Source: Sulfurimonas sp. SAG-AH-194-I05 (lineage in GTDB: Bacteria > Campylobacterota > Campylobacteria > Campylobacterales > Sulfurimonadaceae). From it: a stretch of 64,000 bases of DNA. The first letter of the stretch is position 1; each line of letters begins with the position of its first letter. Shown here in pieces: positions 1-64,000 of the stretch. The translations under genes and the position numbers were made by a program. The DNA is taken from positions 1-64,000 of the forward strand of contig NZ_JAEMVA010000001.1 of assembly GCF_029215955.1 (NCBI RefSeq), read 5' to 3'. Below the pieces are notes generated by a model. That model searched no databases, was not told the origin of the DNA, and worked only from the letters and a program-made list of their open reading frames with translations.

Positions 1-23
1 TGAATAATATTAAAAATCTTTAG

Positions 24-345
24 ATGGCATATAAATTATCTGTAAAACAAGGAAACTTACTAGATGAAGAGGAAGCTACATTTATTGTTAATGCCTCCAA
101 TACAAAATTAATACTTGGTAGTGGTGTTTCAATGGCATTTAAACGGCATTGTGGACATAAACTACAACAAGAAATATTCAAGAGTTTGAAAAATATTGAA
201 TAAAGGAGATGTTGTTGCAAGTTCATCAGGCAAAGCAACAAATTTTATTTATGCATCACAATAGTGGTGTTAAGTATGATGAAAAATTACCAACACTTCA
301 TATCATTCAAGTTGCTCTTCAACCCTTCCTGAAGCTTCAGCTATA
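24..345 (+). pseudogene. broken macro-domain (ADP-ribose-binding) protein gene
   Basis: An ATG at 24 opens a 59-codon frame ending in TAA at 203. Its product contains the macro-domain signature VNASNTKLILGSGVSMAFK (about residues 22-40), which forms the ADP-ribose-binding loop. Immediately after the stop, the +1-shifted frame continues the same fold (GDVVASSSGKATNFIYA, from 205). After another stop and shift a further frame reads GVKYDEKLPTLHIIQVAL, the usual next segment. Two frame disruptions in about 100 bases therefore broke a gene that should encode 150-180 residues. The family hydrolyses or binds ADP-ribose derivatives. No function is expected here unless the short N-terminal peptide is used. 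It lies in a decayed accessory patch beside the tRNA operon. Confidence 0.7.
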
Positions 346-583
346 AGTTTGCCATAGTCCTATTGTTCGGTATGTAAACATTTAAGTTCTAAATTATGAA
401 TAAGTGGAGGTTAGCTAAGCCATCCAATTATTTGTAGATTTTTCATCTACTTTATTATTGTATTTTGTGAGCAAGGATTACACTTTTAGCTAATTATGTA
501 AACAATTTGTGGTATATCACAAAATCTCTTTCATTTATGTCTAGTTAAATGTAAACTATACTTAAAAGCCTCAAGCTAATAGC
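346..583. other. AT-rich stretch with no recognisable gene
   Basis: No frame with a plausible start, ribosome-binding site and protein-like composition is visible between the macro-domain remnant and the small minus-strand gene. It is probably the decayed remainder of the same accessory region. Confidence 0.5.
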
Positions 584-877
584 TTAAGAACTTTTTTTTA
601 GCCCTCTTTCAGTAATGAGAGCAGATTCGTTAAAAGAATAATAGCCATTTTCATCAATAATATAGTGTATATTTTCTCTCAAAATACCCTCCTTAATTTT
701 TTTTTGTAAAGTCTTTACACTTTTCTTATATATTCGAGCAGCTTCCTTTTGCCCAGAAATATTAAATTCATCGTGCACTTTCACCTTACTATGTATACTT
801 AAAAGCAATTTTATATCTTTTTTTAAATTTCTTATTTCATCAATAAGAATTTGATTAACATTTGGAAAAGTATCCAT
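584..877 (-). CDS. small lysine-rich protein of unknown function, possibly helix-turn-helix
   Basis: A 97-residue frame that I do not recognise. Residues about 1-35 look helical and coiled (NQILIDEIRNLKKDIKLLL). Residues about 42-70 (GQKEAARIYKKSVKTLQKKI) have the spacing of a small helix-turn-helix, such as excisionase-like proteins. The C-terminus is short and basic. No good Shine-Dalgarno sequence precedes the ATG at 877. It is transcribed in the same direction as the tRNA operon and lies between gene remnants, so it may be cargo or a regulator left by an integrated element. DNA binding is inference only. Confidence 0.5.
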   Translation of the reverse strand: MDTFPNVNQILIDEIRNLKKDIKLLLSIHSKVKVHDEFNISGQKEAARIYKKSVKTLQKKIKEGILRENIHYIIDENGYYSFNESALITERGLKKSS

Positions 878-1060
878 AAGTTTAATGCTAAAATAGTTTC
901 GAACTGTAACTAGGTGTATTAATTTTTAAAGGTCTAAAGTTATAGTGCTTTTCATAAGATTTGATATATACAATCTATCTTATTTGCCTTTAACTGCGAT
1001 TCACATTTATTTGTGACAAGAAACCGGCTTACTTTTATTTTTTATTTAATAGTAGTATAT

Positions 1061-1150
1061 TTAACTGAATTCATTCAATAACTCTTGTGGTTTTAAACTT
1101 TGATTCATAATGTCATTATAAACTATAGATTTTCTTTCATCTAAAAACAT
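1061..1150 (-). pseudogene. possible C-terminal scrap of a lost gene
   Basis: A 29-codon minus-strand frame (starting MFLDERKSIVYNDIM) ends at 1061. The same frame extends upstream only after an in-frame TAG, and a shifted frame continues with a similar composition, as in a decayed gene. There is no ribosome-binding site and I cannot assign a family. It belongs to the degraded stretch between the small unknown gene and tRNA-Ser. Confidence 0.25.
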
Positions 1151-1216
1151 TAACCATAATACTGCTTTCTATTTGAATTAAGATTATTCCTAAAAAAAGT
1201 TAATAAGGCAAGTAAT

Positions 1217-1236
1217 GGGTAGCAATAGGGTAGCAA
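1217..1236. repeat. tandem 9-mer GGGTAGCAA, possible integrase arm sites
   Basis: Two perfect copies of GGGTAGCAA are separated by TA, about 70 bases beyond the 3' end of tRNA-Ser. Short direct repeats like this near a tRNA 3' end are typical of arm-type binding sites of tyrosine integrases, but no integrase gene is in the window, so the role is inference. Confidence 0.4.
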
Positions 1237-1305
1237 AGAAAATATATTCATTTCTTAAAAGTTTAGTTTAGTTCGTATCTTAGGGATTTATTTTGTGTTT
1301 TAAAA

Positions 1306-1394
1306 TGGTGGACCCTCAGAGATTCGAACTCTGGGAGGTATAACCCTCGCCGGTTTTCAAGACCGGTGCATTCGACCAACTCTGCCAAAGATCC
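1306..1394 (-). tRNA. tRNA-Ser (UGA)
   Basis: The reverse complement folds as a class II tRNA. A seven-pair acceptor stem (GGATCTT with AGGGTCC, with G-U pairs) is followed by an encoded CCA. The anticodon arm CCGG...CCGG carries TGA in the loop TTGAAAA, a long variable arm precedes the T arm, and the T loop reads GTTCGAATC. The base before CCA reads A in this alignment, where serine tRNAs usually have G. It is the last gene of the four-tRNA minus-strand operon, so its 3' end faces the decayed accessory region. Confidence 0.95.
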
Positions 1395-1428
1395 ACGTGT
1401 TGTATTGATAAGATCAAAATTATAAAAC

Positions 1429-1502
1429 TGGAGGTGCCACCCAGATTTGAACTGGGGATAGTAGCTTTGCAGGCTACGGCCTTACCACTTGGCGATGGCA
1501 CC
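1429..1502 (-). tRNA. tRNA-Cys (GCA)
   Basis: The reverse complement has the acceptor stem GGTGCCA/TGGCACC, U73 (the cysteine discriminator), encoded CCA, and anticodon GCA in a stem GTAG/CTAC. It lies 34 bases downstream of tRNA-Leu in the operon. Confidence 0.96.
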
Positions 1503-1521
1503 AGTAATCTTTTCATTCCAA

Positions 1522-1608
1522 TGGTGCCCGGAGCCGGACTTGAACCGGCACAGTATTGCTACCGGGGGATTTTAAGTCCCCTGCGTCTACCAATTTCGCC
1601 ATCCGGGC
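1522..1608 (-). tRNA. tRNA-Leu (UAA)
   Basis: A class II tRNA with acceptor stem GCCCGGA/TCCGGGC, A73 and encoded CCA. Anticodon TAA sits between GGGGA and TCCCC, a long variable arm is present, and the T loop is GTTCAAGTC. It is the second gene of the operon. Confidence 0.96.
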
Positions 1609-1647
1609 ATATGTGTAATGAAAATCACAGTTTACAATAATAATTAA

Positions 1648-1722
1648 TGGAGCGGGAGACGAGGTTCGAACTCGCGACCCCAACCTTGGCAAGGTTATGC
1701 TCTACCGCTGAGCTACTCCCGC
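1648..1722 (-). tRNA. tRNA-Gly (GCC)
   Basis: The acceptor stem GCGGGAG/CTCCCGC is followed by U73 and encoded CCA. The anticodon is GCC in AACCTTGCCAAGGTT, and the T loop is GTTCGAACC. It is the promoter-proximal gene of the Gly-Leu-Cys-Ser operon. Confidence 0.96.
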
Positions 1723-1762
1723 ATCCATACTCTTACTAAACTAAGTTAGTAAGTGAGCCGGA

Positions 1763-1791
1763 ATTATAGCCGATAGAATTCTATTTGTAAA
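1763..1791 (-). promoter_or_regulatory. sigma-70 promoter of the tRNA operon
   Basis: On the minus strand TTTACA (1791-1786) and a perfect TATAAT (1768-1763) are 17 bases apart, about 40 bases upstream of tRNA-Gly. This near-consensus arrangement suits a strongly expressed stable-RNA operon. Confidence 0.85.
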
Positions 1792-1797
1792 GGGTTT

Positions 1798-1828
1798 TTG
1801 AGACAAATTTATAAAAAAGTGCTATAAT
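1798..1828 (+). promoter_or_regulatory. probable promoter for the ilvD transcript
   Basis: TTGAGA (1798-1803) and a perfect TATAAT (1823-1828) are 19 bases apart. Transcription would start near 1835, just before the structured leader. It lies back to back with the tRNA promoter. Confidence 0.55.
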
Positions 1829-1841
1829 CACTTTTATAAAT

Positions 1842-1917
1842 AAAGTATACCCTTGTTTTAGGGCTTTTACTAAGAGAATAGAGAACGTAAAAGGTCTCAT
1901 TCACTAAGTTATACTTT
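1842..1917 (+). ncRNA. structured leader RNA upstream of ilvD, possible riboswitch or attenuator
   Basis: The leader contains nested complementary segments. An outer 8-bp stem pairs AAAGTATA (1842-1849) with TATACTTT (1910-1917). It encloses hairpin 1, CCCT (1850-1853) with AGGG (1860-1863), and a perfect 7-bp hairpin 2, CTTTTAC (1864-1870) with GTAAAAG (1887-1893). The 16-base loop of hairpin 2 holds GAGA (1874-1877 and 1881-1884), which could pair with TCTC (1895-1898) to make a pseudoknot. The layout is a multi-branched junction right after a promoter and 64 bases before ilvD. I see no run of leucine, isoleucine or valine codons that would indicate peptide-based attenuation. I do not recognise the fold, and the regulatory role is inferred. 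Confidence 0.45.
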
Positions 1918-1980
1918 GGAGTAATAATTATATAGGTTAGATTTAACGCTGACTTATTGTAAATAAATTAAGGATTACAA

Positions 1981-3666
1981 ATGAGAAGTGATATTATAAA
2001 AAAAGGTTTTGACAAAGCTCCTCACCGTTCACTGTTACGTGCGACAGGTTTAAAAGATGAAGATTTTGATAAACCATTTATTGGGGTTGCGAATAGTTAT
2101 ATAGATATTATTCCTGGGCATTTTTTCTTACATGAGTACGGAGAAATTGTGAAAGAAGCGATTCGTGAGGCTGGGGGAGTTCCCTTTGTATTTAATACTA
2201 TAGGTGTTGATGATGGAATTGCTATGGGTCATGAGGGTATGCTTTATTCTCTTCCTTCACGTGAAATTATTGCAGACTCCATTGAGACCGTTATGAACGC
2301 ACATCAACTTGATGCAATGATTTGTATTCCTAACTGTGACAAAATTGTTCCAGGTATGATTATGGGCGCTTTGCGTGTGAATGTACCAACTATTTTTGTT
2401 TCAGGTGGACCTATGGCTGCAGGACATAAAAAAGATGGTACTCCTATAGATTTAGCGACTGCTTTTGAAGCTGTTGGAAAACATGCTGAGGGAAAAATGA
2501 CTGATGAGGAACTTCTTGAAATAGAATGTGAAGCTTGTCCTTCTGGTGGTTCATGTTCAGGTATGTTTACTGCAAATTCTATGAATACTTTATGTGAAGC
2601 AATGGGAATCGCACTTCCAGGTAATGGAACTATTTTAGCAATGACTCCCGAGAGAATAGAACTTGTTAAAGCTGCTGCTCGTAGAGTTGTAGAGATGGCT
2701 AAGGCTGAAGACCCAAGATTTAAAATGAAAAATATTTTAAACGAGAAGGCTATTCATAATGCTTTTGTTGTTGACATGGCAATGGGCGGAAGTTCAAACA
2801 CTGTTCTTCACCTTTTAGCAATTGCTAGAGAATCGGACATAAACTATAAAATAGAAAACATTAATAAAATTGCAGATAAAGTTGCACATATTACTAAGAT
2901 TTCTCCATCAAAAAGTGATGTTCATATGGATGATGTAAATCGTGCTGGTGGTGTAAATGCTGTTATGTGTGAAGTTGCAAAACGTACGGGACTTTTAAAT
3001 CTTGATTCTTTAATGATTACGGGTGAAACCTTAGCACAACGCATTGATGGCTGTGAAATTTTAGATGAAGATATTATTCACACAAATGAAAATGCGTACT
3101 CTCAAGTTGGTGGATTGTCAATCCTTTTTGGTAACTTAGCTTTAGAAGGAGCAGTTGTAAAAACTGCAGGAATAACTGGTAATATGAAACAATTTAAGGG
3201 TACTGCAATTTGTTTTAACTCACAACAAGAAGCATTGGCTGGTATTATGAGTCATAAAGTTAAAGCAGGTAATGTTGTCATTATCCGTTATGAAGGACCA
3301 AAAGGAGGACCAGGTATGCAAGAAATGCTTGCACCTACTTCACTTATTATGGGTATGGGTCTTGGTGAGTCAGTGGCACTTGTAACTGATGGACGTTTCT
3401 CAGGTGCTACTCGAGGGGCATCTATCGGGCATGTATCTCCTGAAGCTGCTGAGGGTGGTTTAATCGCATTTGTTGAAGATGGTGATGAGATAGAACTTGA
3501 TACCGATAAACACCTTTTACAGTTAAATGTAGATGAAGCTACTTTAGCTCAAAGACGTGCCGCTTGGAAACCATATAAAAATGAAGTAAAATCAAAATGG
3601 CTTAAACGGTATTCATTACTTGTTACAAATGCATCTCAAGGTGCAATTTTAAAAACTGAACTTTAA
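1981..3666 (+). CDS. ilvD: dihydroxy-acid dehydratase
   Basis: IlvD dehydrates 2,3-dihydroxy-3-methylbutanoate and -pentanoate to the 2-keto acids in the valine, isoleucine and leucine pathway, using a cytosolic Fe-S cluster. The 561-residue product has the family blocks [10 protein letters not shown] (38-47), CIPNCDK (Cys115, Cys119), [15 protein letters not shown] (Cys186, Cys192) and [19 protein letters not shown] near the C-terminus. The PGH at the first block matches the E. coli-type enzyme. The ATG at 1981 is preceded by AAGGA. The gene sits behind the structured leader and is followed by thrS 9 bases later, so the two may share a transcript. Unlike E. coli, no other ilv genes are adjacent. 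Confidence 0.96.
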
Positions 3667-3675
3667 GGAAAAATA

Positions 3676-5484
3676 TTGAGCGCAATAGCAATAAAATATA
3701 ACGACGAAATACTAGACCTTGTTACAGCAGAAGAAAGAGGGATTGAAGGGGAAGAGATTATTTTAGATAACTCTCCTGAATCACTCGATGTTCTTCGTCA
3801 TTCAACTGCGCACTTAATGGCTCAAGCTATTAAGTCACTTTATCCAGATGCAAAGTTTTATGTTGGACCAACTGTAAAAGAGGGTTTTTATTATGACTTT
3901 AAAACAGAATCTGAAATAGGTTCAGGTGATTTAAAAAAGATTGAAAAACAAATGCTTTCTTTTGCTAAGAAAAAATATAAAATAGAAAAATATTCTTTAT
4001 CTATGGATGACGCGAAAGAAAAATTTAAAGATGATCATTTAAAACTTTCTGTAATGGAGCGTATCAAAGATAATACAGTTTCTATATATAAGCAAGGTGA
4101 ATTTGAAGACTTGTGCCGTGGACCACACTTACCATCTATCGGTCTCATTCGTTACTTTAAACTTACGAAATTAGCAGGTGCTTATCTTGGGGGTGATTCT
4201 AAAAATGAAATGCTAACTCGTATTTATGGAATTGCATTTGCAGATAAAGAGTCATTAAAAGACCATATGACGATGCTCGCAGAAGCTGAAAAACGTGACC
4301 ATCGTAAAATCGGTGGAGAGATGAAGCTTTTCACTTTTCGTGAAGAAGTTGGAGCTGGTTTTCCAATCTGGCTTCCAGCGGGTGCGCGTCTTCGTGCTCG
4401 TTTTGAATCACTTTTGTATAAAGCACACCGTAAACGTGGCTACCAACCAGTTCGTGGACCTGAAATGCTTCGAGCAGACCTTTGGAAAACCTCCGGGCAT
4501 TACCAAAATTATGGTGAAAACATGTATTTTACTCAAATTGATGATGTAGAATTTGGTGTAAAACCAATGAACTGTGTCGGGCATATTAAAGTTTATGAAG
4601 ATGAGCTTCATTCATACCGTGATTTACCTATAAAGTATTTTGAATACGGCGTTGTTCACCGTCATGAATTTACAGGTGCCCTTCATGGGCTTTTCCGTGT
4701 TCGTGAATTTACACAAGATGATGCACATATTTTTTGTACAGTAGATCAAATAGAAGAGCAAATCATAGAAGTTGTAGACTTTGTTGATAAGTTAATGACT
4801 ACATTTGATTTTAAATATAAAATGATGATTTCTACAAAACCTGAAAAAGCTGTTGGCGATGCAGAAGTTTGGGAAAAATCAGAAGCTGCACTTATTAATG
4901 CTATGGAAGCAAATAACCTTGATTACGATATAGATGAGGGTGGAGGAGCTTTTTATGGTCCAAAAATTGACATCAAGATTCTCGATGCGATTGGTCGTGA
5001 ATGGCAATGTGGAACAATTCAGTTAGATAATAACCTACCTGAACGTTTTAAGCTTGAATATAACGGTGAAGATAATGAAAAAATGCAACCGGTTATGATA
5101 CATCGTGCTATTTTAGGGTCTTTTGAAAGATTTATTGGAATTTTAACTGAGCATTATGCAGGTGAATTTCCTATGTTTATAGCCCCTACACAAGTTGCTA
5201 TTGTTCCAGTTGCTGAGGTACATAAAGATTATGCTAAGCAATTATCAGATAAACTTATTGACATAAATGCCGATAGTGAAATATATGCAAAAAATGATTC
5301 TTTAAACAAACGTATAAGAATTGCAGAGAAAACTCGTGTTCCGATGATTGTTGTCATTGGGGATGAAGAGATAGAAAACAAAACTGTAGCTATTCGTGAC
5401 AGACGTACACGAGAGCAATACACTCTAAGTGAAGAAAAATTTCTTCAACTTATACAAACTAAAATAAATGAGGTAAATTTTTGA
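3676..5484 (+). CDS. thrS: threonyl-tRNA synthetase
   Basis: ThrS charges tRNA-Thr with threonine in the cytosol and edits mischarged Ser-tRNA. The 602-residue protein starts with a short TGS-like N-terminus, followed by the editing domain motif [10 protein letters not shown] and CRGPHLPS. The class II catalytic core carries MNCVGH (with a zinc-binding cysteine) and [21 protein letters not shown], and the anticodon-binding domain is C-terminal. The start is TTG at 3676, chosen because AAGGA lies 6 bases upstream and the first residues fit the family. The 3' end overlaps infC by 4 bases. The thrS-infC pairing is classical, although rpmI and rplT, which often follow, are absent here. Confidence 0.97.
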
Positions 5485-5999
5485 ACCCTAAAAAAAACCG
5501 TGTGATAATGAATGATGATATTCGTGCAACAGAGTTAAGATGTAATGTAGACGGGGGAGAGTCTTTAGGGATAATCTCTTTTGATGATGCGATGGAAAAA
5601 GCAAATGAATTAGGGCAAGATCTAGTTCTTATCGCACCAGATGCAAAACCACCTGTTGCAAAGATTATGGATTACGGAAAGTATAGGTATCAAGAAGAGA
5701 AAAAGCTCAAAGAACAGCGTAAAAATCAAGTGAAGATTGTTGTTAAAGAGATTAAACTTTCTGTTAAAATTGCTGAAAATGATGTTCAATACAAAGTAAA
5801 ACATGCAAGAGAATTTTTAGAAAAAGGTTTCCATGTTAAATTTCGTGTTTTCTTAAGAGGTCGTGAAATGGCACACCCAGAAGCAGGAAAAGAAGTCCTT
5901 TTACGTGTGTGGCCAATGGTTGAAGACCTTGGTGTAATGGAAAAACCACCGAAATTCGAAGGTCGTTATTTCAATATGTATATTACTCCTCAAAAGTAA
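5481..5999 (+). CDS. infC: translation initiation factor IF-3
   Basis: IF-3 binds the 30S subunit, keeps it apart from 50S and checks start-codon choice. The 172-residue product has the N-terminal domain opening ([14 protein letters not shown]), the lysine-rich linker helix (about residues 70-90) and the C-terminal domain with [17 protein letters not shown] and [14 protein letters not shown]. The start is TTG at 5481 and overlaps the thrS stop. A weak start codon is common for infC because IF-3 represses its own translation from non-AUG starts, so autoregulation is likely. Confidence 0.96.
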
Positions 6000-6009
6000 A
6001 ATATATGAT

Positions 6010-6034
6010 AGAGCTACAATCTCCATGTGGCTCT
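6010..6034 (+). terminator. hairpin after infC
   Basis: AGAGCTACA pairs with TGTGGCTCT (one G-U pair) across a 7-base loop, 11 bases after the infC stop. The following sequence is only mildly T-rich, so it is a weak or partial terminator between infC and the ABC operon. Confidence 0.45.
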
Positions 6035-6060
6035 GTATTTACTATTAAAGTGAATCTTTA

Positions 6061-7188
6061 ATGCTTCATTTTAATGTTGAATATAATGAATATTCTATTT
6101 GTACCTTACACATCTCTGGTTCCTTAACTAAAGAATATATTCGAGATATATATTCACAAGTTAAAAAAATCAAGCTTCAAAAAATTGTTTTTTTAGAAAT
6201 TAATTGTAAAGAAGTAATCTCTCTTGATAATTCTGGTGCCTTACTTCTTGTTGAATTGATGTCATATTTTTCGCAAAGAAAAGTGGGTTCTGCGCTCAAA
6301 GAATTGAAAGATTCTTTTCGAAGTATTTTACTTTTTGCAAGAAAAAATTTACGACAAAAACCGGCGCTTATTGAAAATAAAGAATCTAAAATTTATACAC
6401 AGGTCAGCAAATTAGGTAAGTCTATTATTGACCCAATACATTCATTTATACTTTTTTTATCTTTTTTCGGCGAAAATATTGTTCAATTTTTTAGACTTCT
6501 TTTTTCTCCTTCTCATTTTCGTTTTAAAGCTACCATGGCTCATATTGAAAAATCAGGTGCAAAAGCACTTCCTATTGTAGCACTGACTTCTTTTCTTGTT
6601 GGTTTAGTTATCGCATACCAAGGTGCTGACCAACTTGCAAAATTTGGTGCAAATATTTTTATCGTAGATATGGTGGCTATATCTGTTTTTCGTGAACTTG
6701 CACCTCTTATTACAGCTATTGTTATCGCTGGTAGAAGTGCTTCTGCTTATACTGCTGAAATAGGTACAATGAAAATCACAGAAGAAATAGACGCAATGCG
6801 AACTATGAACTTTGATCCTATACGTTTTTTGGTTTTACCTCGGGTAATAGCACTTGTTATTTCTATGCCTTTAATCGTATTTTTTGCAGATATTGTCGGT
6901 GTTTTTGGCGGGATGATAGTTGCTGATTCCCACTTAGGAGTTTCTTATACTGAGTTTATACTGAGAGCACGTGATGTTGTTGAAACAAAACATATTGTAA
7001 TCGGACTTATTAAAGCACCATTCTTTGGCTTACTTATAGCACTTATAGGATGTTTTAGAGGTTTTCAAGTTACTGGAAGTACGGAGAGTATAGGGCATTA
7101 TACGACCATTAGTGTTGTAAATGCAATCTTTTGGGTTATTGCTTGTAATGCTTTAATTTCAGTTCTTTTAACGGAGATAGGTATATGA
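6061..7188 (+). CDS. MlaE-like lipid ABC transporter permease with N-terminal STAS-like domain
   Basis: This is the inner-membrane permease of an MCE-type ABC system that moves lipids between membranes. It has 375 residues against about 260 for E. coli MlaE. The extra N-terminal part (about 1-110) resembles a STAS domain (IVFLEINCKEVISLDNSGALLLVELM), the role of the separate MlaB protein in E. coli. The permease part (about 150-375) has several membrane segments and the family stretch FRELAPLITAIVIAGRSASA followed by AEIGTMKITEEIDAM. It overlaps the ATPase gene by 4 bases. No strong Shine-Dalgarno precedes the ATG at 6061. The substrate is presumed phospholipid by family. Confidence 0.88.
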   Translation: MLHFNVEYNEYSICTLHISGSLTKEYIRDIYSQVKKIKLQKIVFLEINCKEVISLDNSGALLLVELMSYFSQRKVGSALKELKDSFRSILLFARKNLRQKPALIENKESKIYTQVSKLGKSIIDPIHSFILFLSFFGENIVQFFRLLFSPSHFRFKATMAHIEKSGAKALPIVALTSFLVGLVIAYQGADQLAKFGANIFIVDMVAISVFRELAPLITAIVIAGRSASAYTAEIGTMKITEEIDAMRTMNFDPIRFLVLPRVIALVISMPLIVFFADIVGVFGGMIVADSHLGVSYTEFILRARDVVETKHIVIGLIKAPFFGLLIALIGCFRGFQVTGSTESIGHYTTISVVNAIFWVIACNALISVLLTEIGI

Positions 7189-7919
7189 GTCAATCAGTCA
7201 TTAAAGTACGCGATTTAGTAACTCGCTTTGGTTCTAAAGTTGTGCATGATGGTGTTAACATTGATGTGAAAAGTGGTGAAGTATACGGTATTTTAGGTGG
7301 TAGTGGGAGTGGCAAGTCAACACTTATGCGAGAAATTATTATGCTTCAAGAGTTTCAAGGTGGAAGAATTGAGGTTATGGGAAAATCGATTAAAGATATT
7401 TCTTATAGGGAGATAGCAGAGTTAAAGAAAAAATGGGCAGTTCTATTTCAGTTTGGAGCACTTTACTCATCACTTAATGTAATTGAAAATGTTTCTTTGC
7501 CACTTATTGAATACACAAACTTACCAAAAGAAATAATAGAACAAATTGCACTTAGTAAACTTAAAATGTCAGGGCTTAAAAGTGAAGCCACATACCTTTT
7601 TCCAAGTGAGTTAAGTGGTGGAATGAAAAAAAGGGTGGCATTAGCTCGTGCTTTAGCAATGGAACCGGAAATTATGTTTTTAGATGAACCAACAAGTGGT
7701 CTTGACCCTGCGAGTGCGGAGAGTTTTGATAGGTTAATTCGGGAATTAGCTACACTGCTAGGTTTAACTATTGTAATGGTTACACATGATTTACACACGA
7801 TAGAGCATGTGCTAGATAAGTTTTGTATTATTCATGATAAAAAAATTCTCTTTGAAGGTACACGTGAGGAAGCTAAAAACTTTCAGCACTATGCAGTGAA
7901 AGAATTTTTAAAAGTTTAA
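7185..7919 (+). CDS. MlaF-like ABC transporter ATPase
   Basis: This 244-residue protein would power the adjacent permease. It has Walker A GGSGSGKST (about residues 38-46), the ABC signature LSGGMKKRVALARAL, Walker B IMFLDEPTSGLDP and a switch histidine in VTHDLHT. It is ATG-initiated with a 4-base overlap of the permease stop, implying coupled translation. Together with the permease, the MCE protein and the lipoprotein it forms a four-gene operon. Confidence 0.92.
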   Translation: MSQSVIKVRDLVTRFGSKVVHDGVNIDVKSGEVYGILGGSGSGKSTLMREIIMLQEFQGGRIEVMGKSIKDISYREIAELKKKWAVLFQFGALYSSLNVIENVSLPLIEYTNLPKEIIEQIALSKLKMSGLKSEATYLFPSELSGGMKKRVALARALAMEPEIMFLDEPTSGLDPASAESFDRLIRELATLLGLTIVMVTHDLHTIEHVLDKFCIIHDKKILFEGTREEAKNFQHYAVKEFLKV

Positions 7920-7929
7920 GGGGAAGGGA

Positions 7930-8919
7930 ATGGAAAAAAGACTAAGTTATATCATCGTGGGTACATTTGTAATAGTAATTACAATAGCATTACTATCATT
8001 TTTATTTTGGTTAACGAAGTATGGTAATACGTCCATTAAACATGATTATTATTACACATACTTTGAAGAATCTGTTTCCGGTTTAAACATAGAGTCTTTA
8101 GTAAAACTTCGTGGAGTTGAAGTAGGGCGTGTGAAAAAAATAACCATTAATAAAGATAACAGCGAAGAAGTAGAAGTACTGCTTGAAATCCTTCAAGACA
8201 CACCTATAAAAGTAGATACTTTTACAGTTTTAGATTCTCAAGGAATTACAGGGCTCAAATATATAGAGTTAAAGGGTGGTTACAATAAGTCCCAAAGACT
8301 TCCTTTAGAAGAAGGAAAAATTGCTGTTATTCCATCAAAGAAATCTGTTATGTCGCATCTTTTTGATAGCAGTGAATCTATTACTGTAAAAATAGAAACT
8401 ATCCTTGACAAAGTAAACTATGTTCTTAGTAAACATAATATGGATCAAATCTCTAGTCTTCTGAGTAAAACAAATACTCTTATGAGTAATGAAAACATGA
8501 ATAATATTTCACTAACAATGGATAACGTAGCTGAGACAACTACTTATATCAATCAAAACAAACAAAAGATGAGTGAATTAGTTGTTTCGATAAACGATTT
8601 TTTAGAGCATACAAAACAGTTTGAACGAGACATGCTACCTTCAATTACTAAAATGGGTGTTATGAGCGATAAAGCAAGTGGTGCAGCAGATAGAACAAGT
8701 GAATTTTTTGTTGATATGCGTAAAGAATTGAAAAATGGAGAATTTAATATGGCAAGTATTATAGAAGAGAACTTACAAATTTTAAATGAGACAGCTATCT
8801 CTTTACGTGATTTATCATTAAAAATGGAAAGTACAGTTGAGGCGATTAAAGAGAGTCCAAGTGATTTACTCTATAAAAGTAACAAGAAAATTTTAGGACC
8901 AGGAGAGAGTCATGATTAA
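7930..8919 (+). CDS. MCE-domain (MlaD-like) substrate-binding protein
   Basis: The protein is anchored by an N-terminal membrane helix (about residues 6-29) and otherwise periplasmic. The MCE domain (about 38-118) contains YFEESVSGLNIESLVKLRG and VLDSQGITGLKYIEL, and forms the lipid-binding ring in this family. The long C-terminal part (about 140-329) is predicted helical and serine/asparagine-rich, as in larger MCE proteins that extend across the periplasm. At 329 residues it is much longer than E. coli MlaD (about 180), so the system is closer to longer-tailed MCE transporters. AAGGGGAAGGG precedes the ATG. Confidence 0.9.
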   Translation: MEKRLSYIIVGTFVIVITIALLSFLFWLTKYGNTSIKHDYYYTYFEESVSGLNIESLVKLRGVEVGRVKKITINKDNSEEVEVLLEILQDTPIKVDTFTVLDSQGITGLKYIELKGGYNKSQRLPLEEGKIAVIPSKKSVMSHLFDSSESITVKIETILDKVNYVLSKHNMDQISSLLSKTNTLMSNENMNNISLTMDNVAETTTYINQNKQKMSELVVSINDFLEHTKQFERDMLPSITKMGVMSDKASGAADRTSEFFVDMRKELKNGEFNMASIIEENLQILNETAISLRDLSLKMESTVEAIKESPSDLLYKSNKKILGPGESHD

Positions 8920-9505
8920 AATAGCTATTCTTTTTGTAAGTATTCTTTTTAGTGGGTGTTCAATGAAAGATGTTTCAAAGCCTATTATTAAGTATACAAT
9001 AGAAGATAACACGGTAATTTCGAAAGAGAGTGTACCTCTTAATAAAGTCTTGAAAATAGCACACTTAAAATCTCCAAAGTATATTAAAAATAACAATATT
9101 TGGTATAAAAAGCCATCGTTTGAAGTTAATACTTACCTTTACGCCATGTGGAATGAAGATTTTGTTCACTTAGTAGAAGAAGATTTAGCGAAAACTATTT
9201 ATAATAGTGGATTATTTACTAGTATTTTTACATCACATTCAAAAATACATGCAGATGTGCTTCTTGAAGGTGCACTTGTTCAAGCAAGACAGATACTCAA
9301 TAAAGACAATACTTCGCATGTGGTATTTACGCTTAGACTTTATGCTATTGATGCAAAAACATCAAAGTTATTAGGGTCACATGAGTTTAAGTATTTACAA
9401 AATTGTGAAACTACTAATGCCAAAGGTGCTATAGTTTCATACAACAAAATAATAAAAAATTTAAATAAAGATGTACTAGCATGGCTAAAAAAATTGATGA
9501 TATAA
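8912..9505 (+). CDS. ABC-transport auxiliary lipoprotein (PqiC/YmbA-like)
   Basis: A 197-residue lipoprotein whose signal ends in the lipobox LFSGCS with the acylated cysteine at residue 16. The body resembles the ABC-type transport auxiliary component family (PqiC/YmbA-like): paired-strand and helix segments including TYLYAMWNEDFVHLVEEDLAKTI. It overlaps the MCE gene by 8 bases and completes the operon. It probably serves as the outer-membrane-side partner of the MCE protein, a job done by MlaA/MlaC in E. coli. Neither of those is present here. Confidence 0.78.
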   Translation: MIKIAILFVSILFSGCSMKDVSKPIIKYTIEDNTVISKESVPLNKVLKIAHLKSPKYIKNNNIWYKKPSFEVNTYLYAMWNEDFVHLVEEDLAKTIYNSGLFTSIFTSHSKIHADVLLEGALVQARQILNKDNTSHVVFTLRLYAIDAKTSKLLGSHEFKYLQNCETTNAKGAIVSYNKIIKNLNKDVLAWLKKLMI

Positions 9506-9987
9506 AGTTAAATTCACTTTTAAAACTTAATAAACAACTTGTTTTAGAAGATGATTTTGCAAAAAAAATAGAACTTATCTCTTGGGCTTTAAAAGATATC
9601 ATTAAAGCGGATCGTTGTACAATTTTTATCCATGATAATACTACGAAGAGTTTATGGTCTATATATATTGATGGAATTAGTTTCTTAGAAGTTCCTGATG
9701 ATGCAGGAATTGTAAGTGAAGTTTTTAAAACAAAAAAGACAATGGTTGTAAACGATGCTCAAAATAGTCCTAAGTTTAATAGTAATATTGATAAAGGAAG
9801 TGGGTACACAACGAAGTCAATTTTAAGTGCACCTATACTTGGCTTTGGAGAGAGTAGATTAGGTGTAATTCAGCTTATAAATAAAATGGATAATAACTTT
9901 GCTTTTAATGAAGAAGATGAAGAAGTGTTAAACTATGTGATGTCACATATTAGTGCATTTTTAGAGGTTATGATTCAAAAAGATTAA
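9481..9987 (+). CDS. GAF-domain protein
   Basis: A 168-residue cytosolic protein that is essentially one GAF domain (about residues 20-165). Typical segments are KADRCTIFIHDNTTKSLWS, GIVSEVFKTKKTMVVNDA and APILGFGESRLGVIQLINK. GAF domains bind small ligands such as cyclic nucleotides or sense redox state. No output domain is attached, so it probably acts through a partner. The ATG at 9481 lies inside the preceding lipoprotein gene (25-base overlap), suggesting co-translation, though the functional link to lipid transport is unclear. Confidence 0.82.
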   Translation: MAKKIDDIKLNSLLKLNKQLVLEDDFAKKIELISWALKDIIKADRCTIFIHDNTTKSLWSIYIDGISFLEVPDDAGIVSEVFKTKKTMVVNDAQNSPKFNSNIDKGSGYTTKSILSAPILGFGESRLGVIQLINKMDNNFAFNEEDEEVLNYVMSHISAFLEVMIQKD

Positions 9988-9994
9988 GTTCTAA

Positions 9995-10019
9995 CTTTCA
10001 CATGTTTTACATGTGAAAG
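9995..10019. terminator. 11-bp perfect hairpin between convergent genes
   Basis: CTTTCACATGT and ACATGTGAAAG pair perfectly around TTT. It sits between the stop of the GAF gene (9987) and the stop of the MFS gene (10035). No strong T-run follows on either strand, so it may end transcription weakly in both directions. Confidence 0.55.
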
Positions 10020-10034
10020 AAGCAGAGTAAAGCT

Positions 10035-11360
10035 TTATTTTAAAACTTTACTTTTTAAGTCGTCTTCATTAGCTTTTGCACTAACATATTTGATAACTAC
10101 AACATTTTCTGTTTCATTAATATACCATTCAGCTATATTTTCATCTTCTAAAGCATATAGTTTATCGTAATCAACGTCATCATTATTTATGTAAAGATGT
10201 GAGTGTTTAATAGGGTTTTGAAGCTTAAGAGCAGTCCATATAAGCCATAACACTATAATGGCTAAAAGAACAAGAGATAGTGTTTCTCTATCTGCACCAT
10301 TTAAGTAGATACCTGCAAATGTTCCACCAAGGAAAGTTGCAAAGTATGCGGCAGTATTTGAAATACCAAGAGCTGCACCTTTTTGATGTACTTTAGCGAA
10401 CTTACTAATCATAGATTGAACGAGTGGTTCCATCATATTAAAAGCGACAAAGAAAAACACAACACCTACGATAAAGAGAGTGCTTGAATTAGTAAAGCCC
10501 ATAATGAGGAATGATGCAAAAAACAACACGATAGAAACTAAAAATATTTGTTTAGGTATATTTTTCTTTTCACCAAGGATTGCTGCTGGAGCCATAGCAA
10601 GAAAACCGGCAATCATAGCTGGTACATATACCATCCATAACTCAGATTTATCCCAATTAAAGCCGTATTCGGCCTTTGTTAAAATAATAGGAATAATTAC
10701 AAATGCAGCAGTCATAAGACCTTTTTGCAGGGTATTTATTATAATCATATTTAAAAGGTTGTTATCTTTTAAAATATCACTTGTTTTAGAAGTGTTATGA
10801 TAAATATGTCTTATTTTTGGAGGAGTTGGTACTTTTGTAAAAAGAATCACAATGGAAACAATTACTAAACCAGCAGTAATTAAAAAGATAGTGCTGATAC
10901 CAAAGTTAGAAGCTATAACAGGACCTAGACCCATAGAAAGAGCAAAAGCCATAGCGATGAATCCACCCATAATAGCCATAGCCTTTCCACGTACTTCTTC
11001 TTCAACAAGGTCAGATACCATGGCCGTAGCAACAGAACCAATAGCTCCAGCACCTTGAAGGAATCGTCCAATCATTAAAGTATAAATATCTGTAGAATAA
11101 GCACAAATGATTGAACCGATAAAAAAGATAATGAGACCAAAAAGAATAGTAGGTTTTCTTCCGATTTTATCACTAATAGTTCCAAATGGAATTTGAAAAA
11201 TTGCTTGAGTAAGTGCATAGCCACCAACAACTACACCAACTAATAATGGTGTAGCACCATCAAGGTCAAGTGCATAAACAGAGAGAACAGGTAAAACGAG
11301 AAATAATCCTAAAAAGCGTAGGAAAATTATGGATGAGAGTGGTAACACTTTTTTAAACAT
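10035..11360 (-). CDS. MFS efflux transporter, YajR-like
   Basis: A 441-residue transporter with 12 predicted membrane segments. MFS motif A appears after helix 2 as GTISDKIGRKPTI. The helix 4 and 5 regions (MIGRFLQGAGAIGSVATAM and GGFIAMAFALSMGLGPVIA) fit drug:H+ antiporters. The last about 60 residues form a hydrophilic tail (DYDKLYALEDENIAEWYINE) like the small cytoplasmic ferredoxin-like domain of E. coli YajR. Transport substrate unknown, with proton-driven efflux inferred. It is transcribed divergently from rdgB over about 70 bases. Confidence 0.85.
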   Translation of the reverse strand: MFKKVLPLSSIIFLRFLGLFLVLPVLSVYALDLDGATPLLVGVVVGGYALTQAIFQIPFGTISDKIGRKPTILFGLIIFFIGSIICAYSTDIYTLMIGRFLQGAGAIGSVATAMVSDLVEEEVRGKAMAIMGGFIAMAFALSMGLGPVIASNFGISTIFLITAGLVIVSIVILFTKVPTPPKIRHIYHNTSKTSDILKDNNLLNMIIINTLQKGLMTAAFVIIPIILTKAEYGFNWDKSELWMVYVPAMIAGFLAMAPAAILGEKKNIPKQIFLVSIVLFFASFLIMGFTNSSTLFIVGVVFFFVAFNMMEPLVQSMISKFAKVHQKGAALGISNTAAYFATFLGGTFAGIYLNGADRETLSLVLLAIIVLWLIWTALKLQNPIKHSHLYINNDDVDYDKLYALEDENIAEWYINETENVVVIKYVSAKANEDDLKSKVLK

Positions 11361-11376
11361 ATGTAGCCCTTTATAG

Positions 11377-11394
11377 TATAATAGTGCGATTATA
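11377..11394. promoter_or_regulatory. overlapping divergent -10 boxes
   Basis: A perfect TATAAT lies on the + strand (11377-11382) and another on the minus strand (11394-11389). They face rdgB and the MFS gene respectively. The -35 regions are weak on both sides. Confidence 0.5.
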
Positions 11395-11430
11395 CAATAA
11401 TATGTGATATATATACTAAGGAAGAGAAAA

Positions 11431-12018
11431 TTGAAATTAGTTTTAGCTACATCTAATAAAGGTAAAGTAAAAGAGATTCAAGCACTTTGTGGAGACTATG
11501 AAGTGATTCCCTATGGAGAAATAATAGAAGAGTTTGAGATAATAGAAGATGCTGATACATTTAAAGAAAATGCACTTATAAAAGCACGTGCTGTATTTAA
11601 TGCAATAAATGATGACAGTATTATAGTTCTTGCAGATGACAGTGGAATATCTGTAGATATTTTAAACGGTGCTCCTGGCATTTTTAGTGCAAGGTACGGT
11701 GGTACAAATGCCAGCGATAAAGATAATCTGACAAAATTAATGGATGCTATTAAAGAAAAGGGAGTAGAAAGTTCACCTGCGCATTACACAGCAGCTATAG
11801 CATTAGTTACAAAAGAAAGTGAATTTTGTGTGCATGGTTGGATGTATGGAAGAGCAATGTCACATGCTAGTGGTACTAAAGGGTTTGGCTATGATCCGAT
11901 GTTTATCCCTCTAGGATACGAGAAAACATTAGGTGCATTAGACAATACGATAAAAAGAAATTTATCCCATCGTTCTAAAGCACTTCATTTGGCAAAAATA
12001 ATTTTAGAAACTCTTTAA
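11431..12018 (+). CDS. rdgB: non-canonical purine NTP pyrophosphatase (RdgB/HAM1)
   Basis: RdgB removes ITP, dITP and XTP from the nucleotide pool by hydrolysing them to monophosphates. The protein has the family N-terminus KLVLATSNKGKVKEIQ (phosphate-binding loop), DADTFKENALIKA, LADDSGISVDILNGAPGIFSA and the C-terminal FGYDPMF and SHRSKA. The TTG at 11431 is chosen as start (195 residues) because AAGGAAG lies 6 bases upstream and residue 2 aligns with the usual start. The longer GTG-initiated frame from 11404 adds an unlikely basic leader. Convergent with the small minus-strand ORF that follows. Confidence 0.93.
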   Translation: MKLVLATSNKGKVKEIQALCGDYEVIPYGEIIEEFEIIEDADTFKENALIKARAVFNAINDDSIIVLADDSGISVDILNGAPGIFSARYGGTNASDKDNLTKLMDAIKEKGVESSPAHYTAAIALVTKESEFCVHGWMYGRAMSHASGTKGFGYDPMFIPLGYEKTLGALDNTIKRNLSHRSKALHLAKIILETL

Positions 12019-12029
12019 ATTGCCGATAT

Positions 12030-12122
12030 CTATAGTAACTTACGACTAATACTATAGAAAGTTTGTTCTAGTTTATTGATTAAAGTACTTAAATTTGCGT
12101 TATATCTGATAATTGCCCGCAT
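12030..12122 (-). CDS. candidate 30-residue basic peptide with strong ribosome-binding site
   Basis: An ATG at 12122 on the minus strand lies 5 bases after a perfect AAGGAG, followed by 30 codons and TAG. The peptide (beginning MRAIIRYNANLSTLINK) is basic, with about +4 net charge, and could form an amphipathic helix. I do not recognise it. It is downstream of uppP on the same strand, after the 9-bp hairpin at 12147-12167. The ribosome-binding site is much better than for most genes here, which is the main support. Conservation has not been tested. Confidence 0.4.
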   Translation of the reverse strand: MRAIIRYNANLSTLINKLEQTFYSISRKLL

Positions 12123-12146
12123 TGTATCTCCTTCTTAATAAGCTAG

Positions 12147-12167
12147 ATAACTATTAGCAATAGTTAT
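12147..12167. terminator. 9-bp hairpin after uppP
   Basis: ATAACTATT and AATAGTTAT pair perfectly around AGC, 13 bases past the uppP stop. There is no T-run, so it may be a weak terminator or a processing site upstream of the 30-codon ORF. Confidence 0.4.
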
Positions 12168-12179
12168 TCCAAAGATATT

Positions 12180-12950
12180 TTAAGAAAATACAATAAGTAA
12201 TACTACTCCAAATACTATTCTATAAATCCCAAAAGCGACAAATGTAAAGCGTTCTAAAAACTTTAGAAACAATTTTATTGTAAGATAAGCAACAAGAAAT
12301 GCAACGACAAAACCAACCGCTAAAACCATGAGGTTGGCATCATTAAAATCTTTATAATGTTTAAGTAAATCATAGGCAGTCACGGCACTCATTACGGGAA
12401 AGGCAAGTAAAAAACTAAACTCTGCACTTGCTTTTCTACTAAGACCAACAAGTAAAGCACCTATAATGGTAGAACCAGCTCTACTAGTCCCTGGAATAAG
12501 AGCAAAGATTTGAGCAAACCCTATGATCATTGATTGTTTTAAAGTGATTTTTTCTACATCATTTATGGGGAGGTTGTTTTCATCGATAAAATATTTTTCT
12601 ACAATTAAAAATAGTATACCACCTATAATAAACATAGTAGCCACAATTTGGATAGAAAATAAGTCTTTAATTTGGTCTGCAAATAGAAAGCCAACAGCTC
12701 CAATAGGTATAAATGCCAAGAATACTTTTGTCCAAAGGTCAATTTTTTTGAAAGTAAACTTTTCTTTATAGTTAAGTATAACTGCGAGTATTGCAGCAAA
12801 CTGGATAATAACTTCATACGCTTTCGTTTTTGCAGTTTGGTCAATGCCAAGAAATTGACTCGCTACAATGAGATGACCAGTAGATGAAATAGGTAAGAAC
12901 TCAGTAAATCCTTCGATTACACCTAAAATAATAGAGTCAAAAAGGGTCAT
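12180..12950 (-). CDS. uppP: undecaprenyl-diphosphate phosphatase
   Basis: UppP (BacA) dephosphorylates undecaprenyl pyrophosphate at the inner membrane to recycle the lipid carrier for cell-wall synthesis. The 256-residue protein has the two signatures: [20 protein letters not shown] (Glu13, Glu17 and His26 match catalytic residues) and [20 protein letters not shown]. About eight hydrophobic segments are visible. AGGAG lies 6 bases before the ATG. It is divergent from the CheY-like gene. Confidence 0.95.
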
Positions 12951-12992
12951 ACAATACTCCTAGTATAGTTTAGCGACAATTTAAAGAAAAAA

Positions 12993-13033
12993 TATAATTC
13001 TTTATGTTAGAATTTTCACGAAATTTTAACATA
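12993..13033 (+). promoter_or_regulatory. promoter and inverted repeat before the CheY-like gene
   Basis: A perfect TATAAT (12993-12998) is followed by the inverted repeat TATGTTA (13003-13009) with TAACATA (13027-13033), plus an inner AATTT/AAATT. The repeat would lie at or just after the transcription start, so it could be an operator or a 5'-end hairpin. Confidence 0.45.
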
Positions 13034-13044
13034 AAAGAAGCTAA

Positions 13045-13434
13045 ATGAATGTATTAATAGTAGACGATAGCAAAATAGTAAGACGCGTGTTGACAAATAC
13101 GATGCAAAGATACTTTAAAAAAACTCACTTTGAAGAACTTAAAATATATGAAGCCGAAGATGGAATATTTGCGATGGAGATGATGAAAAAAGAAAATATC
13201 AATATTGTACTTCTTGATTGGAATATGCCAAATATGAATGGTGAACAAGTTGTTGATGCAATTCGCGCAAATAAAGAGTGGAAAAAAACACGTATTATCA
13301 TGGCTACAACGGAGGGAACCAAAGCAAGTGTTTTAAAAATGATTAAAAAAGGTGCGAATGGGTATATGGTAAAACCATTTAATGAAGAGGCAATCTTTAA
13401 AACTTTAGATACAATTACTGCAAGAATGAGCTAA
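13045..13434 (+). CDS. CheY-like single-domain response regulator
   Basis: A 129-residue stand-alone receiver domain. The acidic pocket is Asp7 and Asp8, the phosphoacceptor is Asp58 (LLDWNMPNMNG), with Thr88 in MATTEG and Lys110 in VKPF. No output domain follows, so it signals by protein contact, as CheY does at the flagellar motor. Its W after the acceptor Asp and the KKGANGYMVKPF ending resemble CheY. No kinase is next to it, and the partner is unknown. Confidence 0.9.
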   Translation: MNVLIVDDSKIVRRVLTNTMQRYFKKTHFEELKIYEAEDGIFAMEMMKKENINIVLLDWNMPNMNGEQVVDAIRANKEWKKTRIIMATTEGTKASVLKMIKKGANGYMVKPFNEEAIFKTLDTITARMS

Positions 13435-13474
13435 TGAGTCAAAGACTCCAAGACTAAACTTAAATAATTTTCGA

Positions 13475-13513
13475 TATAATACGAGGTTTTTAAATAAACA
13501 TATTTACCTCGTA
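13475..13513 (+). promoter_or_regulatory. promoter with inverted repeat for the aminotransferase-hisZ-purA operon
   Basis: A perfect TATAAT (13475-13480) abuts the inverted repeat TACGAGG (13480-13486) and CCTCGTA (13507-13513). The right arm ends directly at the AGGAAA ribosome-binding site of the next gene. Either a repressor site or an mRNA hairpin affecting translation would fit. Confidence 0.5.
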
Positions 13514-13524
13514 GGAAATTTTAC

Positions 13525-14637
13525 ATGTTACTATTTACTCCTGGTCCAACACCAGTACCTCAAAACGTTCGTAATGCAATGAGTGATGTCACGATGCATC
13601 ATCGTACACCAGAGTTTGAAGCGATTTTTGAAAAAACAAGAAAGCATCTTTTTAACCTTTTTAAAACTGATGAAGTAGTTATGATAGCTTCAAGTGGAAC
13701 AGGGGCTATGGAAGCTGCTGTGATTAACTTATGTCATCATACTCTTTTAAGTGTGAACTCTGGAAAATTTGGTGAAAGATTTGGAAAAATTGCTCTGTCT
13801 CATGGACTAAAAAATGTAGAGATCAAAAATGAGTGGAACACTCCTGCTTCACTTGAATCTGTTGTCAAAGCTGTTAAAAATAATGCTAATATTGATGCTA
13901 TAGCAATCCAAATTAGTGAATCTGCTGGTGGACTTCGTCACACAGTTGAAGAGATTGCAAAAGCAGTTAAAGATATAAATCCAAATATTATGGTTATCGC
14001 TGATGGTATTACTGCTGTTGGTGTTGAACCTATAGATGTTGCAAATATTGACTGTTTAATTGCGGGGAGTCAAAAAGCCCTTATGCTTCCCCCAGGTCTT
14101 TCTATCTTGGGTTTAAGTGAAATGGCTATTCATAAAATAGGCGCAGGCAAAGGCTATTATTTAAACCTTGCATCTGAAATTAAAAAGCAAAAGCAAAATA
14201 CAACAGCATACACAGCTGCTACTACTTTAATTATAGGACTTTTGGAAGTTCTTGAAACTATCGAAGTCAAGGGTGGCATTACAAAACTTTATGAAAGAAC
14301 TGCTCTAAGAGCAAAAGCAGTAAATAGTGCACTTCAAGCAATAGGCCTCCATGTTTATCCATCATCTCCCGCAAAGTCTATGACAACGATTGATGATGAA
14401 AATGCTGCTGAAATTCGTACACTCCTTAAGGTTGATTTTGGAGTAAATGTTGCTGGTGGTCAAGACCACTTAAAAGGTAAAATTTTTAGAATCAATCAAA
14501 TGGGTCTTATAGAAAACTATGAGATGGCATGGGTTGTAAATGCAGTTGAATTATGTTTAGCAAAACTTAATCGTCGTACGTATAATGGAACTGCAAATAA
14601 AATTTTCAATGAAATCACTTTTGGAATGGATAGTTAA
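13525..14637 (+). CDS. class V aminotransferase (alanine-glyoxylate/serine-pyruvate type)
   Basis: A 370-residue cytosolic PLP enzyme of the family that includes alanine-glyoxylate and serine-glyoxylate aminotransferases and 'soluble hydrogenase 42 kDa subunit' annotations. It begins LLFTPGPTPVPQNVRNAM, has the glycine-rich SSGTGAMEAA loop, Asp160 (VIADGITAVG) to hold the pyridinium nitrogen, and Lys184 in AGSQKALMLPPG as Schiff-base lysine. The substrate cannot be read from sequence. Its position ahead of hisZ and purA may hint at amino-acid or one-carbon metabolism, but that is weak evidence. Confidence 0.85.
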   Translation: MLLFTPGPTPVPQNVRNAMSDVTMHHRTPEFEAIFEKTRKHLFNLFKTDEVVMIASSGTGAMEAAVINLCHHTLLSVNSGKFGERFGKIALSHGLKNVEIKNEWNTPASLESVVKAVKNNANIDAIAIQISESAGGLRHTVEEIAKAVKDINPNIMVIADGITAVGVEPIDVANIDCLIAGSQKALMLPPGLSILGLSEMAIHKIGAGKGYYLNLASEIKKQKQNTTAYTAATTLIIGLLEVLETIEVKGGITKLYERTALRAKAVNSALQAIGLHVYPSSPAKSMTTIDDENAAEIRTLLKVDFGVNVAGGQDHLKGKIFRINQMGLIENYEMAWVVNAVELCLAKLNRRTYNGTANKIFNEITFGMDS

Positions 14638-15495
14638 ATGGTATTAGAACACGAAATCCCAACGGGAAGTAAATTATACTTTGGTAATAGTGCAAAAACA
14701 AAACGTCGTATAGAAAATATAGCAAGTACTCTTTTAGATGAAAATGGTTTTGAAGAGATAGTTACTCCTGTATTTTCTTATCATCAACATTTAAGTATTT
14801 CAGATGAAAAAGAACTTATCCGTGTAAATGATGCACAGAATAATTCACTTTCATTACGTGCAGATTCGACCATAGATGTTGTCCGAATTATAGAAAAACG
14901 TCTTGGTAAAAATACAGAACAAAAAAAATGGTTTTATATTCAGCCTGTTTTTCGTTTTCCAACTGAAGAACAGTACCAAGTTGGTGCTGAGTTTATTGGG
15001 GAAAAGAATCTTGCAAGTGTTACAAATATTGCAGTAAGTATTTTTGATAAACTTGATATGAAACCTTTAATGCAAATTTCGAATATTAAAATTCCAGAGT
15101 TACTCGTGGAGATGTTTGATTCATTAAGTATAGAAGATTTTAAACATCTTAACATTGAAAAATTTTTAAACTTAAAAGTTGAATGGCTCGAAAAACTAGT
15201 GTATCTTCAGCATGTGGAACAAATAGATAAAGTGATTCAAATAGCTCCAAAAGAGATACAAAGAGAACTAAAGAAAATGAAAGAATTATGTTCTGAAACA
15301 AAATGTGAAAATTCTGTTTTAGCGCCTATGTATTACGCGAAAATGCTTTATTATGACGAGCTATTTTTTAGAGTAATAGATAAAAATGAAGTATATGCGC
15401 GTGGTGGAAGATATAAGGGAGCAGAAGCAACATCTGTTGGTTTTGCAATTTATACAGATGCACTGTGTGATACATTAAGTAAGGAAGTAAAGTAA
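14638..15495 (+). CDS. hisZ: ATP phosphoribosyltransferase regulatory subunit
   Basis: HisZ is a catalytically inactive histidyl-tRNA-synthetase-like protein that pairs with short-form HisG to make the first enzyme of histidine synthesis. The 285-residue protein has the class II core: FEEIVTPVFSY, LSLRADSTIDVVRII, WFYIQPVFRF, QVGAEFIGE and ARGGRYKG. It lacks the C-terminal anticodon-binding domain. The ATG directly follows the aminotransferase stop (TAAATG), implying coupling. Somewhat divergent, so hisS is a remote alternative, but the length and missing domain argue against it. Confidence 0.85.
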   Translation: MVLEHEIPTGSKLYFGNSAKTKRRIENIASTLLDENGFEEIVTPVFSYHQHLSISDEKELIRVNDAQNNSLSLRADSTIDVVRIIEKRLGKNTEQKKWFYIQPVFRFPTEEQYQVGAEFIGEKNLASVTNIAVSIFDKLDMKPLMQISNIKIPELLVEMFDSLSIEDFKHLNIEKFLNLKVEWLEKLVYLQHVEQIDKVIQIAPKEIQRELKKMKELCSETKCENSVLAPMYYAKMLYYDELFFRVIDKNEVYARGGRYKGAEATSVGFAIYTDALCDTLSKEVK

Positions 15496-15531
15496 TGATA
15501 AGAACTAAAGTTCAATACAGCGAGGCACTAA

Positions 15532-16788
<1,257 letters not shown>

Positions 16789-16793
16789 TTCTT

Positions 16794-16841
16794 AAAAATG
16801 AGCAAAAACTCATTTTTGCTGTAGAGACAAGAAATCTCTAC
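16794..16841. repeat. two-hairpin repeat element after purA (copy 1), probable terminator
   Basis: Hairpin 1 pairs AAAAATGAG (16794-16802) with CTCATTTTT (16809-16817), giving a T-run, and probably ends the purA transcript. Hairpin 2 pairs GTAGAGA (16821-16827) with TCTCTAC (16835-16841). The combination recurs after rpsI (41792-41840): the shared core ATGAGCAAAA[A/G]C[T/C]CAT is followed by a GTAG[A/G]GACA-type palindrome. Confidence 0.55.
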
Positions 16842-16872
16842 GGTTTTCTACAGTTACACGGGAGTATTTACT

Positions 16873-17307
16873 ATGAAAACTCGCTACACTTCATTAGTTA
16901 CTTTAAAAAAAAGCACCATGCAACGTAGTGAAGAAACCCTTCAAAATGCGAATAGAGACCTTAAATCTGCTTTAGAAGCACTCGACATTTCTTATAAGCT
17001 TCTTTCAGATGTTGCATCACCACAAAGTGGAAAAGTTGGAGAAATGCTAGCTGCTCGTACACTTTTTGATTCCCAAAGGGGAGTGATTGAACATAATAAA
17101 GAATGGGTTTCTTTTAAGGAAGTTCAAGTAAGACAAGCAAAAGAGCAACTAAAGCTAGACATGATTGAATATGAAAAGTTTCATTATTTAGAACTTGAAG
17201 AGATTAAAAAGATACTTCAAGAAAAGAAAATTCAAGAGGCAAAAGATCTTGATGAAATTGCCTTAATGATTCATGCAAAAAAGAGCAAAGTAAAGGAAGA
17301 TATATGA
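16873..17307 (+). CDS. FliJ-like coiled-coil protein
   Basis: A 144-residue protein that is almost entirely helical coiled coil, rich in E, K, Q and L, with no signal peptide. Length and composition fit FliJ, the flagellar export-gate stalk and chaperone-escort protein, which is poorly conserved in sequence. It overlaps the next gene, a MotE-like protein, by 4 bases, which strengthens the flagellar call. GGGAG lies 8 bases before the ATG. Confidence 0.6.
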   Translation: MKTRYTSLVTLKKSTMQRSEETLQNANRDLKSALEALDISYKLLSDVASPQSGKVGEMLAARTLFDSQRGVIEHNKEWVSFKEVQVRQAKEQLKLDMIEYEKFHYLELEEIKKILQEKKIQEAKDLDEIALMIHAKKSKVKEDI

Positions 17308-17813
17308 AGTTTTTATTATTGTTGAGTCTTGTAGTTTTACCTCTTATAGCCCTACAAACAAGTGATAGGCTTTTTGATTGTACTGAGATTTTTAAAGAAA
17401 GAAAGAGTGAACTTTTAGTAGAGCTAGAACGTATTGATGAACAAAAACAAGCACTTAGTGCTTTGCAATCAGCTACAGAAGACTTACTTAAAAGAAAAGA
17501 GAGTCGATTGTCACAAAAAGAAGAGATTATTGCTACAAAACTTGCTGCAATTACTGCAAAAGAAAGTTCTATTAAAATGATGCTTGAGAAGAATGAAAAA
17601 ATATTGCATGAAGTAAGTAAAATAAAAATGAGTAAAATTGCGCAAACATTTGCAAAAATGAAAGCAGGAGCAGCCTCAAATATACTTTCAGACATGGATT
17701 CTAAAGAAGCAGCAGCTATTTTAACAGCTTTAAAACCAAAAACGGTAGGACAAATATTAACAAAAATGGATGCTAAAAAAGCATCAGAATTGACACTTCT
17801 TTTAGCAAAATAA
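17304..17813 (+). CDS. MotE-like periplasmic motility protein
   Basis: A 169-residue protein with an N-terminal signal (MKFLLLLSLVVLPLIALQ), a long coiled coil (about residues 35-110), and a C-terminal MgtE-N-like segment (FAKMKAGAASNILSDM, EAAAILTALKPKTVGQIL). This matches the MotE/FlgX family, which stabilises or assembles MotAB stators in Campylobacterota. Convergent with the unknown gene that ends 7 bases away. Confidence 0.72.
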   Translation: MKFLLLLSLVVLPLIALQTSDRLFDCTEIFKERKSELLVELERIDEQKQALSALQSATEDLLKRKESRLSQKEEIIATKLAAITAKESSIKMMLEKNEKILHEVSKIKMSKIAQTFAKMKAGAASNILSDMDSKEAAAILTALKPKTVGQILTKMDAKKASELTLLLAK

Positions 17814-17819
17814 AAGATT

Positions 17820-18422
17820 TTATTTTAAATCAAAAAGTTCTTTTGTTTGTGCATCTACTTTTATAGACATAGTTCTGTCCATCATCATTCCACCTAAGTT
17901 TGCTGCTCTAAAGTCTATGGAAACAAACATGTGTGGACGAGTGTCATCAAACATCATTTTGTAGTTTACTTTTTTAAATTTGTACGAGCGTTTTTCTTTG
18001 ATATGTTTTTTAATAATACGTTCTAAAGGAACATAACTACCATCCCATCTACTGAAGTCTCTCATAAGCCATGATTGATTATAGTATGTAAAAGATGTAT
18101 CTTTTGAATGGTAGTCATTTTTGCATTGTGTTAAAGAATTTTGAACTGAAGCATCTTCTTTTGCATTATAAATAAGGTATCCAAGGCAATTATAAATTAC
18201 ATCTCTGTGTTTAGGAGAAATGGCATTGTCTTGCGCAAATGAATATGAAATATCTTTTATTTTTTCATTACGTTCAAAGACTTGCATTTCCTTATTTGTT
18301 TTCGTTAAATATTTTTTATAAATACTACTCGGGTATGTTTTTTCTTGATTCAAATAGAGTATAGCAATCGCACTGAATATGAAAAATATAATTTTCTTTT
18401 TATGTTTTAGAAGTATGTTCAT
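17820..18422 (-). CDS. exported or anchored protein of unknown function
   Basis: Not recognised. The 200-residue product starts with a basic end and a hydrophobic helix (about residues 9-25), consistent with a signal anchor. The rest is soluble and basic, with a C-terminal strand-rich part (KMMFDDTRPHMFVSIDFRA, GGMMMDRTMSIKVDAQTKELFDLK) that looks like a small beta-sheet domain. Two cysteines (in YNCLGYLIYN and LTQCKND) could form a periplasmic disulfide. A lone minus-strand gene between flagellar and DUF507 genes, with no operon context. Confidence 0.65.
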   Translation of the reverse strand: MNILLKHKKKIIFFIFSAIAILYLNQEKTYPSSIYKKYLTKTNKEMQVFERNEKIKDISYSFAQDNAISPKHRDVIYNCLGYLIYNAKEDASVQNSLTQCKNDYHSKDTSFTYYNQSWLMRDFSRWDGSYVPLERIIKKHIKEKRSYKFKKVNYKMMFDDTRPHMFVSIDFRAANLGGMMMDRTMSIKVDAQTKELFDLK

Positions 18423-18565
18423 AAGTACCTATCTTTTGGTTAATTTTTGGAATAATATCATAAACTCATTAAGTTAATTGTTAGACATTTTTTCTATCTC
18501 AACATATCTTTACCTAACTTAGTGTAGAATGTCTAAATTTATTAAATAAGTAGGCTCTTAACATT

Positions 18566-19117
18566 ATGAAAATATCACTTAAATCAGTACCTCATATCGC
18601 AAGTAAAATCGCAATAGATCTTAACAAAAGTGGTGTAGCAACCATGACAAAAGGCTTAGAACCTATAGCACTTGAAGCTGAGAAAATTTTGATTCATAAT
18701 ATAAATCAAGAAATGGCACTCGAAGACAAGGCTGCTGATATATGTGATGATAACGAAGAAGAAATAGAGTTTATGCTTGCAGATGAGAGACAACTTTTCT
18801 TTATGATTAAGAAAAAATTAGCACCTGAGTTTGGTGTTATTTTAAACTATGAAGAAAGATATTCAGATATTGCACATAAAATTTTAGATGAACTCTATGA
18901 AGAAGATTTGATTCATTTTGATGTTACAGAAAATAGGATTAAAAATATTATTTATAATGCAATTACAGCATTTATTGCAGAAGCTTCAGAGCTAGAGGAT
19001 GCTGTTATTGAAAAAATACGCTCATATAAGAAACGATATATTCCTGGAACTGATGAGTTTGATATTCTTTATGAAAAAATATACAGAGAAGAACTTACGA
19101 AAAGAGGTATGCAATAG
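18566..19117 (+). CDS. DUF507 family protein
   Basis: A 183-residue acidic, mostly helical cytosolic protein. The pattern of an N-terminal KISLKSVPHIASKIAIDL, a middle DERQLFFMIKKKLAPEFGVIL and a C-terminal KRYIPGTDEFDILYEKIYREEL matches the DUF507 family, which in Campylobacterota regularly precedes carA. The stop codon directly abuts the carA ATG. No biochemical role is known to me. Confidence 0.8.
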   Translation: MKISLKSVPHIASKIAIDLNKSGVATMTKGLEPIALEAEKILIHNINQEMALEDKAADICDDNEEEIEFMLADERQLFFMIKKKLAPEFGVILNYEERYSDIAHKILDELYEEDLIHFDVTENRIKNIIYNAITAFIAEASELEDAVIEKIRSYKKRYIPGTDEFDILYEKIYREELTKRGMQ

Positions 19118-20269
19118 ATGTCAAATACTTTACGTCAAGCTTGGATTTATTTAGAAAATGGAACTTTTCTTGAGGCTAAAAGTTTTGGAGCTGATACTAC
19201 TAGTGTTGGTGAAATAGTTTTTAATACATCTTTAAGTGGCTACCAAGAAATAATGTCAGACCCCTCATACGCAGGACAATTTGTAACCTTTACAATGCCT
19301 GAAATTGGTAATGTAGGTGTAAATGCAGAAGATATGGAAAGTACTTCGGCACATGCTAAGGGTATGATAGTACGTAAGTACCAAGCACGCTATTCTAACT
19401 TTCGAGCCGAAGAATCTTTATCAGATTTTTTAACACAACATAATGTTATGGGAATTTGTGATATAGATACGCGTTATTTAACAAAGATGGTAAGAGATGA
19501 AGGTGCTATGATGATGGTAGCTTCAAGTGAAATTAGTAGTAAAGAAGAATTAAAAGCTATTTTAGAAAAAGCTCCCCGTATTGAAGATATAAACTATATA
19601 GAACAAGTAAGCACGAAAAAAGCATATATACACCAAAGTGCTACCTATTCAGAAAAAGGTATTTTTGAATATAAAAAAGCTCCCAAGTCTGAAGCGACGA
19701 TAGCTGTTATAGACTTTGGTGTAAAAAGAAATATTTTAAATGAGATTGTAAATGCAAAAATTGGAGTTGAAGTAATTCCAAATGATTTTAAAGCAGAAGA
19801 TTTAATTAAAAAATATAAAGCGCAATCTATTGATGGTGTTTTTTTATCAAATGGACCAGGTGATCCTTTAGTTCTTAAAAAAGAGCAAGAACAAATTAAA
19901 GAACTTATAAAAGCTAAAATTCCAATTTTTGGAATTTGCCTTGGGCATCAACTTCTCTCAATCGCACATGGTTATGACACATTCAAATTGAAATTTGGTC
20001 ACCACGGTGGCAATCATCCTGTCAAAAATCAGCAAACAGGTTTAGTAGAAATAACTGCCCAAAACCACAACTATAATGTTCCTGATAGTATTATAGAAAT
20101 AGCAGATGTTACACATACAAATCTTTTTGATAACACGATTGAAGGTCTTCGCTATAAAGATGAACCTATTTTTTCTGTGCAACATCATCCAGAAGCAAGT
20201 CCCGGACCAAAAGAGAGTGCTTATATCTTTGGTACATTTTTGAACTTGATGAAAGAAGCACGAAAATAA
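19118..20269 (+). CDS. carA: carbamoyl-phosphate synthase small (glutaminase) subunit
   Basis: CarA hydrolyses glutamine and channels ammonia to CarB for carbamoyl phosphate, used for arginine and pyrimidines. The 383-residue protein has the N-terminal CarA domain (VGEIVFNTSLSGYQEIMSDPSY) and a class I glutaminase domain with the nucleophile in GICLGHQLLS and the His-Glu pair in QHHPEASPGP. carB is not in the window. The start abuts the DUF507 stop (TAGATG). Confidence 0.97.
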   Translation: MSNTLRQAWIYLENGTFLEAKSFGADTTSVGEIVFNTSLSGYQEIMSDPSYAGQFVTFTMPEIGNVGVNAEDMESTSAHAKGMIVRKYQARYSNFRAEESLSDFLTQHNVMGICDIDTRYLTKMVRDEGAMMMVASSEISSKEELKAILEKAPRIEDINYIEQVSTKKAYIHQSATYSEKGIFEYKKAPKSEATIAVIDFGVKRNILNEIVNAKIGVEVIPNDFKAEDLIKKYKAQSIDGVFLSNGPGDPLVLKKEQEQIKELIKAKIPIFGICLGHQLLSIAHGYDTFKLKFGHHGGNHPVKNQQTGLVEITAQNHNYNVPDSIIEIADVTHTNLFDNTIEGLRYKDEPIFSVQHHPEASPGPKESAYIFGTFLNLMKEARK

Positions 20270-20283
20270 AATAGAGCTAGCAT

Positions 20284-21027
20284 ATGGAAAATATTGAATT
20301 AATTGCAATTATAAGCTTTGCCTTTTTAGGTTCTATTGGGCATTGTATTGGAATGTGCGGTGGTTTTATTATTACATACACTACGTTAAAAATAAAGCCT
20401 GAACAAAGTAAACTTTCTCAGGGCACATACCATCTCTTATATAATTTTGGAAGAATAACTACCTATACTCTTCTTGGTGCACTTTTTGGATACTTTGGTT
20501 CATTATGGGATGTTACACCTTTAACGAGGGCAGTTTTATTTTTTATAGCTGGATTTTTAATGATTGCAATGGGACTTTCTTTTGCAGGAAAATTAAGATT
20601 TTTAACTTTTATAGAATACTCTATTAGTGAAAAGCAATGGTATAAAGCAATTTTTGTCTCACAAATTACTTCTGTTTCTTTAAAAAGTTTTTTTATTTTA
20701 GGATTACTAAACGGTCTTCTTCCATGTGGACTTATTTATACAATGCTTATTACGTCCATAACGACGGAGTCTGCTTTTCTTGGAGCTTTTGTAATGTTTG
20801 TATTTGGAATATTTACAATTCCAGCATTGTTTAGTTTTGCATTTATAGTTGGACTTTTTTCGCAAAATAGATTTCGTCAGACAATGATTCAACTTGCCGC
20901 AGTAACTATAATTCTTTATGGTGGATGGACACTCTTTAAAGCATATGAACAGTATACAATGTATAGCACAAAGACAATAGACACAAAAAGCTGTTGTTCT
21001 TCTACGAAAATACACAATATTGAATAA
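20284..21027 (+). CDS. HCxGMCGG-type membrane protein (SafE/DsbD_2 family), probable oxidase assembly factor
   Basis: A 247-residue protein with about six membrane helices. The first helix carries GSIGHCIGMCGG and a later one LNGLLPCGLIYTML, the paired cysteine motifs of this family, often labelled sulfite exporter or UreH/DsbD-like. The tail ends with two adjacent cysteines (KSCCSSTK), a plausible metal site. Such proteins often sit beside cytochrome oxidase genes and are thought to handle copper or thiols. Here it opens the 13-kb respiratory block. Copper handling is inference. Confidence 0.72.
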   Translation: MENIELIAIISFAFLGSIGHCIGMCGGFIITYTTLKIKPEQSKLSQGTYHLLYNFGRITTYTLLGALFGYFGSLWDVTPLTRAVLFFIAGFLMIAMGLSFAGKLRFLTFIEYSISEKQWYKAIFVSQITSVSLKSFFILGLLNGLLPCGLIYTMLITSITTESAFLGAFVMFVFGIFTIPALFSFAFIVGLFSQNRFRQTMIQLAAVTIILYGGWTLFKAYEQYTMYSTKTIDTKSCCSSTKIHNIE

Positions 21028-21099
21028 ATTGGAAGAACTTAAGTCTTCTTAAATTTATATGTAGATATTATTAGATTTAATAATAGATTAGGAAGACAA

Positions 21100-21618
21100 A
21101 TGAGAGATTTAATATACGAAGTTATGACGGACTATGCTAATATAGTTATATTTATTCATGTAATGAGTGCTGTCATCTGGGTTGGGGGTATGGTTGCTCT
21201 CTTTGTGATTACAAGAAGTGCGCATCCTCGTGTTTCAGTTGAAAAAAGACTAGCTGGTAGAGCTTCTTTAATAAAAAAATATTTTAAGTTTTTAGCATTC
21301 TTTATAACAACATCTGCCCTTAGTGCATTATTTATGGCACTTGGATATAAAGATAATGCGATAGATACGCAAGGGTTTATATTAGACGCTAACAGTATGG
21401 AAATTTATAGACATATAACAATGAAAATAAGTATTTGGATAGCAATGGTTATGAATATGCTTTTAATGACTTGGATAATTACAAAAGCACAAAGTGAAGG
21501 ATGCTCTGCTACTAAAGCTACTGACTGCATGTGGACAGTCAATAGTTTTTTATTACCTGTAAATATAATAATGGGCACTGTAGCTATTTACATTGGTATA
21601 ACCATCAACGCATATTAG
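21100..21618 (+). CDS. four-helix membrane protein, CopD-like
   Basis: A 172-residue protein with about four membrane segments. The first holds IFIHVMSAVIWVGGMVALF, a histidine/tryptophan signature seen in CopD-type and related heme- or copper-associated proteins. A second conserved-looking histidine is in IYRHITMKI. It precedes the caa3 oxidase cluster, so a role in metal or heme supply is plausible but not shown. Confidence 0.6.
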   Translation: MRDLIYEVMTDYANIVIFIHVMSAVIWVGGMVALFVITRSAHPRVSVEKRLAGRASLIKKYFKFLAFFITTSALSALFMALGYKDNAIDTQGFILDANSMEIYRHITMKISIWIAMVMNMLLMTWIITKAQSEGCSATKATDCMWTVNSFLLPVNIIMGTVAIYIGITINAY

Positions 21619-21624
21619 ACATTA

Positions 21625-22065
21625 ATGCAAGAATTAGTACAAAATTTAGAAAAACGTCGCCTCATTGCTGCTAGTGTTATTTGTATATTTGCTCTTTTAG
21701 CCTTTATTGTTGATAGCACTTTTACAATAACACCTCTCAATTATTTTGAGGGAAAATATAATCAACATTTCATAATGGCTTTACTTATATATAAGCTTAT
21801 AGAACTCCCCCTTTTATATTTATTTCTTTTAAAAAGATCATTAAATCTTTATAGCTTAAATAAAGATAATGATAAATATGTAACACAACTTAAAAAACGC
21901 TCAAAAATACTTTATTTTTTGATTCCTCAAGGTAATACTATCTTTGGTATTATTGCGTACAAGCTTAGTGGAGATATATACTGTTTTTTTCTTTTCTCAT
22001 GTATCGCTCTCATCGCGTTATATAGTGTAAATCCAAAAATAATAAATACTAATAGTAATCACTAA
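21625..22065 (+). CDS. small membrane protein of unknown function
   Basis: Not recognised. The 146-residue protein has about four hydrophobic segments (near 14-32, 50-70, 95-112 and 118-135). Its basic loop (VTQLKKRSKILY) suggests a cytosolic face. It begins 7 bases after the CopD-like gene and so is likely co-transcribed, ahead of the SCO and oxidase genes. An accessory role in oxidase assembly is only a guess from position. Confidence 0.6.
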   Translation: MQELVQNLEKRRLIAASVICIFALLAFIVDSTFTITPLNYFEGKYNQHFIMALLIYKLIELPLLYLFLLKRSLNLYSLNKDNDKYVTQLKKRSKILYFLIPQGNTIFGIIAYKLSGDIYCFFLFSCIALIALYSVNPKIINTNSNH

Positions 22066-22123
22066 CCTTAAATAAACATTAAGATTAGCGAATAAATTCA
22101 AGTGCATTTAATCTATATTATCA

Positions 22124-22152
22124 TATAATTCGCCTTATTTTATACGAATTAT
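22124..22152 (+). promoter_or_regulatory. promoter and 8-bp inverted repeat before the SCO gene
   Basis: A perfect TATAAT (22124-22129) overlaps the inverted repeat ATAATTCG (22125-22132) with CGAATTAT (22145-22152). The right arm ends just before the AGGGAG ribosome-binding site. A repressor bound here would cover -10 and start site. Confidence 0.5.
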
Positions 22153-22162
22153 AGGGAGTTTT

Positions 22163-22978
22163 ATGAAAAAATTGTTACTTGCTTTGTCTTTAATTATTAG
22201 CTTTGCTAATGCAACTACATTAGGTATACAAGAAAAATTAGGTGATGTGGTCCCATTAGACTTAACCTTCTTAGATGAAAATGGGAAGAGTGTTACTCTT
22301 AAAAAATTGATGAATGGAAAACCTACAATTCTTACATTAAACTATTTTAGATGTGCGGGAATTTGTACACCGCAATTAAATGACTTAGCACATATGCTTG
22401 GAAAGTTAGATTTAGCAGAAAATACAGACTATAAAGTATTAACTGTTTCTTTTGCGGAAGATGAAACACCTGCTTTAGCAGCAGCAAAAAGAAAAAATCA
22501 AATTAATGCTATTGGTAGAGATTATATAGCAGATGCATGGCATTTTGTTATTGGTGAGAATAATTCTTCTCATGTTCTTGCTGATAAGGTTGGATTTACT
22601 TTTGAAAAAACCGTTACAAAACTCGGAAAAGTTGATTACATTCATGCAGCAGCTTTGATTATGATCTCACCTGAGGGAAAAATTACTCGTTATTTAAACG
22701 GAATTGAACAATTACCTTTTGATGTGAAAATGGCTCTAATAGAATCTTCTAACGGAACAGTTGGCCCCACTATAGCAAAAACACTTCTTTATTGTTTTTC
22801 ATACGATCCTGAAGGAAGAACCTATATTTTTGTATGGGAAAAAGTTGCAGCTACTGTAATGCTATTTATTGTATTGGCATTTTTTATCTCACTTCTTAGA
22901 ATGGGAAGAAAAGATGATGGTCGAGAGATAGCTCCAAGAAGAGATGTAAAAGAAGAAGAAACAACAGAAGAAAAGTAA
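22163..22978 (+). CDS. SCO1/SenC-family copper chaperone
   Basis: SCO proteins are thioredoxin-fold copper chaperones for the CuA site of cytochrome oxidase. The 271-residue protein has a cleavable-looking signal (about 1-18), the copper motif CAGIC (about residues 67-71) and the third ligand histidine in DYIHAAALIMI. Unusually, a membrane helix lies at the C-terminus (about 228-247) followed by a charged tail, whereas most SCO proteins are anchored at the N-terminus. It precedes the caa3 operon. Confidence 0.88.
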   Translation: MKKLLLALSLIISFANATTLGIQEKLGDVVPLDLTFLDENGKSVTLKKLMNGKPTILTLNYFRCAGICTPQLNDLAHMLGKLDLAENTDYKVLTVSFAEDETPALAAAKRKNQINAIGRDYIADAWHFVIGENNSSHVLADKVGFTFEKTVTKLGKVDYIHAAALIMISPEGKITRYLNGIEQLPFDVKMALIESSNGTVGPTIAKTLLYCFSYDPEGRTYIFVWEKVAATVMLFIVLAFFISLLRMGRKDDGREIAPRRDVKEEETTEEK

Positions 22979-22990
22979 AAACATATAAAG

Positions 22991-23072
22991 TACCTCTAAG
23001 ACAGTACAGAAAAGTAGTTATTAGATGACTTTTTTTCTTTGCTGTCTATATGGCTTATGGGCCTTAGAGGTA
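22991..23072 (+). other. 82-base imperfect fold-back between the SCO gene and ctaD
   Basis: TACCTCTAAG (22991-23000) pairs perfectly with CTTAGAGGTA (23063-23072). Inside, ACAG (23001-23004) pairs with CTGT (23042-23045), leaving a 17-base bulge on the right, and AAAGT can pair with ACTTT within the loop. It may be a terminator, an RNA element of the intergenic transcript or a degenerate mobile repeat. Confidence 0.45.
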
Positions 23073-23091
23073 AACACATTTTTTTAGCACA

Positions 23092-23097
23092 TATAAT
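23092..23097 (+). promoter_or_regulatory. -10 box of the caa3 oxidase operon
   Basis: A perfect TATAAT 48 bases before the ctaD ATG. A short GTATT/AATAC repeat follows near the expected start site. The -35 region is weak and overlaps the end of the fold-back element. Confidence 0.4.
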
Positions 23098-23144
23098 AAT
23101 AGTATTACATTTGTGTTAAAAATACAAAATTAAGGAGAAAATAG

Positions 23145-24806
23145 ATGAGTAAAAGTTACTTAGATTTAGATCAAACTCACTGTGCCATAGGTCACCCTAA
23201 AACGGCATTTTGGCAGTGGATGTTGACAGTCGATCACAAGCGTATAGGGTTAATGTACGCAGCAGTTATATTTACATTCTTTTTTGTTGCAGTGGCTACA
23301 GCTTTTGCAATGAGACTAGAGTTATTCGCACCAGGTGCACAATTTATGGATGGAGATACATTTAACCAAGCGTTTACGCTTCATGGTGTTATTATGATTT
23401 TCCTGTTCATTATTCCTGGTGTTCCAGCTGTATTTGGAAATATTGTTATGCCATTAATGATTGGAGCTAAAGATGTGTCTTTCCCAAGACTTAACTGGTT
23501 TACATTCTGGTTATACATTACTGGTGCTTTAGTAGCTCTTAGCTCTTTATGGAGTGGAGAAGGTTTTGCTGATACTGGTTGGACATTTTATGCACCATAT
23601 AGTTTAACTACAAATACAAATGTTATTACAACACTTGTTGCTGCATTTATTCTTGGAATGGCATCAATTCTTACAGGTCTTAACTTTCTTGTAACTATTC
23701 ACCGCCTTCGTGCTCCAGGTATGGACTTTTTCAAAATGCCTTTATTTGTATGGGGAATTTACGCAACAGCTTGGATTCAACTTTTAGCAACTCCAGTAAT
23801 TGGTATTACTCTTGTTCTTGCAATTTTAGAAAAGTATTTCGGAATTGGTATTTTTGATCCATCTAAAGGTGGAGATCCAGTACTTTTTGAACATTTATTT
23901 TGGATTTATTCTCACCCTGCTGTTTATTTAATGATTCTTCCAGCATTTGGTATTATGTCTGAAATTATTCCAACTTTTTCAAGAAGAGAAGTATTTGGTT
24001 ATAGAACTATTGCACTTTCATCTGCGTCAATTGCGGGTATTGGTTATTTAGTATGGGGTCACCACCTTTATACTTCTGGTATGGCTGACACTGCAAAAGT
24101 TATTTTCTCATTCTTAACATTTTTTGTTGCTATTCCAACAGGTATTAAGTTTTATGACTGGGTATTTACAATGTACAAAGGTAAAATTATTCTAACTACT
24201 CCAATGCTATGGGCTCTTGGTACAATCATCACTTTTACAATTGGTGGATTAACAGGTGTTACTATTGCTATGGTTGGTGTTGATATTCACTTACAAGATA
24301 CCTACTATACAGTTGCACACTTTCACTATGCTATGTTAGGTGGAGTTGTTTTCTTACTATTTGCTGGGCTTCACTATTGGTTCCCACTTATGTTTGGTAG
24401 AATGTACAATGAAGGTCATGCAAAATTTGCATTTTATTTAAACTTTATTGGTTTTAATGTTCTTTGGTTCCCAATGTTTATCGCTGGTTACTATGGTATG
24501 CCTCGTCGTTATTTTGACTACTTACCTGAATTTGAAATTTATCATCAAATTTCTTTTGTTGGTGCTGTTATTTTTATTACTGGTTTAATTACAATGTTTT
24601 ATGTACTTATTCGTGCAATTAAAAATGGGGAAAAAGTTGGTCCAAATCACTGGAATGCAACTACACTAGAGTGGCATTTACCAACATCACCACCACCATT
24701 AGAGAACCACACAAAAGTTCCTTATGTTGACTTTATGCCATATGAGTATCATCATGGGCAACCAGTTGTAAAATTTGATTACGAAACAATGAAAAGGATT
24801 GACTAA
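23145..24806 (+). CDS. ctaD: cytochrome c oxidase subunit I, A2-type heme-copper oxidase
   Basis: Subunit I holds the low-spin heme, the high-spin heme and CuB and reduces O2 to water while pumping protons. The 553-residue, 12-helix protein has the heme ligand His80, CuB ligands His257, His306 and His307, and His392 and His394 (VAHFHYAMLGG). The key segment reads YSHPAVY (255-261): the Glu of A1 enzymes (GHPEVY) is replaced by the Tyr-Ser pair that defines A2 oxidases. Tyr261 is the likely His-Tyr crosslink. It heads a ctaD-ctaE-coxIV-ctaC-ctaB operon and overlaps ctaE by one base (TAATG). Confidence 0.95.
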   Translation: MSKSYLDLDQTHCAIGHPKTAFWQWMLTVDHKRIGLMYAAVIFTFFFVAVATAFAMRLELFAPGAQFMDGDTFNQAFTLHGVIMIFLFIIPGVPAVFGNIVMPLMIGAKDVSFPRLNWFTFWLYITGALVALSSLWSGEGFADTGWTFYAPYSLTTNTNVITTLVAAFILGMASILTGLNFLVTIHRLRAPGMDFFKMPLFVWGIYATAWIQLLATPVIGITLVLAILEKYFGIGIFDPSKGGDPVLFEHLFWIYSHPAVYLMILPAFGIMSEIIPTFSRREVFGYRTIALSSASIAGIGYLVWGHHLYTSGMADTAKVIFSFLTFFVAIPTGIKFYDWVFTMYKGKIILTTPMLWALGTIITFTIGGLTGVTIAMVGVDIHLQDTYYTVAHFHYAMLGGVVFLLFAGLHYWFPLMFGRMYNEGHAKFAFYLNFIGFNVLWFPMFIAGYYGMPRRYFDYLPEFEIYHQISFVGAVIFITGLITMFYVLIRAIKNGEKVGPNHWNATTLEWHLPTSPPPLENHTKVPYVDFMPYEYHHGQPVVKFDYETMKRID

Positions 24807-25561
24807 TGTCTTCTCACGCATATGTAGCAGAAATCGCAACAGATCGCGATGGTAATGAACACGTAGTTCAAGGTTGGCAAGATGACATGTACGGTGCAAA
24901 ACTAGGGTTTTGGCTGTTCATGTTTACAGAGGTACTTATGTTTGGTGCTATGTTTATGACGCTTACATATTATATGATGCTTCATGAAGCGGATTTTGTG
25001 CATGCTTCGGCATCTTTAAATAGATACCTCGGTGGTTTTAATACTGTAGTTCTTCTTATCTCTGCATTAACAATGGGTTTAGGCCTATTGAAAATGCGTC
25101 ATGGAGATATCAAGGGTGCGAAGACTATGATCTGGGCTACGATTGTTTTAGCTTTTTTATTCTTAGGAGTAAAAGGTGTTGAGTGGTCTTTAGAATATAG
25201 CCATGGTGTTTTTCTAGGTCTTGATGCTTTACAACCAGGTAATGAACATTCCAAACCATTTGGTCAAATACTATTCTTTGGAATGTATTTTACTATGACT
25301 GGTATTCATGGAGTTCATATTCTTGGAGGTATTGGTATTATGTTATGGTTACTTAAACGTATTAATTCTGGTAAAGTTACTCCAGAACACCATATATTAC
25401 ATTTTAACATTGCACTTTATTGGGACCTTGTTCACCTTATTTGGGTATTTGTTTTTCCTTTCTATTATATGATGGGAGCAGGTACAGAAATGGATACAGC
25501 AACTTTAAGTAGTACTATTGAAGCAATTTCACACCTAGGAGGATCTAATGAGCACCACTAA
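24806..25561 (+). CDS. ctaE: cytochrome c oxidase subunit III
   Basis: A 251-residue membrane protein of the COX3 family. It has about five to seven helices, KLGFWLFMFTEVLMFGAMF in the first, the conserved FFGMYFTMTGIHGVHILGG block and the terminal HFNIALYWDLVHLIWVFVFPFYY. It stabilises subunit I and its proton uptake. The ATG overlaps the ctaD stop, and the 3' end overlaps the subunit IV gene by 14 bases, so translation is coupled throughout. Confidence 0.93.
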   Translation: MSSHAYVAEIATDRDGNEHVVQGWQDDMYGAKLGFWLFMFTEVLMFGAMFMTLTYYMMLHEADFVHASASLNRYLGGFNTVVLLISALTMGLGLLKMRHGDIKGAKTMIWATIVLAFLFLGVKGVEWSLEYSHGVFLGLDALQPGNEHSKPFGQILFFGMYFTMTGIHGVHILGGIGIMLWLLKRINSGKVTPEHHILHFNIALYWDLVHLIWVFVFPFYYMMGAGTEMDTATLSSTIEAISHLGGSNEHH

Positions 25562-25904
25562 TCTTGGAAGCTATAAAGAGGCACAATCAGGGTATATAAA
25601 AATACTTGTTGGTTTATTAGTTCTAACAACAGTTACTTTTGTTCAGCCACACATGTTCTTAACAGATATGAACCTTGGTATTCAATTATTTATCGGTGTA
25701 GTAAAAGCATATTTAATTCTTGCGTACTATATGCACTTAAAAGGTGAAACACAAATCATTTGGTTTGCAGGTTTTTCATTATTTATTGTTGCTGTTTTCT
25801 TTATAATTGTAATTGGTTTCGATGTTGCTAACTTCCAGTATATGGATGAAAGTCATATTACACAACACATGGATGCACCTCATGCATCACATGCAACACA
25901 CTAA
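25548..25904 (+). CDS. cytochrome c oxidase subunit IV (CoxIV/CyoD-like)
   Basis: A 118-residue protein with three membrane helices (about 17-37, 45-65 and 73-93), as in bacterial small subunit IV, including YLILAYYMHLKGE. The C-terminus is histidine-rich (HITQHMDAPHASHATH), which could bind metal. GGAGG precedes the ATG inside ctaE. It helps assemble or stabilise the oxidase. Confidence 0.85.
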   Translation: MSTTNLGSYKEAQSGYIKILVGLLVLTTVTFVQPHMFLTDMNLGIQLFIGVVKAYLILAYYMHLKGETQIIWFAGFSLFIVAVFFIIVIGFDVANFQYMDESHITQHMDAPHASHATH

Positions 25905-25913
25905 GGAGTCTCT

Positions 25914-27113
25914 ATGTTAGACGGATTTGTTGGCGCAAGTGCAGCAACTTTTGCTGCAGATGTAGACAATGCATTTTGGATTAATTTCTGGGTATCTATT
26001 GTTTTAGGGTTATCAGTTTTAATTCCAATGTTTTATTTTGTTTGGAAATATCGTGAAAGTAATGTTAAAGATGAAGAAATTGAAAACTTTACACATCACA
26101 CTGGTTTAGAAATTACTTGGACACTCGTTCCTACTGTTATGCTTATGGTTTTATTCTGGTTTGGTTATGACTCAATGAGAGTTTTAAGAACTATGCCTGC
26201 AGCTGATCAAAGTATCACTATTCAGGTTGAAGGTTCAAAATGGAAATGGAGATATGAGTATCCAGCAAATGCTAATGGTGTTGTTCATAAATTAGGTGGA
26301 GCATTTATTAAGCCTAAATATGATGAAAATGGAAAACTTATTGAAAAAGGTACAATGGCTAAATCAGCACTTTATGTACCAGTGAATACAAATATCATTT
26401 TAGAGATGACAGCTCCAGTTGATGATGTGATTCATGCATTCTTTGTTCCTGCTTTTCGTATGAAAGAAGATGTTGTTCCAGGTCGTGTAACGAAGCAGTG
26501 GTTTAATGCTACAACAGTAGGCGAATATGATGTTGAGTGTGCTGAGTACTGTGGTACTGATCACTCATATATGTACTCTAGAATTGTTGTACTTCCAAAA
26601 GCTGAATATGATGCTTGGTTTAACAGTAATGATGATACACCAAAAGGTAACTACGATAAATCAGGTTCTGCACTCTTACAACAACATGGATGTAAATCTT
26701 GTCATGCAACGCTAAGCGATGCAGTATTTTTTGGACCTACTCTTAAAACAAGAGTATTAACGAAAGAACAAGTTCTCGATGTAATTAATCATGGTCAAGA
26801 CACACTTGGTTATGCAATGGGCGCAATGCCAGCTGGCTTAGTTACTGGTAAAGATGCGCAAGAGATTGCAGCATATGTAGCTGCTGGTATGAAAGGCGAG
26901 CAACCTGCTTCATTTGCAGCATGTTCTTCATGTCATGGTGAAGATGGTAAAGGTCAATACGGTACGTCTCCAAGTCTTGTAGATTACGATGTAGATCTTT
27001 TACGTAATGTGTTAAAGCATGGTAAAAAAGGTAGTATGGGTAATATGCCAAAATTCCCTTATATAACAGACGAAGACGTTTCAGCTATAGCAGAACATCT
27101 TAAAAGTTTATAA
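25914..27113 (+). CDS. ctaC: cytochrome c oxidase subunit II with two fused cytochrome c domains
   Basis: Subunit II accepts electrons at CuA. The 399-residue protein has two membrane helices, the aromatic patch GSKWKWRYEYP, and an intact CuA site: His174, Cys209, Glu211, Cys213, His217 and Met220 (CAEYCGTDHSYM). Fused at the C-terminus are two heme-c domains, CKSCH (260-264) and CSSCH (337-341). caa3 enzymes usually carry one such domain, and two make this a diheme form. The gene order I-III-IV-II is also uncommon. It overlaps ctaB by one base. Confidence 0.94.
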   Translation: MLDGFVGASAATFAADVDNAFWINFWVSIVLGLSVLIPMFYFVWKYRESNVKDEEIENFTHHTGLEITWTLVPTVMLMVLFWFGYDSMRVLRTMPAADQSITIQVEGSKWKWRYEYPANANGVVHKLGGAFIKPKYDENGKLIEKGTMAKSALYVPVNTNIILEMTAPVDDVIHAFFVPAFRMKEDVVPGRVTKQWFNATTVGEYDVECAEYCGTDHSYMYSRIVVLPKAEYDAWFNSNDDTPKGNYDKSGSALLQQHGCKSCHATLSDAVFFGPTLKTRVLTKEQVLDVINHGQDTLGYAMGAMPAGLVTGKDAQEIAAYVAAGMKGEQPASFAACSSCHGEDGKGQYGTSPSLVDYDVDLLRNVLKHGKKGSMGNMPKFPYITDEDVSAIAEHLKSL

Positions 27114-27979
27114 TGATTAAAGATTTTATTGTAGTAACAAAGTTTGTTCTTTCTTTCGCTGTGAGCCTTTCGGCTCTCTTTGCCTATATAATGGCAAAGG
27201 GTGAAGTAGGAGCAGATATGTTTCTTGCAACTTTTGCCGTACTTCTTGTAGCTATGGGGGTTTCAACTCTCAATCAGGTGCAAGAGTACAAAGAAGATGC
27301 TTTAATGGAAAGAACAAAACATAGACCCATTGCTTCTGGAAAAATGTCTCCTCTAACTGGTATTATAATCGCGGCAGTACTCGTTATAGCTTCTCTTTTT
27401 TTAATATATGACTTACTTGGACTTACGGGTATTAATTTATTTTTATTTTCATTTGTATGGTATAACTTAGTGTATACACCATTAAAAAAGAAAAGTGCTT
27501 TAGCTGTTGTTCCGGGTGCAATACTAGGTGTGATACCTCCAGCAGTTGGTTGGTTAGTTGCTGGTCATTCTCTACTAGAAGTTGAATTTTATGCCTTAGG
27601 GTTATTTTATTTTATTTGGCAAATACCACATTTTTGGTTACTTGTTATGTTGCATTATGGTGGGTATAAAGATGCAGGATATCCTACAGCAATGCGTTTA
27701 TTTGGGCAAAATTCACTTCAAAGATTAACTTTTGTTTGGTTGATTTTAACACTCTTTACGGGTATTTTTATGGTGAGTATATTTAATCCAACTAGTCTAA
27801 TAATTAATATACTTTTAGTTGTAACAGGTATTTTTGGTTTTATTAGTAGCTTGAAATTATTAAATAAAAATTTTGAACTCCCAGATGCACGTAGTGTATT
27901 TTGGAAAATTAACCTTGCCTTTTTAGGAACTATTATTCTCATTAGCATTGATGCAATGCTAGATTTTAATCCACTTTAG
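27113..27979 (+). CDS. ctaB: protoheme IX farnesyltransferase (heme O synthase)
   Basis: CtaB/CyoE adds a farnesyl group to heme b to make heme O, the precursor of heme A. The 288-residue membrane protein has the UbiA-family first motif NQVQEYKEDALMERTKHRPI (Asp-rich site) and the later FYFIWQIPHFWLL and HYGGYKDAGYPTAMRL blocks. It is last in the caa3 operon. No heme A synthase (ctaA) is in the window, so the heme type of this oxidase cannot be settled here. Confidence 0.93.
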   Translation: MIKDFIVVTKFVLSFAVSLSALFAYIMAKGEVGADMFLATFAVLLVAMGVSTLNQVQEYKEDALMERTKHRPIASGKMSPLTGIIIAAVLVIASLFLIYDLLGLTGINLFLFSFVWYNLVYTPLKKKSALAVVPGAILGVIPPAVGWLVAGHSLLEVEFYALGLFYFIWQIPHFWLLVMLHYGGYKDAGYPTAMRLFGQNSLQRLTFVWLILTLFTGIFMVSIFNPTSLIINILLVVTGIFGFISSLKLLNKNFELPDARSVFWKINLAFLGTIILISIDAMLDFNPL

Positions 27980-27984
27980 ACTTT

Positions 27985-28001
27985 AGGAGCATTTTGCTCC
28001 T
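27985..28001 (+). terminator. hairpin after ctaB
   Basis: AGGAGC pairs with GCTCCT around ATTTT, six bases after the ctaB stop, followed by a short pyrimidine tract. Probably a modest terminator of the caa3 operon. Confidence 0.5.
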
Positions 28002-28041
28002 TCCCTCATAGAAAACCAATCACATTTATTAAGGAAATACA

Positions 28042-28548
28042 ATGTCACAATACACATTAGAAACTATTTTATCGACTGTAGCAAAAGAGAATGGGAAAAA
28101 AAGAATTTTGTATAATTTTGGACCAGTTGGTGGATGGAATAGTACTATCATAGGTCTTTTATTCTTATCATTACCATTTTTAGAATTTGCGGCTTTGTTT
28201 AATCCATATGCATTTGAATACTTGGGAATAGCACAAAGTATAATATTTTTTATTGTCTTTTTATCAATGATTATGATTTTAGTAATAGGATTAATTTTTG
28301 CATTTAATACGAATCTTATAAGAAAGATTACTCCATCATGGAATGAATACTTCCCAAATCAAGATTTATCGATGGTCATGTCATCTGGCATAACACCATA
28401 TAGTGACTTTTTTACAATGTACAAATCTATTTTAGTACATGCAGAAGAAAAAAATGTACATGAAGAACTCCAAAAAGCATTTGTAATAATGGAAAAAGAC
28501 AATGAAGAGTTACTAAAAGCAATGAATAGAGATAAAAATAAAATATAA
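28042..28548 (+). CDS. two-helix membrane protein of unknown function between the oxidase operons
   Basis: Not recognised. The 168-residue protein has two hydrophobic segments (about 33-55 and 62-88) flanked by a soluble N-terminus and a charged helical C-terminus (about 120-168, acidic and lysine-rich). AAGGAAA precedes the ATG. It lies between the caa3 and cbb3 operons on the same strand, so a link to either is positional only. Confidence 0.6.
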   Translation: MSQYTLETILSTVAKENGKKRILYNFGPVGGWNSTIIGLLFLSLPFLEFAALFNPYAFEYLGIAQSIIFFIVFLSMIMILVIGLIFAFNTNLIRKITPSWNEYFPNQDLSMVMSSGITPYSDFFTMYKSILVHAEEKNVHEELQKAFVIMEKDNEELLKAMNRDKNKI

Positions 28549-28674
28549 CCTACCAAATAGTAGAAATTAAGCATATTTAAATTAATTAATAGATATCATA
28601 TAAAACTTAGAAATATAGTATCAGCTTATTTTAAGCATTGCTGTCTTTTTATATTTATTATTTGAGGAGAATAT

Positions 28675-30156
28675 ATGGAGAATCGTCCATTAGAGTATGA
28701 TTATTCTGTTAGTAAATTATTTATTTACAATACTTTATTCGTTGGTTTTATAGGTATGTTTGTTGGTACTTATATTGCGTGGGAAATGGCATTTCCTTCA
28801 CTAAATGTTATTTTTGGTGATGGTGCTATTGCTGAATACACGAACTTTAGTCGTTTAAGAGTACTACACACAGATTCAGTTATTTACGGGTTTGTTTTAA
28901 GTGGTGTTTGGGCTACTTGGTACTATGTGGGACAGCGCGTTCTTAAAGTATCAATGGCTGAATCAAAAACATTAATGGTAATTGGTAAATTACATTTTTG
29001 GATTTACTTTGCATCATCAGCAGTTATTGTTGTTTCATTATTTATGGGAATAACTACTTCTAAAGAGTATGCTGAGTTTGAGTGGCCTCTTGATCTTGGT
29101 ATCACTGTTATTTGGTTACTTTGGGGTGCTAGTATTGCTGGTCTTATTGGTTTGAGACGTGAGAAGACTTTATATATCTCTCTTTGGTATTATATAGCTA
29201 CTTTCTTAGCAGTTGCTATGCTTCACTTACTAAATAACTTAGAAATTCCTACGTATTATGCGTCAGGTGGAATCGGGGCTTGGTCACATTCAGTTTCTAT
29301 GTATGCAGGTACAAATGATGCACTTGTTCAGTGGTGGTTCGGTCATAATGCCGTGGCATTTGTTTTAACTACACCAATTGTAGCAATTATTTATTACTTT
29401 TTACCAAAAGAATCAGGTCAAGCTATTTATTCATATAAATTATCATTACTTTCTTTTTGGGGTTTAATGTTTATTTATTTATGGGCTGGTGGTCATCACG
29501 TTCTTTTCTCAACTGTACCAGACTGGGTTCAAACTATGGGTTCAGTATTTTCAGTTATTTTAATTCTTCCTTCATGGGGTTCTGCGATTAATATGCTTCT
29601 TACAATGAAAGGTGAGTGGCAACAAGTTGCTTCATCTCCAATTATTAAGTTTATGGTTCTTGGTTCTACTTTTTACATGTTCTCAACATTAGAAGGTCCT
29701 ATTCAAGCGATTAAATCTGTTAATGCTATTGCTCACTTTACTGACTGGATTATCGGTCACGTTCATGATGGTGCTCTTGGTTGGGTTGGATTTACGATTA
29801 TTGCTGCGATTTATCATATGATTCCTCGTATGTTTAAACGTGAAATTTATTCTAAAAAACTTATGGCTACACAATTCTGGATTCAAACACTAGGGATTGT
29901 TTTATACTTTACTTCTATGTGGATTGCTGGAATTACGCAAGGTATGATGTGGCGTGCGCATGATGAATTTGGTAACTTAGCATATTCATTTATTGATACT
30001 GTAACTGTTTTACACCCTTACTTTATTATCCGTGCTGTTGGTGGTACTCTGTACTTAATTGGTTTTGTTATGTTTATTTACAATATTTATAAAACTATGT
30101 CTGCTCGTCAGGTTGAAGAATCTGAGCTACAAAATGCAACGCCGATGGGCGCTTAG
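28675..30156 (+). CDS. ccoN: cbb3 cytochrome oxidase subunit I
   Basis: CcoN is the catalytic subunit of the high-affinity cbb3 (C-type) oxidase used at low oxygen. The 493-residue membrane protein carries the heme ligand His65 (RVLHTDSVIYG), WWFGHNAVAFVLTTP (CuB histidine), GGHHVLFS and DWIIGHVHDGALGW. Length is typical. GAGGAGAATAT precedes the ATG. It begins the ccoNOQP operon. Confidence 0.97.
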   Translation: MENRPLEYDYSVSKLFIYNTLFVGFIGMFVGTYIAWEMAFPSLNVIFGDGAIAEYTNFSRLRVLHTDSVIYGFVLSGVWATWYYVGQRVLKVSMAESKTLMVIGKLHFWIYFASSAVIVVSLFMGITTSKEYAEFEWPLDLGITVIWLLWGASIAGLIGLRREKTLYISLWYYIATFLAVAMLHLLNNLEIPTYYASGGIGAWSHSVSMYAGTNDALVQWWFGHNAVAFVLTTPIVAIIYYFLPKESGQAIYSYKLSLLSFWGLMFIYLWAGGHHVLFSTVPDWVQTMGSVFSVILILPSWGSAINMLLTMKGEWQQVASSPIIKFMVLGSTFYMFSTLEGPIQAIKSVNAIAHFTDWIIGHVHDGALGWVGFTIIAAIYHMIPRMFKREIYSKKLMATQFWIQTLGIVLYFTSMWIAGITQGMMWRAHDEFGNLAYSFIDTVTVLHPYFIIRAVGGTLYLIGFVMFIYNIYKTMSARQVEESELQNATPMGA

Positions 30157-30171
30157 TAAAAGGATTATAGT

Positions 30172-30864
30172 ATGTTTCATTGGTTAGAAAAAAATCCGTT
30201 CTTTTTTGCATTAGCTGTTTTTGTAACTATTGCATTTGCAGGTTTAGTTGAAATTGTTCCAAACTTTGCGCAACAGTCTCGTCCTCTTATAGGTACGACT
30301 CCTTACTCTACTTTAGAGTTAGCTGGTCGTCATGTATATATTAAAAATAGTTGTAATGCGTGTCATTCACAACTTATTCGTCCTTTTAAATCTGAAACTG
30401 ACCGTTATGGTGATTATTCACTTAGTGGTGAGTATGCGTATGATAGACCTTTCCTTTGGGGTTCTAAAAGAACTGGTCCAGACTTAATGCGTGTTGGTAA
30501 CTATAGAACTACTGATTGGCATGAAAACCACATGTGGGATCCTGAAAAAGTTGTACCAGGTACAATTATGCCAGCCTACAGATGGATGTTTGTTAATAAC
30601 ACTGATATAGATACTGCATATGCTGAAATGCTAACAATTGAAAAATTCTTTGGTGTTCCTTACAATAAGCCTGTTCCTATGAAAGATGGAACAACTAAAA
30701 TTATTAAAATGGGTGCTACGCTTAATGAAGCACGTATGATGGCTTTAGAAGAAGCAATTACGATTTCTCATGATATGAAAAATCAAGATGTTATTGATGC
30801 AGTTGCATTAGGAAGAATTCCTGAAATTGTTGCGTTAATAGCATATATGAATAGTTTAAAGTAA
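30172..30864 (+). CDS. ccoO: cbb3 cytochrome oxidase subunit II, monoheme cytochrome c
   Basis: A 230-residue membrane-anchored cytochrome c with one N-terminal helix (about 9-30) and a single heme site CNACH (61-65). RTGPDLMRVG follows, and Met-containing loops (GTIMPAYRWM) can supply the axial ligand. It passes electrons from CcoP to CcoN. It starts 16 bases after ccoN. Confidence 0.96.
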   Translation: MFHWLEKNPFFFALAVFVTIAFAGLVEIVPNFAQQSRPLIGTTPYSTLELAGRHVYIKNSCNACHSQLIRPFKSETDRYGDYSLSGEYAYDRPFLWGSKRTGPDLMRVGNYRTTDWHENHMWDPEKVVPGTIMPAYRWMFVNNTDIDTAYAEMLTIEKFFGVPYNKPVPMKDGTTKIIKMGATLNEARMMALEEAITISHDMKNQDVIDAVALGRIPEIVALIAYMNSLK

Positions 30865-30876
30865 TAGGAATATAAA

Positions 30877-31080
30877 TTGGGTATTGCTGAATTACAATCG
30901 TATGGCTTCTTAGCAGTAACTGTCTTTTTGACAGTTATTTTATACGCTTATATATATCATTTATATAAGAACAGAAAAGATGTTGACGGTCACGACTATG
31001 AAGAATATAGCAACCTAGCACTACATGACGATATAGCAGATACTCTCGTAAATGCTAAAAATCGTGATACAGAGAAATAG
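30877..31080 (+). CDS. ccoQ: cbb3 oxidase small subunit CcoQ
   Basis: A 67-residue protein with one membrane helix (about 7-29) and an acidic C-terminus, in the normal place between ccoO and ccoP. The start is TTG at 30877. CcoQ stabilises the complex. Confidence 0.85.
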   Translation: MGIAELQSYGFLAVTVFLTVILYAYIYHLYKNRKDVDGHDYEEYSNLALHDDIADTLVNAKNRDTEK

Positions 31081-31092
31081 GAGAAGAGATAT

Positions 31093-32025
31093 ATGAATAA
31101 GATTTATCTTTGGGGATTTATCGTAACAGCTGCAATGCTTGGATTCACTTACATGTCAGTAATTGGTTCCAAGGGTGGTTTAAATGGTGATATTGTAAAT
31201 ATTTTAACTGCAGCAGCTGCAGTAGCACTTGTACTAATTACAGTATTTACAGTTATCAAATATGTTCGTCAAATGCAAGTCGATACTGCTAGTGGTGAAC
31301 TTGCAAATGAAAAATGGGATGATATTGGGGAGTATTTAAATCCAATTCCAACGGGTTGGGGAATTTTATTTTTACTCACTATGGTTTGGGGTATGTGGTA
31401 TTTTTTAATCGGTTATCCAGTAAACGGATATTCTCAAATTGGTGAGTATAATGAAGACGTAGCAGCGCATAATACTAAGTTTGAAGCAAAATATAAAGAT
31501 ATTACTGGTGATAGACTTATTGAAATGGGTGAGTCAGTATTTCTTGCAGAATGTAAAGTTTGTCATGGTTTAACAGCAGATGGAATTGACGGTACTGCAT
31601 CAGATCTTAATGTAAGACTTGAAGCTAATGTTGTTAAATATCACATTTTACATGGTTCAAATTCAAAACTAATGGGTACAGAAAACCCTATGCCTAATCG
31701 TTATGGTATTATGAATGCAAACACGGATTATTCTCCCATTTCAGATGCTGAAATTGATGTAGTTTCTGAGTATGTTGCAAACGGTATGACAGGCGAAGGT
31801 GCTGATGTTTTTGCTGGTGCTTGTGCTGCATGTCATGGTGCTGATGGTAAAGGTCAAGCGTATGTAGCTCCAAATATTGCTACATTTGATATAGGACTTG
31901 TTGTTACTATCTTAAATCATGGTAAAAGAGGTGTTATTGGTGGTATGCCAGCATTTGACAGACTTAATACTAAACAAAAAGAAGCAGTTGGTGCATACAT
32001 TACTAGCTTAAGTGCTAAGGAGTAG
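31093..32025 (+). CDS. ccoP: cbb3 cytochrome oxidase subunit III, diheme cytochrome c
   Basis: A 310-residue protein with two N-terminal membrane helices (about 5-25 and 34-56), a further segment near 88-108, and two heme-c sites, CKVCH (154-158) and CAACH (244-248). The linker W-D-DIGEYLNPIPTGW is the usual CcoP signature. It receives electrons from soluble cytochrome c or the bc1 complex. Confidence 0.96.
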   Translation: MNKIYLWGFIVTAAMLGFTYMSVIGSKGGLNGDIVNILTAAAAVALVLITVFTVIKYVRQMQVDTASGELANEKWDDIGEYLNPIPTGWGILFLLTMVWGMWYFLIGYPVNGYSQIGEYNEDVAAHNTKFEAKYKDITGDRLIEMGESVFLAECKVCHGLTADGIDGTASDLNVRLEANVVKYHILHGSNSKLMGTENPMPNRYGIMNANTDYSPISDAEIDVVSEYVANGMTGEGADVFAGACAACHGADGKGQAYVAPNIATFDIGLVVTILNHGKRGVIGGMPAFDRLNTKQKEAVGAYITSLSAKE

Positions 32026-32028
32026 TTA

Positions 32029-32241
32029 ATGGTTAATGAAAACAGATCTTTATTTAGTCTTCACGGTATGACAGGTTTTCTTGTTGCTACAATAATTCTT
32101 GTAGCGGTTGTGTTGCTTTTAGCGTATGAGGCATATTTGTCTCAAGTTGCTAATGCAACGAATTTTTATAGCACTAAAGATATGAATTCGATTAAGATGA
32201 TTGGTAGTAAAAGAGCTGATCATATGATCGATGTTAAGTAA
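32029..32241 (+). CDS. DUF4006 small membrane protein of the cbb3 operon
   Basis: A 70-residue protein with one helix (about 16-37) and a soluble tail. It matches the small DUF4006 protein that follows ccoP in Campylobacterota. It begins 3 bases after ccoP. Probably an accessory or assembly subunit. Confidence 0.75.
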   Translation: MVNENRSLFSLHGMTGFLVATIILVAVVLLLAYEAYLSQVANATNFYSTKDMNSIKMIGSKRADHMIDVK

Positions 32242-32251
32242 GGAGTAAAGA

Positions 32252-32341
32252 ATGGAAAAAATAATTGCTTTAGGTTTAGTTTTAATGGCAGCATTTACAA
32301 TTTATGCTGTTGTTACTCCTAACCATCTCTTCATTAGTTAA
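32252..32341 (+). CDS. 29-residue single-helix membrane peptide of the cbb3 operon
   Basis: An ATG at 32252 follows AAGGAG by 6 bases and opens 29 codons. The peptide is a single hydrophobic helix (IIALGLVLMAAFTIYAVV). It begins 10 bases after the DUF4006 stop, and its TAA supplies part of the ribosome-binding site of the next gene. The strong initiation signal and tight operon spacing support a real gene. A small oxidase-associated subunit like those known for other oxidases is plausible. Confidence 0.65.
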   Translation: MEKIIALGLVLMAAFTIYAVVTPNHLFIS

Positions 32342-32351
32342 GGAAATTTTT

Positions 32352-33044
32352 TTGAAATTTTCACGAGGGCTAACGGCCCTCATCCTCACTTTAGTTTTTC
32401 AAACAACACTAACAGCAGAATATTTATATAAAGATGATGTAGTTAATAATCCTAAATTTAATGAAGAAGTAAATAAATTAGGAAAAGAAGTATATGAAAA
32501 GACTGGTATATCTATAAAACTTGTTATGATAAGAGATTTACCGCATACAATGGATATTACCCAATACGAAGAAGAAATAATGAAGGATTTTACAAAACCA
32601 ACTATTTTGTTGACTTTTGCAGAACTTAATTCTCAGGTAAATATTACAGTGAATGAATCATCTTTATATAAGCATTTTAATCGAAATCAAGTTTTAAGTC
32701 CAGTTGCTTCATCGGCACAAGCACTTGTTATTGCAATTTTTTATTCAGATAATTTTGAAACATTTAAAAGTTTACTTCAAGATAGTGGTGGAACAATTTT
32801 ACCATTACTAGGCTCAAAGGCTAAGAGTGGTGAAATAACTTCTAAATATGCTTCGGCTATGTTTAATGGCTATATTGATGTAGCACGTCAAGTTGCTGAG
32901 AGTAAAGGAGTTACACTTGACATTGGAACTGGAAAGTCTAGTGTCTATGTAATGTTAGCGGTTAAAGTTCTCTTTTATGGTGTTTTATTGATGGCACTCG
33001 TTATGTATATACGCAAAAAATTATATAAAAGAAGGAATAAATAG
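32352..33044 (+). CDS. exported TPM-domain-like protein with C-terminal membrane anchor
   Basis: The TTG at 32352 is taken as start (230 residues) because AAGGAA precedes it and the product then begins with a clean signal peptide (KFSRGLTALILTLVFQTTLTA). The periplasmic part (about 25-130) resembles the TPM fold (NPKFNEEVNKLGKEVYEKTG, IKLVMIRDLP). A membrane helix (about 200-220) and a basic tail end the protein. Its place between the cbb3 genes and fixH suggests oxidase maintenance or assembly. TPM assignment is moderate. Confidence 0.6.
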   Translation: MKFSRGLTALILTLVFQTTLTAEYLYKDDVVNNPKFNEEVNKLGKEVYEKTGISIKLVMIRDLPHTMDITQYEEEIMKDFTKPTILLTFAELNSQVNITVNESSLYKHFNRNQVLSPVASSAQALVIAIFYSDNFETFKSLLQDSGGTILPLLGSKAKSGEITSKYASAMFNGYIDVARQVAESKGVTLDIGTGKSSVYVMLAVKVLFYGVLLMALVMYIRKKLYKRRNK

Positions 33045-33556
33045 TGGGAATAATGAGTAATAAAAAAATTTGGCCTTATGGGATATCAATAGCAATTTTA
33101 CTATTCTTTAGTGCTATTGTATTTTCGATAACTTTTATTTTAAGTAATACACCTGTAGAGAAAAGCAATACCTATATGATGGGCTATCATCATGCAGATA
33201 TACTAGCAAATGATATTATCCAAGATAAGATTGATTTTAATAAGAAATATAAGGTAACATATATAACAGAATCACTTTCTCAAGAAGGTGCAACTTTGAA
33301 GTATACAGTACATGACCTTGATGGACATAGTGTAAATAATGCTACGATAAAAGTAGTAATTACAAGACCAGACTATAATAAAGACAACCAAGAATTAGTG
33401 AATCCAAGTATAGAAAATGGTGTGTACTCCTTTTCTAACTTTACCTTAGCTTCACCTGGTAGATGGGATATTATGGCAAAGATTACAGTAGGTGAAGAAG
33501 AACGTTTTTTCAATGTTAAAGCCGATACAAGAGTTAAAGAGGCTTTTGAATACTAG
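33044..33556 (+). CDS. FixH/CcoH-family protein
   Basis: A 170-residue protein with an N-terminal membrane helix (about 10-33) and a periplasmic beta-sandwich (about 70-165: ATLKYTVHDLDGHSVNNATI and NGVYSFSNFTLASPGRWDI), as in FixH/CcoH, which assists cbb3 oxidase assembly. The GTG at 33044 is preferred since GAAGGAA lies 7 bases upstream and it overlaps the preceding stop. The ATG at 33053 is possible. Confidence 0.75.
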   Translation: MGIMSNKKIWPYGISIAILLFFSAIVFSITFILSNTPVEKSNTYMMGYHHADILANDIIQDKIDFNKKYKVTYITESLSQEGATLKYTVHDLDGHSVNNATIKVVITRPDYNKDNQELVNPSIENGVYSFSNFTLASPGRWDIMAKITVGEEERFFNVKADTRVKEAFEY

Positions 33557-35901
33557 TGGACAACACAACTATAGTTCTCCCCTCTGCTCGTGCAATTAGG
33601 CACGAGCAACTTCACATTAAAGAAGAAACTCTCTTTTTACCTAACTTTCTTACTATGCACGAGTTTATAGCAAAGTTATGTATAGTAAAGGAGTATAAAC
33701 TCTTAGATGAGGATACACGCGTTCTTCTTTTATTAGAAGCTTCAGATTTTCAAGCATTTTCTTCTTTACAAATACAAAGAAACTTCTTTACATTCACAAA
33801 AAACTCTTCGTATATATTTAAATTTTTTGAAGAGCTGAGTGCTGAAATGTACGATATAGCAAGACTTGATACTTCTGATATTTATGCTGAATTTGAAGAG
33901 CATATTATAATTTTACAAGAACTTTATAAACGTTATGAGTTGTTATGTATGGAAAAAAAAGTATTAGACAGAATTTTTCTACCCAAATTGTATACTTTTA
34001 ATGAAAGCTATGCTTCTTCACATGAAGAAATTTTTATACATGTGGATGGTCATTTAACAAACTTTGAACTCGAACTTCTAACACAATGTTGTGCATTTAG
34101 TAGTGTTACATTACTATTTACTACTTCTAAGTTCAACACAAAAATGCAAGAGAAGTTAGGAGAAATCGGTTTTGTGTTAGAAAAAGATTGTATTTATAAA
34201 CTTTGTCTTAATTCAAAAAAAATACTTTCACAAAACAAGAGAGAAAAGAACACAAGTATTTCTTGTGAATCTTTTTCAGAGTCTCTTTTACAAGTATCGT
34301 TTATTAAACAAAAACTTTATGCGTTTGTGAAAAAAGGTTTTAAAGCAGAAAATATTGCTGTGATTTTACCAGATGAAAAAATGGCTGAGACATTAAAGTC
34401 TTTTGATGACAAGTCAAATTTTAACTTCGCAATGGGTACATCATTTACTTTGAGTGAAATGTACAAAAAACTGCATTCCACATGCCAAGCCTTAGACCAA
34501 GACTCAAAAGAGAACTATGCAAGACTTGAGAGAATAGGGGATGACCTTTATGTAAAGCTTCTTAGTATGTATCATCAAAATAATGAAGCTATTGATGTTT
34601 TAGTATTTTTAAAAGAGTATAAAGAAGCATTTAGTTCCAAAAGAGAAGTTAAAATTTTTGAAGAAGAACTTTATAGCTTTAAAAATATTTTGCCCTATAT
34701 GAAAGGGATGAAGGTGAAGTCCCTTTTGTCTTTGTTTATGCAACGTCTCGCATCGCGTTCACTTGATGATGTACGTGGAGGTAAGGTTACTGTTATGGGA
34801 GTACTTGAAACACGTTCAGTGAACTTTGATGCCGTTATTATAGTAGACTTTTCAGACTCAAATGTTCCAAAGAAAAGTGATAAAGACATGTTCTTAAACA
34901 CGCAAATACGAGAGATGGCACAACTACCAACAATGAGCGATAGAGAGAGTCTTCAAAAACATTACTACGACTTACTTATTTCACGTTCACAAGAAGTGGC
35001 TATATCTTATGTTTGTTCCTCCCAGAGTAGTGGTTCACGTTTTTTAAAGCAGTTGCAAATAAAAGAGGATAATCCACATGAAGAGACTGATTATGCAAAT
35101 ATACTGTTTAAAAAAGAGATGCGACCTCAAAAAGAAGAGGCTGAAATAGTATTAGAGTACAGTTTTAAAAACAAAGAAATATCAGCAACCCGACTGAAAA
35201 CATTTCTCACATGTAAGCGAAAGTATTATTATAAATATATAGAGCATATTTATGGACATGAAATTCCAAAAGATATGCCAAAAGAATATGAAATAGGGAA
35301 TCATGTTCACAATGCGTTAAGTAACTTATATAGAAAAAAAAACACGTATTCTAATTCACAAGACTTGCAAAGAGATTTATATAAAGAATTGGACGTAGCA
35401 TGTGGAAAAACAGAATTAGATAAGTACTTAATAAGTATGCAAAAAAGAAGACTTAAGAAATTTTGCGAAGAAGATATTAAACGTTTTGAACAGGGCTGGC
35501 ATGTGGAATCTTGTGAAGAAAAATTCACATGTACTTATGCTGGAGCAACTCTTAGTGGGACGATAGATAGAATAGATAAAAACAAAAATGAAATTTATGT
35601 ACTTGATTATAAAACAGGCTCTTACCCACTTTATAATAAAAATAGTTTTGTAGATGCAACTGACTTTCAACTAGAGTTTTACTATCTTCTAGCACAAGGA
35701 CTTGGTAATGTAGTTGGCTGTGGATATTATGATTTAAAAGAATCTAAAATAGTACAAGAGCCATTTTTACAAGAAAAGCTAGAAGTTTTACAATCAAACC
35801 TAAAAGACTTACTCTCCATAGAATCAGTAAACTTTGAACTTTGCGAAGATAGTAAACACTGCCTTTTTTGTGATTATAAAATTATGTGTGGACGTGCGTA
35901 A
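33556..35901 (+). CDS. addB: AddB-like helicase-nuclease subunit
   Basis: AddB pairs with AddA to resect DNA double-strand ends for RecA loading. The 781-residue protein is short for the family but keeps a C-terminal PD-(D/E)XK nuclease (IYVLDYKTGSYP; QLEFYY). It also has the four cysteines of an Fe-S clasp, one in LTCKRKYYYKY and three near the end (CLFCDYKIMC). The N-terminal helicase-like half is degenerate with no clear Walker A, as expected for AddB. GTG start at 33556 overlaps the fixH-like stop, and TAATG links it to addA. It contains several of the CATGTGGA octamers. Confidence 0.85.
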   Translation: MDNTTIVLPSARAIRHEQLHIKEETLFLPNFLTMHEFIAKLCIVKEYKLLDEDTRVLLLLEASDFQAFSSLQIQRNFFTFTKNSSYIFKFFEELSAEMYDIARLDTSDIYAEFEEHIIILQELYKRYELLCMEKKVLDRIFLPKLYTFNESYASSHEEIFIHVDGHLTNFELELLTQCCAFSSVTLLFTTSKFNTKMQEKLGEIGFVLEKDCIYKLCLNSKKILSQNKREKNTSISCESFSESLLQVSFIKQKLYAFVKKGFKAENIAVILPDEKMAETLKSFDDKSNFNFAMGTSFTLSEMYKKLHSTCQALDQDSKENYARLERIGDDLYVKLLSMYHQNNEAIDVLVFLKEYKEAFSSKREVKIFEEELYSFKNILPYMKGMKVKSLLSLFMQRLASRSLDDVRGGKVTVMGVLETRSVNFDAVIIVDFSDSNVPKKSDKDMFLNTQIREMAQLPTMSDRESLQKHYYDLLISRSQEVAISYVCSSQSSGSRFLKQLQIKEDNPHEETDYANILFKKEMRPQKEEAEIVLEYSFKNKEISATRLKTFLTCKRKYYYKYIEHIYGHEIPKDMPKEYEIGNHVHNALSNLYRKKNTYSNSQDLQRDLYKELDVACGKTELDKYLISMQKRRLKKFCEEDIKRFEQGWHVESCEEKFTCTYAGATLSGTIDRIDKNKNEIYVLDYKTGSYPLYNKNSFVDATDFQLEFYYLLAQGLGNVVGCGYYDLKESKIVQEPFLQEKLEVLQSNLKDLLSIESVNFELCEDSKHCLFCDYKIMCGRA

Positions 35902-38466
35902 TGTTTAATAATAATCTATGCTACGAAGCAAGTGCTGGAAGTGGCAAAACTTTTATGCTTGTTGTGCGTTATCTATCTCTTTTGTTTCAGGGGGCTATGC
36001 CTAGTAAAATAGTAGCCCTTACTTTTACAAATAAAGCAGCACGGGAAATGCAAGATAGAGTTACTTTAACGCTTGAAGAGTTAGAGTTTCGTGGTGAGCT
36101 TGAAGAGATTATAAAAGTTACAGGACTTTCTCGTAAACATATTTTAGATGCAAGAGCAAAAATATTGAATGACTTTTTAAATGCAAATACAAAGATCATG
36201 ACGATTGATAAATTTTTTACGCAAATTTTACGTAAGTTTTCTCTTTATGCCTCACTTATGCCTGACTTTACAACCTTTGCCTCGCAACATGAGTTAAAAC
36301 TTTTGGCAAGATTTTTAAAAGAGGTAAGTGTAGCTGGGAAAAAAGATACACTTATTACCCTTTCTTTAGAGTCCAATAAAAGACTCGATAGTATATTTTC
36401 TTTACTAGATGATTTTTACACGAAAAAACATGAGCTTTCACATCTGAAGTTTGAAAAAATGGATTGTAAGGTGCATGAGGAACTCGCAATGCATGCTTTA
36501 AGCAACTTACAAAGCATAGTAACAAACTGCAAAGGTGCTTCGGATTCACTTAAAAAAGCTGTTGTTGCTGAGAGTTTTGAAGTCTTACACGCAAAGAGTT
36601 GGGTTGTAAAAGATTCTTTAGAATACTGGGTATTTAAAAAATGTTTTACTCCCGAGATGGACACTTCTTTGCATGTGATTCAAGAGGCCGTAAAAAATTA
36701 TAACAGAGCTAAGGAGCAAAACTTTTTTTATGCACTTACAAGTTTAGTACGTACGTATGAAAAATCTAAAAAAGCTTTATATGTAGATGAAAGTGAACTT
36801 AGCTTTTCTGATGTAACATCTTTAGTGCATTTTATTTTACATGAAATAGATGATAGCGAGTTTTTATATTTTCGACTTGATGCACAAATAGAACACCTCC
36901 TTTTAGATGAGTTTCAAGATACAAGTGTGCTTCAGTATGAGATTTTAAAACCACTTATAAATGAAATAACTTCAGGAAACGGAATTTTTGAAAATGGAAG
37001 TTTCTTTTTTGTTGGAGATGTGAAGCAGTCTATTTATCGCTTTCGAGGAGGTGTTTCAGCACTTTTTGATAGTGTCAAAGAAGAACAAAACACACAGAGT
37101 GAACAACTGTTAACTAACTACCGTTCACAAAAAGAAGTTATAGAGTTTGTAAATAACACTTTTAAAGAAAAAATGAAAAACTATGCACCCCAAAAGGTAC
37201 GAAGTGAAGCAAATGCTGGACATGTGGAAGTCTTAGAAAATGATGCACTCTTGGATGAAGCTATTGTGCAAGTACAACGTTTTATTCAGCTTGGTGCTGA
37301 TGTGAATGAAGTAGCCATTCTTTGTGCAACAAATGGCGATGGCGAAGCGATAAAGCAAAGACTTATAGAAGAAAATATTGAAGTGGTTACAGAGACGACG
37401 ACGAAGCTTATAAACCAAAGAAGCGTAAAGGCAATTTTAGAGTATTTAAAATACTTGTATTTTAATGAAGATATTTATAAACATAACTTTTTTGCACTCA
37501 TAAACAGAGATGTAGAACAAATAAAACGAGTGGATGTCTCAAAGTCTAAGCTTTTTGATGTGATAAAACGTGCTATAGATATTTACAGTCTTTTTAGTGA
37601 TGATTTTCATTTGATTCGTTTTTTAGATGTTATACGTAAATATAAAGATGTTGAAGCACTCTTATTTGAATATGAAAGACTCGATATAGGAGCTGCTGCA
37701 TCTGACTTAAGTGGTATACGTGTTTTAACTATTCATAAGTCAAAAGGTTTAGAATATGAGCATGTGATAGTACTTGACAGATTAAAAAAAGCTCCAGCTT
37801 CTCGTGATTCGATTATTTATGAATACGATGGTATTTACTTAAAAAATGTATATTTACGTACAAAGGGTAGGGACGCTGTTGATACTGCGTATGCAAATGC
37901 ACTTACAAAAGAAAAATCTCTTATCATTGAAGATAGTTTAAATGCACTTTATGTTGCTTTTACGAGAGCGAGAGATAACCTATGTATAATCAAAAAAACA
38001 AAAGATTCTAGTTTTGATATTTCAGACCTAGCATGTGGAAGTTCAGGTGTTTTAGCATGTGAGAAGTCAAATGTTTCCGCATGTAAAGGTATTTTTAAAG
38101 AGTTAGAATATACAAATTTTTATTATGGAACACAAACTGACCTTTTAAAACTTGAAGAAGATACAAAAGAAGATCTGCAGTCCATTCATTTTGGTTTAGC
38201 TATGCACTATATGCTAGAGATGCTAGGTGACTTTAATGAAGCGTCAATTGAACCTGCTAAAGATATGATGATGAATAAATATGGTTCTCTTTTAGAAGGT
38301 ACGGCGATTGTAGATATTACAAACAGAGTCTATATGCTAGTTGCTTCAGCGGAATTTCTTTCTTTAACACATGGAAAAGTATACAAAGAAAAAGCGATAC
38401 GATATAAAGATAATTTACGTTATATGGATGTTCTTGTTAAAAGTTCATCTGAACCTAGCATGTGGA
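34039..38466. repeat. cluster of CATGTGGA octamers in addB/addA
   Basis: Eight copies of CATGTGGA (either strand) occur here, starting at 34039, 34477(-), 35073(-), 35399, 35500, 37221, 38032 and 38459. They use different reading frames (His-Val, Cys-Gly, Met-Trp and others), so peptide conservation does not explain them. Twelve or more further copies are scattered in the window. Confidence 0.6.
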
Positions 38467-38621
38467 ATATTATAGATTATAAAAGTTCTATGGCTTTTTC
38501 TTCGCACCATTTAAAGCAGGTTCGTTATTATAAAAAAGCAGTGCAAGAGATAACGCAAGATGAGGTACATGGCTATATTTGTTACGTATTAGAAAATACT
38601 ATAGAGTTAGTTAAGGTTTAG
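35901..38621 (+). CDS. addA: AddA/RecB-like UvrD-family helicase-nuclease
   Basis: A superfamily 1 helicase with a C-terminal nuclease. The ATG at 35901 (TAATG with the addB stop) gives 906 residues. Walker A is EASAGSGKT (about 9-17), motif Ia is ALTFTNKAAREM, motif II LLLDEFQDTS, motif III FVGDVKQSIYRFRGG, motif V VLTIHKSKGLEYEHVI and motif VI ALYVAFTRARDNL. The nuclease centre is IIDYKSS near residue 860. It ends 4 bases into the convergent histidine kinase gene. With addB it forms an AddAB-type recombination nuclease. Confidence 0.92.
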   Translation: MFNNNLCYEASAGSGKTFMLVVRYLSLLFQGAMPSKIVALTFTNKAAREMQDRVTLTLEELEFRGELEEIIKVTGLSRKHILDARAKILNDFLNANTKIMTIDKFFTQILRKFSLYASLMPDFTTFASQHELKLLARFLKEVSVAGKKDTLITLSLESNKRLDSIFSLLDDFYTKKHELSHLKFEKMDCKVHEELAMHALSNLQSIVTNCKGASDSLKKAVVAESFEVLHAKSWVVKDSLEYWVFKKCFTPEMDTSLHVIQEAVKNYNRAKEQNFFYALTSLVRTYEKSKKALYVDESELSFSDVTSLVHFILHEIDDSEFLYFRLDAQIEHLLLDEFQDTSVLQYEILKPLINEITSGNGIFENGSFFFVGDVKQSIYRFRGGVSALFDSVKEEQNTQSEQLLTNYRSQKEVIEFVNNTFKEKMKNYAPQKVRSEANAGHVEVLENDALLDEAIVQVQRFIQLGADVNEVAILCATNGDGEAIKQRLIEENIEVVTETTTKLINQRSVKAILEYLKYLYFNEDIYKHNFFALINRDVEQIKRVDVSKSKLFDVIKRAIDIYSLFSDDFHLIRFLDVIRKYKDVEALLFEYERLDIGAAASDLSGIRVLTIHKSKGLEYEHVIVLDRLKKAPASRDSIIYEYDGIYLKNVYLRTKGRDAVDTAYANALTKEKSLIIEDSLNALYVAFTRARDNLCIIKKTKDSSFDISDLACGSSGVLACEKSNVSACKGIFKELEYTNFYYGTQTDLLKLEEDTKEDLQSIHFGLAMHYMLEMLGDFNEASIEPAKDMMMNKYGSLLEGTAIVDITNRVYMLVASAEFLSLTHGKVYKEKAIRYKDNLRYMDVLVKSSSEPSMWNIIDYKSSMAFSSHHLKQVRYYKKAVQEITQDEVHGYICYVLENTIELVKV

Positions 38622-40759
38622 ACCTTAGCTTTTAAGTGACGTGCTATCGTTGCAATAAGTGCATCACTATCAATAGGTTTTGCTACAAAGTCATCCATCC
38701 CTGCATCTATGAGTCTGGCTTCATCGCCTTTCATAACATTCGCTGTAACAGCTATAATAGGCACAACGCTGTTATGTTCTTTTCTAATTTTAAGCATGGC
38801 ATCTACCCCATTCATATTTGGCATATTTTCATCCATTAAGACCATGTCATACTTGTTGTCTTCATACATACTTACTGCTTCGAGTCCATCATTTGCTATA
38901 TCGTATGTAATTTCTACATCTTCAAGTAACATTGTTAAAAGCATTTGGTTCGTTTTATTGTCTTCTACTACAAGAACATGGGCATCAATGCTTTCTTGGA
39001 CATCCAATGTTTCTTCTATAGGAAGAATATTTGGATTTTTAGCACGTTCTACAGGCAGAGAGAAACTAAAAGTGCTTCCCTCATTTTCTTTACTTGCAAT
39101 ACTAATTGTACCACCCATAATCTCTGCAATAGAATTACAAATACTGAGACCAAGTCCAGTGCCTCCATACTTTTTTGTCGTAGAAGAGTCTGCTTGTTCA
39201 AAGGGTTTTAAAATCCTTTGTTGTGCTTCTTGTGAAATCCCAATACCCGAATCTTTAACAGCTATAAGCAAGGTGTTAGAAATATATGTGAGGCTAAAGG
39301 TTATCGTTCCATTTTCAGGTGTAAATTTAAAGGCATTAGATAAAAAGTTATTAATAATTTGCGATATCCGTAACCAGTCAGAATGTATATGAAGTGAAGT
39401 ATCTGCATTAGATTCGACATTAAAAGTTATATTTTTCTCATTTGCAATAATATTGAATTGGGACACGCATGATTCTAGTTTTTCCTTGACATTAAAAATG
39501 GAATTACTAAGGGTGAATTTGCCACTTTGAATTTTAGAAATATCGAGTATGTCATTTATTAGGCTTAAAAGATGTTGCGAACTCTCAACAATAGGATTAA
39601 TGAGTTTGCCTTCCTTTGGGATATTGTTTTTGAGTATGTTACTAAAGCCTATAATTGCATTAAGCGGAGTTCTTAGTTCATGACTCATATTTGTTAAAAA
39701 CTCTTCTTTTATAGTTTGTAATCGAATTGCTTCATCTCTTGACTTGATGAGTTCGTCTTCAAACTCTTCTCTACTTTGAAGCATTGTGTTGATTGTGCTT
39801 CCTACGCTTTTAAGTTCTGTAAATTTAAGAGAATTGACATTAATTCTTTGTTTTGCATGCTTAAATGTTTTGAAAAAGTTTGAAAAGATACTAAATGCTT
39901 TGTCTACTGGACGTAAAATAATTGAAAATATCATTACTATAAAAATTGCTAAAACAGAATAAATTAAAAAACGCGTATTTTGAAGGCTTTCAATTTCTTG
40001 TTTAATGATTGGCACAGACTCACTTATAAAGTTCTCTAAAGCAGTTTCAATAGCATGGGCACTAGTTCTCATGCTTCCTCGAAGTGCTTCATTTTCTGTT
40101 AATCCAATATATTGCATAGCATCTGTTAAGTCGCCAAAGGATGCATTGTACATATTTAATAAAATTTTTGTATGAAATTTAAGTCGTGTATCTTTATGAA
40201 TTTCTTCACTTTTTTTGTTATGTAATTTTAGAAATTTTAAATTATGATCGAGTAAAAAGTTTTTTTCATGTTCCCTAAGGATAAGAAAACTCATTAAAAT
40301 ATTTAAATGTTTGTCTTCTGTTAAATCTTTTTCAAGTCTTTTCGCATCATATAAAAACTGCTTTTTTAGGCCACTATTTTGGGTTAAACCAACAAGTATC
40401 ATTTCGTCTGTAATTTTTATAAAAGAACTCTTATAATCATTTAAGGTATCACCTAAAGTAATCACGTTAAAGTCATCTGCAACTGAATCTATAATATGAA
40501 GGAGTTTATCCCTGTATTTAATGTTTTTACGTGCGAAAAAATCTTTTTCTGCTCTACGCATATTTAAGTAGCTAATCTGTAGTTCTTTAATTTTAATATG
40601 GTATTTGTTGTAATGGTCTATTTTTGTTGCAATTATAGAATCGTTCCATAATAATAAACCTAAACTTGTTAGGATAAATAAAAAGATAAATAAAAATCGT
40701 ATACGTAAACTTTGCATATTTTTCCTAAAAATTGGAATCTCTTTCTTCATATCTTTCAC
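38618..40759 (-). CDS. membrane hybrid sensor histidine kinase with receiver domain
   Basis: A 713-residue kinase. Membrane helices (about 20-38 and 264-282) bracket a 225-residue periplasmic helical sensor, similar to helical bimodular sensors. A HAMP-like linker follows, then HisKA with the phosphorylated His360 (NMSHELRTPLNA), an ATPase domain with GIGIS and GGTGLGLSI, and a C-terminal receiver with LMDENMPNMNG and VAKPID. No partner regulator is adjacent. It is inserted on the opposite strand between addA and rplM. Confidence 0.92.
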   Translation of the reverse strand: MKDMKKEIPIFRKNMQSLRIRFLFIFLFILTSLGLLLWNDSIIATKIDHYNKYHIKIKELQISYLNMRRAEKDFFARKNIKYRDKLLHIIDSVADDFNVITLGDTLNDYKSSFIKITDEMILVGLTQNSGLKKQFLYDAKRLEKDLTEDKHLNILMSFLILREHEKNFLLDHNLKFLKLHNKKSEEIHKDTRLKFHTKILLNMYNASFGDLTDAMQYIGLTENEALRGSMRTSAHAIETALENFISESVPIIKQEIESLQNTRFLIYSVLAIFIVMIFSIILRPVDKAFSIFSNFFKTFKHAKQRINVNSLKFTELKSVGSTINTMLQSREEFEDELIKSRDEAIRLQTIKEEFLTNMSHELRTPLNAIIGFSNILKNNIPKEGKLINPIVESSQHLLSLINDILDISKIQSGKFTLSNSIFNVKEKLESCVSQFNIIANEKNITFNVESNADTSLHIHSDWLRISQIINNFLSNAFKFTPENGTITFSLTYISNTLLIAVKDSGIGISQEAQQRILKPFEQADSSTTKKYGGTGLGLSICNSIAEIMGGTISIASKENEGSTFSFSLPVERAKNPNILPIEETLDVQESIDAHVLVVEDNKTNQMLLTMLLEDVEITYDIANDGLEAVSMYEDNKYDMVLMDENMPNMNGVDAMLKIRKEHNSVVPIIAVTANVMKGDEARLIDAGMDDFVAKPIDSDALIATIARHLKAKV

Positions 40760-40952
40760 TTATAGATACTTCTTATCTATTATACTATATTGGATTTCTA
40801 TTTATTCTTAAAGCTACGAATAAAACTAAGTAAAATTGAAAGCTTAAATAAACCTAATATAAAGGTTCTTTTAAGTTGCAGAGGCTATACTTTCATCACT
40901 AAAACACGTGTATTATGCATGAAATTTAAAATTCAAATTAAAAGGTTCAAAA
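40760..40952 (+). promoter_or_regulatory. leader region of rplM-rpsI
   Basis: These 190 bases separate the kinase start from rplM. They are AT-rich with several possible -10 sequences (TATACT near 40886, TATTAT near 40911), and AAAAGG precedes the ATG. I could not fix a promoter or a clear r-protein binding structure. Confidence 0.3.
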
Positions 40953-41375
40953 ATGAAATTTACAAAAATTGCAACTTCTGAACAGATTGACCAAAAATGG
41001 ATTCTAATCGACGCTGAAGGTAAAACTTTTGGTCGTATGATGACTGAGGTAGCTACGCTTCTTCGTGGTAAAAGAAAAGTATGCTGGACTCCAAATATTG
41101 ACTGTGGTGACTATGTAGTTATCATTAACGCTTCTAAGGCTCGTTTTAACGGTATTGGTAAGCTTAAAAATAAAGAGTATTTTTCTCATTCTGGTTACTT
41201 CGGTTCTACTAAGAGTATTAAAATGACTGAGCTTTTAGAAAAAAATCCTGAGAAGTTATTTAAACTAGCTGCTCGTGGTATGCTTCCTAAAACAAAGCTT
41301 GGTGCTAAAATGATTAAAAAATTAAAAATTTATGCAGGTGCTGAACATCCTCACACTGCACAATTAGCTAAGTAA
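40953..41375 (+). CDS. rplM: 50S ribosomal protein L13
   Basis: A 140-residue early-assembly protein of the large subunit. Conserved stretches include [39 protein letters not shown] and [12 protein letters not shown]. It is followed by rpsI 10 bases later, the standard bacterial pair. Confidence 0.97.
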
Positions 41376-41385
41376 GGATTACCAG

Positions 41386-41778
41386 ATGGCAACAAGAATA
41401 TATGCAACAGGTAAACGTAAAGCGTCAATCGCAAAAGTATGGTTAACTCCAGGTTCTGGAAAAATAACTATTAATGGTCTTTCATTAGACGCATGGTTAG
41501 GTGGACTTGAAGCGAAAAAACTTCGTGTTAAACAACCTTTAGTTCTTTCTAAACAAGACACTTCGGTTGATATCGTTGCTACTACTTTAGGTGGTGGTTT
41601 TGGTGGTCAAGCGGATGCTCTTCGTCATGGTATTTCAAAGGCTCTTGTAGAATTTGATCCTAGTATTAAAGCTATCCTTAAACCTGAGGGTATGATGACT
41701 CGTGATTCACGTGTTGTTGAACGTAAGAAACCAGGTAAGCGTAAAGCTCGTCGTTCTCGTCAGTTCTCTAAACGTTAA
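41386..41778 (+). CDS. rpsI: 30S ribosomal protein S9
   Basis: A 130-residue protein with the family start [34 protein letters not shown] and the basic C-terminal tail ending in [11 protein letters not shown], which contacts P-site tRNA. AAGGATT precedes the ATG. Confidence 0.97.
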
Positions 41779-41791
41779 TATTTCGTTTACT

Positions 41792-41840
41792 CAATATAAT
41801 GAGCAAAAGCCCATTATATTGGCAGGGACATTCTGTCCCT
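41792..41840. repeat. two-hairpin repeat element after rpsI (copy 2), probable terminator
   Basis: Hairpin 1 pairs CAATATAATG (41792-41801) with CATTATATTG (41812-41821) with an inner GC-AAAA-GC. Hairpin 2 pairs AGGGACA (41824-41830) with TGTCCCT (41834-41840). It shares core sequences and layout with the element after purA. Confidence 0.55.
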
Positions 41841-41953
41841 ACAACCCCCTAAAGCTACAAAATAAATTTTGAGAATTTTATTTCTTAAAAACAATCACTT
41901 CCTAACCAACTTTTCTATATAATGTCTTACTTAAATTTAGGATTATACCCCTT

Positions 41954-43339
41954 ATGATAAAATTTTTTAAATACTTTTTACTACTACTCGTTATTGTAGC
42001 CGCAGCATTACCCGTTGTTGGTAGCTACTTAATCAAAGACAAACTCGATATACAAGTGAATAAGTTACGGGCAAATGGAATTCAAGTAAAAGAAAGCATA
42101 GAAGAAGAAAGTTACTTTTCGAGTGCTCGCCATTACGAGTTTTTACTCAAAGATATGGATGACTTTGCACATTATATCAATGCACGTTCAAATAAAAAAA
42201 TGTCTAAAGAAATAGTACGCTTCTTAGAAGGTACTTTACTAGGTGTAGATTTAAAGTATAGTAACCTTCCTTTTATTGGGGATGTATCTATTGATATTTA
42301 TCCACTGTTTTTATCAAAACGTGTTTCAGAGGACTTACTTAAAAAAGACAAAGATTTTTATAAATATGTAAATAATTTTTTAAAAGAAAAAGGAATTTTG
42401 TACCATTTAGATTATAATATTTTAAACGAAGAGTTTAAAGGCTATGTAAAAGATATAAATGAATCGTACACCATGAAAAATGGCTCCATTTTAGAAGTGC
42501 AACTTTTAAACGCAACATACAAGGGTAAGGGAAGTTTACGAGCACCTAAGGTTTTAGAAACAAATTTTAAAACGATGAAGTTTGTGGCAAAAAATAGTGA
42601 TGAAGAGATTTTGATGCAAATGAAAGAATTAACATCCTATTCAACAATGGAATCAAAAAATACATATACTTCGCAAGCCAAAGTGGAATCTATGTCTTTT
42701 GTAGTCAAAGATACTTTCATTAAAAAAACAAAATTAGAAGTAAAAAATATGGATATGAATGTTTCTTCTATGCTTGATGGCAATAAAGCCAAGTTTAGTT
42801 CACATATGTTTATGCAAGAAGTTCTGTTAGATTCTAAAATAACGCAACTCAAAGCAGAGGACCTGAATTATGATATATCTTTTTATAAGCTTGATAAGAT
42901 CGCAAAAAAAGAGTTAGAAATTTTACTTTCTGAATCTGACACGAGTAAGCCTTTTCAAACATTTTTAAAAGTGAAAGATAGTTTTTTTAATTTGATGTCA
43001 AAGGGTGTAAGTATTGATTTAAGAGATTTTTCTGTAGCTAAGATAAAACTCGATGGAGTAAATCTTGAAGGTTTTAGTATTAGCTCAAAACTTGATATAA
43101 AAAAAGACAAAAATTTTATAAAAAAAATGAAATTTTCACCAATATTTTTACTCAGAAGTATGAATTTTAATTTAAAAATGAGTGTATCAAAGAAAATTTT
43201 TAAAAAAATTCTTATCTTAGAACCGATGCTCTTTGTAACAAAATTTTATATTAAAAAAAGAGGAAATAATATTATTTTAAATGTTGTGCTCAATAAAGGG
43301 CGTTTTAGAATTAATGGCAAATCGATTTTTGGTATATAA
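41954..43339 (+). CDS. DUF945/YdgA-like exported protein
   Basis: A 461-residue protein with an N-terminal anchor (about 5-27) and a long strand-rich, lysine-rich body with repeated amphipathic segments, resembling the YdgA/DUF945 or AsmA-like class of periplasmic proteins. The family role is unclear, with lipid or envelope functions suggested for relatives. It directly abuts the peptide-binding gene (stop followed at once by ATG). Lysine content rises toward the C-terminus. Family call is moderate. Confidence 0.55.
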   Translation: MIKFFKYFLLLLVIVAAALPVVGSYLIKDKLDIQVNKLRANGIQVKESIEEESYFSSARHYEFLLKDMDDFAHYINARSNKKMSKEIVRFLEGTLLGVDLKYSNLPFIGDVSIDIYPLFLSKRVSEDLLKKDKDFYKYVNNFLKEKGILYHLDYNILNEEFKGYVKDINESYTMKNGSILEVQLLNATYKGKGSLRAPKVLETNFKTMKFVAKNSDEEILMQMKELTSYSTMESKNTYTSQAKVESMSFVVKDTFIKKTKLEVKNMDMNVSSMLDGNKAKFSSHMFMQEVLLDSKITQLKAEDLNYDISFYKLDKIAKKELEILLSESDTSKPFQTFLKVKDSFFNLMSKGVSIDLRDFSVAKIKLDGVNLEGFSISSKLDIKKDKNFIKKMKFSPIFLLRSMNFNLKMSVSKKIFKKILILEPMLFVTKFYIKKRGNNIILNVVLNKGRFRINGKSIFGI

Positions 43340-44857
43340 ATGAAATATTTTTTTCTTCTTTTTCTTTGTTTAGATTTGCTTGCAACGACTTTGCATCTTG
43401 CTACTTCTTCAAACCCATCAAGAATAAACCCCTTACTAGCAACAGATTCGAGTTCTTCTGAAATAGCAGGGCATATATTTAATGGCTTAGTGAAGTACGA
43501 TAAAGATTCTTCTACAATTATTGGTGATCTAGCTACCTCCTTTGTATACGAGAACAACACGACAATAGTTTTTGAGTTAAACCCACATGTACTGTGGCAT
43601 GATGGAGAGCCTTTTACCTCTGCTGATGTTCTTTTTACCTATAAAACTTTAATGTCCCCATCTGTAGCATCACCGTATAGTGCAAATTTTCGTTTTGTAA
43701 AAGAAGTAGAGATTATGAGTAGGTATAAACTACGTGTTCACTATACAAAACCTTATTTTAAAGCGCTTGAAACATGGATGATGGGAATTATCCCTAAGCA
43801 TATCCTAGAAAATGAAAAAAACCTTATGAACGCAAAATTTAATACAAGTCCAATAGGAACAGGACCGTATAAATTAGAAACTTTAGAGCATTCTAAAAAT
43901 ATTATTTTGCGTGCAAATGATGATTATTTTAAGGGTCGCCCAAAGATAGATAAGATTTCTTTTCATGTGATAGCAGATTCTATGACACGCTTTTTGATGT
44001 TAAAAGCTTCTTCTCTTGACCTTGGAAATATTGAACCAATGCAATATGAAAGACAACTAAGCAAAGATTTTTTTAACAAGTTTACTATATATGAAGATAT
44101 TACACATTCGTATACATACCTTGGGTTTAATTTACGACGTGACAAGTTTAAAAATCCAAAAGTACGTGAAGCACTTTCTTTAGCAGTAAACAGAGAAGAG
44201 TTAGTAAAAATATTATTCTTTAAACATGCTAAAGTTTGTACTGGTCCTTTTTTACCTGCAACCGCTGCTTTTAATGCCGATGTAAAAGCACCAACGCAAA
44301 ATATTGAAAAAGCAAAAAAATTATTAAAAGAAGCAGGATATGATGAGAATAATCCTTTTACATTTGAAATTGTAACATCAAACTCAAGTGCAGTTCGCCC
44401 CTACGCAGCACAAATTTTACAGCACCAGTTAAAGAAAGCTGGAGTTATAGTAAAACTTCGTGTTATGGAATGGCAAGCTTTTTTAAATATGGTGGTTTTC
44501 CCACATGATTTTGATGCAGTTTTACTTGGTTGGGGTCTTTCTTCTACTCCTGACCCTTATCTTTTTTGGCACACAGACTCAGACAAAAAAGGTGGATTTA
44601 ATTTAATCGGCTATAACAACCCTACAGTAGATGAGATGATAGAAAAATCACAAAGTATGATTGATAGAAAAAAATTAGAAAAGTTATGGAGAAAAATGTT
44701 TAAGGTCATTGTAGATGACAATCCATATTTATTTTTGTATATTCCAAACTCTATAACAAGTGTAGATAAAAATATTAAAAACATAGAACCAAGCGTTAGC
44801 GGTATTTGGCATAATTATATAGTGTGGGAAAAAGAAATTATACAAGGATACATTTAA
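43340..44857 (+). CDS. periplasmic oligopeptide-binding protein (SBP family 5)
   Basis: A 505-residue solute-binding protein with a signal peptide (about 1-16). Family blocks are ATSFVYENNTTIVFELNPHVLWHDGEPFTSADVLFTYKTL (spread over residues 54-94), SPIGTGPYKLE, YLGFNLRRDKFKNPKVREALSLAVNREEL and DFDAVLLGWG. It would bind peptides or nickel-type ligands for an ABC importer, but no permease or ATPase genes are nearby. It is grouped with the DUF945-like and protease-like genes. Confidence 0.9.
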   Translation: MKYFFLLFLCLDLLATTLHLATSSNPSRINPLLATDSSSSEIAGHIFNGLVKYDKDSSTIIGDLATSFVYENNTTIVFELNPHVLWHDGEPFTSADVLFTYKTLMSPSVASPYSANFRFVKEVEIMSRYKLRVHYTKPYFKALETWMMGIIPKHILENEKNLMNAKFNTSPIGTGPYKLETLEHSKNIILRANDDYFKGRPKIDKISFHVIADSMTRFLMLKASSLDLGNIEPMQYERQLSKDFFNKFTIYEDITHSYTYLGFNLRRDKFKNPKVREALSLAVNREELVKILFFKHAKVCTGPFLPATAAFNADVKAPTQNIEKAKKLLKEAGYDENNPFTFEIVTSNSSAVRPYAAQILQHQLKKAGVIVKLRVMEWQAFLNMVVFPHDFDAVLLGWGLSSTPDPYLFWHTDSDKKGGFNLIGYNNPTVDEMIEKSQSMIDRKKLEKLWRKMFKVIVDDNPYLFLYIPNSITSVDKNIKNIEPSVSGIWHNYIVWEKEIIQGYI

Positions 44858-44858
44858 A

Positions 44859-45626
44859 ATGAAAAAAATAATACTCGTGCTGCTTATTACATTACGTTTA
44901 TATAGTAGTGAAACGATAGATAAAGAGATCCTCGATACCGATCTTATAAAGAATTTACTACAAGAAGTTGATGCAGATGATTTATTGAAAATTGGTTCAA
45001 GTTATTTAAAACTTATGAGAGATGAGGACCCTAAGGGCAAAGCTATTGAGGTACAAGATAAACTAACTGAGATGGCTACAAAGACTTTAAAGAAAATGAA
45101 ATTAAAGATACGACATCTTAATATCCAAGAAGCACAAGATACTATGTATGAAGTAAAAGTTTTAACAAATGAAGGGCTTGTGAGGTCAGCAACTGCAGTT
45201 GCACTTAATAGTACGGGTAAACTTATGACATCTTATCGCGCTCTCGCGCATTATAAAAAGATAAGTGTTATCGATACAAAAGGCAATGTGTATGATGTAA
45301 GAGTAGGAAGGGTATCTGCTATAAATGATTTAGCATACTTGTATATCAATAGTAAAAATGCCCCTTATGTTACTCTTGGGTCTGATGTGAAAGTAGGTGA
45401 GCATTTATATATACTCCGTTATGACGGTCTTTTGTTAAGTGTACGTGCCTCGCAAATGAAGAACAATTATATTATTTTAAATGCTAAAGTAAAGGTGCAA
45501 ATATCGGGTGGTGTTTTTAATGAGGGGAATGAACTTGTTGCAATACTCACTCCCAAAGATATTCTTAATAAAACTTTTCAAAGTGTACGACCAGTAAGTT
45601 TTACTACGGTCAATGAAAAATTATGA
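44859..45626 (+). CDS. exported trypsin-fold protein, probably not a full protease
   Basis: A 255-residue protein with a signal peptide (about 1-16), a helical N-terminal part and a C-terminal domain (about 100-250) laid out like DegP/trypsin. TAVALNSTGKLMTSYRALAH occupies the place of the catalytic histidine loop, INDLAYLYI that of the aspartate, and VQISGGVFNEGNELVAI that of the GNSGGP serine loop. Serine and aspartate equivalents remain but the histidine loop is altered, so activity is doubtful. It starts one base after the peptide-binding gene stop and may act with it. Confidence 0.6.
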   Translation: MKKIILVLLITLRLYSSETIDKEILDTDLIKNLLQEVDADDLLKIGSSYLKLMRDEDPKGKAIEVQDKLTEMATKTLKKMKLKIRHLNIQEAQDTMYEVKVLTNEGLVRSATAVALNSTGKLMTSYRALAHYKKISVIDTKGNVYDVRVGRVSAINDLAYLYINSKNAPYVTLGSDVKVGEHLYILRYDGLLLSVRASQMKNNYIILNAKVKVQISGGVFNEGNELVAILTPKDILNKTFQSVRPVSFTTVNEKL

Positions 45627-46300
45627 TTATTCTTTTTGATTTAGATGGAACTTTAATCGATTCAACAGATGCTATCGTGAGTACTTTTCATTACTCTTTT
45701 GATGCACATCAGCATAAGCATCCAACAGATGAAGCTATTACATCTTTGATAGGTTATCCCTTAGATATTATGTACGAACGTCTAGGTATAGATAAAGACA
45801 AAATTTGGGATTTTGTTGCAACATATAAAGAAGAGTATCGAAAAATAGCAACGCAAAAAACAGAACTTTTAGCATGTGCAAAAGAGGCTATTGCAATGGC
45901 AAAAGGTATAGCAACCTTAGGTATTGTAACAACAAAAACAGGCTCTTATTCTCAAATACTTATGGAACACTTTGCTTTGATGGAGTACTTTGAAGTTTTA
46001 ATAGGCAGAGAACATGTACAAAATCCAAAACCACATGCTGAACCAATTTTAAAAGCTTTAGAGGCTTTAAAGAGTGATGATAAAGACATTTGGATGATAG
46101 GGGACACAAAGCTAGATCTTCTTTGTGCCAAGAATGCAAATGTAAAATCTATAGGTGTATTAAGTGGCTACGGTGAAAAAGTGACACTTGATAAATATAC
46201 AGATATTGTAGTTAATGATGCTCTTGAAGCAGTAGAGTTTCTTCAAAAAAGAATAAGTAAAATTAAAATTACCTTTTCTAATTCAACAAAAACAAATTAA
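45623..46300 (+). CDS. HAD-family phosphatase, phosphoglycolate-phosphatase-like
   Basis: A 225-residue HAD hydrolase with motif I FDLDGTLIDST, motif II TTKTGS, a motif III lysine near QNPKPHAEP and motif IV IGDTKLDLLCAKNA. The small helical cap fits the Gph/PpaX group. Substrate not certain. The ATG overlaps the preceding stop (ATGA). Confidence 0.87.
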   Translation: MIILFDLDGTLIDSTDAIVSTFHYSFDAHQHKHPTDEAITSLIGYPLDIMYERLGIDKDKIWDFVATYKEEYRKIATQKTELLACAKEAIAMAKGIATLGIVTTKTGSYSQILMEHFALMEYFEVLIGREHVQNPKPHAEPILKALEALKSDDKDIWMIGDTKLDLLCAKNANVKSIGVLSGYGEKVTLDKYTDIVVNDALEAVEFLQKRISKIKITFSNSTKTN

Positions 46301-46343
46301 AATTTGCTAAAATACATATACTAAAACTAACAAGGATTTCCAC

Positions 46344-46850
46344 ATGCCATTACTCGATTCATTTACTGTAGACCATACAATCATGCCCGCACCAGCTGTT
46401 CGTAAAGCAAAAGGTATGAAAACACCAAGTGGTGACGATATTACTGTTTTTGATCTTCGTTTTGTTAAACCAAATGAAGAAATACTTTCACAAGAAGGGA
46501 TCCATACATTAGAGCATTTATTTGCTGGATTTATGCGTAACCATTTAAACTCATCAGACACTGAAATTATTGACCTTTCTCCAATGGGTTGTAGAACAGG
46601 TTTTTATATGTCTCTTTTAGGTGCTCCATCAGAAGAAAGAGTAGCTGATGCATGGGAAGAAGCTATGAAAGATGTACTTACTGTAAAAGATCAAAAAGAT
46701 ATTCCAGAGTTAAATCTTTACCAATGCGGTACATATAAAATGCACTCACTCGATGATGCAAAAGCAATCGCACAAGCAGTTCTAAGAAAAGATATTGACA
46801 TTATGGACAATGAAGCACTTACTCTTGACCTATCAGTAGTAGATCAATAA
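46344..46850 (+). CDS. luxS: S-ribosylhomocysteine lyase
   Basis: LuxS cleaves S-ribosylhomocysteine to homocysteine and the precursor of autoinducer-2, recycling methyl-donor waste. The 168-residue enzyme has the metal site HTLEH (His54, Glu57, His58) and Cys128 (NLYQCGTYK), and the catalytic Cys83 in [18 protein letters not shown] precedes the ATG, and the octamer CATGTGGA (minus strand) overlaps the start codon. Confidence 0.97.
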
Positions 46851-47602
46851 ACACTTTTAATACGCCCCATCATAGCTTAGCCTTAAGTGAAGATGGAACG
46901 TATACAGCATACTCAAAAGAGTATGCACAACATTACCATTCAACTAAAGACGGTGCATTGCATGAGTCTTTAGTGAAGCATGTGATTCCTGCTTTTAAGT
47001 ATAGTAAAAATAAAAACGAAATAAAAATCCTTGATATTTGTTTTGGCTTGGGTTTTAATGTTTTAGCAACCTTGCATTACGCCACCTTAAAAAACATACA
47101 TCAAAAAATATATATTTATTCTCCAGAACTCGATAGTGAACTAGTCTCTTCTCTTAATAATTTTACCTATCCAAAAGAGTTTACAATATTTGAGCATATT
47201 ATTAAAGCTTTATTAGAAGAGGGGATTTATGATGATGCTACGTTTCATATAGAATTGTTTTTAGGCGACGCAAGAGAGTATATTCAAAAATTTTCTGAAA
47301 ATACATTTGACATTGTATATCAAGATGCTTTTTCTCCTGATGCAAATCCTAGTCTTTGGACAAAAGAATACTTTAAAGATATTCAGAAAATTATGAAAGA
47401 AGATGGAATTTTAACAACATATTCTATTGCTTTAGCGACACGAATTGCACTTTATGAAAACGAATTCTTAGTTTATTTGAATGAGGGAAAAGATTTTCGA
47501 GCTTCAACTTTAGCTTCGTTATCAAACATAGAAGAGTTGTCAGAAGTTAATGTGGAGCATAAAATGAAATGCAATCCACAGAGAACATCCTTACGTGACT
47601 AG
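46847..47602 (+). CDS. MnmC-type SAM-dependent tRNA methyltransferase, start unclear
   Basis: The family (MnmC methyltransferase domain) completes 5-methylaminomethyl-2-thiouridine in tRNA wobble positions. The conserved N-terminus is readable ([15 protein letters not shown] followed by [11 protein letters not shown]). SAM-binding [11 protein letters not shown] and [20 protein letters not shown] follow. No ATG, GTG or TTG lies in frame before this N-terminus back to the stop at 46826-46828. The first legal start, TTG at 46958, would remove it. I set the start at ATA 46847, overlapping the luxS stop, as the most sensible position. Frameshift coupling to luxS or a base error are alternatives. 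It lacks the oxidase domain of full MnmC. Confidence 0.75.
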
Positions 47603-49449
47603 TCGTTGATAATGTCTAAAAAATCTTCCCCAAACTGCTCAAATTTTTTCTCACCAACACCATTAACTTCAAGCATAGTTTTTTTGTCATAAGGCTTTTC
47701 ATTTGCTAAGTGCTTGAGTGTTTTGTCTCCAAAGATTATATATGCGGGAACACCTTTTTTACTCGCAAGTTCAGACCTTTTTTGGCGTAAAAGTTCAAAA
47801 AGTTCTTCGTCATAGTCAAACTCTTCTCGTTGTTTTACTTGTTTGACTTTTTTATCTACATCTAAACGAGAAGATTTTATGTCAACTTCCATCTGTGATT
47901 TTAGTATTTTTACAGCCTCTTGCGAAAGTTTTAAAACACTGTATTCACCAATGTTTAAAATACGAAGTTCTATGAGTCTCTCAAGAACAATAAACCATTC
48001 TTTTTTACTCAGTTGTGTTCCTATACCGTACATTGAAAGTTCATCGGCTTTGTTTGCTAAAAGTTTTTGTTCTTTAGAGCCTCGTAAAATATCGATAATA
48101 TAATTCTTACCAAAATTTTGGTCTGTTTTATAAATAGCACTTAAAATCATTTGTGCTTCTTTTGTAATGTCTTGTCTTTTTGAATCTATGTTAAGGCAGT
48201 TGTCACAACGTGTTTTACAAGGGTCAAGTTCATTGTTGAAATACTCGGCGAGTTGTTTGTGAAAACATATTTCACTTGTGGAGTATTTGTAAATACCGTC
48301 TATTTTTGTTTCTAAATGGCTACGGTATTCTTCATTATCTATGTTATTTAAAAATTGTTTTTGCATGACCATATCGGCTGCATTAAAAAGAAGCATCACC
48401 TCACTGTCTTCTCCATCACGTCCAGCACGACCTATCTCTTGGTAATAATTTTCTTGTGATTTTGGAAGTGACATGTGGACTACAAAGCGTATGTCACTTT
48501 TATCTATTCCCATTCCAAAAGCGATGGTAGCTACCATGATGTCTATTTTATCATTTACAAATATTTTAAAGTTTTGTTCTCTTACATGATTGGGAATTCC
48601 TGCATGATAGGGGAGTGATTTATAGCCTTTTGTATTTAAAAAACTACTCAACTCCTCAGCTTTTTTACGAGAACTTACATAAATAATACCGCTTTCATCC
48701 ACATGCCGAGTTAAAAATGCTTGAAGTTGTGGGTAGCCGTTACTTAGTCGTCTCTCAGCAGAGATAAAAAGATTTTTTCTAAAGACTTTACCTTTAAGTA
48801 AAAGAGGATTTTCAAGACGCAGTTGATTCATAATATCATCGGTTACATTGTCTGTTGAAGTAGCTGTAAAAGCACAAATATTCGCATGTGGAAAGTTGTG
48901 TTTTAAGTTACCCAAAGAGCGGTAATCATCACGAAACTCATGCCCCCATTGTGAAATACAATGTGCCTCATCAATTACAAAAAAGTTAATGTCGAGTGTT
49001 TTGAGTAAGTCATACGTCCATTGTGTATTTAAACGTTCAGGAGAGAGATAAAGAAATTTTAACTGTTTCATTCGTAGTTGGTAGAGAATCTCTTCTATAT
49101 CGTCTTGGCTTTGTGCAGAGCTTATCATATCGGCTGCAATATTTTGTGCTTTGAGTGAGGCTACTTGGTCTTGCATAAGAGCAATGAGAGGAGAAATAAC
49201 TATACTCACACCATCTTTTATTAATGTTGGGAGCTGAAAAACAAGTGATTTTCCACCACCCGTAGGTAAAATCATGAGTAAATCACGACCCTCTAAAATG
49301 GCATCAACACCTTCTTCTTGAAGCTCTCTAAAACTATTATGTCCGAAATTATCTTTTAATACTTTGTGTTTAATCTTTTGTCCAATACTAAATATATATA
49401 AAAAATATGCTACAATTATAGTAATGGTTGTGAGAGCTTTCGCTCCCAC
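47599..49449 (-). CDS. recQ: RecQ ATP-dependent DNA helicase
   Basis: RecQ unwinds forks and recombination intermediates. Motifs are PTGGGKS (Walker A), VIDEAHCISQWGHEFR, IAFGMGIDKSDIRFVVHM and YYQEIGRAGRDG, then a zinc site (CKTRCDNC), RQC region and C-terminal HRDC domain. The open frame begins at GTG 49449, but that adds a hydrophobic leader absent from RecQ proteins. The family-like sequence begins around residue 22 (GQKIKHKVLKDNFGH). No ATG, GTG or TTG lies near there, and ATT at 49386 is the closest candidate. It ends 4 bases into the convergent mnmC-like gene. Confidence 0.9.
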   Translation of the reverse strand: MGAKALTTITIIVAYFLYIFSIGQKIKHKVLKDNFGHNSFRELQEEGVDAILEGRDLLMILPTGGGKSLVFQLPTLIKDGVSIVISPLIALMQDQVASLKAQNIAADMISSAQSQDDIEEILYQLRMKQLKFLYLSPERLNTQWTYDLLKTLDINFFVIDEAHCISQWGHEFRDDYRSLGNLKHNFPHANICAFTATSTDNVTDDIMNQLRLENPLLLKGKVFRKNLFISAERRLSNGYPQLQAFLTRHVDESGIIYVSSRKKAEELSSFLNTKGYKSLPYHAGIPNHVREQNFKIFVNDKIDIMVATIAFGMGIDKSDIRFVVHMSLPKSQENYYQEIGRAGRDGEDSEVMLLFNAADMVMQKQFLNNIDNEEYRSHLETKIDGIYKYSTSEICFHKQLAEYFNNELDPCKTRCDNCLNIDSKRQDITKEAQMILSAIYKTDQNFGKNYIIDILRGSKEQKLLANKADELSMYGIGTQLSKKEWFIVLERLIELRILNIGEYSVLKLSQEAVKILKSQMEVDIKSSRLDVDKKVKQVKQREEFDYDEELFELLRQKRSELASKKGVPAYIIFGDKTLKHLANEKPYDKKTMLEVNGVGEKKFEQFGEDFLDIIND

Positions 49450-49455
49450 TTTTTA
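49429..49455 (+). terminator. intrinsic-terminator-like hairpin on the + strand at the recQ start
   Basis: GTGAGAGC pairs with GCTCCCAC (one G-U pair) around TTTC and is followed by TTTTT. It has the classic form on the + strand although no + strand gene precedes it. It may end an unannotated antisense transcript from the recQ 5' region. Confidence 0.5.
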
Positions 49456-49509
49456 ATACAAACGTTCGGTTAAAACGATTAAAACCATTAGTATAATGAA
49501 TAACTTCAC
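49453..49509 (-). CDS. candidate 18-residue hydrophobic peptide, Ibs-like type I toxin
   Basis: GTG at 49509 (minus strand) is preceded by AAGGAGG with 8 bases spacing. Eighteen codons encode MKLFIILMVLIVLTERLY. The pattern (MKL or MRL, then isoleucine/leucine/valine repeats and a final tyrosine) resembles E. coli Ibs toxins (such as MMRLVIILIVLLLISFSAY). The ribosome-binding site lies in a hairpin (TATCTCC with GGAGGATA around AAAAA), which would limit translation. A perfect TATAAT on the opposite strand points across the start region. The frame ends three bases before the GTG that opens the recQ frame, in the same frame. A leader peptide is an alternative. Confidence 0.45.
   Translation of the reverse strand: MKLFIILMVLIVLTERLY
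49492..49497 (+). promoter_or_regulatory. possible antisense promoter (-10) facing the 18-codon ORF start
   Basis: A perfect TATAAT on the + strand. A transcript from about 49504 would be complementary to the start codon, ribosome-binding site and hairpin of the peptide ORF. The -35 region is poor (GTTAAA at 17 bases). Confidence 0.35.
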
Positions 49510-49544
49510 TGGTGTATCCTCCTTTTTGGAGATACCCACACTTC

Positions 49545-50159
49545 TTAAAACTGAGCATTAATCCCGTCTACTTCATCCCAACTCAAAGAGGTCGACTTTT
49601 GATGGGCTATAATGTGTGAAACATAACGTGCAAACATATCTGTTTCTACATTTACATGTGTACCTTTTTTATAGTTCTTAAAAAGTGTTTCTTTCATAGT
49701 GTGGGGAATAACTGTAAGTCTAAAAGTATCACCGATTACTTCGTTAACAGTTAAACTTACACCATCTATAGTGATAGAACCCTTAGGAACAACAAACGGA
49801 ATAAACTTTTTAGCAACACGTATAAAAACATCATAAGAGTTACCATTGTTTTTAATCTCGCTTACAGTACCAATGGCATCCACATGCCCTTGAACGATAT
49901 GCCCCTCAAATCTGTCACCCATCATCATCGCAGGTTCTATATGTACTTCGTCTTTGTAGTTCTCCATAGCAAGTAGGTTTTGACTCTCTGGAGAGAGTTC
50001 AACTGCAAAGCCATCAGCAGTAACTTTTACCACAGTCAAACATGCACCATTTATAGCGATAGAATCACCAAGTTTTGCTTCGTGTTTTGCTTTTATAGTT
50101 AAGGTACTTCCAGCTAAACTTTTTACATGTGCGATTTCTCGTATAAGTCCAGTAAACAT
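49545..50159 (-). CDS. ribE: riboflavin synthase alpha chain
   Basis: The enzyme dismutates two 6,7-dimethyl-8-ribityllumazines to riboflavin. The 204-residue protein has two tandem lumazine-binding repeats. The first opens MFTGLIREI with GDSIAINGACLTVV, the second carries GHIVQGHVDAIGTV and GSITIDGVSLTVNEV. The ATG overlaps the stop of the Sel1-repeat gene by one base. Confidence 0.95.
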   Translation of the reverse strand: MFTGLIREIAHVKSLAGSTLTIKAKHEAKLGDSIAINGACLTVVKVTADGFAVELSPESQNLLAMENYKDEVHIEPAMMMGDRFEGHIVQGHVDAIGTVSEIKNNGNSYDVFIRVAKKFIPFVVPKGSITIDGVSLTVNEVIGDTFRLTVIPHTMKETLFKNYKKGTHVNVETDMFARYVSHIIAHQKSTSLSWDEVDGINAQF

Positions 50160-50845
50160 TAGAAAACTATCTTCCCATTTTCTTGAAGATCTTTAATAAT
50201 CTCTTTTGCTTTAGCATGCCCTTTATAGGCTGCTTTTCTACATAAATCAAGAGCTTTATCGTGGTCTTGTGCACAGCCTATACCTTGGTCATAAAGCATT
50301 CCAAGGTTGTAAAGTCCTTGTGCTAAACCACCATCTGCTGCGCGGGTGAAACAAAGAAATGTACGTGCATTGTCTTGTTCTACGCCGTGACCTTCTTTGT
50401 ATAAAGCTCCAAGGTTATTAAACGATTCTAAATGCCCCCGTTTTGCTCCCTCTTCATACCAAAAAGCAGCCTCACTGTAGTTTTGCATACAGCCAAGTCC
50501 ACGCTCTAGCATAAGTGCAACCTCATACATTGCAGGAGGAACATTACGTGTTGCAGCTTCCATGTGTAAGTCATGTGCCTTAAACTGGTCATGTGATGCT
50601 CCACCGATTCCATTACCATACAGTATAGCAAGGTTAAAAAGTGCATAAGGCTGTTTTGCCTCGGCTGCTTTTATATAAAGTTCTAAGGCTCTAGGCTCAT
50701 CTTTTTCACATGCTTGCTCTTTTTGTAACATAAATGCTAAAGATGTTTGTGCATCAGCATTTCCTTGTTTAGCTAGTTGTGAATAAAGCTCGTACGCAGT
50801 TGTGAAGTCACCTGAATTATAGGCATTATTTGCAGTTTCAATCAT
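50159..50845 (-). CDS. Sel1-like repeat protein
   Basis: A 228-residue protein of about five Sel1-like (TPR-type) repeats of 36 residues. Recurrent pattern: A-x2-N-L-G-x-L-Y-x2-G-x-G plus A-x3-Y-x2-A-A, for example FNNLGALYKEGHGVEQD and LYNLGMLYDQGIGCAQDHDKA. Paired cysteines in some repeats recall the Helicobacter cysteine-rich proteins. No signal peptide is seen, so it may be cytosolic. It mediates protein contacts in other systems. Co-transcribed with ribE. Confidence 0.85.
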   Translation of the reverse strand: MIETANNAYNSGDFTTAYELYSQLAKQGNADAQTSLAFMLQKEQACEKDEPRALELYIKAAEAKQPYALFNLAILYGNGIGGASHDQFKAHDLHMEAATRNVPPAMYEVALMLERGLGCMQNYSEAAFWYEEGAKRGHLESFNNLGALYKEGHGVEQDNARTFLCFTRAADGGLAQGLYNLGMLYDQGIGCAQDHDKALDLCRKAAYKGHAKAKEIIKDLQENGKIVF

Positions 50846-51071
50846 TATGTACCCGTTGTGTTATGCGCTTATATTTACATAAAATGTATCTACACATCTT
50901 AAAAAGCATAACTAATTTAGTTTATATTATGCAAATTATACGGAAAAATGATAAAATTCCGCTAAATAAAAAAATTAATTTTTTCTCTCTTGCTACGGGC
51001 AAAACTTTAGCCACTCCATTACAACGAGATAAGTTTAAAGTTGATAAGAATAATATACTAGGAATGTAAGT

Positions 51072-52949
51072 ATGAATTATGATGTAATAGTAGTCGGTGG
51101 TGGTCACGCAGGTGTTGAAGCAGCACTCTCATCTGCAAGAATGGGTAACAAAACAATTATGGTGTCAATGCTTGCAGAAAATGTTGGTGCTACTTCGTGT
51201 AATCCTGCTGTTGGTGGTTTAGCAAAGGGGCATTTAGTTCGAGAGTTAGATGCACTCGGTGGTGAAATGGGTCTTATAACAGATGAGGCAGGAATCCAAT
51301 TTAGAATTCTTAACCAAACAAAAGGTCCAGCTGTTCGTGGAAGTAGAGCACAAATAGACATGGATAAGTACCGTGTAATAGCAAGAAATACAGTTTTAAA
51401 TACAAAAAATTTAGAACTTGTTCAAGAAACTGTTGAGAGCCTTATTATAGAAAATGAAACTGTTCTTGGTGTAAATACAGATATAGGAAACACCTATAAT
51501 GCAAAAAAAGTCATTATTACTTCGGGTACTTTTTTAAATGGAATTATTCATATTGGTACCGTTCAAAAGAAAGCTGGTCGTTTTGGAGAAGAACGCAGTG
51601 AGGGTTTAAGTGCGTCACTTAAAAATGACTGTAACTTAACACTTGATAGACTTAAAACGGGAACATGTGCAAGGGTTGACAGTTCAACGATTGATTTTTC
51701 AGTTATGGAAGAACAAGGTGGCGATGAACTTCCTAGTCCTTTTAGTTTTAGAACTGACCGTGAAGAGTTTCGTAGAAGTAAAAAGCAACTTCCTTGTTAT
51801 ATTGCGTATACAAATGAAACGACGCATGAAATTATAGAATCAAATTTTTATAGAGCACCACTTTTTACTGGTCAAATCGAGGGTAAAAGTCCAAGATACT
51901 GCCCAAGTATAGAAGATAAGGTACAAAAATTTCGTGAAAAAGACAGACACCACCTTTTTATAGAACCACAAACTATGGATAACACAGAGTGTTATGTAAA
52001 TGGAATGAGTACATCTATGCCACCAGAAGTGCAACGTCAAATGATAGAGTCCATTAAGGGGATGGAAAATGCAAAAATTGTTCGTTATGGTTACGCAATA
52101 GAGTATGATTTTGTAGACCCAAGAGAACTCAAGCATTCCTTGGAGACGAAAAAAATAAAAGGGCTTTATTTAGCTGGACAAATCAATGGAACTACGGGTT
52201 ATGAAGAAGCAGCAGCGCAAGGCTTAATGGCAGGAATTAATGCTTCACTTGCACTTCAAGACAAGGAACCTTTAATTTTACGACGTGATGAAGCATACAT
52301 AGGAGTTTTAATAGACGACCTTGTTACAAAAGGGACAAAAGAACCATACCGCATGTTTACTTCACGCGCAGAGTATAGACTCTTACTCCGTGAAGAATCA
52401 GCAGACACACGACTTTCTCACTATGGACATGAACTCGGTTTAATCGACGATGAACTTTATGAAGCAGTAAAACTCAAAGACAAACAAATTAAGGCAGGAG
52501 CAGCACTTTTAGAAGAGGTAAAGTTTACTCCCAACAAAGAGTTTATAGCAAGACTTGCTCTTATGGACGAACAACCTATAAAAGACATTGCAACAGCACA
52601 ACAACTCGTAGCGAGAAAAACTTTTACAGTTGCAAAAATGTTAGAAATTGTTCCAGAGCTTGCAGTTCATAATGATTATATTAGAGAAGAAATTTTAATA
52701 GAAGGGAAATACGCACGTTATGTTGATAAGCAAAGTGTAGAAATACAACGTATGAAAAAGTACCTTAAAATTGCTATACCTGAAAACTTTCATTTTGAGG
52801 GTGTGAGTGGCTTGAGTAAAGAGGTTGTAGAAAAACTAAGAGAGTTCAACCCTCCAACACTTCAAGCCGCTATGCAAATAAGTGGCATAACCCCAGCAGC
52901 CATAGAGATACTTCATATTTATATACGAATTCAGAAGAAAAATTTATAA
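51072..52949 (+). CDS. mnmG: tRNA uridine 5-carboxymethylaminomethyl modification enzyme
   Basis: MnmG (GidA) works with MnmE to modify wobble uridine U34, the step before MnmC. The 625-residue FAD protein has the dinucleotide fold [21 protein letters not shown], the family block [57 protein letters not shown] and [20 protein letters not shown]. It has its own promoter region upstream. The MnmC-like gene lies 4 kb away. Confidence 0.97.
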
Positions 52950-53066
52950 TTTTCTTCTCAATAGTAACATAATTATAAAATCTAATAAGGCTAAATTTAA
53001 ATTCATCATATTTTAACACAGTATTTGTCATAATATCGCATAAAATTTACAATAAAATGAGAACAT

Positions 53067-53591
53067 ATGAAAAATAATACTCGTAGAGGCTTCATGGGTA
53101 AGGCATTTGGTGCTGTTGCAGCTGTTGGTGCAATAGGTTCACTTGTAGCTATGAAAAAAACTTGGGACCCACTTCCAAGTGTAAAAGCAGCAGGTTTTAC
53201 TACCTTAGATATGTCTGTATACCAAGAAAACAAGCTAGCAGTTGAGAAATGGCGCGGTAAGCCTATTTTTGTTTTGAAAAAAACTGCTGCAATGGTAGCA
53301 GATCAAACAGAGATTCAATCAGTACGAGACATCGTAGTAGATGGTGCGCACTATATGGTAAGTATTGGTTTATGTACACACTTAGGTTGTATACCATCAT
53401 ATAATGCAAACGATAAAGATTTTCTCTGTGCATGTCACGGTGGAAAATTTGACTATGCGGGAGAAGTTACAAAAGTTCCACCTCCTCGTGGTTTAGATAT
53501 TCCTCCTTTTAAAATTGAGGGAAATACTTTAGTTCTTGGCGAAAAAGGCCCTGAATATATGAAAATGAAAGAAACTGGCGTAACACTTTAA
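53067..53591 (+). CDS. petA: Rieske iron-sulfur subunit of the bc1 complex
   Basis: The subunit transfers electrons from quinol to the cytochrome c1-type partner. The 174-residue protein begins with a Tat-type signal anchor (NTRRGFMGKAFGAVAAV). Cluster ligands are Cys103 and His105 (CTHLGC) and Cys121 and His124 (CACHGG), with Cys108 and Cys123 as the disulfide. It is followed 12 bases later by petB. Confidence 0.96.
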   Translation: MKNNTRRGFMGKAFGAVAAVGAIGSLVAMKKTWDPLPSVKAAGFTTLDMSVYQENKLAVEKWRGKPIFVLKKTAAMVADQTEIQSVRDIVVDGAHYMVSIGLCTHLGCIPSYNANDKDFLCACHGGKFDYAGEVTKVPPPRGLDIPPFKIEGNTLVLGEKGPEYMKMKETGVTL

Positions 53592-53603
53592 AAAAGGGAA
53601 AAA

Positions 53604-54818
53604 ATGGCACATTTTACAAAAGCGACAAGTGTTAAAGATTGGCTGGACCAAAGATTAGCAATTGTAAAAGTTGAAAAAGTTATGGCATCTGAGTATTGGA
53701 TTCCAAAAAACATCAACTTTTTATGGGCAATGGGGATGATTTTAGCAGTAACATTTAGCTTACTTCTAGTTTCTGGAATATTTTTACTTATGTACTATCA
53801 ACCAAATATTGACACTGCATTTTATAGTGTAAATTACACTATTATGAGAGAAGTTGACTTTGGTTGGTTGTGGAGACACGTTCATGGTGTAGCTGCATCT
53901 GTGATTTTCTTAATTATGTATATACATATGTTTACTGGAATTTATTACGGTTCATACAAAAAAGGTCGTGAGATGATTTGGCTTTCAGGAATGCTTCTTT
54001 TTGTGACATTTTCAGCTGAAGCATTTTCAGGCTACATGTTACCATGGGGACAAATGTCTTACTGGGCTGGTATGGTTATAACAAATCTTTTTGCTGGTGG
54101 TTCACTTCATGCTGATGGTTTAGTTGAGTGGATTCGTGGAGACTATGTTCCGGCACAAGCCTTTCTTTCACGTTTCTTTATGTTACATGTTATTCTTTTA
54201 CCTTTAGCGATTATGGGGCTTATTGGTCTTCATTTTGCGGCGCTTAGAATTCCACATGTAAATAACCAAGATGGCGAAGAAATAGACTTTGAAGCAGAGT
54301 CTAAAAAATATTTAGCTGGTGACAAAGCAGGAAGCAAGGTTATGCGTTTTGGTAATGACTTTATGTCTAAAGATATGACGATAGTAGGGCTTTACTTAGT
54401 TTTCTTCTTTTACTTAGTCTTTTACAACTATGGTTTTGCTATGGATCCTGTAAACTTTGACCCAGCTGATGGACTTAAAACTCCTGCGCATATTTACCCT
54501 GAGTGGTATTTTTTATGGTCGTATGAGATTTTACGTCCATTTTCTGTTGATGTTGGTCTTATAGCTTTTGGTTTTGCGCAAGTTATTTTCTTTGCACTTC
54601 CATTTCTTGATAGAAGCCCAAATGCAGTAGCTGCAAACCGTCGTGGTTTATTTGCTATTTGGTTTTGGGTAATGCTAGTAAATATGATAGTTTTAACGGC
54701 TATGGGTAAACTTCCTCCTGAAGGAATTTACAGTACTATAGGGTATGTAGCAGCGCTCTTATTTATGGCGCAATGGCTAGTCTTACCATTTATTACAAAA
54801 TTTGAAAAAAAAGTATAG
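53604..54818 (+). CDS. petB: cytochrome b subunit of the bc1 complex
   Basis: A full-length cytochrome b (404 residues, about eight helices) carrying the quinol sites and two b hemes. Visible features: GWLWRHVHGVAASVIF and YIHMFTGIYYGSY (heme ligands), SGYMLPWGQMSYWAG, and the Qo-site motif as PEWYFLWSYEILR. Electrons from menaquinol or ubiquinol enter here. Confidence 0.96.
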   Translation: MAHFTKATSVKDWLDQRLAIVKVEKVMASEYWIPKNINFLWAMGMILAVTFSLLLVSGIFLLMYYQPNIDTAFYSVNYTIMREVDFGWLWRHVHGVAASVIFLIMYIHMFTGIYYGSYKKGREMIWLSGMLLFVTFSAEAFSGYMLPWGQMSYWAGMVITNLFAGGSLHADGLVEWIRGDYVPAQAFLSRFFMLHVILLPLAIMGLIGLHFAALRIPHVNNQDGEEIDFEAESKKYLAGDKAGSKVMRFGNDFMSKDMTIVGLYLVFFFYLVFYNYGFAMDPVNFDPADGLKTPAHIYPEWYFLWSYEILRPFSVDVGLIAFGFAQVIFFALPFLDRSPNAVAANRRGLFAIWFWVMLVNMIVLTAMGKLPPEGIYSTIGYVAALLFMAQWLVLPFITKFEKKV

Positions 54819-54830
54819 GGAGTAATTATA

Positions 54831-55778
54831 ATGAAAAATAAAGAACCTTTAATTGCAGTTGTAGTTATTTTCTTCTCTTTAGTAACATACTATTTGGTTG
54901 AGCCTTATGCACATCATGTACTACATAAAGAAGTTATAAGTAAAAACTTTGCGTATGCTGACTTACCGGCGATTACAAAAACTGGTGATGCAACACGTGG
55001 TCAAGAGCTTTTGATGGGTGCAGGGGCGTGTGTTGGATGTCACTCTATAGAAGTTGCCGGTATACCAGCAACAATGACACCACATGATGCTGCTGCTGCT
55101 TATGGTGTAAATCCACCTGACCTTAGTAACATGGGTGTAATGTACGATGAAAAATTCTTAGCAGATGTTATTAAAAATCCTTCCCATGCTATGATGAATG
55201 AACATATGTTTGACGCTGAAAAAGGCTTAATGCACCCTATGCCTCCTTTTTATGGTGCAGGTGGTGACATAGACCAAGAGGTAGCTGACATGGTAGCGTA
55301 TATGCAATCTATTTCAGTTACTAAAGAAGACGTTACTCCAAAAATGGCATATGAAAATGCATGTGGAAGATGCCACGCTTTAGAGTATGAAAAATGGACA
55401 CAAATTGGTACACATAAAAACTTTAAAGATAAAAAAGACGATTTAGCATACCAAATTGACTTTATTAAGTACAAAGAGTCTATTACTGGGTTTATGGGAA
55501 AACTTCCACCAGATTTAAGTATGTATATCCGTTCACGTGGAGAGCATTTTATAAGTACATTTATAGAAGACCCGCAAGCACATTTACCAGGAACAAGTAT
55601 GCCTCGTGTTGGTGTAACTGCGGACACAGCTGAAAAAGTAATCGAGTACCTTAAAGATGCTGGAGATACTAAAAGAGTTGAAAGAGAAGAAATTGGACAG
55701 TATGTAATGATATACATCGTTATATTTGCTATTTTTGCTTTCCTTTGGAAACGCCAAGTTTGGAAAGAATTACATTAA
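54831..55778 (+). CDS. petC: diheme cytochrome c subunit of the bc1 complex
   Basis: A 315-residue protein with an N-terminal helix (about 7-24), two heme-c sites CVGCH (67-71) and CGRCH (178-182), and a C-terminal membrane helix (about 290-308). This two-heme protein replaces cytochrome c1 in Campylobacterota. It ends the petABC operon and is followed by the possible sRNA and strong terminator. Confidence 0.94.
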   Translation: MKNKEPLIAVVVIFFSLVTYYLVEPYAHHVLHKEVISKNFAYADLPAITKTGDATRGQELLMGAGACVGCHSIEVAGIPATMTPHDAAAAYGVNPPDLSNMGVMYDEKFLADVIKNPSHAMMNEHMFDAEKGLMHPMPPFYGAGGDIDQEVADMVAYMQSISVTKEDVTPKMAYENACGRCHALEYEKWTQIGTHKNFKDKKDDLAYQIDFIKYKESITGFMGKLPPDLSMYIRSRGEHFISTFIEDPQAHLPGTSMPRVGVTADTAEKVIEYLKDAGDTKRVEREEIGQYVMIYIVIFAIFAFLWKRQVWKELH

Positions 55779-55799
55779 GTTTATAGAGATAATTTATGC

Positions 55800-55805
55800 T
55801 ATAAT
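55800..55805 (+). promoter_or_regulatory. extended -10 promoter after petC
   Basis: TGCTATAAT is an extended -10 box located 22 bases past the petC stop. It would start a transcript near 55812 that ends at the strong terminator, with no ORF between. Confidence 0.45.
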
Positions 55806-55811
55806 AAATTT

Positions 55812-55908
55812 GTTAAACAAAACTTTCTTTTATATTTACAGCTGATTACTGTAAAGGGTATTAGATATTAAAAGGGGCAGCATGATTTTTCATGTTGCCC
55901 CTTTTTTT
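55812..55908 (+). ncRNA. candidate small RNA downstream of petC
   Basis: About 97 bases between an extended -10 promoter and a strong terminator. It holds a 7-bp hairpin (TTTACAG with CTGTAAA) and then the terminator stem. There is no credible ORF. It could be a free sRNA or simply the petC 3' untranslated region. Confidence 0.4.
55870..55908 (+). terminator. strong intrinsic terminator of petABC
   Basis: AAAAGGGGCAGCATG (55870-55884) pairs with CATGTTGCCCCTTTT (55891-55905) around ATTTTT, with one G-U pair, and ends in eight T. The clearest terminator in the window. Confidence 0.92.
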
Positions 55909-56019
55909 TGCTTTTTTAGAAAGTAGTATTTATGCTATTAATTTTGTCGTTTTGTTTCGTAACACGACTTTATTAATAAAGGGAGGGATTTAATCACCCC
56001 TCTGCATAAATATTAATGC

Positions 56020-56025
56020 TATAAT
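56020..56025 (+). promoter_or_regulatory. extended -10 promoter of the RDD gene
   Basis: TGCTATAAT ends 6 bases before the ATG at 56032. The expected transcription start coincides with the start codon, suggesting a leaderless mRNA. Confidence 0.5.
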
Positions 56026-56031
56026 TACTTT

Positions 56032-56496
56032 ATGAGATTCAGAAACCTAAAAAAACAAGCAAACAAAAAGAACTTTCAAAAAAAAGAACTTCCAAATATC
56101 AAATATGCTTCTTATGCCGATAGAATAAAAGCATTTATAGTGGACCTTTTTATGATATATGCTCCCTTGCTTTATATAATCACTTATGTATTTATGGATG
56201 GAAAAGATGATTTTCAGTCTTCTCAGGTTGCTCCTTTTATGGGAGTAGTAGTTTATGGGCTTATATATTCTGTTTTATTAACTAAGTTTGGGCAGACACC
56301 TGGGAAAAAAGCGTATGAAATTGAGACAGTAGATGCTAAAACGTATAAAAGAATTGGACTATCTCGAGCAATTTGGCGGTATATTTGCTTTTTATTTACG
56401 GCTACGACACTTTTAGGGTTACTTTTACCACTTTATACAAAAGAAAAAAAAGCACTTCATGACATCCTATCAGGCACTATAAATAGGTCTTTGTGA
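56032..56496 (+). CDS. RDD-family membrane protein
   Basis: A 154-residue protein with a basic N-terminus and about three helices. The RDD signature is ASYADRIKAFIVDLFMIY (about 23-40), later KFGQTPGKKAYEIETVDA and RAIWRYICFLF, and the ending KALHDILSGT. Family function is not settled, with transport proposed. The ATG has no ribosome-binding site. Confidence 0.85.
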   Translation: MRFRNLKKQANKKNFQKKELPNIKYASYADRIKAFIVDLFMIYAPLLYIITYVFMDGKDDFQSSQVAPFMGVVVYGLIYSVLLTKFGQTPGKKAYEIETVDAKTYKRIGLSRAIWRYICFLFTATTLLGLLLPLYTKEKKALHDILSGTINRSL

Positions 56497-56593
56497 CACT
56501 ATATGAAAGTCGATAAAAATTCAAGAGTGTTTCAAAAGTAAACAAAGTGTAAATAAACTTCTCTATTTAAACTTCCTTTAAATTAACAATCAC

Positions 56594-56720
56594 TATAATT
56601 TGGAGTCTCAAATACATTACGGTGTGAGTCTTAGTAAATGAATTGTTCATTCTTTACTAGTTCATTAACTATCACTTCATATTAAGTGGTGTAACAAAAA
56701 AAAACAAAACAGGATTACAA
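56594..56720 (+). promoter_or_regulatory. porin promoter (-10) and 115-base leader
   Basis: A perfect TATAAT (56594-56599) precedes a long untranslated leader holding an imperfect fold-back (AGTAAATGAA with TTCATTCTTTACT, bulged, 56631-56656) and CACTT/AAGTG. AGGATT lies before the ATG. Long leaders are common for porin mRNAs. Confidence 0.5.
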
Positions 56721-57914
56721 ATGAAAAAAATTTTATTATCTGCTGCTGTTGCAGCAATGGCACTAACAACTACAGCTTCTGCATTAGAAGACATCAAGGT
56801 TAACGGTCAAGCTAAAGTTTGGTACGAAACTAACAATGGTGGAGCAACTGGTCTTTTTGATAAAAAGAATGCAACGGGAGAGCTTACTTTTAAACTTGGT
56901 ATGACTGGTAAAAAAGGTAATGTTGGTTTTGGTGCTACTATCGTTCAAACTGGTACTCTTGGTTTAACTACTAACTTAGTTAATGGTGCTCGTTCTGGTG
57001 CTGCTAATACTAGTACTACTACTCCTGCTGGTGTTGTTGATGGAGATATGTTTGTAAGTGAAATGTACATTACTGCTCCTTTAGGTGCTAAAACTTTACT
57101 TAAATTAGGTAAGCAAGAATTACAAACTCCTTTAGCATTTACTGAAAAATGGGCTTCTGTAAACAATACTTTTGATGCTGCTGTAGTTATCAATAACTCT
57201 ATTAGCAATGTAACTTTAGTTGCTGCATATGTTGGTCAAAGTAATGGTGCTGCTCTAAATCTTAACAATGGTTTTACAGGTAGTTACCTAAATCCTACTG
57301 GTACTGCAGGTGGAGCTGGTGCAACATATATGTTAGCATTTCATTATAAAGGTGGAGTAGCTGTTAATGGTTTTGCTTACTCTATTCAAAATGTTGCTAA
57401 AGCATACTGGATCGATGCTTCTACTAAACTTGCTGGAGCTAAGGTTAAAGGTTATGCTGTTCATATGGCAACTGAAACTGTTGGCGCTGACAATACTAAT
57501 GCATTTGCATTATCTGCTGGTATGAAAGCTGGTTCAGTAAACTTATTTGCTGCTGCTTCAACTGTTAGTGATAGCAATGCTGTTGCTGCTTCTTTAGCTG
57601 TAGGTAATACTGCAACTGGTAGTAAGAAAACTAAACTTCCAACTATGGGTTATTACTTAGATGGTTTAGCTGTTTCACAACCAGGTTCAACTGCATTAAA
57701 ACTTAAAGCTTCTGGAAAAGCAGCTGGTATGGGTCTTGCTCTTCAAGGAATTAGAGATGACAACAGTAATACTAATTTAACACAAAATGAATTAAACTTT
57801 ATTGTTACCAAAAAACTAGGTGATTTTAATGTTAAAACAGTGCTTATGCACCGTGATTTCGAAAATACTCCTTCTCAACAACATGTTCGTGTTATTGCAT
57901 CTGTAAACTTTTAG
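56721..57914 (+). CDS. major outer-membrane porin
   Basis: A 397-residue protein with a signal peptide cleaved after about residue 22 (TTTASA). It is rich in G, A, T and N with alternating strands and ends in a C-terminal phenylalanine (VRVIASVNF), as outer-membrane barrels do. Composition and codons (GCT, GGT, ACT, CTT) suggest high expression. Closest to Campylobacterota porins, substrate unspecific. Confidence 0.85.
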   Translation: MKKILLSAAVAAMALTTTASALEDIKVNGQAKVWYETNNGGATGLFDKKNATGELTFKLGMTGKKGNVGFGATIVQTGTLGLTTNLVNGARSGAANTSTTTPAGVVDGDMFVSEMYITAPLGAKTLLKLGKQELQTPLAFTEKWASVNNTFDAAVVINNSISNVTLVAAYVGQSNGAALNLNNGFTGSYLNPTGTAGGAGATYMLAFHYKGGVAVNGFAYSIQNVAKAYWIDASTKLAGAKVKGYAVHMATETVGADNTNAFALSAGMKAGSVNLFAAASTVSDSNAVAASLAVGNTATGSKKTKLPTMGYYLDGLAVSQPGSTALKLKASGKAAGMGLALQGIRDDNSNTNLTQNELNFIVTKKLGDFNVKTVLMHRDFENTPSQQHVRVIASVNF

Positions 57915-57935
57915 TCTAAACTTAGAACTACAGAC

Positions 57936-57957
57936 TTTCCAAGCTTCGGCTTGGAAA
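57936..57957 (+). terminator. UUCG-loop hairpin after the porin
   Basis: TTTCCAAGC pairs perfectly with GCTTGGAAA around TTCG, 22 bases after the stop. The T-rich tract comes a little later, so it may be a terminator or an mRNA-stabilising end. Confidence 0.65.
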
Positions 57958-58015
57958 TATTTCCCTCCTTTTTTCTAAATTAACTTTATTTACCTTTCTT
58001 TTTAATTTTCTTTAG

Positions 58016-58042
58016 TATAATGCTCTTAAATACAATTAAGAG
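58016..58042 (+). promoter_or_regulatory. promoter and inverted repeat before the lipoprotein gene
   Basis: A perfect TATAAT (58016-58021) is followed by CTCTTAA (58023-58029) and TTAAGAG (58036-58042), a perfect inverted repeat spanning the expected start site. The right arm merges with the AGAGAG ribosome-binding region. Confidence 0.5.
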
Positions 58043-58049
58043 AGACTCT

Positions 58050-58793
58050 ATGCAAAAAATAGCCTTTATAACACTTTTAGTCTTAGGAATGATTTTTACA
58101 TCATGTTCACAAATTCCTTTTCAAGCAAAAAAACCCTCAAAAAACACAGCCTTAGTATATGTTTACTCACTTGCAAATGGTTCTATTTCAGATACAGATA
58201 CCGATAGTAAATATAAACTCTTTATAAATGGAAGAAGCACAAATGGTGTTTTAGAAGAGCATGCGTATAATACTTATGATTTTAAAGCAGTAAGTATTAC
58301 CTTGTCAATGACTAGACAGTACCTGGAAAGAAAAAACATAAGTCTTACCCTTAAAGCAGGAAAAGTTTACTATGTCAGAGTACAAACAAACTCAAATAGA
58401 TTTGCTGACTTTGACTTTGAGGTAGTGGATGAAACTACAGCCTTACAAGAACTCAAAGAAACACATTTATCAGGGAAGTACGAAAAGTCTGACTCTATTA
58501 TAGGTTCATTACTAGGTTCAAGTGAAGATAAAAACGATGAACTCATGCAAAAAGACAAAGTAAATACAGGCGCTAAACTCAGTGAATCTGAAATAAATGC
58601 TATGATAGACAAAAGAATGGAAGCCCTAAGAGGTACAAGCACAAGTACATCATCATCAACAAAAGTAATCCAAACAGGAACAAGTTCAGGCTCAAAACTA
58701 AACGACCTAAGAAATGCCTACGAGATGAAAAAACAAGGAATGCTAACAAACGAAGAATTCAAAGCAATGAAAGCTGAGATTTTATCAAAATAA
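58050..58793 (+). CDS. lipoprotein with C-terminal SHOCT domain
   Basis: The ATG at 58050 is chosen (247 residues) since it begins a lipoprotein signal ending MIFTSCS. The middle (about 30-130) resembles the DUF2846-like fold (ALVYVYSL, YKLFINGRS, KAGKVYYVRVQ). A linker rich in Ser and Thr leads to a SHOCT domain (LRNAYEMKKQGMLTNEEFKAM), a short helical module. Function unknown. Together with the next two genes it uses A- and C-rich codons, unlike its neighbours. Confidence 0.72.
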   Translation: MQKIAFITLLVLGMIFTSCSQIPFQAKKPSKNTALVYVYSLANGSISDTDTDSKYKLFINGRSTNGVLEEHAYNTYDFKAVSITLSMTRQYLERKNISLTLKAGKVYYVRVQTNSNRFADFDFEVVDETTALQELKETHLSGKYEKSDSIIGSLLGSSEDKNDELMQKDKVNTGAKLSESEINAMIDKRMEALRGTSTSTSSSTKVIQTGTSSGSKLNDLRNAYEMKKQGMLTNEEFKAMKAEILSK

Positions 58794-58810
58794 ATGCTAA
58801 GGAGTAAAAA

Positions 58811-59200
58811 ATGATAGACTTATCACAAGAGCTAGAAGCAGAAAACTTAACGCAAAAAGACATTATGACCTTTTTGCTTCATAGCACACAGCACACAGCA
58901 ACTAGAGAAGAACTGCAAGCAGTAAAAACAGAACTGAAAAATGAAATTCAAGAAGTAAGAACAGAGCTGAAAAAAGAAATTCAAGAAGTAAGAACAGATA
59001 TGCAAGTACTAAAAACAGAACTAAAAACAGAAATTCAAGAAGTAAGAACAGATATGCAAGTACTAAAAACAGAATTAAAAACAGAAATAAGTAAAATAGA
59101 CGCCAAATTCGATAGAATGCAATGGCTTATAATAAGTACAATAGTTGTTGTACTCTTAAAAGAACAAATTATAAGCGTATTTACGATGCTTGTTAAATAG
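58811..59200 (+). CDS. coiled-coil protein with C-terminal membrane helix
   Basis: Not a recognised family, though it resembles Bdr/DUF1640-like coiled coils. The 129-residue protein has a short N-terminal head, a long coiled coil (about 35-100) built from near-exact repeats, and one membrane helix (about 105-125). AGGAG lies 6 bases before the ATG. Sits between the SHOCT lipoprotein and an Rpn nuclease gene, overlap by none, probably one transcript. Confidence 0.6.
   Translation: MIDLSQELEAENLTQKDIMTFLLHSTQHTATREELQAVKTELKNEIQEVRTELKKEIQEVRTDMQVLKTELKTEIQEVRTDMQVLKTELKTEISKIDAKFDRMQWLIISTIVVVLLKEQIISVFTMLVK
58939..59089 (+). repeat. in-frame tandem repeats of the coiled-coil gene
   Basis: Two 11-residue units (EIQEVRTELKK-type) lead into two 18-residue units (EIQEVRTDMQVLKTELKT), nearly identical at DNA level (54-base unit). 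Such 11- and 18-residue periods suit a slightly right-handed coiled coil. Confidence 0.7.
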
Positions 59201-59216
59201 TTCTCTAAGGAAAAAA

Positions 59217-60113
59217 ATGAAATTCGCAGACCCCAAAAATGACTTAGCTTTTAAAAAGATTTTTGGTGATGAGAATCATACAAATATACTTATTTCATTT
59301 TTAAATTCAGTACTAGACTTTAAAGATGAAAAGACAATAGTAGAAGTGTCTTTAGCAAACCCATACCAAGTACCTAAGATTCCAGAACTAAAAGAAACTA
59401 TCTTAGATATAAAAGCAAAAAATAGAAATAATGACACCTTTATAGTTGAAATGCAAAAAAAAGACTTGGGTGATTTTACGAAAAGAAGCCTTTACTATAC
59501 ATCTAAAGCTTATATATCACAACTCCCACGAGGTCAAGACTATACTAGACTTAAAAAAGTATACTTTATAGGTATACTAAACTTTAATATATTTGAAAAC
59601 AAAAACTATGTATCCAGACATCTTATTATAAATCAAGAAACAAATACCCAAGACTTAGACGACTTTGAATTTAGCTTTATAGAACTCCATAAGTTTAATA
59701 AAGACCTCTCAGAATTAAAATCACACCTAGATAAATGGATATACTTCATAAAAAATGCAAGTGACTTAAGCCTAGTACCAGAACAATATAAAGAAATAAA
59801 AGAGTTCAAAGAAGCATTCAACATAGCAACCCAAACCTCATGGAATAAAAAAGAGATAGAAGTATACGACTACATAAGCCTAAAAGAGTTCGACGAAATA
59901 AACGCTTTAAAAACTGCTGAAAGAAAAGGCATGGAAAAAGGGATGGAAAAAGGCATGGAAAAAGGGATGGAAAAAGGCATGGAAAAAGGCATGGAAAAAG
60001 GCATGGAAAAAAGAAACATTGAAATAGCAAAAAACCTTCTTGATATACTTGATGATGAGATGATTGCTTTAAAAACAGGATTATCCATGGAGTTAATAAA
60101 AAAATTACGATAA
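59217..60113 (+). CDS. Rpn-family PD-(D/E)XK nuclease (putative transposase)
   Basis: Rpn proteins are DNA endonucleases linked to recombination. The 298-residue product (ATG at 59217, AAGGAAA upstream) has the family start FADPKNDLAFKKIFGDENH, the catalytic-type ILDIKAKNRNNDTFIVEMQ (about 69-87) and YYTSKAYISQL. The C-terminus carries seven GMEK repeats and then a short helical tail. Often present in many variable copies per genome. Codon use is A- and C-rich. Confidence 0.87.
   Translation: MKFADPKNDLAFKKIFGDENHTNILISFLNSVLDFKDEKTIVEVSLANPYQVPKIPELKETILDIKAKNRNNDTFIVEMQKKDLGDFTKRSLYYTSKAYISQLPRGQDYTRLKKVYFIGILNFNIFENKNYVSRHLIINQETNTQDLDDFEFSFIELHKFNKDLSELKSHLDKWIYFIKNASDLSLVPEQYKEIKEFKEAFNIATQTSWNKKEIEVYDYISLKEFDEINALKTAERKGMEKGMEKGMEKGMEKGMEKGMEKGMEKRNIEIAKNLLDILDDEMIALKTGLSMELIKKLR
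59928..60011 (+). repeat. seven 12-base repeats encoding GMEK
   Basis: The unit GG[C/G]ATGGAAAAA occurs seven times in tandem (84 bases). Being a multiple of three, copy-number change alters protein length without shifting frame. Confidence 0.9.
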
Positions 60114-60175
60114 TATTTAAAGCTGAGACTTTATCGTAGTAAATTATATTTATAATTTTTTTACATTACCCGTAG

Positions 60176-60181
60176 TATAAT
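60176..60181 (+). promoter_or_regulatory. -10 box of the moaA-queE-queD operon
   Basis: A perfect TATAAT within the palindromic CGTAGTATAATACG, about 70 bases before moaA. The -35 is weak. Confidence 0.45.
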
Positions 60182-60249
60182 ACGTTACTTAATATATAAA
60201 ATTACGGTAAGGCTAATAGTGAAAGAATTCAAGAGAAAAGTAAGACATA

Positions 60250-61215
60250 ATGCTAATCGATAGTTACGACAGAGTAGTAGATTACTTACGTGTTTCAGTT
60301 ACAGAACGTTGTAACTTTAGATGTACCTACTGTATGCCTGAAAAGCCTTTTTCTTGGGTACCTAAAGAAAACCTCCTTACTTTTGAAGAGTTGTTTGAGT
60401 TTATGAAAGTAGCTATTGACGAGGGTGTTAAAAAGATCCGTATTACTGGTGGAGAACCCCTTCTCCGTGAGGGTTTAGATAAATTTATTAGAATGATTTA
60501 TGACTATGCCCCGAGTGTTGACTTAGCAATGACTACAAATGCTTTTTTACTCAAAGGTACAGCACAAAAGCTTAAAGACGCAGGGCTTAAACGTATAAAT
60601 GTAAGTATAGATACTTTAATTCCTAAAGTTGCACAAGATATAGCGGCAAAAGATGTTTTAAAAAATGTTTTAGAAGGTGTTGAAGAAGCTTTAAAAGTTG
60701 GGCTAAAAGTTAAAGTAAATATGGTTCCTATGAAAACTGTAAATGCACAAGAAATAGTAAGTGTTTTAGAATACTGCAAAGAACGAAATATGTCGATTCG
60801 GTTTATAGAATACATGGAAAATAAGTTTGCAGCTAAAGAAATAGTAGGTATGAAGTCTCCTGAACTTTTATCTATTTTATCGGAGCATTATGAGTTTAGT
60901 GATGATGGCTTCGATGGAACTTCACCTTCTCATTATTTTACTATGAAAGATGGGTATCGTTTTGGAATAATAGAACCGTATGAAGATGACTTTTGTAAAA
61001 AATGTAATCGTATACGTTTAACAGCAGAGGGAAACCTTATACCGTGCCTTTATTTTGATGAGGCTTTGAGTATTAGAGACTCTATAAAAGCAGGAGACAT
61101 TAAAGGTGCAGCTCTTGTATTAAAAGAAGTAGTTCGTACGAAACCTGAAAAAAACCGTTGGGGTGGCGAAGACGGAGAAGTCTCTTCACGTGCTTTTTAT
61201 GAAACGGGTGGTTAA
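60250..61215 (+). CDS. moaA: GTP 3',8-cyclase (molybdopterin synthesis)
   Basis: MoaA is a radical-SAM enzyme that with MoaC converts GTP to cyclic pyranopterin phosphate. The 321-residue protein has the N-terminal cluster motif CNFRCTYC (Cys21, Cys25, Cys28), the SAM-binding [12 protein letters not shown], and the C-terminal cluster motif [19 protein letters not shown]. It ends in the essential Gly-Gly. Stop overlaps queE start by one base. Confidence 0.96.
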
Positions 61216-61973
61216 TGCTTTATTTAGTTGAACATTTTTACTCCATTCAAGGAGAAGGAAAGTATACTGGAACACCATCACTTTTTTTAAGGTTTGGTGG
61301 TTGTAACATGAAATGCGAAGGTTTTGGATGTATTGAAACATCTGCTTCTGGTGTAGATATTTTAGGTTGCGACACTGTTTATGCTGTGAATAAAGAACAT
61401 TTTTCACATGCTTGGAAAGAGATTAAACAAACAGAAGAACTTTTAGCAATTCTTGATTTATATGAACTTCCACATGCTGTAGATATTGTACTCACAGGTG
61501 GCGAACCTCTTATTTATGCAAACGATAGTATTTTTATAGATTTTTTAAATGCTTTATATGAAGGTGGGCATAGTATTACTTTTGAAACAAATGCTTCTTT
61601 ACATGTGGACTTTGTTCAATACCCTGTTTACAAAGAATGTATATTTGCTTTATCTGTAAAGCTATCAAACTCTAATGAACCTTTGAAGAAAAGAGTGAAT
61701 GGTGCCGTTATTTATTCTTTAGCAACACATGCAAAAGAGGCATTTTTTAAGTTCTCGATAGATGCAGAGTCTATCAACTTGGGTTTAGAAGAAGAAATAA
61801 ACGATGTAATTATGCACGCACCTCAAACGAAGGTTTATTGCATGCCAGTTGGTGGCAATAAAGAAGAAGTAGAAAAAAACACAGAGCCCCTTATAGAATT
61901 TTGTAAGACAAAAGGGTATAATTTTTCAGATAGACTTCATATAAGAATATGGGATAAAAATAAGGGTGTCTAA
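61215..61973 (+). CDS. queE: 7-carboxy-7-deazaguanine synthase, unusual cysteine loop
   Basis: QueE is a radical-SAM enzyme that makes 7-carboxy-7-deazaguanine in the queuosine pathway. The 252-residue protein begins with the family start YSIQGEGKYTGTPSLFLRF and has DIVLTGGEPL. The cluster motif is atypical: Cys30 and Cys34 are spaced CX3C, then Cys39, an insertion, and Cys52 in GCDTVYAVN, where usual QueE has the third cysteine directly before Asp-Thr/Ser. Overlaps queD by one base. Confidence 0.88.
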   Translation: MLYLVEHFYSIQGEGKYTGTPSLFLRFGGCNMKCEGFGCIETSASGVDILGCDTVYAVNKEHFSHAWKEIKQTEELLAILDLYELPHAVDIVLTGGEPLIYANDSIFIDFLNALYEGGHSITFETNASLHVDFVQYPVYKECIFALSVKLSNSNEPLKKRVNGAVIYSLATHAKEAFFKFSIDAESINLGLEEEINDVIMHAPQTKVYCMPVGGNKEEVEKNTEPLIEFCKTKGYNFSDRLHIRIWDKNKGV

Positions 61974-62554
61974 TGATAATACGTAAACTTTTTAAATTTG
62001 AAAATGCACATATCGTTCGAGGCTGCTCAACTGTACGTTGTAGAAGCTCCATACATGGGCATTCTTATAAGGTAGAATTGCTTTTTGAGTCAGACTTTTT
62101 AGATAATGGTCAAATGGTTTATGATTTTGGACTCATGAAGCAAAATATGAAAGCGCTCATAGATAGTTTTGATCATGCTATTAGTTTATGGAGCGAAGAT
62201 GATGCTTCGTATATCTCTGACATGAAAAAACATTCAGATAGATGGGTGGTTTTACCAGTTTCACCATCAGCAGAACAAATCTCACGTGTGTTATTTGTAA
62301 TAATAGACAAACTTTTAAAACAAACAAGTACTATAAATAATGAAAAAAATGTAAATCTGAACAGTATTATCGTGCATGAAACAGCAACCGGCTACGCACA
62401 ATGTTTTAGTGAAGATGCGTATTCTAAACAAATGGGAAGTATAAATTTAGAAGATATTATATTTTCAGAAACTATAAAAAATGATTGGAGTGACAGTCAA
62501 CTTTTTGAAAAACTAAAAAAAGGTGAGCGTTTTATAAATTTAGATAGTGTTTAG
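61973..62554 (+). CDS. queD: 6-carboxytetrahydropterin synthase
   Basis: QueD converts dihydroneopterin triphosphate to 6-carboxytetrahydropterin, the substrate of QueE. The 193-residue protein has zinc ligands His13, His28 and His30 (FENAHIVRGC; IHGHSYKVE), a catalytic cysteine at 18 or 23, and DFGLMKQNMKALIDSFDHA. It is longer than the E. coli enzyme (about 120) due to insertions in the middle. Last gene of the moaA-queE-queD run. Confidence 0.92.
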   Translation: MIIRKLFKFENAHIVRGCSTVRCRSSIHGHSYKVELLFESDFLDNGQMVYDFGLMKQNMKALIDSFDHAISLWSEDDASYISDMKKHSDRWVVLPVSPSAEQISRVLFVIIDKLLKQTSTINNEKNVNLNSIIVHETATGYAQCFSEDAYSKQMGSINLEDIIFSETIKNDWSDSQLFEKLKKGERFINLDSV

Positions 62555-62624
62555 TACAACTTTGTATTGTTTATGGGGCTGTAGCCTATTACTTATCTTC
62601 TTGGCTTTTTTTTGTCTATGAAAC

Positions 62625-63848
62625 TCAGTCCCCACTTACTAAACTTTTAGACTCATTTGACGTAAAACTAAAACGTGTAGAAATTACTTTTACATCACTT
62701 TTCTTTGCTAAAAACCCGCATGTTTCATCAACTATAATATAAGAATTTGAAATTGCTAATGGCGATACCATTCCTGGTGCGAACTTTTCACATGGTGTGA
62801 AATATTCGCCATCAAAAGCACCAGGTATTAAAGTTTTTCTTCCAGCACGGATTTTATAATCTTCTTTCATTTTTGCTTTAATGGTGTTGATGTATTTTGA
62901 ACTATCACCACTCAGTGCTAAAATAATGCTTTGCCCAAATAACTCTAAGTTCAGAGCAGCAGCGAGAGGGTTTCCGGGAAGATTGAGAACATACGTATTT
63001 CCAATTTTTCCAAAAGTTGTAGGTTTACCTGGTTTAATATTTATTTTTTCAAAAAAGGGAACACATGAAAAACTTGCGAAGGCTTCACGAGTATAGTCAG
63101 CATCGCCAACACTAACACCTCCACTTGTAATAATCAAATCACTATCTAAGGCACTTTGTATATGTACTTGAATATCTTCAAGGGTGTCTATGGCAGTACC
63201 TATGAACGCAACATCACAACCAAGTTCTTGCACACGTGAGCAAAAGGTTGGGGTGTTTGTGTTGTAAAGTTGATGGGAAGCAACTGTTTCAAAGTGCATT
63301 TTCAATTCACTTCCTGAGGCAAAAAGTGCAATTTTAGGTTTTTTATAAACTTTTACATGGCTAACACCTTGGGATGCTAAAAGAGTTATATGATGTGCAT
63401 ACAGTCTTTGCCCATCTTCTAAAAGTATTTGTCCTATTTTTATATCTTCGCCAGCACGTCGTATATGCTTTGCTAAGGTTAAATTTTTAGGTAATGTAAT
63501 AGTACCTTCACTGTTAGTAGTAGTATCTTCTATAGGTACGACACATTCGCAACCCTCTGGAATTCGAGCCCCTGTCATGATTTTAATAGCAGTGTTTACT
63601 TGTACGCTATCACTTGCGTTGTCACCTGCAAAAATGGTACCTGTAACCTGAATAGTTTCATTTGCATTTGTAATTTTTACGCCATACCCATCCATCGCTG
63701 AATTATCAAAAGGGGGCAGGTTGTGTGTTGCCGTAATATTTTGTGCAAGTACAAAACCTAGTACTGATTCTATAGGAAGTATTTTAGCACTGCCCTTTGT
63801 CGTGTTTTTATAAATAAGATTTAATGCTTCTTCTACTGTTACAGCCAT
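62625..63848 (-). CDS. moeA: molybdopterin molybdenumtransferase
   Basis: MoeA inserts molybdate into adenylated molybdopterin. The 407-residue protein has the family blocks LPPFDNSAMDGYGV, IMTGARIPEGCECVVPIEDT, ASGSEL, ITSGGVSVGDADYTREAF and LPGNPLAAALNLELFGQ. It converges with queD over 70 bases that hold no clear terminator. Confidence 0.95.
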   Translation of the reverse strand: MAVTVEEALNLIYKNTTKGSAKILPIESVLGFVLAQNITATHNLPPFDNSAMDGYGVKITNANETIQVTGTIFAGDNASDSVQVNTAIKIMTGARIPEGCECVVPIEDTTTNSEGTITLPKNLTLAKHIRRAGEDIKIGQILLEDGQRLYAHHITLLASQGVSHVKVYKKPKIALFASGSELKMHFETVASHQLYNTNTPTFCSRVQELGCDVAFIGTAIDTLEDIQVHIQSALDSDLIITSGGVSVGDADYTREAFASFSCVPFFEKINIKPGKPTTFGKIGNTYVLNLPGNPLAAALNLELFGQSIILALSGDSSKYINTIKAKMKEDYKIRAGRKTLIPGAFDGEYFTPCEKFAPGMVSPLAISNSYIIVDETCGFLAKKSDVKVISTRFSFTSNESKSLVSGD

Positions 63849-63878
63849 TTGTTACCTCAAATTAAATATACTTTCACT

Positions 63879-64000
63879 ATGAATGAAATGTATGATATGG
63901 GTATTGTAACACATTACTATGGGGTTATAGGGATATTGGTAGTTATATTGGGAAATGTATGGATGCTACATAAGGCATCTTCCTTACCAACATACCAACG
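63879..64000 (+). CDS. start of a membrane protein gene cut by the window end
   Basis: An open frame from ATG 63879 to the end with a hydrophobic helix (YYGVIGILVVILGNVWMLH, about residues 14-32). Other ATG codons at 63888 and 63897 are possible starts. Divergent from moeA. Not identifiable from 40 residues. Confidence 0.5.
   Translation, partial: MNEMYDMGIVTHYYGVIGILVVILGNVWMLHKASSLPTYQ

Follow-up and report, generated by a model that had tools for sequence, protein, structure and literature searches.

Which hemes does the A-type oxidase of this sulfur-oxidising Sulfurimonas bind, and from where did it obtain the two-heme tail of its subunit II? The operon lies in a stretch of 64,000 nucleotides, the window, which was analysed as a whole. 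A preliminary description took its product for a caa3 oxidase of the A2 type, in an uncommon gene order and possibly acquired. That an A2 oxidase was acquired in Sulfurimonas is not new because it was published in 2023 for U. Sulfurimonas pluma; the main text of that report labels the enzyme caa3, proposes a role in oxygen-saturated or oxic water and gives about 70% identity to the enzyme of Sulfurovum sp. AR (PMC10066037). What may go beyond the published finding is the assignment of heme O/B, the spliced CcoP-like tail and the exchange of tails. In the literature searched, which comprised papers available without subscription, no description of the heme O assignment or of tail exchange was found.

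The features are collected in Table 1. Five intact and contiguous ORFs on the plus strand, coding for subunits I, III, IV and II and for CtaB, occupy positions 23145-27979, and ccoNOQP follows; a complete A-type oxidase thus stands beside cbb3, as originally described. According to the ORF list of the window all genes from SCO to ccoNOQP form one compact plus-strand run. The conserved block exceeds the five ORFs at both ends. It is opened by SCO, whose place ahead of subunit I is kept at almost every Campylobacterota locus with a sufficiently long contig, and includes the small membrane protein downstream. The order I-III-IV-II-ctaB was correctly recognised, yet its supposed rarity does not hold within the clade: SCO-I-III-IV-II-ctaB is kept throughout wherever contigs are long enough and is therefore not unusual there. 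Distant A2 operons from Paraburkholderia and Aquisphaera have the order SCO-II-I-III-IV instead.

Table 1. Features of the oxidase region, in positions of the window; residue numbers refer to the respective protein.
Feature	Position	Strand	Basis
SCO1/SenC copper chaperone, C-terminal TM	22163..22978	+	PF02630, E 6e-9
Subunit I (CtaD), A2-type	23145..24806	+	PF00115 (COX1), 502 bits; ligand and channel residues
YSHPAVY motif, residues 255-261, A2-defining	23907..23927	+	Alignment with E. coli CyoB (WGHPEVY, 282-288)
Subunit III (CtaE)	24806..25561	+	PF00510, E 3e-10
Subunit IV (CtaF)	25548..25904	+	PF03626; TIGR02229 over cut-off
Subunit II (CtaC): 2 TM, CuA, diheme tail	25914..27113	+	TIGR02866 over cut-off
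CuA ligand motif CAEYCGTDHSYM, residues 209-220	26538..26573	+	Alignment with solved structures of subunit II
Class A diheme tail, residues 236-399	26619..27110	+	Identity to tail classes; CcoP-like
Heme c site 1, CKSCH, residues 260-264	26691..26705	+	Motif
Inferred splice point, about residue 277/278	26742..26747	+	Similarity switches from monoheme-tail-like to CcoP-like
Heme c site 2, CSSCH, residues 337-341	26922..26936	+	Motif
Heme O synthase CtaB	27113..27979	+	PF01040; TIGR01473 is best match, below its cut-off; co-occurrence with subunit I
Small conserved membrane protein, linked to ctaB	28042..28548	+	No Pfam match; same position in most clade loci
ccoNOQP, resident cbb3 oxidase	28675..32025	+	Second PF00115 match; ORFs

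Several observations concern the surroundings of these operons. The small membrane protein has 168 aa and in most clade loci stands directly behind ctaB, even where ccoN is not adjacent; possibly an assembly factor has gone unrecognised here. Upstream of SCO (21100-22065) two further small membrane proteins without a Pfam match are encoded which are conserved at many Sulfurimonas and Sulfuricurvum oxidase loci. Certain Sulfurimonas operons (L060, L073, L076, L078, L081, L110, L118) carry two SCO-type copper chaperones in tandem ahead of subunit I. The distant A2 operons mentioned above reside on Paraburkholderia and Aquisphaera plasmids (L189:1-8539, L190:1-8583), directly behind genes for NrfD, DUF3341 and cytochrome c which look like an alternative complex III; next to the operon in the window, genes of this kind are absent. 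Elsewhere in the own genome, on contig C41 (L003:531-1904), a third protein of the heme-copper family, NorB-like by sequence, is followed by a NorD-like gene, and the cell seems to keep a nitric oxide reductase.

The A2 assignment is well supported. Subunit I is 40% identical to CyoB of E. coli bo3, and in the alignment the heme and CuB ligands H80, H257, H306/H307 and H392/H394 are kept. The K-channel residues T332/K335, the cross-link Tyr261 and D110/N117 are present. YSHPAVY replaces the glutamate motif of A1 enzymes, with Ala259 aligned to E286 of CyoB. Thus the six histidine ligands, the cross-linked tyrosine, the K-channel lysine and YSHP in place of the glutamate motif, by which A2 oxidases are recognised, are all found, and subunit II supplies the CuA ligands with H174 and the CuA motif.

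The name caa3 fares differently. Taken strictly, it denotes an oxidase with heme A whose subunit II bears a fused heme c domain; the latter is present here, with two CxxCH sites. Formation of heme A requires the heme A synthase CtaA. No CtaA (PF02628) above the cut-off was detected in the own genome (85% complete), in 135 genomes of the genus, in 25 Campylobacterota genomes that carry the oxidase or match it in part, in 8 further Campylobacterota carriers, or in 397 sampled genomes of the class Campylobacteria. With the same profile CtaA was recovered from distant control genomes and from 9 of 11 A2 owners outside the Campylobacterota. The two without a match, L113 and L114, are the nearest relatives outside the phylum; their subunits I are 57% and 56% identical to that of the window, and ctaB likewise follows subunit II. 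The subunit II ORF of L113 has only about 200 aa and no heme c site. CtaB, on the other hand, is present in 16 of the 397 class genomes, every one a carrier of subunit I, and absent elsewhere in the sample; in the seventeenth carrier (G465), where CtaB was not matched, subunit I sits at a contig edge. Because CtaA is absent and CtaB is confined to carriers of subunit I, heme O appears as the end of the pathway and paired with the oxidase. The cell can make heme O, not heme A, and a subunit I with heme B and heme O would therefore be the most economical reading. Bacillus oxidases are able to use heme O instead of heme A (PMC9145763). With no CtaA gene above the cut-off in the own genome, its relatives or the class genomes, the sequence lends the heme A label no support, and caa3 is probably a wrong name for this oxidase.

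Could it be a true caa3 oxidase after all, supplied with heme A by a synthase that is non-homologous, highly diverged or otherwise unrecognised? The relative from U. Sulfurimonas pluma was published under this name, at least in the main text (PMC10066037), and a few genomes contain sub-threshold fragments of PF02628. These fragments are short, stay below the cut-off and are missing from most carriers including closed genomes, whereas the profile detects CtaA in the distant controls and in most other A2 owners. Arg57 of subunit I, which matches the formyl-binding arginine of heme a enzymes, would also suit a caa3 enzyme. It was dropped as a marker of heme A as it does not discriminate: E. coli CyoB has the equivalent R80, with heme B at that site. 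A true caa3 oxidase consequently appears decidedly improbable, and we retain heme B and heme O as the probable complement of subunit I.

Different pictures emerge when the two parts of subunit II are compared separately. The CuA core (residues 1-234) is 59-79% identical to that of the window across the clade and 91% in the nearest relative. The tails fall into unlike classes, i.e., class A as in the window, class B and monoheme. The window tail is 72-87% identical to most class A tails and 24-31% identical to the other classes. In class A the inter-heme spacing is 76-78, with two entries at 83; in class B, which consists of two similar domains, it is 81-83. An AlphaFold model (pLDDT 74, pTM 0.47) recovers the subunit II folds, the placement of the tail being unreliable; a model of this moderate quality does not enter the argument.

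In Desulfovibrio and Shewanella diheme tails reportedly arose when a monoheme tail was duplicated in tandem. Were this so here, the likeness to CcoP might simply be that of any cytochrome c. For class B tails, which occur in the same clade, duplication is the case: the halves are 53-77% identical, clearly a plain tandem duplication by sequence. As a source of class A tails tandem duplication was rejected as their halves are only 22-33% identical (23% in the window). Moreover, residues 278-399 of the window tail share 45-56% identity with CcoP and about 20% with monoheme tails, and the inter-heme spacing of 77 equals that in many CcoPs. Duplication thus has very little chance of being the correct explanation of the window tail.

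The kinship with CcoP can be narrowed down. The window tail is 45-50% identical to the nearest Campylobacterota CcoPs. In the tree class A tails and Campylobacterota CcoP are split from Pseudomonadota CcoP with a support of 100/100. Class A tails are sister to one CcoP subclade (95/86), and a topology that keeps all CcoP together was not rejected (AU p=0.34); nesting of the tail inside Campylobacterota CcoP is supported but not decisive. Searches run without a positive control of their own retrieved no counterpart of the tail from plasmids (at 1e-4), nor from 168 Bacteroidota and 144 Bdellovibrionota genomes at the thresholds used. A like search of Campylobacterota matched nearly all genomes via CcoP. 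The likely source of the tail is the family of resident cbb3 CcoPs, judging by similarity. Two more specific candidates were discarded. CcoP of the cell itself, considered as the immediate donor, is not the closest: it is 35% identical over 83 residues, compared with 45-50% for CcoPs of other families, and free diheme cytochromes (L191-L193, L201, L202) are less similar and lack the GPxL start.

The beginning of the tail has another affiliation. Over residues 257-277 it matches the tail of monoheme sister oxidases; resemblance to CcoP sets in at about residue 278. Residues 267-277 are 52% identical to monoheme tails versus 8% to CcoP, residues 278-334 51% to CcoP versus 20% to monoheme tails. 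Because similarity switches within heme domain 1, this suggests that the window tail is a splice of a monoheme-tail start and a CcoP-type diheme remainder, the signal for which comprises 11-20 residues. In one relative (L104) the tail is CcoP-like along its entire length.

Operons with subunits I that are 94-97% identical may differ in the tail, which is CcoP-like, tandem-diheme or monoheme. Mapping the three tail classes on the subunit I tree requires at least 14 changes (16-24 in 200 shuffles), on the CuA-core tree 9. A pair of loci, L073 and L081, illustrates the situation. SCO (94%), subunits I (97%), III (92%) and IV (93%) and ccoN (94%) are nearly the same, and identity in subunit II falls from 80-100% (residues 1-90) over 60-83% (91-210) to 17-35% from residue 211 onward. 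From this steep drop it follows that the exchanged tract would comprise the periplasmic portion of subunit II, both CuA and cytochrome c. Several further operon pairs display the same drop. By these comparisons the tail of subunit II is a swapped module, repeatedly exchanged between relatives. Alternatively, the diversity of tails may reflect ancient paralogues or assembly chimeras and not recent exchange. Most relative loci are from MAGs, so some swaps could be chimeras, and the cores of class B and monoheme proteins partly cluster by class. Yet the swaps recur in many contigs, tails switch at 94-97% subunit I identity in several genera and data sets, and each locus has a single operon in otherwise near-identical synteny. 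We regard paralogues or chimeras as unlikely to account for the pattern, and repeated exchange is the reading we adhere to.

The distribution of the oxidase is patchy. Relatives of subunit I exist in 17 of the 397 class genomes, and a survey of Sulfurimonas yielded subunit II relatives that include the CuA core, full-length or cut at contig ends, in 8 of 72 sampled genomes. Named loci are from Sulfurimonas, Sulfurovum, Sulfuricurvum and Arcobacter. Sulfurimonas and Sulfurovum share 83-90% identity in subunit I and 68-74% in ccoN from the same contigs. These distances fit a transfer between families. Tree topology was abandoned as proof of transfer between the two genera, the test giving AU p=0.29. 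The earlier suggestion of acquisition is supported: presence is patchy, and across the two genera subunit I is closer than ccoN.

Taken together, the operon would encode a cytochrome c oxidase of A2 type that contains CuA and belongs to a clade scattered across Campylobacterota, with low-spin heme B and with heme O and CuB in place of heme A. Electrons would pass from periplasmic cytochrome c via the two-heme tail to CuA and onward through the low-spin heme to the heme o3/CuB center, where O2 is reduced; protons would be pumped along the D- and K-routes of A2 enzymes. With its mosaic tail, a monoheme-tail-like start and a CcoP-type diheme module of Campylobacterota cbb3, the acquired oxidase could draw on the same electron donors as cbb3, presumably at high oxygen, and the periplasmic half of subunit II would have been exchanged repeatedly among relatives. 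Motifs, operon, CtaA absence, the pairing of CtaB with CtaD, the modular tails and their kinship to CcoP are the parts legible in the sequences themselves. We consider this account as a whole, a heme O/B A2 oxidase with a mosaic CcoP-type tail and repeated exchange, to be quite probable. With somewhat less assurance, at slightly better than even chances, we propose that the clade filed as caa3 consists of heme O oxidases with a swappable electron-entry cassette, and that in the window the splice of monoheme tail and CcoP connects the enzyme to the native electron supply. If true, heme A is dispensable for the enzyme thought to allow Sulfurimonas a life in oxygen-saturated water, and the expected spectrum, the annotation and possibly the oxygen kinetics change. 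Further, nature would then provide pairs of near-identical oxidases differing mainly in the electron-entry domain, by which the fitting of an acquired oxidase to the cytochrome c of its host becomes testable.

How does this oxidase compare with known systems? The oxidase of U. Sulfurimonas pluma is from the same genus, of A2 type, and also stands beside a resident cbb3; in the main text, where the caa3 label is used, neither CtaA nor heme O nor the make-up of the tail was found (PMC10066037). Thermus thermophilus caa3 (PDB 2yev) shares the YSHP motif of A2 enzymes and a cytochrome c fused to the CuA subunit II. It differs in having one heme c, fused subunits I and III, and heme A. E. coli cytochrome bo3 has a ctaB/cyoE homologue beside the oxidase genes, i.e., heme O, and likewise no CtaA over the cut-off, but oxidises quinol, lacks both CuA and heme c, and has the A1 glutamate E286. 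Campylobacterota CcoP shares residues 278-399 of subunit II and the inter-heme spacing; in the window, unlike in cbb3, this module is fused behind the CuA domain of an A-type oxidase. The ccaa3 or cc(o/b)o3 oxidase of Desulfovibrio vulgaris reportedly belongs to the A2 type, has two hemes c in subunit II and carries heme O/B without heme A. Set against the description of that enzyme, the window oxidase likewise combines an A2 subunit I, two heme c sites in subunit II and absence of CtaA. For the Desulfovibrio tail an origin by duplication has been described (PMC3899249), whereas the window tail is CcoP-like and its halves, at 23% identity, are not those of a tandem duplication. Going by its genes, the window oxidase should carry heme O/B like the D. 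vulgaris enzyme, with an electron entry of other descent.
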